Of a stretch of 33,334 nucleotides of DNA, positions 1 to 33,334 are shown in pieces. The notes under the pieces were generated by a model that ran no database searches, had not been told where the DNA came from, and saw only the letters and a list, made by a program, of their open reading frames with translations. Each line of letters opens with the position of its first letter. The stretch's first letter is position 1. The position numbers were made by a program, and so were the translations under genes. The stretch is from Asanoa siamensis (lineage in GTDB: Bacteria; Actinomycetota; Actinomycetes; Mycobacteriales; Micromonosporaceae): the NCBI RefSeq assembly GCF_016862555.1, contig NZ_BONE01000088.1, forward strand, positions 1 to 33,334, read 5' to 3'.

Positions 1-170
1 GGCCTGCGGCGTTGGGGGTCTTGCGCTGCGGCGCGTGGCCTGCGGCCTGGGGCGTCGGGGGTCTTGCGCTGCGGCGCGTGGCCTGCGGCCTGGGGCGTCG
101 GGGTTCATGCGCTGCGGCGCGTGGCCTGCGGCCTGCGGCGTTGCGATTCTTCGCTGCGGCGTGTGGCCCG
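1..170. repeat. GC-rich tandem repeat, period about 43 bp
   Basis: A direct repeat with core gcgctgcggcgcgtggcctg begins at 23, 66 and 109. A degenerate fourth copy begins near 151 and a partial copy opens the window at 1. Spacings are 43, 43 and 42 bases. The first three copies are nearly identical, which suggests recent expansion. The array is cut by the window edge, so its full length is unknown. Open frames across it give Ala/Gly/Arg-rich translations with no recognisable domain, so it is treated as non-coding. Confidence 0.85.
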
Positions 171-458
171 TCTGGCGCCTGCGCGCAAATGGTCGGTGTT
201 CGGCCTTGCATTCCGCATTCGGGTCATCGGGGCGGGTTGTGGCTTAGGCCTAATCCAGTCCCGAATCTCCGGTCGCTATTATCGAATGCCCGGTCAAGAT
301 CATCTATCGAATATCTCAAATGTATGGCCGGCAGATGATAAATACCGCACCTTTCTCTCCCCTGGTCCTGCTGGCTTGGCAATTGCCTAAAGAATGCTTG
401 CCATGGCGACAATGGCAGGGATAATCGGCTGCGATGTCCCAAGGATGCTGCCGGCGCC
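171..458. other. Intergenic region, AT-richer than its surroundings
   Basis: No gene is supported here. The base composition is clearly less GC-rich than the rest of the window, especially around 250-430. It contains a perfect 10-bp palindrome ggcaattgcc at 378-387 and a short inverted repeat, tgccat (399-404) with atggca (412-417). It lies downstream of the minus-strand gene ending at 459, so part of it may be that gene's 3' untranslated region. No tRNA, riboswitch or clear poly-T terminator was seen. Confidence 0.5.
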
Positions 459-1526
459 CTACAACAACCCGGACTCACGCATCAGGCGTGACAGACCCGC
501 GCCGTCTGGGGCCCAGAGCCAGCGTTGGGCGCCTGTGTCTCGGGAGCGGGGGGTGTTGTCGTGGATCGGTAGGGCGCCTGCCAGGACTGCTTGCGCCGGC
601 GAGAGGCGGCGGATCGCTACCGCCGCCACGTTGTCCGGGTGGGTGCGGGCGAAGTCCGCGTAGATTTCTGGGTCGTGTTGGCCGTCGTCGCCTATCAGGA
701 GCCATTTTATCGACGGGAACTCCGTTGCCAGGCGGAGCAGGGTCGCGCGCTTGTGTTCCTGGCCGCTGCGGAACCAGCGGTCCTTCTGGGGGCCCCAGTC
801 CGTCAGGAGGAGCGGGCCCGCCGGATAGAGATGCCGGGAGAGGAAGCGGGTCAGCGTCGGCGCTACGTTCCATGCGCCCGTCGAGAGGTAGAGCACGGGC
901 GCGCCCGGGTGGGCCGTCGACAGGCGTTCGTAGAGGACCGCCATCCCGGGGACCGCGGCGCGGGCGTGTTCGTCCAGGACGAACGTGTTCCAGGCCGCCA
1001 GCAGGGGGCGCGGCAGGGCCGTGACCATGACCGTGTCGTCGATGTCCGAGACGATCCCGAAACGTACCGCCGGGTCGACGATCCGGACCGGTGCGTCGAC
1101 CGGTTCGGCGCCGCGGGTGCTGATCCGGACCGTCTGCCAGCCCGGTGGCAGGTCGACCTCGACCCGGGCGTCGACGAAGCCGCCGCGGTCGGTGCGGAGG
1201 ACCTGGCGCTGGTCACCCGCCTCGATCTCGACCTCGGCGTCGTTGACCGCGACCGTGGCGAAGCTGCGCCAGCCCCGCACGATTTTCGCCTTCTTGGGTG
1301 ACATCTGGCCGTTCTCCGGGCCCGGCGGCGGCGTCTCGCCCTCGCCGGGGCGGCTCAGCAGGACCCGGCCCATCACGCGGACCCAGCCAGGGCCGCCGTA
1401 CCCCGTGTAGGGCACGATCGTCGCCCGCCACCCACGGCGGCGCATGCGGCGTTCGATCATGCCGCGGACGGCATCTTCGGCGCGGGCTGCCCGGTGCAGG
1501 ACCGGGGCGGCAGGCGTCAGCGACAC
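459..1526 (-). CDS. DUF2183 / App1-like phosphatidate phosphatase domain protein
   Basis: About 355 residues. The C-terminal half carries a HAD-type signature, VSDIDDTVMVTALP, where the DxDxT-like motif would supply the nucleophile. It is followed by PVLYLSTGAWNVAP and LLLTDWGPQKDRWFRSG, and then LLIGDDGQHDPEIYADFA with the late acidic residues. This arrangement is that of DUF2183, the catalytic domain of yeast App1, a magnesium-dependent phosphatidate phosphatase; bacterial members are mostly uncharacterised. The N-terminal part (RAARAEDAV, RRRGWRATIVPYTGYG) matches the usual actinobacterial family start. The GTG at 1526 is chosen because it puts that conserved segment close to the N-terminus and has a purine-rich ggcaggg upstream. 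An ATG at 1589 would add 21 residues and is a real alternative. No transmembrane segment or signal peptide is evident. Lipid-phosphate substrate is an inference from family. Confidence 0.82.
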   Translation of the reverse strand: MSLTPAAPVLHRAARAEDAVRGMIERRMRRRGWRATIVPYTGYGGPGWVRVMGRVLLSRPGEGETPPPGPENGQMSPKKAKIVRGWRSFATVAVNDAEVEIEAGDQRQVLRTDRGGFVDARVEVDLPPGWQTVRISTRGAEPVDAPVRIVDPAVRFGIVSDIDDTVMVTALPRPLLAAWNTFVLDEHARAAVPGMAVLYERLSTAHPGAPVLYLSTGAWNVAPTLTRFLSRHLYPAGPLLLTDWGPQKDRWFRSGQEHKRATLLRLATEFPSIKWLLIGDDGQHDPEIYADFARTHPDNVAAVAIRRLSPAQAVLAGALPIHDNTPRSRDTGAQRWLWAPDGAGLSRLMRESGLL

Positions 1527-1591
1527 GCCACACACCCTGCCACAACCCGGCGCCGGCGGCTCGACGGCGGTGGATCTTGAAAGGATCATGA

Positions 1592-1603
1592 CCGGAATTC
1601 CGG
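1592..1603. promoter_or_regulatory. Perfect 12-bp palindrome upstream of the DUF2183 gene
   Basis: The sequence ccggaattccgg is self-complementary and lies just upstream of the ATG at 1589, 66 bases upstream of the preferred GTG start at 1526. Its position would suit an operator, but nothing else supports binding. Chance is possible, since CCGG-type palindromes are common in GC-rich DNA. Confidence 0.25.
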
Positions 1604-1715
1604 ACAGGCGCGCCGGGACACATCGCGAGCCAAGGTTTTCTGGAGAATGCGGTGATCCAGGAACGAACGCGAGGGATAGTTGATATATGGCGGGCGCGGC
1701 GCCGAGGCGGCCCGA

Positions 1716-1730
1716 CGGCACGACGTGCCG
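1716..1730 (-). terminator. Short GC hairpin downstream of the 1774-2388 gene
   Basis: Arms cggcacg (1716-1722) and cgtgccg (1724-1730) are perfectly complementary around one base. It sits about 45 bases past the stop of the minus-strand gene ending at 1774, within the 247-base gap 1527-1773. There is no T-tract, which is usual in actinobacteria. Terminator function is only a suggestion. The rest of that gap shows no gene. Confidence 0.3.
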
Positions 1731-1773
1731 ACGGCAGACCCCCGCGCGCCCGCCGCGCCTTCGCGCGCCCCGA

Positions 1774-2388
1774 TCAGAGCTTCGCGCGCCCTTCCTCGAA
1801 GAACTCCGCGATCGACGCCTCGGACGGCTGCTCACCCAGCGACCGCGCCGCCCCGAACGGCGCGTTCCAGAACGCGCCCTCCCGCGGCGCCCACGGTCCG
1901 ACATAGGCGTACGGCTCGTTGTGCCAGCTGTCGCCCGGCGACACGCCGTAGTTGACCTCGTCGACCGTGACCGACACGTCGAAGTGCTCGGGCCAGAGCA
2001 CCGGCGTCTGACCAGGCAGGACCCGCCGCAACGCCGCGTCGCCCGCGGTGAAGCAGGCACCCAGGTGGGCCGCGATCTCCCCGTCGACGACCAGCGCCTC
2101 GTCCTCGCGTACGCCCGAATGGTCGTCGTAGATGTCCGGCACGCCGGCGTCGACGTCGACCGCCGCCGCCAGCCCGGCCGGCGTGTTGCCCGCCAGCGCG
2201 AGCCGCTGCTCGCCCACGATCAGCTCGGCGCCGACAACACGCAGCGCGGGGGCCTTCACGGTGGCGAAGCCCCCGGGCACGACCTGCAGCCGGATCGTCC
2301 CGCTGCGCCGGTACTGCGGGCCGGCCAGCAGGATCTCCGCGACACCGTGCCAGGCACGTCGGGTCTCGGCGAGACGGCGTCCGGTCAC
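1774..2388 (-). CDS. Conserved protein of unknown function
   Basis: 204 residues from a GTG start at 2388. I do not recognise a named domain. The protein looks soluble, with no signal peptide or membrane span. It is rich in acidic residues and has distinctive stretches in the C-terminal half: LWPEHFDVSVTVDEVNYGVS, GDSWHNEPYAYVGPW and REGAFWNAPFGAAR. The Trp/Tyr/His-rich segments look conserved rather than random, and the coding composition is typical for the region. It is divergent from the cox operon, with 79 bases between the two starts, so the two could share a regulatory region. Nothing in the sequence connects it to CO oxidation. It could be a housekeeping actinobacterial protein that happens to neighbour cox. 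Confidence 0.75.
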   Translation of the reverse strand: MTGRRLAETRRAWHGVAEILLAGPQYRRSGTIRLQVVPGGFATVKAPALRVVGAELIVGEQRLALAGNTPAGLAAAVDVDAGVPDIYDDHSGVREDEALVVDGEIAAHLGACFTAGDAALRRVLPGQTPVLWPEHFDVSVTVDEVNYGVSPGDSWHNEPYAYVGPWAPREGAFWNAPFGAARSLGEQPSEASIAEFFEEGRAKL

Positions 2389-2467
2389 CCCGCAAGGCTA
2401 CCGGCGACACCCCGTCGTCCGGCCCGCAACGCACCACAACCCGCCGTAGTGAACCCCGGAGGTACTC

Positions 2468-3346
2468 ATGCAAGTCCCCGCTCCGTTCACCTATGAACGG
2501 GCGACGAGTGTCGAGCACGCGATCGAGCTGCTCGGCCAACTGGGCCCCGAGGCCCGGGTCGTCGCCGGTGGTCACAGCCTGATCCCGATGATGAAGCTCC
2601 GGCTGGCGCGCCCCGACGCGCTGGTCGACATCAACGACCTGGGCGCCGAGCTGGCGCAGATCCGGGTCGACGGTGACGCGCTGGTCATCGGTGCCCTGGC
2701 CCGGCACGCCGACGTGCTGGCGTCCGCGGTGGTCGGCGAGCACTTCCCGATCTTCCACGACGCCGAGCGGGTGATCGCCGACCCGGTGGTGCGCAACTTC
2801 GGCACGGTCGGCGGCTCGCTCTGCCAGGCTGACCCGGCGGAGGACCTGGCCGCCGTGTTCGCGGCGCTCGACGCCGTCGCGGTGCTGCGCGGCGCGGCCG
2901 GCGTCCGCGAGGTGCGGGTCCGCGAGCTGCACGTCGGTCCCTACGAGACGGTGCTGGCGCCCGACGAGCTGATGCTCGAGCTGCGAGTGCCGATCCGCCC
3001 GGGGGGCGGCAGCGCGTACGAGAAGGTCGAGCGCCGGGTCGGCGACTACCCGGTGGCCGCGGCCGGCGCGGCGGTGTGGCTCGACGGCGACACGGTGCGC
3101 GACGTCGGCATCGGTCTCACGGCGGTCGGCGCCGAGCATTTCACCGCCCCCGCGGCCGAGGAAGCCCTGCGCGGCCAGCCGGCGACCGAGGAGTCGTTCC
3201 AAGCCGCCGCGCGGCTGGCCGCCGAACACTGCAACCCCAGCGCCGACCAGCGCGGTCCCGTCGACTACAAGCGACACCTCGCCGCCGAGCTGACCACCCG
3301 CGCACTGCGCCGGGCGGCGGCCCGCGCCCGAGGCCAGGAGGCATAA
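2468..3346 (+). CDS. coxM: Aerobic CO dehydrogenase, medium FAD subunit CoxM
   Basis: 292 residues, the normal size for the FAD subunit of molybdenum hydroxylases. FAD-binding motifs of the family are present: AGGHSLIPMMKLR near residues 33-45 and TVGGSLCQADP near 113-123. The C-terminal half matches the CO dehydrogenase flavoprotein C-terminal domain (EKVERRVGDYPVAAAGAAVWL). CoxM takes electrons from the iron-sulfur subunit CoxS and passes them to the quinone pool. The ATG at 2468 has a strong ribosome binding site, ggaggt, five bases upstream. It is the first gene of the operon, and the order M-S-L is that of form I CO dehydrogenases (form II loci usually run S-L-M). The nearest upstream gene is divergent, so the operon promoter should lie in 2389-2467, although no clear -35/-10 boxes are visible there. 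Confidence 0.95.
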   Translation: MQVPAPFTYERATSVEHAIELLGQLGPEARVVAGGHSLIPMMKLRLARPDALVDINDLGAELAQIRVDGDALVIGALARHADVLASAVVGEHFPIFHDAERVIADPVVRNFGTVGGSLCQADPAEDLAAVFAALDAVAVLRGAAGVREVRVRELHVGPYETVLAPDELMLELRVPIRPGGGSAYEKVERRVGDYPVAAAGAAVWLDGDTVRDVGIGLTAVGAEHFTAPAAEEALRGQPATEESFQAAARLAAEHCNPSADQRGPVDYKRHLAAELTTRALRRAAARARGQEA

Positions 3347-3349
3347 ACG

Positions 3350-3856
3350 ATGGAAGTCTCGATCAACATCAACGGTACGGCGGAGACCCACGACGTCGAG
3401 CCCCGCCTCCTGCTGGTCCACTTCATCCGGGAGAAGGCCGGCCTGCGCGGCACCCACTGGGGCTGCGACACGTCCAACTGCGGCACGTGCGTGGTCTGGC
3501 TCGACGGCAAGCCGGTCAAGTCCTGCACGGTGTTCGCCGCGATGGCCGACGGCCACGAGGTGCGTACCGTCGAAGGGCTCGACCAGGGCGGCCAGCTCGA
3601 CCCGGTGCAGGAGGGCTTCATGGAGTGCCACGGCCTCCAGTGCGGCTTCTGCACGCCGGGCATGCTGATGACCGCCCGGGCGCTGCTCGACGCCAACCCC
3701 GACCCGACGGACCCCGAGATCCGCGAGGCGATCTCCGGCCAGCTCTGCCGGTGCACCGGGTACGAGAACATCGTCCGCTCGGTCCGCTGGGCCGCCGAGA
3801 AGGAAGCGGGCGGCCCGGTCACGGAGTCCGAGACCCCCGTGGAGGCGAAGGCATGA
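3350..3856 (+). CDS. coxS: Aerobic CO dehydrogenase, small iron-sulfur subunit CoxS
   Basis: 168 residues. It carries both [2Fe-2S] clusters of the family: an N-terminal plant-ferredoxin type with Cys39, Cys44, Cys47 and Cys59 (GCDTSNCGTC, then KSC), and a C-terminal helical type with Cys98, Cys101, Cys133 and Cys135 (CGFCTPGM, then CRCTGYENIV). These form the electron wire from the Mo-Cu centre in CoxL to FAD in CoxM. It starts three bases after the coxM stop, with aggagg just upstream inside the end of coxM. Its own stop overlaps the coxL start in an ATGA arrangement, so translation of S and L is probably coupled, in keeping with the equimolar complex. No twin-arginine signal is present, consistent with a cytoplasmic enzyme. 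Confidence 0.96.
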   Translation: MEVSININGTAETHDVEPRLLLVHFIREKAGLRGTHWGCDTSNCGTCVVWLDGKPVKSCTVFAAMADGHEVRTVEGLDQGGQLDPVQEGFMECHGLQCGFCTPGMLMTARALLDANPDPTDPEIREAISGQLCRCTGYENIVRSVRWAAEKEAGGPVTESETPVEAKA

Positions 3857-6228
3857 CAACCGTGGAGGAGCGGCCGCACACCGGTTTCGGCCGCACGCTG
3901 CGCAAGGAGGACGTCCGGCTGGTCCGGGGCAAGGGCAACTACGTCGACGACGTACGCCTGCCCGGCATGCTGCACGGCGCCCTGCTGCGCAGCCCGTACG
4001 CGCACGCGAAAATCAACTCGATCGACACCTCGGCCGCCGAGGCGCTGCCGGGCGTCAAGGCCGTCGTCACCGGCGAGACGCTCAAGGGCCTGGGCCTCGC
4101 CTGGATGCCGACGCTCTCCTACGACGTGCAGGCCGTGCTCGCCACCGACAAGGTCCGCTACCAGGGCCAGGAAGTGGCCTTCGTGATCGCCGAGGACCAC
4201 TACACGGCGCGCGACGCGGTCGAGCTGATCGAGGTCGACTACGAGCCGTTGCCCGTGGTCTTCGACGCGAAGCGGGCCCTCGAGCCCGACGCGCCGGTCA
4301 TCCGCGACGACAAGGAGGACCAGCGCGACAACCACATCTTCGACTGGGAATCCGGCGACGCGGCGAGGACCGAGGAGGTGTTCGCGAACGCCGAGGTGGT
4401 CGTCGCGGAGGACATCCTCTACCCGCGGGTGCACCCGGCGCCGCTGGAGACCTGCGGCTCGGTCGCCGACATGGACCCGGTGACCGGCAAGCTCACGCTC
4501 TGGACCACGAGCCAGGCCCCACACGCCCACCGCACCGTGTACGCGCTGGTCGCGGGCCTGCCCGAGCACAAGATCCGGGTCATCGCACCCGACATCGGCG
4601 GCGGCTTCGGCGGCAAGGTCGGCATCTACCCGGGTTACGTGATGTCGATCGTCGGCTCGATCGTCACGGGTAGGCCGGTGAAGTGGGTCGAGGACCGCGC
4701 CGAGCACCTGATGAGCACGGCGTTCGCCCGCGACTACCACATGCGGGGCGAGATCGCGGCCACCAAGGACGGCAAGATCCTCGGCCTGCGGGTCAAGGTG
4801 ATCGCCGACCACGGCGCGTTCAACGCGACCGCGCAGCCGACCAAGTTCCCCGCCGGCTTCTTCCACGTGTTCACGGGCTCCTACGACCTGCGGGCCGCGC
4901 ACTGCGCGGTCACCGGCGTCTACACCAACAAGGCGCCCGGCGGTGTCGCGTACGCCTGCTCGTTCCGCATCACCGAGGCCGTCTACCTGGTCGAGCGCAT
5001 GGTCGACGTGCTCGCCTACGAGCTGAAGGCCGACCCCGCCGAGCTGCGGATGAAGAACCTGCTCAAGCCCGACCAGTTCCCCTACACGACCCAGACCGGC
5101 TGGGAGTACGACTCGGGCGACTACCCGAAGGCGCTCCAGCTCGCCATGGAGATGGCGGGCTACGACGAGCTGCGCCGGGAGCAGGCGGAGAAGCGCGAAC
5201 GGGGCGAGCTGATGGGCGTCGGCATCGCGTTCTTCACCGAGGCGGTCGGCGCGGGCCCGCGCAAGCACATGGACATCCTCGGGCTCGGCATGGCCGACGG
5301 CGCGGAGCTGCGGATCCACCCGACCGGCAAGGCGGTGCTGCGGATCTCGGTCAAGACCCAGGGGCAGGGCCACGAGACCACGTTCGCCCAGATCGTGGGC
5401 AACGAGCTCGGCCTGCCCACGGCCGACATCGAGGTCGTGCACGGCGACACCGACCAGACGCCGTTCGGCCTGGGCACCTACGGATCGCGGTCGACGCCGG
5501 TGTCCGGTGCCGCGACCGCGCTGGTGGCCCGGAAGATCCGCGACAAGGCCAAGATCGTCGCGTCCGCGATGCTCGAGGTGTCGCCCGACGACCTCGAGTG
5601 GGCGGGCAACCGCTGGCATGTCAAGGGCGACCCGGAGCAGGGCAAGACGATCCAGGAGATCGCCCTGGCCGCGCACTCCAGCCTGGAGCTGCCGGAGGGC
5701 GTCGAGGGGCACCTCGACGCGACGACCGTCTACAACCCGCCGAACCTGACCTACCCGTTCGGCGCGTACATCTGCGTGGTCGACGTCGACAAGGGCACCG
5801 GCGCCGTCAAGGTGCGGCGGTTCATCGCCGTCGACGACTGCGGCGTACGGATCAACCCGATGATCGTGGAGGGCCAGGTGCACGGCGGCCTCGCGGACGG
5901 CGTGGGCATGGCGCTGATGCAGGTGATGGCGTTCGACGAGGAGGGCAACCACCTCGGGGCGTCCTTCATGGACTACCTGCTGCCGACCTCGCTGGAGTGC
6001 CCGTCGTGGGAGCTGGGCGAGACGGTCACCCCGTCGCCGCACCACCCCATCGGTGCCAAGGGCGTCGGTGAGTCCGCCACGGTCGGCTCGCCGGCCGCGG
6101 TGGTCAACGCCGTCCTCGACGCGATCCGGCCGTACGGGGTGCGGCACGCGGACATGCCGCTCACGCCGGCCGCGGTCTGGGCGGCCATGCAGGGCCGGCC
6201 GATCCGGACGGACCTCGCGATCCCGTGA
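3853..6228 (+). CDS. coxL: Form I aerobic CO dehydrogenase, large Mo-Cu subunit CoxL
   Basis: 791 residues, the expected size for the catalytic subunit, which oxidises CO with water to CO2. The diagnostic feature is AYACSFR at 4948-4968. The pattern AYxCSFR is the accepted marker of true form I CoxL, and its Cys (residue 369 here) binds the copper of the Mo-Cu cluster. Other molybdenum hydroxylase motifs are [24 protein letters not shown] and, near the C-terminus, [14 protein letters not shown] with the conserved active-site Glu at residue 740. The N-terminus ([20 protein letters not shown]) is typical. The ATG at 3853 overlaps the coxS stop by four bases, and its TGA overlaps the GTG start of the following gene. 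Form I enzymes in actinobacteria are known for scavenging CO down to atmospheric levels; that this strain does so is inference. Confidence 0.97.
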
Positions 6229-7151
6229 TCTCCCTGACGGAGCAGAGGGCGAACGAGCTGCGCGCCGCGCGCAGCCCGTTCGTCCTCGCGGTCGTGGTCC
6301 GGGCGCAGCGGCCCACCTCCGCGAAGCCGGGTGACCGCGCGGTGATCCACCCCGACGGCACGATCGAGGGCTTCGTCGGCGGCTCGTGCGCCGAGTCGAC
6401 CGTGCGGATCCAGAGCCTGCGCCAGCTCGCGGCCGGCGAGTCGACGCTGCTGCGGATCACGCCCGGCGGTGACGCGACCCGGCCCGTCGGCTTCGCCTCC
6501 GACGCGCCGGGCCTCGTGGTCGCCGACAACACCTGCCTGTCCGGCGGCACCATCGACGTGTTCCTGGAGGTGGTCGTGCCGGCTCCGCTGGTGCAGGTCT
6601 ACGGCGACACCCCGATCGCCCGCGCGCTGGTCGCGGTCGGTGCGGCGGCCGGCTACGAGGTGCGGCTCGACCCGGTGCCCGGTGCGGTGCCGGCCGACGC
6701 GCTGGCCGTGGTCGTCGCGTCGCACGGGCACGACGAGACGGGTGTGCTCGCCGAGGCCGTGGCCGCCGGGGTTCCCTACGTCGCGCTGGTCGCCTCGCCG
6801 AAACGCGGTGCGGCCGTGCTGGCCGAGGCGAGCGTGCCGGCCGGCCGGGTCAAGACGCCGGCGGGGCTCGACCTCGGCGCGCGTACGCCCGGTGACGTGG
6901 CGATCTCGATCCTGGCCGAGGTGGTCGCGGCGCGCACCACCGCCGCCCGGCCGGCACCGGCGCCGCGCACGCCGGCGCTGCTCCAGATCGGCGTCGGCGC
7001 ACCGGAGATCGCCGTCGACCCGATCTGCGACATGGAGGTGGTCGTGGAGCCCGGCGCACTGTCCTATGAGCACGACGGGCGGACGTGGTACTTCTGCGCG
7101 CCCGGCTGCCGGAAGAAGTTCGCCGCCGACCCCGCCCGGTGGGGCGGATGA
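6225..7151 (+). CDS. XdhC/CoxF-family maturation protein fused to a C-terminal YHS domain
   Basis: 308 residues from a GTG at 6225 that overlaps the coxL TGA by four bases. Residues about 10-250 match the XdhC/CoxI family: an N-terminal part with IHPDGTIEGFVGGSCAEST and DNTCLSGGTIDVFLE, and a C-terminal Rossmann-like part ending GLDLGARTPGDVAISILAEVVA. These proteins help insert or sulfurate the molybdenum cofactor in xanthine dehydrogenase and CO dehydrogenase. After a Pro/Ala linker, residues about 262-306 form a YHS domain: DPICDMEV, then YFCAPGCRKKFAADP, with Cys268, Cys291 and Cys295. YHS domains are linked to metal handling, for example in copper ATPases. Since CoxL needs a Cu ion, a role in metal delivery is tempting but is inference. 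A second, YHS-free XdhC protein (coxF) follows three genes later. The next start overlaps this stop (ATGA). Confidence 0.9.
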   Translation: MISLTEQRANELRAARSPFVLAVVVRAQRPTSAKPGDRAVIHPDGTIEGFVGGSCAESTVRIQSLRQLAAGESTLLRITPGGDATRPVGFASDAPGLVVADNTCLSGGTIDVFLEVVVPAPLVQVYGDTPIARALVAVGAAAGYEVRLDPVPGAVPADALAVVVASHGHDETGVLAEAVAAGVPYVALVASPKRGAAVLAEASVPAGRVKTPAGLDLGARTPGDVAISILAEVVAARTTAARPAPAPRTPALLQIGVGAPEIAVDPICDMEVVVEPGALSYEHDGRTWYFCAPGCRKKFAADPARWGG

Positions 7152-8020
7152 GCGGCGACCTGCCCGGCGACGTCGGCGGGCTCACGGCGGCGCTGGACCG
7201 CACCGGCTACCTCGCGGACGACGCGCTGTCGACGGCCCTGTTCCTGGCCACCGCGATGCCGGCGCCGATCCTGCTCGAGGGTGAGCCCGGGGTCGGCAAG
7301 ACCGAGGCGGCCAAGGCGCTGGCGACGGCGCTGGACACCCCGCTCGTGCGGCTCCAGTGCTACGAGGGGCTGACCGTCTCGGAGGCGCTCTACGAGTGGA
7401 ACTATCCGCGGCAGCTCCTGGCGATCCGGCTCGCGGAGGCGTCCGGCGCGTCGGTCGCGTCCGCGGACCTGTTCACGCCGGAGTTCCTGCTGCGCCGGCC
7501 GTTGCTGCACGCCCTCGAGCACCCCGGGCCGCGGCCGGCCGTGCTGCTGCTCGACGAGGTCGACCGGGCCGACGACGAGTTCGAGGCGTTCCTGCTCGAG
7601 TTGCTGGCGGAGAGCACCGTGACGATCCCGGAGCTGGGCACCCGCCGCGCGGTGCTGCCGCCGATCGTGGTGCTCACCTCCAACCGCACCCGCGACCTGC
7701 ACGACGCGCTCAAGCGGCGCTGTCTCTACCACTGGATCCCTTATCCGGCCGCGGAACGGGTGGCGGCGATCGTGCGCCGGCGGGTGCCCGGCATCGGCGA
7801 CCCGCTCGCCGACCAGGTCGCCGAGACCGTGCGCCGGCTGCGCGGGCTCGACCTCTACAAGCCGCCCGGGGTCGCGGAGGCGGTCGACTGGGCCACGGCG
7901 CTGCGGGTGCTGGGCATCGAGGCGCTGACGCCGGCGGCGCTGCGCCGGACGATGGCCGCGGTGGTGAAATACGACGAGGACCTGGCGACGGTACGCGCCA
8001 GCGGGCTGTTCGATGACTGA
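7148..8020 (+). CDS. coxD: MoxR-type AAA+ ATPase CoxD
   Basis: 290 residues. Walker A is GEPGVGKTE at residues 45-53 and Walker B is AVLLLDEVDRAD near 131-142. The sensor region is VVLTSNRTRDLHDALKRRCLYHWI, typical of MoxR ATPases. In Oligotropha carboxidovorans, CoxD is a membrane-associated chaperone ATPase needed to build the [CuSMoO2] centre of CO dehydrogenase. The ATG at 7148 overlaps the upstream stop by four bases and is preferred over an upstream in-frame ATG at 7085, which would lie inside the YHS coding region. The end overlaps coxE by eight bases. MoxR ATPases work with VWA-domain partners, and the next gene supplies one. Confidence 0.95.
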   Translation: MSGDLPGDVGGLTAALDRTGYLADDALSTALFLATAMPAPILLEGEPGVGKTEAAKALATALDTPLVRLQCYEGLTVSEALYEWNYPRQLLAIRLAEASGASVASADLFTPEFLLRRPLLHALEHPGPRPAVLLLDEVDRADDEFEAFLLELLAESTVTIPELGTRRAVLPPIVVLTSNRTRDLHDALKRRCLYHWIPYPAAERVAAIVRRRVPGIGDPLADQVAETVRRLRGLDLYKPPGVAEAVDWATALRVLGIEALTPAALRRTMAAVVKYDEDLATVRASGLFDD

Positions 8021-9242
8021 CCTGGCCACTGTGGACCTGGCGACCGTGGTGGCCCGGTTCGGCGCGGTGCTGCACGACGCGGGCGTCGCGGTCGGCCCGG
8101 ACCGCGGCGAGCGGTTCGCCTGCGCCGTGCTACTGACCCGGCCCGTCACCACCCGCGCGCTCTACCACTGCGCCGCCGTCACGCTGCTCGCCGACCCGGC
8201 CGACCGGCCGGCCTTCGACCGCGCCTTCGACCTCGTGTTCGGCGGTCTGGCCGACGACGCGTCCGCCCGGGGTGGCCACCAGCCCGACCCGAGCCCCTCG
8301 TCGAGCGGGGTGCCGCCCCGGCCCGGTTCCACAGCGGGCGGCGGCCAGCCCGGGATCGGTGACCGCCCACCGGGAGTCCCTCCTTCGTCGCCCGGGACCC
8401 GTAGCCCGTATCCCCTGATAGCGACCGCGAGCGAACGACTGGGCGAGCGCGACTTCGCCCGACTGACCCCCGACGAGCTCGCGGAGCTCGCCGTCGCCAT
8501 GCGGCGGCTGAAGCTCGCGAGCCCGCCGCGGCGTACGCGCCGCACCCACGTCGGGTCGCACGGCCCCGCCGTCGACCTGCGCGCCACGCTGCGCGCCGCC
8601 CGCCGGACGGGTGGCCACCCGGTGCGGCTGCGGCGCCGGCGGCCACGGGTGAAGCCGCGCCGGCTCGTCGTGCTCTGCGACATCTCGGGCTCGATGGCGC
8701 CGTACGCGCGGGCGTTGCTGCAGCTCGTCTACTGCGCGGCCGGCGGCCGCGACGCCGAGGTGTTCACCTTCGCCACCCGGCTGACCAGGCTGACCCGGGT
8801 GCTGCGCCGCGTCTCGCCGGCGGTGGCTCTTGAACGTGCCGGCCGCGCGGCCCCAGACTGGTCGGGCGGCACGAGGATCGGCGACACGCTGCGCACCTTC
8901 ATCGACGACTACGGAGCCCGCGGGATGGCCCGGGGTGCGGTGGTGCTGATCCTGAGCGACGGTTGGGACACGGGAGCACCGGAAGAGCTGGGGCGGCAGA
9001 TGAGCCGGCTGTCGCGCCTGGCGTTCCGGGTGGTCTGGGCGAACCCGCGCACGCAGAGCGCGGCGTTCCGGCCACTGACGGGGGGCATGGCCGCCGCGTG
9101 GCCGCACTGCGACGCGGTGGTGAGCGCGCACCGCCTGGACGCGCTCGACGAGCTGTTGGCGGCGTTGGCGGACGCCGGACCCCGCTGGCGGCGGCCGGCC
9201 GGACCGACCATAGTGATAGCTGGGGGCGATGATCGTGCGTGA
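8013..9242 (+). CDS. coxE: VWA-domain protein CoxE
   Basis: 409 residues. The C-terminal half is a von Willebrand A domain with the MIDAS signature LCDISGSM (Asp223, Ser225, Ser227), followed by a Thr-containing loop (WSGGTRIGDTL) and LILSDGWDTG with the later Asp. The segment before it, LTPDELAELAVAMRRLKLASPPRRTRRT, is typical of CoxE. Residues about 83-135 form a Pro/Gly/Ser-rich low-complexity linker. CoxE is the expected partner of the MoxR ATPase CoxD in inserting sulfur and copper into the CoxL active site. The start at 8013 lies eight bases inside coxD. The end overlaps coxF by 14 bases, continuing the translational coupling. Cytoplasmic; no membrane span seen. Confidence 0.94.
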   Translation: MTDLATVDLATVVARFGAVLHDAGVAVGPDRGERFACAVLLTRPVTTRALYHCAAVTLLADPADRPAFDRAFDLVFGGLADDASARGGHQPDPSPSSSGVPPRPGSTAGGGQPGIGDRPPGVPPSSPGTRSPYPLIATASERLGERDFARLTPDELAELAVAMRRLKLASPPRRTRRTHVGSHGPAVDLRATLRAARRTGGHPVRLRRRRPRVKPRRLVVLCDISGSMAPYARALLQLVYCAAGGRDAEVFTFATRLTRLTRVLRRVSPAVALERAGRAAPDWSGGTRIGDTLRTFIDDYGARGMARGAVVLILSDGWDTGAPEELGRQMSRLSRLAFRVVWANPRTQSAAFRPLTGGMAAAWPHCDAVVSAHRLDALDELLAALADAGPRWRRPAGPTIVIAGGDDRA

Positions 9243-10356
9243 CGTGCTCACTGATCTCGCGCGCTGGTGGCGCGCGGATCGACCGGTGGGGATGGCCACG
9301 GTGGTGGGCACCTGGAAGAGCGCACCGCGGCCACCCGGTGCCACCATGCTCGTCGGCCCTGACCAGACCGCGGTCGGCAGTGTCTCCGGCGGCTGCGTGG
9401 AGGCGGCCGTCTACGAGCTCGGCCTCGGCGCGATCGAGTCCGGCGAGCCGCAGCTCGTGCGCTACGGCGTGAGCGACGACGACGCGTTCTCCGTCGGCCT
9501 GACCTGCGGCGGCATCATCGACATCTTCGTGGAGCGGGTCGACCCCGTCTCCTTCCCGCAGCTCGGCTCGGTGGTCTCGGCGATCGAGGCCGAGTCGCCG
9601 GTCGCCGTGGCCACGGTGATCCGGGACCCGGGCGACCGGCTCGGCCGGCGGGTGGTCGTCTGGCCCGACCGGGTCGACGGCTCGCTCGGCTCGGCCCACT
9701 TCGACGCCGCGCTGGTCGAGGACGTGCGCGGCATGCTGGCCTCGGGGCTGACGGGGCCACTGCACTACGGGCCCGACGGCGAGCGGCTCGGCGACGACGT
9801 GGCCGTGTTCGTCGCCTCGTACGCACCGCCGCCACGGATGCTCGTGTTCGGCGCGATCGACTTCGCGTCGGCGCTGGCCCGGCAGGGCACGTTCCTCGGC
9901 TACCGGGTGACCGTCTGCGACGCGCGGCCGGTGTTCGCGACCAGCCGCCGGTTCCCCGGCGTCGAGGTGGTCGTCGACTGGCCGCACCGCTATCTGGCGG
10001 GCGAGATCGAGGCCGGGCGGGTCGACGGGCGCACGGTCGTCTGCGTGCTCACCCACGACCCGAAGTTCGACCTGCCGGTGCTGAAGCTGGCGCTGGACCG
10101 GGAGTTCGCCTACGTGGGCGCGATGGGCTCACGGCGGACCCACGACGACCGGGTCGCCGGTCTGGTCGAGGCGGGCGTGCCCGAGGCGCAGCTCAAGAAG
10201 CTGCACTCGCCGATCGGGCTGGCGCTGGGCGCGCGTACGCCCGAGGAGACCGCGGTGAGCATCACCGCCGAGATCATCGCCGACCGCTGGGGCGGCGGCG
10301 GCCAGAAGCTGTCCACTCTGGACGGCAGCATCCACGAGCACCTCGACCGACGCTGA
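9229..10356 (+). CDS. coxF: XdhC/CoxF-family CO dehydrogenase maturation protein
   Basis: 375 residues, the usual length for the two-domain form. The N-terminal XdhC/CoxI domain contains ATVVGTWKSAPRPPGATM and SVSGGCVEAAVYELG, then LTCGGIIDIFVE. The C-terminal XdhC_C Rossmann domain begins near MLVFGAIDFASALARQG and contains FAYVGAMGSRRTHDDR and IGLALGARTPEETAVSI. Such proteins bind molybdenum cofactor and support its sulfuration or insertion. The ATG at 9229 lies 14 bases inside coxE and has a good ribosome binding site (tgggggcg). It ends 15 bases before coxG. It is a diverged paralogue of the YHS-fused protein at 6225-7151, so the operon encodes two XdhC-type factors; whether they act together or in different steps cannot be read from the sequence. 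Confidence 0.92.
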   Translation: MIVRDVLTDLARWWRADRPVGMATVVGTWKSAPRPPGATMLVGPDQTAVGSVSGGCVEAAVYELGLGAIESGEPQLVRYGVSDDDAFSVGLTCGGIIDIFVERVDPVSFPQLGSVVSAIEAESPVAVATVIRDPGDRLGRRVVVWPDRVDGSLGSAHFDAALVEDVRGMLASGLTGPLHYGPDGERLGDDVAVFVASYAPPPRMLVFGAIDFASALARQGTFLGYRVTVCDARPVFATSRRFPGVEVVVDWPHRYLAGEIEAGRVDGRTVVCVLTHDPKFDLPVLKLALDREFAYVGAMGSRRTHDDRVAGLVEAGVPEAQLKKLHSPIGLALGARTPEETAVSITAEIIADRWGGGGQKLSTLDGSIHEHLDRR

Positions 10357-10371
10357 CTGGGAGACCCTGCA

Positions 10372-11268
10372 ATGGAGCTGGAACACGAGTTCACCGTGGC
10401 GGCGCCCGTCGAGCGCGCCTGGGACGTCCTGCTCGACCTCGGGACGATCGTCCCGTGCATGCCGGGCGCGGCGCTGACGGGCCAGGACGGTGACAGCTTC
10501 GACGGCACCGTCAAGGTCAAGCTCGGCCCGGTCTCGATGACGTTCGCGGGCAAGGGGAAGTTCGTCGAGCGCGACGAGGCCAACCGGCGCGTGGTCGTCG
10601 AGGCCGCGGGGCGGGACTCCCGCGGCGGCGGCACGGCGAAGGCGACGGTGCGGGCGACCCTGACCCCGTCGGCCGACCCGTCGTCGACCGACGTCCACGT
10701 GCACACCGACCTCGCGGTGACCGGCCGCATCGCCCAGTTCGGCCGGGGCATGATCGCCGACGTGAGCGGGCGGCTGCTCGGGCAGTTCACCGACTGCCTG
10801 CAGGGCAAGCTGGCCGGTGGCTCGACGGTCGCGGCCGCGCACACGGCGACTTCGGCGGGTGCCGCCGCCTCGGGTGGTGGTGCGGCGGCCGCCGGATCGG
10901 CCGCGGCCAACCCGCCGGCGGGCACGCCCGCCTCGGGCGGCGCGGGCGGCGCGGGCGGCGCGGGCGGTGGTGCGGCGGGGCAGCCCAACGGCCGGGGCGG
11001 CGGACGCCCGGAGGCGTTCCACGGCACCCGGCCGGCCGAGCGGGCGTTCCCCGGTCAGCTCGACGCGGAGGAGCGGCAGGCGTTCACGGAGGAGGGTCCG
11101 GCGTTCGCGGAGGAGCGGCCGGCGTTCGGCGACGAGGTCGAGCCGGTCGACCTGCTGGCGATAACGGGCGCGGACCAGGCCGTACGGCGCGCGCTGCCGT
11201 ACGCCCTGGTGTTCCTGGCCGGTATCGCGGTCGGCACGATCTTCTTCCGGCGGCGCCGCTCCGGCTAG
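10372..11268 (+). CDS. coxG: CO dehydrogenase membrane adaptor CoxG (SRPBCC domain plus C-terminal membrane anchor)
   Basis: 298 residues. Residues 1-148 are a CoxG-type SRPBCC domain (EFTVAAPVERAWDVLLD, VPCMPGA, VKVKLGPVSMTFAGKG, DLAVTGRIAQFGRGMI). Residues about 149-213 form an Ala/Gly/Ser linker. Residues 214-252 repeat an Ala-Phe motif five times (Phe216, 226, 238, 245, 252) among acidic residues. Residues about 275-292 are a hydrophobic helix followed by RRRRSG, a tail-anchor pattern with the positive end in the cytoplasm. CoxG family proteins recruit CO dehydrogenase to the membrane, and recent work proposes that they hand menaquinone to the enzyme. The layout here fits a quinone-binding domain on a long tether. 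It is the last gene of the operon; the next gene is convergent, 24 bases away. The linker is longer and more repetitive than the folded domain needs. Confidence 0.93.
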   Translation: MELEHEFTVAAPVERAWDVLLDLGTIVPCMPGAALTGQDGDSFDGTVKVKLGPVSMTFAGKGKFVERDEANRRVVVEAAGRDSRGGGTAKATVRATLTPSADPSSTDVHVHTDLAVTGRIAQFGRGMIADVSGRLLGQFTDCLQGKLAGGSTVAAAHTATSAGAAASGGGAAAAGSAAANPPAGTPASGGAGGAGGAGGGAAGQPNGRGGGRPEAFHGTRPAERAFPGQLDAEERQAFTEEGPAFAEERPAFGDEVEPVDLLAITGADQAVRRALPYALVFLAGIAVGTIFFRRRRSG

Positions 11269-11292
11269 ATCTGGTTGCGGTCGGCCAGGGGC

Positions 11293-11919
11293 TCAGGCGC
11301 TGGTCAGGGCCTTGTCGCGGGATCCGCGCAGCACGGCGGCCGCCAGCTCCGGCAGGCGGTCGGGCGCGACCAGGCCGGCCAGCCGGGCCGGGCTGCCGGG
11401 CAGTCGGACGGCCTTCGCGGCGGCGGTGACCCGCTCGTCCAGGTACGGGCGGACGTCCGGCCAGACCGCCTGTGCCTCGCGCAGGTAGATGTCGGCGCCG
11501 GTCGGGCCGATGCCCGGGAACTCGGTCAGCGACGCGCGCAGCGCCGCCCGGTCGCCCGCCGCGGCCGCGTGCATGCGCCGCAGGTCGCCGCCCCAGCGGT
11601 CCAGGGTGAGCTGCGCGCCGTCGGCGAGCTGCCGGATCGCCGGTCCCGCGTAGCGGACGTAGTGGGCGGCAGCCAGCGTGTGCCAGAGCGTGTGCGCGTC
11701 GGCGTCCCGCACCGCCCGCGGGGTCGTCAGGCCCGCGTCGAACAGTGCGCGGGCGCCGGCCACCGCGACGTCCGCGGAGATCCGGGTGCTGAGCAGCTTG
11801 ACCAGCACCAGCAGCTGGTAGAGGGGGCGGGGCCGGTCGGCGAGACGGATGCCGGCCTGGTGCGCATACGTCTCGCCGTACCGGTCGAGCAGTTGGTCCA
11901 CGCGGTTGCTCTGGGTCAT
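11293..11919 (-). CDS. HhH-GPD (endonuclease III-like) DNA glycosylase family protein
   Basis: 208 residues from an ATG at 11919. The fold is suggested by YQLLVLVKLLSTRISADVAVAGARALFDAGL (early helices) and TEFPGIGPTGADIYLREAQAVW, a helix-hairpin-helix with the GIGPxxA turn, followed by PYLDERV, where an Asp sits near the catalytic Asp position of the superfamily. At the place where endonuclease III has its lyase Lys (GVGRKTA) this protein has Thr, so a bifunctional glycosylase/lyase mechanism is unlikely; it could be monofunctional, as AlkA (GIGPWTA), or non-catalytic. There is no C-terminal [4Fe-4S] cysteine loop. It converges with coxG and lies just downstream of the xylanase gene, 38 bases apart. 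Role in base-excision repair is inference from family. Confidence 0.8.
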   Translation of the reverse strand: MTQSNRVDQLLDRYGETYAHQAGIRLADRPRPLYQLLVLVKLLSTRISADVAVAGARALFDAGLTTPRAVRDADAHTLWHTLAAAHYVRYAGPAIRQLADGAQLTLDRWGGDLRRMHAAAAGDRAALRASLTEFPGIGPTGADIYLREAQAVWPDVRPYLDERVTAAAKAVRLPGSPARLAGLVAPDRLPELAAAVLRGSRDKALTSA

Positions 11920-11957
11920 GGGCCCCGCATTTCCCGCGTGCGGTGATCTAACCCGGT

Positions 11958-14393
<2,436 letters not shown>

Positions 14394-14436
14394 CCGGGCC
14401 GCGGCGCCCTGGGTCGGCCGCGCCGCGGTCTCCCGA

Positions 14437-14461
14437 GGCGGATCCGCCCGAGGGATCCGCC
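14437..14461. terminator. Hairpin between the convergent sigma factor and kinase genes
   Basis: Arms ggcggatcc (14437-14445) and ggatccgcc (14453-14461) are perfectly complementary around a 7-base loop. The hairpin sits between two convergent genes, 44 bases after one stop and 17 bases from the other, as expected for a bidirectional terminator. No T-tract is present, as is common in actinobacteria. Confidence 0.65.
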
Positions 14462-14477
14462 GTGGCGGGGTAAGGCG

Positions 14478-16055
14478 TCAGCCGCGGCCGGGGCCGCCGT
14501 TGCGGTCGCCGTTGCCGTTGCCGTCGCCGCCCCTGTCTCCGTCGATGTTGAAGGGGATCAGGAGGCGGGCGAGTTGGAGGCGGAGGCCTTCGTCGACGTG
14601 TTCCTTGTTGCGGTCGCGGAGTAGTTCGCCGCGCAGGTCGCGGGCCTCGCGGGCCACGTCGTCGCCCTCGGCCACCGCGTCGCGGAGGTCGTCCAGGCGG
14701 TTGTTGATGCGGTCGGCCGCCTTCTCGTCGATCTTGCCCTCGTCGACCGCCTTGGCCAGCAGTGACTCGAAAGCCGCCAGCGCCCCCGCCTGGTCGGTCG
14801 GGGCCGTCGGCTCCGGCGGCGTCGTGGTGGGCTTCGCGGCGGGCTGTTGCGGGCTGGCGCCCGCCTGGGCGACCGTGCCGCCGGGTGTGCCGCCGCCGGG
14901 GTTGGCGACGATGGCCGCCACGATCGCGGCCACGACGACCGCCGCGGCGATGCCGCCGATGGCGACGGCCCGCATGGGGTTGCGCGGCCCGCCGGCCGCG
15001 GCCGGCCCGGGCTCGCCGGACCGGGAGCGCAGCATGCTGGTCGGGGCGGGCACCACGGCCCGCCCGGGCGACACGGGCCGCGCCGCGAGCGCCTCGCCCG
15101 ACGCGGGCACGGCCCCCGCCCAGCCGGGCGAGACAGGCCGGGTCGAGGGTGGGTTCGTCGGAGTCGTGCCTGCCCTGCCCGGTGTGAAGGGCGTCGAGCC
15201 CGCTCCCGCCCAGCCCGGCGAGACGGGCCGTGCGGTGAGTGCCGAGGGCGGTGCCGGTGCCGCGACGGCCAGGTCGGCCAGTGCCCCGGCCAGGTCCCCG
15301 GCCGTCGGGCGGGCTGTCGGGTCGGCGGACAGGCAGGCCGCGCCCAGGTGGGTGAGGGCCTCCGGCACGCCCGGCAGCGTCGGGAAGTGGGCCACGCCCT
15401 GCGACGACTCCGGGCGGTGGCCTACCAGCGTCTCGGCCAGGAGCACGCCGACCCCGTAGACGTCGCTCGCCGGGGTCGGGTCCGCGCCCGCCAGGCGTTC
15501 GGGGGAGCAGTAACCCACCGTGCCGTAGCGCAGGCCGCCTTCCGGCGAACCCGCCAGGCCCGCGATGCCGAAGTCCAGGATCTTGACCCCGCCCGGGGTC
15601 AGCATGACGTTTCCGGGCTTGATGTCGCAGTGCACGACCCCGGCCGCGTGGGCGGCGGCCAGGCCCGCGGCCACCTGGGCGGCGATCGCCGCCGCCGTCG
15701 GCCATGGTAGGGGGCCATCGACGAGCCGCTCGGCCAGGTCGCCGCCCTCGACCAGTTCCATCACCAGATAGGGGGCCAGGCCGCCGCCGGGGAGGGCCGC
15801 CTCGCCGTAGTCGTACACCCGCGTGATGTTGGGGTGGGTCAGGCCGGCGGCGGCGCGTGCCTCGCGGTGCGTGGCGAGGCGGATCGTCGTGTCGCTGCCG
15901 ATCGACGGGTCGAGGACCTTGACCGCCACCGGCCGGCCGAGCACGGTGTCGTCGGCCCGCCAGACCTCGGCCATCCCACCCACACCGATCCGCGCGACCA
16001 GCAGGAACCGGTCGTGCAGGCGGAGGCCGGGCGCGAGCGTCGACATAGCGGACAC
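14478..16055 (-). CDS. Transmembrane serine/threonine protein kinase
   Basis: 525 residues. The kinase domain spans about 12-265: glycine loop RIGVGGMAEV, VAVK with Lys46, Glu65, catalytic loop VHCDIKPGNVM with Asp144 and Asn149, DFG at 161-163, and SPE in GYCSPERL. The usual HRD Arg is Cys143, so activation-loop control may differ from RD kinases. Residues 266-360 form a Pro/Ser/Thr juxtamembrane region in which RPVSPGWAG or close variants occur three times (276, 306, 326); its many SP/TP sites suggest autophosphorylation or docking. A single membrane helix lies near 363-384. The outer part has a Pro/Thr linker, a helical charged segment (AFESLLAKAVDEGKIDEKAADRI onwards) and a Gly/Asn/Asp tail, with no PASTA repeats. 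An internal start at residue 4 is possible. Substrates are unknown. Confidence 0.93.
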   Translation of the reverse strand: MSAMSTLAPGLRLHDRFLLVARIGVGGMAEVWRADDTVLGRPVAVKVLDPSIGSDTTIRLATHREARAAAGLTHPNITRVYDYGEAALPGGGLAPYLVMELVEGGDLAERLVDGPLPWPTAAAIAAQVAAGLAAAHAAGVVHCDIKPGNVMLTPGGVKILDFGIAGLAGSPEGGLRYGTVGYCSPERLAGADPTPASDVYGVGVLLAETLVGHRPESSQGVAHFPTLPGVPEALTHLGAACLSADPTARPTAGDLAGALADLAVAAPAPPSALTARPVSPGWAGAGSTPFTPGRAGTTPTNPPSTRPVSPGWAGAVPASGEALAARPVSPGRAVVPAPTSMLRSRSGEPGPAAAGGPRNPMRAVAIGGIAAAVVVAAIVAAIVANPGGGTPGGTVAQAGASPQQPAAKPTTTPPEPTAPTDQAGALAAFESLLAKAVDEGKIDEKAADRINNRLDDLRDAVAEGDDVAREARDLRGELLRDRNKEHVDEGLRLQLARLLIPFNIDGDRGGDGNGNGDRNGGPGRG

Positions 16056-16113
16056 CAGCTTACGTACTGCCGGCGACCCGGACCCTGAGCTTGCGGACTC
16101 AGGCGCCCAACCG

Positions 16114-16383
16114 TTACGCGGGCCAGCGCCCCGTCAGGTGCTTGACGCCCGCCGCCCCGCCGCGGTCGACCGCGGCCTTGACCAGCGCGAAGATCGCTCC
16201 CTGGAGGGCCGCCGCGGCCAGCACCTCGCCCCAGCCGCGGTCCTCGTCGGTCGCGTTGGGCGCGTCGTCGTCGCCGGCGACCCGCTTCCAGACCTGCTTG
16301 AACACCAATCCGGCCAGGCCGCCCGCCGCCATGCCGAGCAGCACGCCGACCGGTTTGTACGCCAATTTGCCCACGACGCCCAT
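16114..16383 (-). CDS. DUF4235 small membrane protein
   Basis: 89 residues. The start of the protein, KLAYKPVGVLLGMAAGGLAGLVFKQVW, is the hallmark of DUF4235, a family of small actinobacterial membrane proteins of unknown function. Two hydrophobic segments are visible, about 8-26 and 55-72 (EVLAAAALQGAIFALVKAAV), separated by a charged loop with DDDAPNATDED. The ATG at 16383 is chosen because gaggag lies upstream at good spacing and the family motif starts right after it. A longer frame continues upstream but has no family similarity. It ends 58 bases before the start of the kinase gene on the same strand. The MFS gene is divergent. Confidence 0.88.
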   Translation of the reverse strand: MGVVGKLAYKPVGVLLGMAAGGLAGLVFKQVWKRVAGDDDAPNATDEDRGWGEVLAAAALQGAIFALVKAAVDRGGAAGVKHLTGRWPA

Positions 16384-16572
16384 CGCCTTCTCCTCGGGGG
16401 ATTTGCGGTCGGCAATGCCCGCCTGGCCGAGCGCGTAAACGCGGTCCCCTGAGACGGAGGACACCTCCGCAACTCGCCGTAGTGGCTGGTCGTGACCGTG
16501 CCACGGCATAACGTGAAGAGCAGAGTCACCCGTTAGAGCGATATTTCCGGTCATTCTGGCCCAGGAAGCCAT
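16384..16572. promoter_or_regulatory. Divergent promoter region with inverted repeats
   Basis: This 189-base gap separates the divergent DUF4235 and MFS starts. It contains cggagg-aca-cctccg (16455-16469, perfect six-base arms) and ccgtg-c-cacgg (16496-16506, perfect five-base arms). Either could be an operator. No regulator gene is adjacent to the exporter, which is unusual for this type of transporter. No promoter boxes could be assigned with confidence. Confidence 0.35.
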
Positions 16573-18177
16573 ATGACGACACAAACTGCTATGGCGCAGC
16601 GGTACGACGCTGACCGCGAGTTCGAACACAAACACCGCTGGACCATCCTGGTGATCGTCTCGATCGCCCAGCTCATGGTCGTGCTGGACGCCACGATCGT
16701 CAATATCGCCCTCCCCGCCGCGCAGGACGCCCTGCGTTTCGCCGACGGCGACAGGCAGTGGGTGGTCACCGCGTACGCGCTGGCGTTCGGCTCATTGCTC
16801 CTGCTCGGCGGCCGCCTCGGCGACCTGTTCGGCCGAAAACGCATGTTCATCATCGGCCTCATCGGCTTCGCGGCAGCCTCCGCGGCCGGCGGCGCGGCCA
16901 CCGACTTCGGCGTGCTGGTGATCGCCCGGGCCTTCCAGGGCGCGTTCGGCGCGCTGCTCGCACCGGCGGCCCTGTCGACGATCGCCAACTCGTTCCAGCA
17001 ACCGGCCGAACGGGGCCGGGCATTCGGCGTGTACGGCGCGGTCGCCGGCGGCGGCGGAGCGGTCGGCCTGCTCCTGGGCGGAGTGCTGACCGAGTACGCG
17101 TCCTGGCGCTGGTGCTTCTTCGTCAACCTCGTGTTCGCCGGCGTCGCCTGGGTCGGCGGCCAGTACTACCTGCGCAACCAGCGACCCGCGACCAAGCCGC
17201 GGATCGACTGGATCGGCACGGTCTGCGCGGTGGTCGGTCTCTTCCTCATCGTGTACGGCTTCGCCCGCGCGGCCTCCGACGGCTGGAGCGACCTGCTGAC
17301 GATCATCAGCCTGGTCGTGGCGGCGGTCCTGCTGGTGGCGTTCGTCCAGGTCGAACGCAAGTCCAAGGCACCGCTGCTGCCCCTGCGCATCGTGCTCGAC
17401 CGGAGCCGCGGCGGCGCGTACCTCTCGGTGGGTCTGGCGGCCATCGCGATCTTCGGGGTGTTCCTGTTCCTGACGTTCTACCTGCAGCTCACCAAGGGCT
17501 ACAGCCCGGTGCTGACAGGCGTGGCGTTCCTGCCGATGATCGCGTTCGTGCTGATCGGCTCCACGCTGGCGAACGTCAAGCTGCAGCCGATCCTGGGGTC
17601 GCGCATCCTGATCACGGCCGGGATGGCCCTGTCCGCGGTCGGGATGGTCTATCTCTACTTCATCGACTCGACCTCGAACTACTGGGTGCACATCTTCCCG
17701 GCGCTGCCGGTGCTGGGCTTCGGCTTCGGCCTGATCTTCGCGCCGGCGATCAACACGGCGACGGAGCGGGTCAGCCGCGACGACGCGGGCGTGGCGTCGG
17801 CCCTGGTCAACACGATGCAGCAGGTCGGCGGCTCGATCGGCACGGCGCTGCTGAGCACGATCGCGGTGAGCGTGACCAGCAGCTACGCGGCCACGCACAC
17901 GGGCGCCGCGGCGGCCCTGGAGGCGCCCGTCGAGGGCTACAAGGTCGCGTTCCTGGTGTCGGCCGGCATCTTCGCGGCGGGTGCGGTGCTGATCTTCTTC
18001 CTGATCCAGGCCCACGCCCCGCTGCCCAGCGGCGCCCCACCGACCGACGGGGGCGGTGCGGGTCCGGCCGGCGGACAGGAGGCGGTCGCCGAAGGCGGCG
18101 AACCCGGGCAGCCGGCTCCGGAGTCGGCGGGTGCCCGCACCCAGCGCGGCGCTGATCCGGCGCCGGGCACGGCCTGA
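16573..18177 (+). CDS. MFS drug-efflux transporter, DHA2 (14-TM, EmrB/QacA type)
   Basis: 534 residues from an ATG at 16573 with aggaag upstream. The first membrane helix carries ILVIVSIAQLMVVLDATIVNIALP, with the embedded Asp typical of DHA2 exporters. Motif A follows as GGRLGDLFGRKRMF. An antiporter-like motif is seen in FGVYGAVAGGGGAVGLLLGGVL. About fourteen hydrophobic segments can be counted up to LVSAGIFAAGAVLIFFLIQ. The last 50 residues are a Pro/Gly/Glu-rich cytoplasmic tail. The family exports toxic compounds, dyes or self-made antibiotics by proton antiport; the substrate cannot be told here, as no biosynthetic cluster or TetR regulator is adjacent. It converges with tex, with a strong terminator between them. 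Confidence 0.94.
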   Translation: MTTQTAMAQRYDADREFEHKHRWTILVIVSIAQLMVVLDATIVNIALPAAQDALRFADGDRQWVVTAYALAFGSLLLLGGRLGDLFGRKRMFIIGLIGFAAASAAGGAATDFGVLVIARAFQGAFGALLAPAALSTIANSFQQPAERGRAFGVYGAVAGGGGAVGLLLGGVLTEYASWRWCFFVNLVFAGVAWVGGQYYLRNQRPATKPRIDWIGTVCAVVGLFLIVYGFARAASDGWSDLLTIISLVVAAVLLVAFVQVERKSKAPLLPLRIVLDRSRGGAYLSVGLAAIAIFGVFLFLTFYLQLTKGYSPVLTGVAFLPMIAFVLIGSTLANVKLQPILGSRILITAGMALSAVGMVYLYFIDSTSNYWVHIFPALPVLGFGFGLIFAPAINTATERVSRDDAGVASALVNTMQQVGGSIGTALLSTIAVSVTSSYAATHTGAAAALEAPVEGYKVAFLVSAGIFAAGAVLIFFLIQAHAPLPSGAPPTDGGGAGPAGGQEAVAEGGEPGQPAPESAGARTQRGADPAPGTA

Positions 18178-18181
18178 CGAC

Positions 18182-18215
18182 GCGAAAAGGACCCACGGCC
18201 GTGGGTCCTTTTCGC
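18182..18215. terminator. Perfect 34-bp palindrome, bidirectional terminator
   Basis: The arms gcgaaaaggacccacgg (18182-18198) and ccgtgggtccttttcgc (18199-18215) are fully complementary. The hairpin lies between the convergent MFS and tex genes, 5 bases after one stop and 16 bases from the other. The A-run and T-run inside the stem place a T-rich segment on the descending arm in both directions. This is the clearest terminator of the window. Confidence 0.92.
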
Positions 18216-18230
18216 AGGTCTCGAGACGTC

Positions 18231-20768
18231 CTAGAGCAGACCGGCCTTGCGCAGCGCGTCGGCCATGGCGCTGTTGACCGGCGCCGGCGCTCCCTGGCGC
18301 CCGCCACCCTGCCGGCCACCGCCGCCGCCACCCTGACGGCTGCCACCGCCGCCACCCTGACGGCCACCACCGGCCGGCCGACCGCCGCCGCCCTGGGAGC
18401 CGCCACCGCCGCCTTGACGACCGCGGCCCTGACCCTGACCGCCCTGGCCGCCCTGACCGCCGCCTTCCGCCCGGCTGCCGCCGCGCTGCTGCCCCGGCTG
18501 CCGGCCGCCGCCCTCACCGCGACCACCACCGCGCGGCGCTCCCGGCGCGTTCTCCTCGTCGAGGCGCAGCGTCAGCGAGATGCGCTTGCGCGGCACGTCG
18601 ACGTCGAGCACCTTCACCCGTACGACATCGCCGGGCTTGACGACCTCACGCGGGTCCTTGACGAACGTCCGGGACATCGCGGACACGTGCACGAGCCCGT
18701 CCTGGTGCACGCCGACGTCGACGAACGCGCCGAACGCCGCCACGTTGGTCACGACACCCTCCAGCAGCATGCCCGCCTTCAGGTCGCCGATCTTCTCGAC
18801 GCCGTCGGCGAAGCGCGCGGTCTTGAACGCCGGGCGCGGGTCGCGGCCCGGCTTCTCCAGCTCGCCCAGGATGTCGGTCACGGTCGGCACACCGAACACC
18901 GCGTCGGCGAAGTCGCCGGGCTTGAGGCCGCGCAGCAGCGGGCCGTTGCCGATCAGCGCCGGCAGTTCGACACTCACCGAGGACAGGATCCGGCGGACCA
19001 CCGGGTACGCCTCGGGGTGCACCGACGAGCCGTCCAGCGGGTCGTCGCCGCCCGCGATCCGCAGGAAGCCCGCGCACTGCTCGAACGCCTTCGGGCCGAG
19101 CCGCGCCACCTCCTTGAGCGCCGACCGGTTGCGGAACGGCCCGTTCGCCTCGCGGTGCGCGACGATGTTGGCCGCCAGCGACTCGCCGATGCCGGAGACC
19201 CGGGAGAGCAGCGGCGCCGACGCGAGGTTGACGTCGACGCCGACGCCGTTCACGCAGTCCTCGACCACCGCGTCGAGCGAGCGGGACAGCTTGACCTCGG
19301 AGATGTCGTGCTGGTACTGCCCGACCCCGATCGACTTCGGGTCGATCTTCACGAGCTCGGCCAGCGGGTCCTGCAGCCGGCGGGCGATCGACACCGCGCC
19401 GCGCAGCGAGACGTCCATGCCGGGCAGCTCCGAGGCGGCGTACGCGGAAGCCGAGTAGACCGACGCACCCGCCTCGGAGACCATCACCTTGGTCAGGTTC
19501 AGCTCGGGGTTGCGGGCGATCAGGTCGGCGGCGAGCTTGTCGGTCTCCCGCGACGCCGTGCCGTTGCCGATCGCGATCAGGTCCACCTTGTGCTCGGCGG
19601 CCAGGCGGGCCAGCGTGGCCAGCGCCGCGTCCCACTTGTTGGCCGGCACGTGCGGATAGATTGTGTCGGTGGCCAGCACCTTGCCGGTCGCGTCGACCAC
19701 GGCGACCTTCACGCCCGTGCGGAAGCCCGGGTCGAGCCCCATCGTCGCGCGGGTGCCGGCGGGCGCGGCGAGCAGCAGGTCGCGCAGGTTCGCCGCGAAG
19801 ACGCGTACCGCCTCGTCTTCTGCTGCTTGGAAAAGCCTCATTCGCAGCGACATGTCCAGGTGTACGACGATCCGGGTGCGCCAGGCCCACCGCACCGTGT
19901 CGAGCAGCCAGCGGTCACCGGGCCGCCCCGCGTCCGCGATCGAGAAATGGGCGGCGATCCGCTGCTCGTAGTGGACGGGCCCGGTGGCCAGCGTCCCGGC
20001 GGCGACCGCGTCGGCCTCCTCGGCGGACGGCTCCAGGATGAGGTCGAGGACCTCCTCCTTCTCACCGCGGAACAGCGCGAGGATGCGGTGCGACGGCAGC
20101 GAGGTCAAAGGCTCGGCGAAGTCGAAGTAGTCGCTGAACTTCGCGCCCGCCTCCTCCTTGCCCTCCTTGACCTTCGCGCGCATCCGGCCGCGCTCCCAGA
20201 CCTGCTCCCGCAGCCCGCCGATCAGGTCGGCGTCCTCGGCGAACCGCTCGACCAGGATGGCCCGGGCACCGTCGAGGGCGGCCGCCGCGTCGGCGACACC
20301 CTTCTCGGCGTCCACGAAGGCCGCCGCTTCGGCCTGCGGGTCGCGCGTGGGGTCGCCGAACAGCAGGTCGGCCAGCGGCTCCAGGCCGGCCTCGCGGGCG
20401 ATCATCGCCTTGGTCCGGCGCTTGGGCTTGAACGGCAGGTAGATGTCCTCCAGCCGGGCCTTGGAGTCGGCGGCGACGATCTGGGCCTCCAGCTCGGGGT
20501 CAAGCTTGCCCTGCGACCGGATCGACTCGAGGATCGCGACACGCCGCTCGTCGAGCTCGCGCAGGTAGCGCAGCCGCTCCTCGAGCGTGCGCAGCTGGGT
20601 GTCGTCGAGCCCGCCGGTGGCCTCCTTGCGGTACCGGGCCACGAACGGCACCGTCGCGCCGCCGTCGAGCAGGTCGACGGCCGAGGTCACCTGCGATTCG
20701 CGTACACCCAGTTCCTCGGCGATGCGCGCGGAGACGGACGGAGCTGGTGCCTGGTTCTGCTGGGTCAC
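18231..20768 (-). CDS. tex: Tex-family S1 RNA-binding transcription accessory protein with a long Gly/Arg/Gln tail
   Basis: 845 residues from a GTG at 20768. Domains in order are: the N-terminal helix-turn-helix region ([34 protein letters not shown]), a YqgF/RNase H-like domain ([23 protein letters not shown]), helix-hairpin-helix modules ([41 protein letters not shown]) and an S1 domain ([21 protein letters not shown]). Tex binds nucleic acid and acts in transcription and stress survival in several bacteria. After the S1 domain the protein carries about 110 residues rich in Gly, Arg and Gln, with repeated GGGRQGGG-like units, ending in [11 protein letters not shown], a well-formed C-terminus. 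E. coli Tex is about 773 residues, so this tail is an addition. A further in-frame extension upstream to 20840 overlaps the divergent gene and is not used. Confidence 0.94.
18290..18540 (-). repeat. Degenerate Gly/Arg/Gln-coding repeats within the 3' end of tex
   Basis: Short imperfect repeats around ccgccgccaccctgacggc recur through the tex 3' end. On the coding strand they give [10 protein letters not shown] and similar units. They are coding repeats of an RGG-like tail, not a CRISPR array: units are short, uneven and in frame. Confidence 0.8.
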
Positions 20769-20838
20769 TCCGGCATTCTGCCCGACCGGTTCATTTCCCG
20801 TGGCCAGTGGGTAGAAGCCACACCGAGGGAGGTACGCC

Positions 20839-22050
20839 ATGCTGGCCGAGCGACTGCGCGCCGTAGCCCCGGACGCACTGGTCGAGGTGGTCGACCACCA
20901 CGTCCGTTCGGAGCTGGGCGGGCTGCGCGCCGACGTGCTGCTGGCCGACTACCGGATCGCCGGGTTGTGGCCGGTCCTGCGGCCGGGCGACCCGACGCAA
21001 GGGCTGCTCGCGGAGCGGACCATCGCGGCGCGCTGTTACGCGGCGCAGGAACCGATGGTGGAGGACGTGCCCGAGACGCCGGGTGTACGGCTGTACGTGC
21101 CGTTGACGGTCTGGGGTGAGCGGCTGGGCATCATGGTGGCCGACTTCCCGAACCGGCCCGACGACCTGACGGTGCGGCACTGCCGGGCGGTGTCGGAGGA
21201 TCTCGCGGTGGCGCTGCGGGCCGCCGACCGGGACACCGACCGCTACCGGCTGGCGCGCCGCCGGCAGCGGCTGTCCATGGCGGCCGAGATGCAGTGGGAC
21301 CTGTTGCCGGGCCGGTGCGTGAGCGACCACGGCTTCGCGCTGGCCGGCCAGCTCGAGCCGGCCTACCGGACCTCGGGCGACAACTTCGACTGGGCGATCA
21401 ACGGCGGGCGGTTGACGGTCACGGTCGTCAACGGCTACGGCACCGGGCTGGCCGCGTCGGCGCTGACCGCCCTCGCGGTCAACGCGATGCGCAACGCCCG
21501 GCGCTCGGGCGGGACGCTGGTCGAACAGGCCGAACTGGCCTCGGACACGGTGTACGCGGCCTACCGGGGCGCGCGACCGGTCGAGGCGCTGCTGCTGGAG
21601 TACGACAGCGGCACGGGCCGGGTGCACGCGATCGACACGGGCTCACCGCGGGCGTGGCGGGCGCGGGGCGGGTCGGTCTCCCCGGTGGTGCTCGACCAGC
21701 AACTGCCGCTGGGCATGTTCGAGGAGACGCGGTACGGGACGCAGGCCTTCGACCTGGACGTCGGTGACCGGCTGTTCGCGGTCAGCGACGGGGTGCACGA
21801 GGCGGCGCCGGGCGGCGGCGAGACCTACGGCGAGCGTGCCCTGGCGGCGGCGATCCGCGCGGCCCGGCTCCTGCCGCCGGCCCAGGCGATCGGGGCCGTG
21901 ATGCGGCGGTTGCAGGACTACCACGGCGACCTCGAGCTCGAGGACGACGCCGTGATCATCTGCCTGGACCGCGTCCATCCCGTGAACGGGACGACGGGAA
22001 CTGTGGATCAGCACGGCGGGACGCGCATGGCGGAGAGCGCACCGGGGTAA
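20839..22050 (+). CDS. PP2C/SpoIIE-type phosphatase with N-terminal GAF-like region
   Basis: 403 residues from an ATG at 20839 with gggaggt upstream. Residues 1-130 resemble a GAF-like sensor ([39 protein letters not shown]). Residues 140-375 are a SpoIIE/PP2C domain: [13 protein letters not shown], the metal-site segment SGDNFDW (Asp181, Asp184), [34 protein letters not shown] (Asp317) and [11 protein letters not shown] (Asp369-Asp370). Where active members have DGxGHG, this one has NGYGTG, so a metal-binding Asp is replaced by Asn198. Related proteins dephosphorylate anti-anti-sigma factors in RsbU-like partner-switching. Activity may be reduced or altered here. It is divergent from tex by 70 bases, and a MarR gene follows 56 bases downstream on the same strand. 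Confidence 0.87.
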
Positions 22051-22106
22051 GTCAGCGGTTCGTCGGCGGAACGACGTTGCGTCGACTCGGGCGAGAGGCG
22101 ACGGAA

Positions 22107-22568
22107 ATGGACGGCGCGGCGAACCTGGCCAGTTCCATAGAGGCCGCCTCGGAGGCGCTGGTCAGCGTCCTCGAGGCGGCCCGAACCCGCCAGGAGTCAC
22201 CGGTCTCGCCGACCCAGGTCCGCGTCCTGTCGATCATCAACGTGCGCCCGGACACCAATGTGAACGGCCTCGCGGAGCTGCTGGACGTGGTGCCGTCGTC
22301 GGCGAGCCGGCTCTGCGACCGCCTGGAGGCGGTGGGCCTGCTGCGCCGGGCAGCCGACGAGCGCGACCGGCGCGAGGTCCGTCTCGTGCTCACGGCCGCG
22401 GGCGCCGCGGTGCTGCGCGAGCTGCGGGAACGCCGCGCGCAGGCGGTGCAGGCGGTGCTCGACCGGATGCCGCACCGCGCGCAGCACGACCTGCTGGTGG
22501 CGCTGCTCGCGTTCGGCCACGCGGCCGCCACGGTCCAGGCGGAGTCAACCCAGCCGCGGACGGCCTAG
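22107..22568 (+). CDS. MarR-family transcriptional regulator
   Basis: 153 residues. The winged-helix core is SPTQVRVLSIINVRPDTNVNGLAELLDVVPSSASRLCDRLEAVGLLRRAADERDRREVRLVLTAAG, shown here only as its start and end: recognition helix SSASRLCDRLEAVGLL and wing DERDRREVRLVLT. Helices on both sides would form the dimer interface. The ATG at 22107 has gagagg eight bases upstream and is preferred over a TTG at 22077. It follows the phosphatase gene on the same strand by 56 bases, so the two may be cotranscribed. The end overlaps the convergent APH-type gene by 24 bases. The ligand and targets are unknown. Confidence 0.92.
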   Translation: MDGAANLASSIEAASEALVSVLEAARTRQESPVSPTQVRVLSIINVRPDTNVNGLAELLDVVPSSASRLCDRLEAVGLLRRAADERDRREVRLVLTAAGAAVLRELRERRAQAVQAVLDRMPHRAQHDLLVALLAFGHAAATVQAESTQPRTA

Positions 22569-23408
22569 GACCAGGTCGATCTGGGCCGCCGCCGCGGTGT
22601 CGTCGCCGTTTCGGGCGAGCACGATCAGCGCCTTCCACAGTGCCCAGCCGCGGCCGCGCTGCCAGGTCGCGTCATCGACGCCGAGCGCCGCCCGGAACGC
22701 GGCCCGGGCGGGCGCGTCGAGGAACGTCCAGGCGATGACCGTGTCGCAGGCCGGGTCGCCGACGCCTGAGGTGCCGAAGTCGATGACGCCGGCTAGCCGG
22801 CCGTCACGGACCAGGATGTTGCCGCCGGCGACGTCGCCGTGGAACCAGACCGGCCGCCCCTGCCAGGTGGCGTCGAGCGCCGCGACCCATTCGGCTGTCG
22901 CGGCGGCGGCGTCGACCCGCCCGTCGAGCGCCGCGATCGCGGCCCGGGTCTCGTCGTCGTAGTGGTCGAGCGCCGCGCCGCGCCAGAAGCTGTGCCGCCC
23001 GGCGGCGGGCTCACCACCGGTGTCGACGGCCTGCAGGGCGGTCAGGAAGCCGGCCAGGTCCACGGCGAAACCGGTCAGGTCGCCGACGGTGTCGTGGCGG
23101 GCGGTGTCGCCGTCGAGCCAGCGGTTGACCGACCAGGGCCACGGGTAGCCGGCGCCGGGCCGCCCCTGGGCGAGCGGCGCGGGGATCGGCACGGGCAGGT
23201 GCGGGGCGAGCACGGGCAGCCAGCGCTGCTCCTTCTCGACGCTCGCCACGTAGCCCTCGGCGCTCGGCAGCCGCGCACTCATCTCGTCGCCGAGGTGGAA
23301 GGTGCGGTTGTCGTTGCCCCCGACGGGGACGGGCCGGACGGGCAGGTGGGCCCAGTGCGGGAACTGCTCGGCGACCAGCTTCCGGACCAGGGCGACGTCG
23401 ATCAGCAC
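22545..23408 (-). CDS. APH-type aminoglycoside phosphotransferase family kinase
   Basis: 287 residues from a GTG at 23408. Family motifs are PVPVGGNDNRTFHLGDEMSARLP (nucleotide loop region), the catalytic loop VWFHGDVAGGNILV (His190, Asp192, Asn197), and GVIDFGTSGVGDPACDT with metal-binding Asp210. The pattern PWPWSVNRWLDGD is common in a widespread actinobacterial subgroup annotated as aminoglycoside phosphotransferase. Members phosphorylate aminoglycosides, macrolides or other small molecules, and most are untested, so resistance should not be assumed. The start codon overlaps the stop of a decayed monooxygenase remnant by seven bases. The 3' end overlaps the convergent MarR gene. Confidence 0.9.
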   Translation of the reverse strand: MLIDVALVRKLVAEQFPHWAHLPVRPVPVGGNDNRTFHLGDEMSARLPSAEGYVASVEKEQRWLPVLAPHLPVPIPAPLAQGRPGAGYPWPWSVNRWLDGDTARHDTVGDLTGFAVDLAGFLTALQAVDTGGEPAAGRHSFWRGAALDHYDDETRAAIAALDGRVDAAAATAEWVAALDATWQGRPVWFHGDVAGGNILVRDGRLAGVIDFGTSGVGDPACDTVIAWTFLDAPARAAFRAALGVDDATWQRGRGWALWKALIVLARNGDDTAAAAQIDLVLGRPRLG

Positions 23409-23620
23409 CGCCCGATGGTCCGGGCCGCGGTCAGCGCCCGCAACGGATTAACCGGTGAGCCGGCAGGTCGGGCTCGGGCCGCGACCTCCGGCAGCACGGC
23501 GGTGAGGCCCGGCCAGGTGGCGCCGTCGCGGCGTCCAGGACGCGCACCGCGTGCCGGTCGCACCAGGCCGCACGCCGGCGCCAGCCCGCCGATCCCGGCC
23601 CCGCACACGAGGACGTCCAT
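23402..23620 (-). pseudogene. Decayed FAD-dependent monooxygenase remnant
   Basis: The start at 23620 encodes MDVLVCGAGIGGLAPACGLV, an unmistakable FAD-binding GxGxxG beta-alpha-beta start of the flavin monooxygenase family. The expected continuation, HAVRVLDAATAPPG (the second beta strand with its acidic residue), is found in another frame of the same strand, around 23520-23560, so a frameshift follows the first helix. Only about 73 codons remain from a family of about 380 residues, so most of the gene is deleted. The surviving frame ends at TGA 23402-23404, overlapping the GTG start of the APH-type gene by seven bases, which suggests the two were once an operon. Confidence 0.8.
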
Positions 23621-23671
23621 TTCGGCAGCCTAGACACGTGCGACAAGGCGGAACCTCGGGGACAATGAGTT

Positions 23672-23821
23672 ATGGCGACGATCGCAGACCGTATCCGTGA
23701 CTTCCTCCGCAGCCCGCGTGGGCAGCGCCTTGTGCAGCAGGGCCGCACCCAGCTCCAGAAGCCCGAGAACCAGCGCCGCCTCCAGCAGCTCGCCAACCGC
23801 CTCCGCAGCCGGGGTCGCTAG
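23672..23821 (+). CDS. Small basic conserved actinobacterial protein (49 residues)
   Basis: The frame reads MATIADRIRDFLRSPRGQRL and ends LQQLANRLRSRGR. It is strongly basic, rich in Gln and Arg, and predicted to be mostly helical with a break at SPRG. Proteins of this size and pattern (short N-terminal helix, SPRGQRLV, then a KPENQ turn and an Arg-rich end) recur in actinobacterial genomes, which supports it as real; this is from memory and not searched. Function is unknown; the charge would suit nucleic-acid or membrane-surface binding. It is divergent from the monooxygenase remnant and its stop overlaps that of the PIN-domain gene by four bases. Confidence 0.78.
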   Translation: MATIADRIRDFLRSPRGQRLVQQGRTQLQKPENQRRLQQLANRLRSRGR

Positions 23822-24225
23822 GCCGGGTCGTAGGCGGCGATCGGACACTTAGGACCGCTGGCCCGGGCGATCCGGCCGTCGAGCGTCACCAGCGACGCCG
23901 ACAGCAGTTCGGCGAGCGCGACATAGCTGGCGTCGTAGACCGTCAGGTTGCCGCGTAGCTCCCAGGCCCGCTCGTGGAGGCCGCGGTAGGGATAGAGGTC
24001 GACCGGCAGGTCGACCAGGTCGGCGTGCGCCAGGCCCGCCGCGGTGGCGTCGAGCAGGCCGGCGAGGGCATGCCGGCGCAGGATGTTGGCCGCCTCGAAC
24101 GGCATCAGCTCCGGCGCGGCGAGGCGGGCGCCGGCCACCGCCGTGGCCACCCATCGCCCGGCCGGCCCGTCGTCGGCGAGCAGCGCGACCGTCGCCGACG
24201 CGTCGATCACCAGGGGCGTGGTCAT
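23818..24225 (-). CDS. VapC-like PIN-domain toxin
   Basis: 135 residues. The PIN-domain acidic residues are in place: Asp8 in LVIDASA, Glu44 in MPFEAANILRR, Asp98 in LTVYDASYVALAE and Asp116 in LVTLDGRIA. Such proteins are magnesium-dependent ribonucleases that cut tRNA or other RNA when freed from their antitoxin. The ATG at 24225 overlaps the stop of the upstream antitoxin by four bases, the usual coupling of vapBC pairs. The 3' end overlaps the convergent 49-residue gene. All four catalytic acids are present, so it looks active. Confidence 0.92.
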   Translation of the reverse strand: MTTPLVIDASATVALLADDGPAGRWVATAVAGARLAAPELMPFEAANILRRHALAGLLDATAAGLAHADLVDLPVDLYPYRGLHERAWELRGNLTVYDASYVALAELLSASLVTLDGRIARASGPKCPIAAYDPA

Positions 24226-24458
24226 CGCCGATCCTCGTCACGCGCTGCGACGATCGTTTCGGGATCGAGGCGAGTGCCGGCGGTGGCAGCCCGCGCGCGG
24301 GCCCGGGCGATGACGTCTTCGGCGGTGGGGCGGACGGCCAGGTCGACGAGCTCACGTAGTAGGTACTCCTGGAGCGACCGTCCCGCCCGCGCCGCCCGCG
24401 CCGCCAGCTCGTCACGGACGTCGTCGGGAACGTTGCGGATCGTGATAGCGACGGTCAT
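24222..24458 (-). CDS. VapB/FitA-like ribbon-helix-helix antitoxin
   Basis: 78 residues. The N-terminus VAITIRNVPDDVRDELAARAARAGRSLQEYLLREL is a typical ribbon-helix-helix DNA-binding unit of the FitA type. The C-terminal part (PTAEDVIARARARAA onwards) would wrap the toxin. It precedes and overlaps the PIN-domain toxin by four bases. The short upstream stretch 24459-24513 is AT-richer, with gcattttaatg near 24464-24474, a plausible autoregulatory promoter shared with the divergent deaminase gene. Confidence 0.9.
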   Translation of the reverse strand: MTVAITIRNVPDDVRDELAARAARAGRSLQEYLLRELVDLAVRPTAEDVIARARARAATAGTRLDPETIVAARDEDRR

Positions 24459-24513
24459 GCCTGCATTTTAATGGCAGTGACAGCATTCCGCATGCACCGT
24501 TAGGGTCGGGCGC

Positions 24514-25470
24514 ATGGCTCCCGTCGCGCACCTGCATGTGCATCTCGAGAGTGCCGTGCGGTGGTCGACGCTGGGTGAGATCGCGGCCGCCAACGGCATC
24601 GTGTTCCCCGCGCACCTGCGGGGTGGGCGGCACCGGTTCGCGTCCTTCGCCGACTTCTTCGACCAGAACCACCTCGTCCGCGAGTGCCTGCGCCGGCCGG
24701 CTGACTTCCACCGCGTGGCCGTCGAGTTCTGCGCGGACCAGGTGGCCCAGGGCGTCGGCTACGTCGAGGTGTCGTTCACCGCCGCGGCGCACGGGGAGCG
24801 GCTCGGTGACCTCGGCATGCCGCTCGCGGCCGTGCTCGACGGGCTGGCCGAGGGCGGCGAGCGCCACGGGCTCGACTGGAAGGTCATCCTCGACACCTCG
24901 CGCCGGCGGTCGGTGGAACGGGCCTGGCGCACGCTGGACCTCGCCCGTAAGCACGCCGACCACGTGGTCGCCGTCGGGCTGGCCGGCGACGAGGACCACC
25001 CGGCCGCACCGTTCGCCGCCGTCTTCGCCGAGGCCCGCGAGGCCGGCCTGCACGTCGTGCACCACGCCGGCGAGGCGGCGGGCCCGGCCAGCATCCGCGA
25101 GGCCCTCGACGTCGGCCTGGCCGAGCGCATCGGTCACGGCATCCGCGTGCTCGACGACCCGGACCTGACCGCCGAGGTGCGCGAGCGCGGCATCCCGCTC
25201 GAGGTCTGCCCGGCCTCCAACGTCGCGCTCGGCTTCGCGCCCTCGCTCGACGCGCACCCGCTGCCGCGGCTCTGCGCCGCGGGCCTGACGGTCACCCTCA
25301 ACACCGACATCCCGGAGATGGTGCACACCACCCTGCGGGACGAGTACGCGCACGCGGCGCGCTGGTCCGACGTGGACGTCGACGCCCTCGCCCGCGCCGC
25401 GGTGACGGCGTCGTTCGCCGACGACGCCACCAAGGCCCGGCTGTCAGCGGTTGCGGACGGCGGCGCCTAG
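24514..25470 (+). CDS. Adenosine deaminase-family amidohydrolase
   Basis: 318 residues from an ATG at 24514. Metal and catalytic motifs of the family are HLHVHLES (His8, His10), [10 protein letters not shown] (His184, Glu187), ERIGHGIRV (His208), [13 protein letters not shown], and TLNTDIPEM with zinc ligand Asp265. In adenosine deaminases the last motif is normally TDDP; the second Asp, which contacts the purine, is Ile266 here. The Gly usually following HVHLE is Ser. Both changes touch the substrate pocket, so the substrate may not be adenosine. Candidates in the same family include N6-methyl-AMP or aminofutalosine-type deaminases, but nothing in the context decides. It overlaps the convergent sdhB gene by 27 bases and is divergent from the vapBC-like pair. 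Confidence 0.88.
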
Positions 25471-26190
25471 CACGTCGTGGTTCAGGGCGCCGATCACCGT
25501 CAGCGGGATGCCCTTCGGGCAGACCGCCGTGCACTCCCCGGTGTTGGTGCAGCCGCCGAAGCCCGCGTCGTCGTGGGCCGCCAGCATGGCCTGTGCCCGC
25601 GACGAGCGCTCCGGCTGCCCCTGCGGCAGGGCGCCCAGGTGGGCCACCTTCGCGGCGGTGAACAGCATCGCCGAGCCGTTGGGGCAGGCCGCCACGCAGG
25701 CGCCGCAGCCGATGCAGGCGGCCGCCTCGAACGCGGAGTCGGCGTCGACCTTCGGCACCGGCATGGCGTGCGCGTCGGGCGCGCTGCCGGTCGGCGCCGA
25801 GATGTAGCCGCCGGACGCGATGATGCGGTCGAACGCGCCGCGGTCGACCACCAGGTCCTTGACGACCGGGAAGGCCCGCGCCCGCCACGGCTCGACGTCG
25901 ATCGTGTCGCCGTCGTTGAAGTGTCGCATGTGGAGCTGGCAGGCGGTGGTCAGCTTCTGCGGCCCGTGCGCCACGCCGTTGATCACCATGCCGCAGGCGC
26001 CGCAGATGCCCTCGCGGCAGTCGTGGTCGAACGCCACCGGCTCCTCGCCGGCCGTCGTCAGCCGCTCGTTGAGCACGTCGAGCACCTCGAGGAACGACAT
26101 GTCGGCGGAGAGCCCGTCGACGTCGTACGCCACCATCTTGCCGCGGGCGTCCCGGTCCTTCTGGCGCCAGATCCGCAGGGTCAGTTTCAC
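25444..26190 (-). CDS. sdhB: Succinate dehydrogenase/fumarate reductase iron-sulfur subunit
   Basis: 248 residues from a GTG at 26190 that overlaps the sdhA stop by four bases. The N-terminal [2Fe-2S] site is [11 protein letters not shown] plus a later Cys (Cys58, 63, 66, 84). The C-terminal part has [12 protein letters not shown] (Cys159, 162, 165, 169), and then [15 protein letters not shown] (Cys214, 220, 224), binding the remaining clusters. It carries electrons from FAD in SdhA to the membrane subunit and the quinone pool. The sequence is closest to the group with a b558-type cytochrome subunit, as in Bacillus, and not to the four-subunit mitochondrial type. Confidence 0.96.
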
Positions 26191-28127
26191 GAGTAGCTCC
26201 GCTGGGTGGGTGTCTCGTACTCGAAATCGAGCTCTTCCTTGTGCAGCACCGGGACGTCGCCGTACTCCCAGGCGGCCACGTAGGAGAAGTTCTCGTCGTC
26301 GCGCAGCGCCTCGCCGTCCGGGGTCTGCGACTCGGCCCGGAAGTGGCCGCCGCAGGACTCGGTGCGGTGCAGCGCGTCCACGCACATCAACTCGGCCAGC
26401 TCGAAGAAGTCCGCGACCCGGCCGGCCCGCTCCAGCGACTGGTTGAGCTCGGCGCCCGTCCCCGGCACCTTGACCCGGGTCCAGAACTCCTCGCGCAGCG
26501 ACCGGATCAGCTCGATCGCCTTGCGCAGCCCTTCGTCGGTGCGCTCCATGCCGCAGTACTCCCACATGATCTTGCCGAGCTCGCGGTGGAACGAGTCCAC
26601 CGAGCGGTCGCCGTCGATCGAGAGCAGCTTCTGGACGCGGTCGGTGACGGCGGCCCGCGCCGACGCCACCTCCGGGTGCTTCGGCGTCAGCTTCGGGAAC
26701 GGGCCGTCGGCCAGGTACGCGCCGATCGTGTTCGGCAGCACGAAGTAGCCGTCGGCGAGCCCCTGCATCAGCGCGGACGCGCCGAGCCGGTTGGCGCCGT
26801 GGTCCGAGAAGTTGGCCTCACCGATGACGAACAGGCCCGGGATCGTCGACCGCAGGTCGTAGTCGACCCAGAGCCCGCCCATCGTGTAATGCACGGCGGG
26901 ATAGATGCGCATGGGCGTCCGGTACGGGTCGTCGCCGGTGATCCGCTCGTACATCTCGAAGAGGTTGCCGTAGCGGGCTTCCACAGTGGACCGGCCTAGC
27001 CGCTCGAGCGCGTCGGCGAAGTCGAGGTAGACGCCGCGACCGCCCGGCCCGACGCCGCGGCCGTCGTCGCAGACCGCCTTGGTCGCCCGGGAGGCGATGT
27101 CGCGCGGCACCAGGTTCCCGTACGCCGGGTAGCGCCGCTCCAGGAAGTAGTCCCGCTCGTCCTCGGGGATGTCGGCCGGCGCCCGCGTGTCACCCGCCTG
27201 TGCGGGCACCCAGACCCGGCCGTCGTTGCGCAGCGACTCGCTCATCAGCGTCAGCTTCGACTGGTGGTCGCCGGAGACCGGGATGCAGGTCGGGTGGATC
27301 TGGGTGAACGCCGGGTTCGCGAACAGCGCGCCCTTGCGGTGCGCCCGCCAGCTCGCCGAGACGTTGCAGCCCTTGGCGTTGGTCGACAGGTGGAACACGT
27401 TGCCGTAGCCGCCGGTGGCCAGCACGACCGCGTCGGCCAGGTCGACGGTCACCGCGCCCGTCTCCAGGTCGCGCACCACGATGCCGCGGGCCCGGCCGTC
27501 GACGACGAGCAGGTCGAGCATCTCGTGGCGGGTGTGCATGGTGACGGTGCCGGCGTTCACCTGGCGCTCCAGGGCCTGGTACGCGCCGAGCAGGAGCTGC
27601 TGGCCCGTCTGTCCGCGGGCGTAGAACGTGCGCGACACCTGGGCGCCGCCGAACGAGCGGGTGTCCAGCAGGCCGCCGTACTCGCGGGCGAACGGCACGC
27701 CCTGGGCCACGCACTGGTCGATGATCTCGACGGAGACCTCGGCCAGCCGGTACACGTTGGACTCGCGGGAGCGGAAGTCGCCGCCCTTGATGGTGTCGTG
27801 GAAGAGCCGCTCGACCGAGTCGCCGTCGTTGCGGTAGTTCTTCGCCGCGTTGATGCCGCCCTGCGCCGCGATCGAGTGCGCCCGCCGCGGGCTGTCCTGG
27901 TAGCAGTAGCAGCGCACCCGGTAGCCGAGCTCGCCGAGCGTGGCGGCGGCCGAGCCACCGGCCAGGCCGCTGCCGACCACGATCACGTCGAGCCGGCGGC
28001 GGTTGGCCGGGTTGACCAGGCGGCCGGTGGAGCGGCGCTTGGTCCAGCGCTCCGCCAGCGGGCCGTCCGGTGCCCTGGTGTCGGCGATCGGTGCGCCGAG
28101 GACGAACTCACCCGGGTTCGTTGTCAT
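26187..28127 (-). CDS. sdhA: Succinate dehydrogenase/fumarate reductase flavoprotein subunit
   Basis: 646 residues. The FAD site starts with [47 protein letters not shown] includes the His that binds FAD covalently in this family. Substrate-site motifs include HPTCIPVSG, and the C-terminal flavin contacts are in [19 protein letters not shown]. The length and motifs match SdhA of the b558 type. The ATG at 28127 is used; an in-frame TTG at 28136 would overlap the sdhC stop and is possible. Order on the minus strand is sdhC, sdhA, sdhB. The complex links the citric acid cycle to the menaquinone pool. Confidence 0.96.
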
Positions 28128-28132
28128 GCGGG

Positions 28133-28873
28133 TCAACCCACCAATCCGACGAGTACGGAGAACGGCACCACGAGGAAGCCGGCCACGAGGAGGACCGCGA
28201 AACCGAGCGCGGCGACGCGGGCTCGCTGTTCGCCCTTGGCGGTGCGCTGGCCGAGGGTGCGCAGCGCGCTGAACAGCCCGTGCCGCACGTGGAAGCCGAG
28301 CGCGATGATCGCGAGCGTGTAGAACAGGGTGACCGGCCAGCGGCTCGGCGCGAAACCCGCCACCACGTTGGCGTACGGCGTGGCCGGGTTGCCGACGGGG
28401 TTGACCGTGCCGACCGTCAGGTCCAGCAGGTGCCAGACGATGAAGAGCAGGATGAGCACGCCGCCCCAGCGCATCGTGCGGGCCGCGTAGCTGCCCTGCA
28501 CCTTGGGGCGGTGGGCGTAGCGGACCGGCCGGGCGCGCCTGGCGCGCAGCGCGAGGGCGGTCGCCGCCCAGGCGTGGCCGACGACGGCGGCGGTCAGCAC
28601 ACCGCGCTGGATCCAGAGGTACCAGTAGTGGGGGAGCACGGGAGCCCCGATGTCGCGCAGCCAGTGCGCGTAGTGGTCGAAGGACTCGGCGCCGAAGAAG
28701 ATCTTGAGGTTGCCGGCCATGTGGGCGACCAGGAACGCCAGCAGGAGGAGGCCGGTCACGGCCATGACGCTCTTGGCGCCTACCGTCGACCGGTAGACCG
28801 CTTTCCGGCCCGGCGTCGGCGTCGTTGCCTTCGTCGTGCTGGCCGCGCGGTCGCGCGTACCCGAAACCACCAT
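28133..28873 (-). CDS. sdhC: Succinate dehydrogenase cytochrome b558 subunit
   Basis: 246 residues with five hydrophobic segments: near 35-55 ([22 protein letters not shown]), 84-104, 135-153 ([16 protein letters not shown]), 180-198 and 222-243. His residues in HMAGNL, GHAW, WHLLDL and FHVRHGLF are suitable haem b ligands, as in the two-haem single-subunit anchors. The first 30 residues are polar and rich in Thr and Arg. The family (TIGR02046-type) serves as the only membrane anchor, so no sdhD is expected, and none is seen. Five bases separate its stop at 28133 from the chosen sdhA start. Confidence 0.93.
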
Positions 28874-28929
28874 GCGTTTGACGCTAGGTTGAGCTGTTGT
28901 GATGCGTCCAATGCATGGCGATAGTGGTG

Positions 28930-28950
28930 TCGATAGCTGTAAGCTATCGA
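28930..28950. promoter_or_regulatory. Perfect inverted repeat, probable LysR operator
   Basis: Arms tcgatagct (28930-28938) and agctatcga (28942-28950) are perfectly complementary around gta. The site ends one base before the LysR start codon at 28952 and lies 57 bases upstream of the divergent sdhC start. A related half-site, gcgatag, occurs at 28919-28925. LysR-type regulators bind inverted repeats between divergent genes and often repress themselves. The palindrome is AT-rich for this genome. Confidence 0.75.
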
Positions 28951-28951
28951 T

Positions 28952-29824
28952 ATGCGCCTGGAGCAGCTACGGTCGTTCGTAGCCGTAGCGGAACTTAGAC
29001 ATTTCACCCAGGCCGCCATCGCGGTCGGTGTGGCCCAGCCCTCACTCAGTAAGCAGATTCACAGCCTCGAAGCCGAGCTGGGGGCGCCGCTGTTCACCCG
29101 GCTGCCGTCCGAGGTCGAGCTGACGCCGGCCGGCGAGACGCTGCTGCCGCTGGCCCAGCGGATCCTGGCCGACGCGGAGACCGCGCACCGCGAGGTGCGC
29201 AACCTGGTCGGGCTGACCCGGGGGCGGGTGCGGCTCGGTGCGACCCCGAGCCTGTGCACGTCGCTGGCGCCGCGGGTGCTGCGCCGGTTCCACCTCGACC
29301 ACCCCGGCATCGAGCTGCGGGTCGCCGAGGGCGGGTCACAGGAGCTGGTCAGCGCGCTCTCGCACGGCGAGCTCGACCTGGCCCTGGTGGTGCTGCCCTC
29401 CACCGGCATCGACCCGGCCCTGTCGGCCGCACCGATCCTTTCGGAAGCGCTGGTCGTGGCCGCGCCGGTCGGCTCGGTCCTGCCGGACCCGATGCGGGTC
29501 GAGGACCTGCGGGACCGGCCGCTGGTGATGTTCCGGCCGGGCTACACCCTGCGCGACGACGCGATCGAGGCGTGCCGGCGGGCGGGCTTCGAGCCGACGT
29601 TCGCCGTCGAGGGCGGTGAGCTGGACGCGGTGCTGGAGTTCGTCGAGGCCGGCCTCGGTGTGGCGGTCGTGCCGGAGATGGTGCTGGCCAACCGCCCCGG
29701 GCTGCGCTGCGTGCCGCTCGCGCCGCCGGGCCTGCGCCGCACGATCGCCATCGCGCAGCGGCGCGGCGTGGCCCTGACCCACGCGGCCGCGGCGCTCCGC
29801 GACGCGGTGCTCGCCGCGGTCTAG
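28952..29824 (+). CDS. LysR-family transcriptional regulator, divergent from sdhCAB
   Basis: 290 residues from an ATG at 28952. Residues 1-60 are the LysR winged helix-turn-helix: MRLEQLRSFVAVAELRHFTQ, AAIAVGVAQPSLSKQIHSLE, then ELGAPLFTR. The rest is a periplasmic-binding-like effector domain (RVRLGATPSLCTSLAPRVLRRF, ELDLALVVLPSTGIDP, VEAGLGVAVVPEMVLA). The gene is divergent from sdhCAB with 78 bases between the starts and a perfect inverted repeat in the gap. It therefore probably controls both itself and succinate dehydrogenase; this is inference from arrangement. The effector is unknown. The start codon is so close to the inverted repeat that the transcript is probably leaderless or very short-leadered. 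Confidence 0.93.
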   Translation: MRLEQLRSFVAVAELRHFTQAAIAVGVAQPSLSKQIHSLEAELGAPLFTRLPSEVELTPAGETLLPLAQRILADAETAHREVRNLVGLTRGRVRLGATPSLCTSLAPRVLRRFHLDHPGIELRVAEGGSQELVSALSHGELDLALVVLPSTGIDPALSAAPILSEALVVAAPVGSVLPDPMRVEDLRDRPLVMFRPGYTLRDDAIEACRRAGFEPTFAVEGGELDAVLEFVEAGLGVAVVPEMVLANRPGLRCVPLAPPGLRRTIAIAQRRGVALTHAAAALRDAVLAAV

Positions 29825-29835
29825 GGTGTGCGAAC

Positions 29836-30321
29836 GTGAAACCTTGGCGCGATGTCGCGGCCCGCATGCTCGGCCGGCCGGCCCCGACCCGGGTGGTCCA
29901 CACCGGCACGGTGCGGCAACGCTCACGGATGCCCGCCCCGTTGCGGCGGCGCGACGACCGGCTGCTCGAATACTCGCCGGAGCTGGACGGCCGCGCCGAT
30001 CCCGGCGAGGTCGTCTGGACGTGGGTGCCCTACGAGGAGGACCCGCGACAGGGCAAGGACCGCCCGGTCGTGGTGGTCGGCCGCAAGGGCCGGGTGATGC
30101 TGGGGCTGATGCTCTCCAGCAACGGCCGCCGGGAGGGCCAGCACGGTTGGCTGCCGCTCGGCGCGGGATCGTGGGACCGCGACGGGCGACCGAGCTACGT
30201 GCGGCTCGACCGGGTGCTGACGGTCGACGAACGCGGTATCCGCCGCGAGGGCTCCATTTTGGACCGCGGCCGCTTCGACCGGATCGCCGCGCGCCTGCGC
30301 GCTGATTACGGCTGGCGCTGA
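29836..30321 (+). CDS. PemK/MazF-family toxin-like protein
   Basis: 161 residues from a GTG at 29836, 12 bases after the LysR stop. The core from about 57 is PemK/MazF-like: GEVVWTWVPYEEDPRQGKDRPVVVVGRKG, here noted by its ends (EVVWTWVPY and RPVVVVGR), then VMLGLMLSSN. The first 55 residues are a basic extension not found in compact MazF toxins. No small antitoxin gene lies beside it. In actinobacteria, similar solitary members are widespread and may not be toxins. If active, it would cleave RNA. Cotranscription with the LysR gene is possible from spacing alone. Confidence 0.8.
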   Translation: MKPWRDVAARMLGRPAPTRVVHTGTVRQRSRMPAPLRRRDDRLLEYSPELDGRADPGEVVWTWVPYEEDPRQGKDRPVVVVGRKGRVMLGLMLSSNGRREGQHGWLPLGAGSWDRDGRPSYVRLDRVLTVDERGIRREGSILDRGRFDRIAARLRADYGWR

Positions 30322-30326
30322 GCGCC
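30314..30326. terminator. Small hairpin at the end of the PemK-like gene
   Basis: Arms ggcgct (30314-30319) and agcgcc (30321-30326) are complementary around a single base and overlap the stop codon. It lies between convergent genes, where a terminator is expected, but the stem is short. Confidence 0.3.
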
Positions 30327-30352
30327 GCCACGCGCGCAGGACACGGTTGAGG

Positions 30353-31000
30353 TCAGGTTGTCGGCACCAGAGCGGCGGCTGCGTCCAGTTGGGCCAGTTC
30401 CGTAGAGGTCATCGTGGGGTTGGCGCGGCGTTTGGCGACCACCCAGGCCAGCGCCTCCGGCGACGGTGTCGGTAGGGCCGCGCACAGGTCCGCGTGGCCC
30501 GCCTTGGCGATGGCGGCCAGGTGTGGCTCGGTCGTCCACAGTGTCACCTGAGCCATGATCATCAAGGTCATCGCCACGTCGCGGTCGGGTAGGCCCTCGG
30601 CGGCGTTCGCCCAGTCGAAGAGGATCGGGCCGCGGTCGGTCAACATGACGTTGTCGGGGTGCAGGTCGAGGTGGAGGATTCGGTCGCCCGGGTCCCGGGC
30701 CGAACGCGCCGGCAACGCGTGCAGCCGCCGGTGCAGGTCCGCGAGGATGCCGGCGCAGGTGGCGCTGTCGGCGGTGCCGGCGACCGCGGCGGCCAGCAGC
30801 GTCTGCCCACCCAACCGCTCCATGACCAGGTCGGGCCCGTCGGCATCGTGCACCACCGGCACCGGGTAGCCCACGGCCGCCAGATGTCGCATCAACTCGG
30901 CCTCCGGCCCGGCGGCTCGCCCGAACCGCGACCGCCGCAGCACCCGGCCGCGATCGAGCGCGTAGACGTCACAATCCCGACCGGACGCGATCAGCTCCAT
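30353..31000 (-). CDS. APH-type small phosphotransferase
   Basis: 215 residues, short for the family (about 260-300). Kinase-like motifs are clear: LIASGRDCDVYALDRGRVLRR as the nucleotide loop, PDLVMERLGG as the hinge, the catalytic loop ILHLDLHPDNVML with Asp and Asn, and ILFDWANAAEG with the metal-binding Asp. It belongs to the broad aminoglycoside/choline/homoserine kinase superfamily; the LHPDNVML form is frequent in actinobacterial proteins annotated only as phosphotransferase. The substrate is unknown. The C-terminal helical region is reduced compared with true APH enzymes. It converges with the PemK-like gene and lies 107 bases downstream of the sigma factor's promoter-distal end, on the same strand order (sigma upstream is separated by its own stop). 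Confidence 0.83.
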   Translation of the reverse strand: MELIASGRDCDVYALDRGRVLRRSRFGRAAGPEAELMRHLAAVGYPVPVVHDADGPDLVMERLGGQTLLAAAVAGTADSATCAGILADLHRRLHALPARSARDPGDRILHLDLHPDNVMLTDRGPILFDWANAAEGLPDRDVAMTLMIMAQVTLWTTEPHLAAIAKAGHADLCAALPTPSPEALAWVVAKRRANPTMTSTELAQLDAAAALVPTT

Positions 31001-31107
31001 GCCTCGCCATCATGGCGGTCCAGCGACGATGACGCGACCCGAGGGACCGCACCACCGCCGTTCCCGATCGGACGCTAGGCGGCCGCCCATGATCGATGGC
31101 GTCTCGG

Positions 31108-31974
31108 TCAGGAGAACCAGAAGGTCAAGGCGCGGAGGCGGTGGGGGTCGGCGAGCACGTTGATCTCGACGATGCGCCCGCCGCGGACCACGAAGGACAT
31201 GATGGAGACGACCTCGTCGCGCGGCGCGATGACCGCGCCCGGCAGCCCGTTGATCAGGGCGCGCCGGATCGCCGGGAAGAGCAGACCGCCGATGCGGGCC
31301 TGGCCGGCCACCTCCGCGCCGCCGCGCAGGATCATCGAGAGGGCCGGGCGGCCCGGGCCGCCGTCGGCCCGCAGCAGCACGTCCGGGTCGAGCACCGCGA
31401 GCAGCGCGTCGAAGTCGCCGTCGCGGGACGCCGCGAAGAACGCGTCGACCACCTCGCGCTGGCGGGCCAGGTCGGCGTCCGGGGTCGGCGCGGCGTCCGC
31501 GACCCGGCGGCGAGCCCGACTGGCCAACTGGCGCGTCGCGGCCGGTGAGCGGTCGACGATCAGCGCGATCTCGTCGAACGCCACAGCGAACATGTCGTGC
31601 AGCACGAACGCCAGCCGCTCCGCCGGGTTGAGCGTGTCGAGGACGACCAGCAGCGCCAGGCCGACCTCGTCGGCGAGCATGGCCTCGCCCTCCGGGCCGA
31701 GGCCCTCGTCGGGGCGCACGATCGGGTCCGGCACGTGCGTGTCGAGCGGCAGTTCGGGGCGCGTGGTGCGGGAGCGCAGCAGGTTGAGGCAGATGCGGCC
31801 GGTCACGGTGGTCAGCCAGCCGCCCAGGTTCTCGATCTCCGAGACGTCCGTGCGGGCGAGCCGCAGCCAGGTCTCCTGCACCGCGTCGTCGGCCTCGCTG
31901 AGCGAGCCCAGCATCCGGTACGCGACCGCCCGCAGGCGCCCGCGGTGCTCCTCGAAGACCTGGGTTTCGTCCAC
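31108..31974 (-). CDS. ECF sigma factor with SnoaL-like C-terminal domain (ECF41/SigJ-like)
   Basis: 288 residues from a GTG at 31974 with gagagg upstream. Sigma region 2 is [18 protein letters not shown] and then EADDAVQETWLRLAR; region 4 is LDTLNPAERLAFVLHDMFAV and RSPAATRQLASRARRRV. The remaining 100 residues form a SnoaL-like fold (VVDAFFAASRDGDFDALLAVLDPDVLLRADGG, given here by its ends VVDAFFAAS and LRADGG), with NGLPGAV and a C-terminal ADPHRLRAL close to the conserved motif of ECF41 proteins. In that group the fused domain replaces an anti-sigma factor and tunes activity. ECF41 genes usually sit next to an oxidoreductase or decarboxylase gene that they control, and here an NmrA-type gene is divergent with 69 bases between the starts. 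Confidence 0.92.
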   Translation of the reverse strand: MDETQVFEEHRGRLRAVAYRMLGSLSEADDAVQETWLRLARTDVSEIENLGGWLTTVTGRICLNLLRSRTTRPELPLDTHVPDPIVRPDEGLGPEGEAMLADEVGLALLVVLDTLNPAERLAFVLHDMFAVAFDEIALIVDRSPAATRQLASRARRRVADAAPTPDADLARQREVVDAFFAASRDGDFDALLAVLDPDVLLRADGGPGRPALSMILRGGAEVAGQARIGGLLFPAIRRALINGLPGAVIAPRDEVVSIMSFVVRGGRIVEINVLADPHRLRALTFWFS

Positions 31975-32043
31975 CGGTCACATCCTCTCGCCAGCTCGTG
32001 TCATACCTGTAGAAGAGCGAGGCTACAAATCTGGAGGAACATC
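31975..32043. promoter_or_regulatory. Divergent region between the ECF41-like sigma gene and NmrA-type gene
   Basis: This 69-base gap should contain both promoters. Reading toward the NmrA-type gene, ggtcaca at 31976-31982 and tgtcata at 31999-32005 resemble the ECF41-type -35 element (TGTCACA as remembered). A matching CGTC-type -10 at the usual 16-17 base spacing is not found; the nearest is cgtg at 31997, 14 bases after the first box. A clear ribosome binding site, ggagga, lies at about 32033-32038. Confidence 0.35.
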
Positions 32044-32832
32044 GTGAACACTCCGATTCTGGTCACCGGGGGCACGGGCACGCTCGGGCGGTACGTGGTC
32101 GGCCGGCTCCGCGAGAAGGGCAGCGAGATCCGCGTGCTCACCCGGACGCCCCGGCCGCCGGCCGACGGAGTCACCTATGTGGCCGGTGACCTGGCCACCG
32201 GCGACGGCGCGGCGGCCGCGGTCGAGGGCATCGGCACCATCGTGCACCTCGCCGGCACCCAGAAGGGCGACGACGTCAAGGCCCGCCACCTGATGGCCGC
32301 GGCCGCGCGGGCCGGCGCCGAGCATGTGGTCTACATCTCCGTCGTCGGCGCGGACCGCACCCCGGTGAAAAGCGCGATCGACAGGGCCATGTTCGGGTAC
32401 GTGGCCGCGAAGCGCGCCGCCGAGGAGATCGTCGCGGCGTCCGGCGTGCCGTACTCGACGCTGCGCGCCACCCAGTTCCACGAGTTGGCCTTCCAGGCCG
32501 TCGCGGCGATGGCGAAGCTGCCGGTCGTCTTCGCGCCGGGCGGCACCAGCATGCAGCCGATCGCCGCCGACGAGGTCGCCGCCCGCCTGGTGGAGCTCGC
32601 GCTGGGCGAGCCGCAGGGCCTCGTCGCCGACATGGGCGGCCCGCGGATCCACTCCTTCGCCGGGCTGGCCCGCTCCTACCTCCGGGCGACCGGTCGCCGC
32701 CGGCCGATCGTCTCGGTGCCGGCTCCGGGCGCGGCGGCCCGCGCCTTCCGCGCCGGCGCCAACCTCACGCCGGAGCACGCGGTCGGCCACCAGACCTGGG
32801 AGGACTTCCTGACGCAGCGCCTGGCCATCTAG
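32044..32832 (+). CDS. NmrA-type NAD(P)-binding oxidoreductase (atypical SDR)
   Basis: 262 residues from a GTG at 32044 with ggagga six bases upstream. The dinucleotide-binding motif is ILVTGGTGTLGRYVVGRL near the N-terminus, followed by IRVLTRTPRPP, with Arg suited to NADP binding, and VTYVAGDLATGDG. VVYISVVGADRTP and the later YVAAKRAAEEIV correspond to the SDR core, although the catalytic Tyr-x3-Lys is only partly like the classical pattern. The C-terminal part (VSVPAPGAAARAFRAGANL) is typical of NAD(P)H-binding members near ECF41 sigma factors. It is the likely target of the divergent sigma factor, as is common for this group. The substrate is unknown; a redox-sensing role is also possible. 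Confidence 0.9.
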   Translation: MNTPILVTGGTGTLGRYVVGRLREKGSEIRVLTRTPRPPADGVTYVAGDLATGDGAAAAVEGIGTIVHLAGTQKGDDVKARHLMAAAARAGAEHVVYISVVGADRTPVKSAIDRAMFGYVAAKRAAEEIVAASGVPYSTLRATQFHELAFQAVAAMAKLPVVFAPGGTSMQPIAADEVAARLVELALGEPQGLVADMGGPRIHSFAGLARSYLRATGRRRPIVSVPAPGAAARAFRAGANLTPEHAVGHQTWEDFLTQRLAI

Positions 32833-32841
32833 CCTCGGTGG

Positions 32842-33334
32842 GTGCGCATCGAGGTCCGCGGGTCGGCCACCGCCCGGGACGGGGCCGCCCTCTGGCCGGT
32901 GTACGACGCGGTCTTCGGCGACCATCCCACCTACCACGGCTGGCGGGAGTCGGTCTGGGACCGTCACCGGACCCGGCCCGGCTTCCGCCTCGCGCGGGCG
33001 CACAAGACCGGGTTGGTCGGATTCGCCTACGGCTACACGGGCGAGCAGGGCCAGTGGTGGACCGACCAGGCCCGCGCCGCGCTGCCGTCCGACGTGGCCG
33101 ACGAGTGGCTCGGCGGCCACTTCGAGGTCGTCAGCATCGGCGTGCTCGACGACCACCGGCGCCGGGGAGTCGGCCGTGCCCTGTTCCGCGCCCTGCTCGA
33201 CGGGCTCACCCACGACCGCCTGCTGCTGATGACCACCGCTGACGAGATCGACCCGGCCCGCCGCCTCTACGCCGCCGAGGGCTGGCGGGTCCTCGGTCCC
33301 GGCATCGGCGTCGCGACGGTCATCCTGGGCAGCC
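32842..33334 (+). CDS. GNAT-family N-acetyltransferase (3' end outside window)
   Basis: At least 164 residues from a GTG at 32842, nine bases after the preceding stop; the frame is still open at the window edge. The acetyl-CoA site is seen in FEVVSIGVLDDHRRRGVGRA, with the RRxGxGRA loop, followed by LFRALLDGLTHDRLLLMTTADEI and ARRLYAAEGWRVLG, the usual C-terminal strand and helix. The middle part with GYTGEQGQWWTDQ is aromatic-rich and occurs in an actinobacterial subgroup. The substrate is unknown. Little is probably missing, since the final strand (GVATVILG) is present. Confidence 0.88.
   Translation, partial: MRIEVRGSATARDGAALWPVYDAVFGDHPTYHGWRESVWDRHRTRPGFRLARAHKTGLVGFAYGYTGEQGQWWTDQARAALPSDVADEWLGGHFEVVSIGVLDDHRRRGVGRALFRALLDGLTHDRLLLMTTADEIDPARRLYAAEGWRVLGPGIGVATVILGS

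Follow-up and report, generated by a model that had tools for sequence, protein, structure and literature searches.

The window, i.e. the complete stretch of 33,334 nucleotides from Asanoa siamensis that we analyzed, carries a cox operon with the gene order coxM-S-L-F-D-E-I-G, in which the genes are tightly packed and most neighbors overlap by a few bases. The first three genes code for the FAD subunit of CO dehydrogenase (coxM, 2468..3346, + strand; Pfam FAD_binding_5, 151 bits, and CO_deh_flav_C, 82 bits), the 2Fe-2S subunit (coxS, 3350..3856, +; Pfam Fer2_2, 110 bits) and the form I catalytic subunit (coxL, 3853..6228, +), which has the motif AYACSFR and matched TIGR02416 with 1353 bits (cut-off 991). 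The ATG of coxL at 3853 overlaps the stop codon of coxS; the GTG start codon of coxF overlaps the coxL stop codon, and the coxF stop codon overlaps the ATG of coxD. Downstream of coxF are coxD, a MoxR-type AAA+ ATPase (7148..8020, +; AAA_5, 54.6 bits, and operon position), coxE, a VWA protein (8013..9242, +; VWA_CoxE, 185.8 bits), a second, CoxI-like XdhC protein without a YHS match (9229..10356, +; XdhC_C, 139.9 bits, and XdhC_CoxI, 128.2 bits) and coxG (10372..11268, +; COXG, 52.2 bits). The Pfam matches of these neighbors and the score of the form I coxL confirmed the setting inside a cox operon that had been proposed in a preliminary description of this DNA. The same genome also has a form II cluster (L124) composed of coxD, coxE, coxS, coxL (AYRGAGR) and coxM; the 16 kb read there gave neither an XdhC nor a YHS match.

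The coxF open reading frame (6225-7151, +) encodes a protein of 308 residues, in which three Pfam domains scored over their gathering thresholds: XdhC_CoxI (residues 13-78; 6261..6458, +; 60.9 bits, cut-off 24.3), the Rossmann-type XdhC_C domain (residues 124-233; 6594..6923, +; 53.7 bits, cut-off 29.7) and, at the C-terminus, YHS (PF04945, residues 262-306; 7008..7142, +; Pfam match at 264-305, 34.4 bits, E value 2.2e-8, gathering score 30.3 bits), whose assignment also draws on the invariance of ligand columns and on structural models. The product is thus an XdhC protein with a C-terminal YHS domain, as the preliminary description had claimed. A chance or mis-frame origin of the tail is ruled out by the Pfam matches and the invariant alignment columns, and judged by its sequence profile and ligand pattern the tail is a YHS domain; TRASH_HVO_1752_C (PF24273) remained under its gathering score in this protein (13.7 vs 27). 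Among the curated NCBIfam models, NF045664 (aldehyde oxidoreductase XdhC) gave a score of 62.9 against a cut-off of 350, and no match was listed for TIGR02964 (XdhC of xanthine dehydrogenase). Based on its domains and gene context, the window protein is best read as CoxF, an XdhC-type maturation factor of form I (Mo-S-Cu) CO dehydrogenase. Searches of the window genome (8.78 Mb in 219 contigs) yielded one whole-protein match and one YHS match, both of which correspond to this coxF gene.

Presumed ligands and predicted structure of the YHS tail

Four residues of the tail, D265 (7017-7019, +), C268 (7026-7028, +), C291 (7095-7097, +) and C295 (7107-7109, +), are presumed ligands. They were invariant in alignment A2, as were P266, M270, V272 and F290. 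This alignment comprised the window protein and 25 fusions with 32-58% identity to it, which came from the whole-protein search and one plasmid record and were picked for having the tail. The preliminary description had given the three Cys positions (268, 291 and 295) correctly. Two Cys residues of the XdhC body, Cys55 and Cys104 (codon 6534..6536, +), were also invariant in alignments A2 and A3, and Cys104 was kept in all 76 rows of a CoxF alignment. The D-C-C-C ligands were present in 72/72 YHS tails from coxL-centred sets of Chloroflexota and Actinomycetota, which were chosen without the motif, although a profile derived from fusion tails served to detect their tails. Since motif-found fusions were the source of the YHS profile (A4), its ligand columns are partly selected. 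Among motif-picked loci, D-C-C-C was found in 79/80, the exception being L090, in which the later part was unaligned. One of the two Pseudomonadota tails had D-C-C-C and the other N-C-C-C, in which Asn replaces Asp. A Deinococcus CoxF (L034) still matched YHS but had lost three of the four ligands, and L234 (from genome G100; its protein is identical to that of L013) contained two tandem YHS domains.

An AlphaFold2 model of the whole CoxF, computed from 69 aligned fusions, had a mean pLDDT of 90.8 and a pTM of 0.83. Residues 261-308 reached mean pLDDT values of 92-97 per block of ten, and the preceding segment was poorly ordered (48 for block 241-250 and 64 for block 251-260). The model shows two confidently folded parts, XdhC body and YHS tail, connected by a loose, presumably flexible linker. 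The tail modelled alone gave a pLDDT of 95.4. Among solved folds, the whole model matched 2we7/2we8 and 3on5, and the nearest folds to the tail alone were toluene/phenol monooxygenase hydroxylase domains, ribosomal L24e and the ZMYM5 TRASH domain, all at E > 0.2 for this 43-residue query. A search of viral structures returned nothing at E < 0.001.

Association of the fusion with form I coxL

In a sample of 198 Actinomycetota genomes, XdhC_C (PF13478) had 217 matches in 113 genomes, and a profile of CoxF-type YHS tails had 124 matches in 81 genomes. CoxF places accounted for 35 of these YHS matches (in 34 genomes), and none of the 89 matches elsewhere was within 3 kb of an XdhC_C match (150 of the 217 XdhC_C matches listed). 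This agrees with the absence of the fusion from other XdhC loci that the preliminary description had anticipated, xanthine dehydrogenase loci being pooled here with the rest. Judged by the positions of YHS and XdhC_C matches, the tail as a general feature of XdhC proteins was rejected in the genomes searched. Form I coxL scored over the cut-off in 32 of the 198 genomes, all 32 of which had a match to the window CoxF protein. The fusion was detected in 29 of these 32 compared to 5 of the 166 others (Fisher test, p ~2e-26, which is not a real probability as the genomes are related). The expectation that fusions would track AYxCSFR-type coxL was thus largely borne out, with the exception of L044 (see below).

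The discordant genomes could be inspected individually. Three genomes with form I coxL had no detected fusion: in G017 and G189 the CoxF adjoining coxL was cut by the contig end, and G150 had a CoxF without the tail. Conversely, five genomes had the fusion without a full form I coxL. In one of them (G013) a partial coxL with AYRCSFR adjoined the fusion, and in the other four (G103, G124, G127 and G160) a C-terminal piece of coxL, closer to form I (65-80% identity) than to the form II references (47-51%), was located directly upstream of the fusion at the contig end. In 3 of the 29 concordant genomes the fusion was on a different contig from the coxL match; a coxL piece upstream of the fusion in G028 was 78% identical to form I and 49% to form II, and in G042 and G108 the contig extended just 54 and 139 bases upstream of the fusion, respectively. 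In the 34 Actinomycetota genomes with a detected fusion, the fusions adjoin form I coxL, a form I-like piece or, in two cases, a contig end.

Reading outward from form I coxL gave results that differed among phyla. In Chloroflexota, the tail was present in 40/40 complete CoxF proteins near form I coxL (41 loci, one cut; 39/39 without G205, which was first met through its fusion); 42 genomes of this phylum had form I coxL, 41 of which were read around coxL, and the remaining one, G199, is represented by locus L097, which has YHS. In Actinomycetota, it was present in 26/27 complete CoxF proteins, or 27/28 with the window included. The 34 Actinomycetota loci comprised 26 with YHS (including that of G013, where coxL is partial), one without YHS, three in which CoxF was cut by the contig end and four with coxL at a contig end, whose genomes had a CoxF with YHS on another contig. 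In Pseudomonadota, only 2/16 complete CoxF proteins had the tail (17 loci, one cut; 1/15 without the center genome G198, which was first met via its fusion). Five more loci from other phyla all had the tail, but all had been found through it. No CoxF was found in the stretches read around two additional form I coxL copies, one in G092 (L125) and one in G189 (L126); a further copy in G189 (L251) was cut by a contig end. Among the matches listed for 349 Pseudomonadota genomes, two (G198 and G530) ran stop-free from the XdhC part to position 300/304 of the fusion profile, and both were inside form I clusters; G255, G439 and G497 had to pass stop codons to reach profile positions 289, 285 and 277, respectively. 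In G519 the match was confined to the YHS end and was located in an 874-codon frame.

We also scanned genome_contigs with a YHS-motif pattern (best 80 of 543 confirmed). Within these best 80, 74 fusion loci had an AYxCSFR coxL, and in 69 of the 74 the distance from the coxL end to the coxF start was no more than 300 nt. Three others had coxL pieces closer to form I, and in two the contig began at or just before the fusion. The last one, L044 from a metagenome-assembled genome, contained the fusion but no coxL in its 10.5 kb stretch, and no form I coxL was found in that MAG. With this exception, the fusion was almost exclusively linked to form I coxL. Fusions occurred in records titled Actinomycetota, Chloroflexi, Thermomicrobium, Thermaceae, Acidobacteriota, Armatimonadota, Verrucomicrobiota, Rokuibacteriota and Saccharospirillum, and a local oddity of the window genome was rejected on account of this spread across many phyla. 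Both coxD and coxE were present in 16/17 Pseudomonadota loci; in 33/41 Chloroflexota loci neither a coxD nor a coxE match was seen in the stretch read, implying that in Chloroflexota coxF with the tail stays beside coxL even if those factors are not kept there.

CoxF proteins without the tail

CoxF of the model organism, strain OM5 (Oligotropha/Afipia carboxidovorans), has no YHS domain, nor do 14 of the 16 Pseudomonadota CoxF proteins seen, the Actinomycetota protein of G150 and a Nonomuraea protein (L036). Past the stop codons of two YHS-less CoxF genes (for G150, in three frames downstream) no YHS-like words were seen. A universal need of the tail was therefore rejected on the basis of OM5 and the 14/16 Pseudomonadota, and the tail does not hold up as a universal copper route to CoxL. 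Since the copper role of OM5 CoxF is known, copper insertion can work without the tail.

From the XdhC part (79 rows and 280 columns) we built a quick maximum-likelihood tree. It included 76 CoxF rows, 59 with the tail (Deinococcus L034 counted in) and 17 without it, the latter being 15 Pseudomonadota including OM5, G150 and L036. The YHS state changed three times over the 76 rows. The 15 YHS-less Pseudomonadota grouped together (SH-aLRT 94), next to the two Pseudomonadota that bear YHS. With an XdhC profile of the fusions, OM5 CoxF scored 237 bits and the second XdhC protein of the window 125 bits, which would fit a closer relation of the window CoxF to OM5 CoxF than to the CoxI-like XdhC, but tree support at the outgroup split was weak. 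The simplest reading would be one early YHS-bearing CoxF followed by three losses, although change counts are blind to gain versus loss and the tree, which was made quickly, is weakly rooted. A further step, which we regard as possible but rather doubtful, would be that the copper insertion factor of Mo-Cu CO dehydrogenase was ancestrally, and is generally, an XdhC-YHS protein, with a tail that carries copper to the Mo-SH site, and that OM5 represents a derived branch which lost its copper-loading domain and uses another route.

The alignment also bears on the copper motif M107CPSHGTM that was proposed for OM5 CoxF (PMC4240915). Cys104 of the window CoxF corresponds to the Cys of this motif. 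Over the 76 rows, conservation of the motif was rejected beyond this Cys and the nearly constant Ser and Gly: counted by eye, the His was present in OM5 only, and the Met preceding the Cys in 7/17 Pseudomonadota rows and 1/59 others.

Possible roles of the tail and comparison with known systems

We consider that the tail probably has a copper task, i.e. that the window protein is a CoxF with a tethered YHS copper-binding domain; its anatomy and its pairing with a copper-dependent enzyme both point to this. The XdhC body would dock on folded apo-CoxMSL and guard or present the sulfurated Mo site. The tethered YHS domain, with one Asp and three Cys, would bind copper in vivo, taking it from a cytosolic donor, and would hand Cu(I) to the Mo-SH group, and CoxD and CoxE would act around CoxF. 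The tail would then be a tethered metallochaperone-like domain.

The main rival reading gives YHS a structural role, as a zinc domain through which CoxF docks on CoxL, CoxD or CoxE, any copper handling taking place in the XdhC body. The closest solved folds of the tail (monooxygenase hydroxylase domains, L24e and ZMYM5 TRASH, with weak E-values), the insertion of copper in OM5 with a tail-less CoxF (PMC4240915) and the invariant Cys55 and Cys104 of the body are all consistent with it. However, a generic docking knob would not be expected to pair almost only with the copper-dependent form while staying away from other XdhC proteins; moreover, a class III adenylyl cyclase of Mycobacterium phlei, whose YHS domain has the same spacing, was reported to be activated by Cu2+ and not by Zn, Fe, Cr, Co or Ni (PMC4626032), and we consider a zinc domain unlikely. 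In that cyclase, the C-terminal YHS domain is held to switch on the catalytic domain with Cu2+ (PMC4626032), and the window domain is likewise C-terminal and follows a linker. By analogy, the tail might be a copper sensor or gate, such that copper switches CoxF and the Mo site is released only with copper at hand, the tail itself being no donor; this gate would require a separate copper donor and appears quite improbable.

A role of the tail in Mo sulfuration would agree with the help that XdhC proteins are said to give in sulfurating Mo in molybdenum hydroxylases (PMC4240915). But other XdhC-dependent enzymes would then need the tail too, yet, L044 apart, it was found with form I coxL. In addition, CO dehydrogenase from an OM5 coxF mutant kept its sulfane sulfur and contained almost no copper (per mol, Cu 0.043, Mo 1.85 and sulfane S 1.40, against Cu 1.47 in the enzyme from wild-type cells grown in the same way; PMC4240915, Table 1), and we find this role very improbable. 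The coxF and coxE mutants both yielded a folded enzyme that contained Mo and sulfane sulfur but was nearly devoid of copper (PMC4240915, Pelzmann 2014). Each of the two mutants was without both CoxF and CoxE (PMC4240915), and the copper-less phenotype is therefore not attributable to CoxF alone.

The preliminary description had put forward the fusion as a candidate for the copper supply of CoxL. The pairing with form I strengthens the candidate, but a copper role of CoxF had already been described (PMC4240915). CoxF and this role are thus known, and the YHS-bearing architecture is the new part with respect to the open-licence literature searched, in which no description of an XdhC-YHS architecture was found. 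In the portions of the sources available, the word YHS was absent from PMC4240915, XdhC from PMC6794299, and both from PMC13240472. About 250 Tg of atmospheric CO is removed each year by aerobic CO-oxidizing bacteria (PMC6794299). The copper maturation model for their enzyme in PMC4240915 comes from one organism and from mutants with two proteins missing, and it also leans on a motif that our survey finds mostly unconserved. A separately folding, conserved domain of ~45 residues tied to the form I enzyme offers a small target for testing copper delivery, and its presence in many lineages, together with its absence from the textbook organism OM5, makes the copper route to CO dehydrogenase directly testable. 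The tail is also useful as a sequence marker, by which many CoxF proteins can be told apart from other XdhC proteins.

Several known systems can be compared with the window protein. OM5 CoxF, encoded on pHCG3, is also an XdhC-type protein of a form I cox cluster and shares 32.8% identity with window residues 10-234, but it ends after the XdhC part, whereas the window CoxF continues into YHS; the gene order is M-S-L-D-E-F in OM5 and M-S-L-F-D-E in the window. CoxF was reported to cluster with XdhC homologues of other CO dehydrogenase operons (PMC2997495). The XdhC proteins 2we7/2we8 (a homologue of Rv0376c from M. smegmatis) and 3on5 resemble the window protein in sequence and fold of the XdhC body; their sequence matches are limited to this body, and the window CoxF is far under the NCBIfam XdhC cut-off. 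Two plasmid matches to the tail only (48% identity, E value 8e-6) are, by annotation, YHS domains of heavy metal translocating P-type ATPases, which differ from CoxF in host protein and cellular task. A parallel to the ligand pattern is the YHS domain (PF04945) of the M. phlei cyclase, C-terminal like that of the window, in which D178, C181, C204 and C208 have the same Asp-x2-Cys-x22-Cys-x3-Cys spacing as D265, C268, C291 and C295. These cyclase ligands were inferred by the author via analogy, and the word 'mutant' is absent from the available part of the text (PMC4626032). There, the domain is attached to a cyclase and read by the author as a copper sensor, whereas in the window it is attached to an XdhC body.

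An XdhC-YHS fusion apart from coxL and variant YHS tails

We identified one XdhC-YHS fusion that was located apart from coxL, in a Thermoleophilaceae MAG (locus L044, 1647-2558). No coxL was present in the 10.5 kb stretch that contains this gene, and a search of the MAG for form I coxL, which encodes the catalytic subunit, found none. A second, divergent XdhC lies beside the fusion, as does a nucleotidyltransferase judged by eye to be MocA-like.

Two CoxF proteins had variant YHS tails. One, encoded on the minus strand of locus L234 (6804-7904), carried a tandem pair of YHS domains and was identical to the protein of locus L013. The other, from a Deinococcus plasmid (L034, 8983-10041), had a YHS match that keeps a single presumed ligand out of four (an Asp and three Cys), the remaining three being lost.

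CoxF-like proteins without YHS

CoxF-like XdhC proteins lacking YHS were detected, among the matches listed, in three Pseudomonadota genomes (G347, G322 and G374), in which form I coxL was absent at the threshold of the coxL search. In an actinomycetote (G150, locus L127), a MocA-like ORF, assigned by eye, lies directly downstream of the YHS-less coxF, past position 7529 on the minus strand.

Form I coxL copies and the border of the cox operon

Second copies of form I coxL, both with the motif AYRCSFR, occurred in two Actinomycetota genomes, G092 (L125, 2717-5203) and G189 (L126, 3564-6026); CoxF was not found in the fetched stretch around either copy. In each of clusters L048 and L080, form I coxL was present twice: coxD-coxE follow one copy and the XdhC-YHS gene follows the other, and a small ORF resembling coxL (88 bits) lies between the two copies. 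In loci L163, L166-L170 and L202, CoxL exceeded the form I cut-off, yet the ORF as read lacked a literal AYxCSFR string.

In the window, the end of the cox operon is adjoined by an ORF on the minus strand (11958-13412) that by eye resembles a secreted GH10 xylanase.
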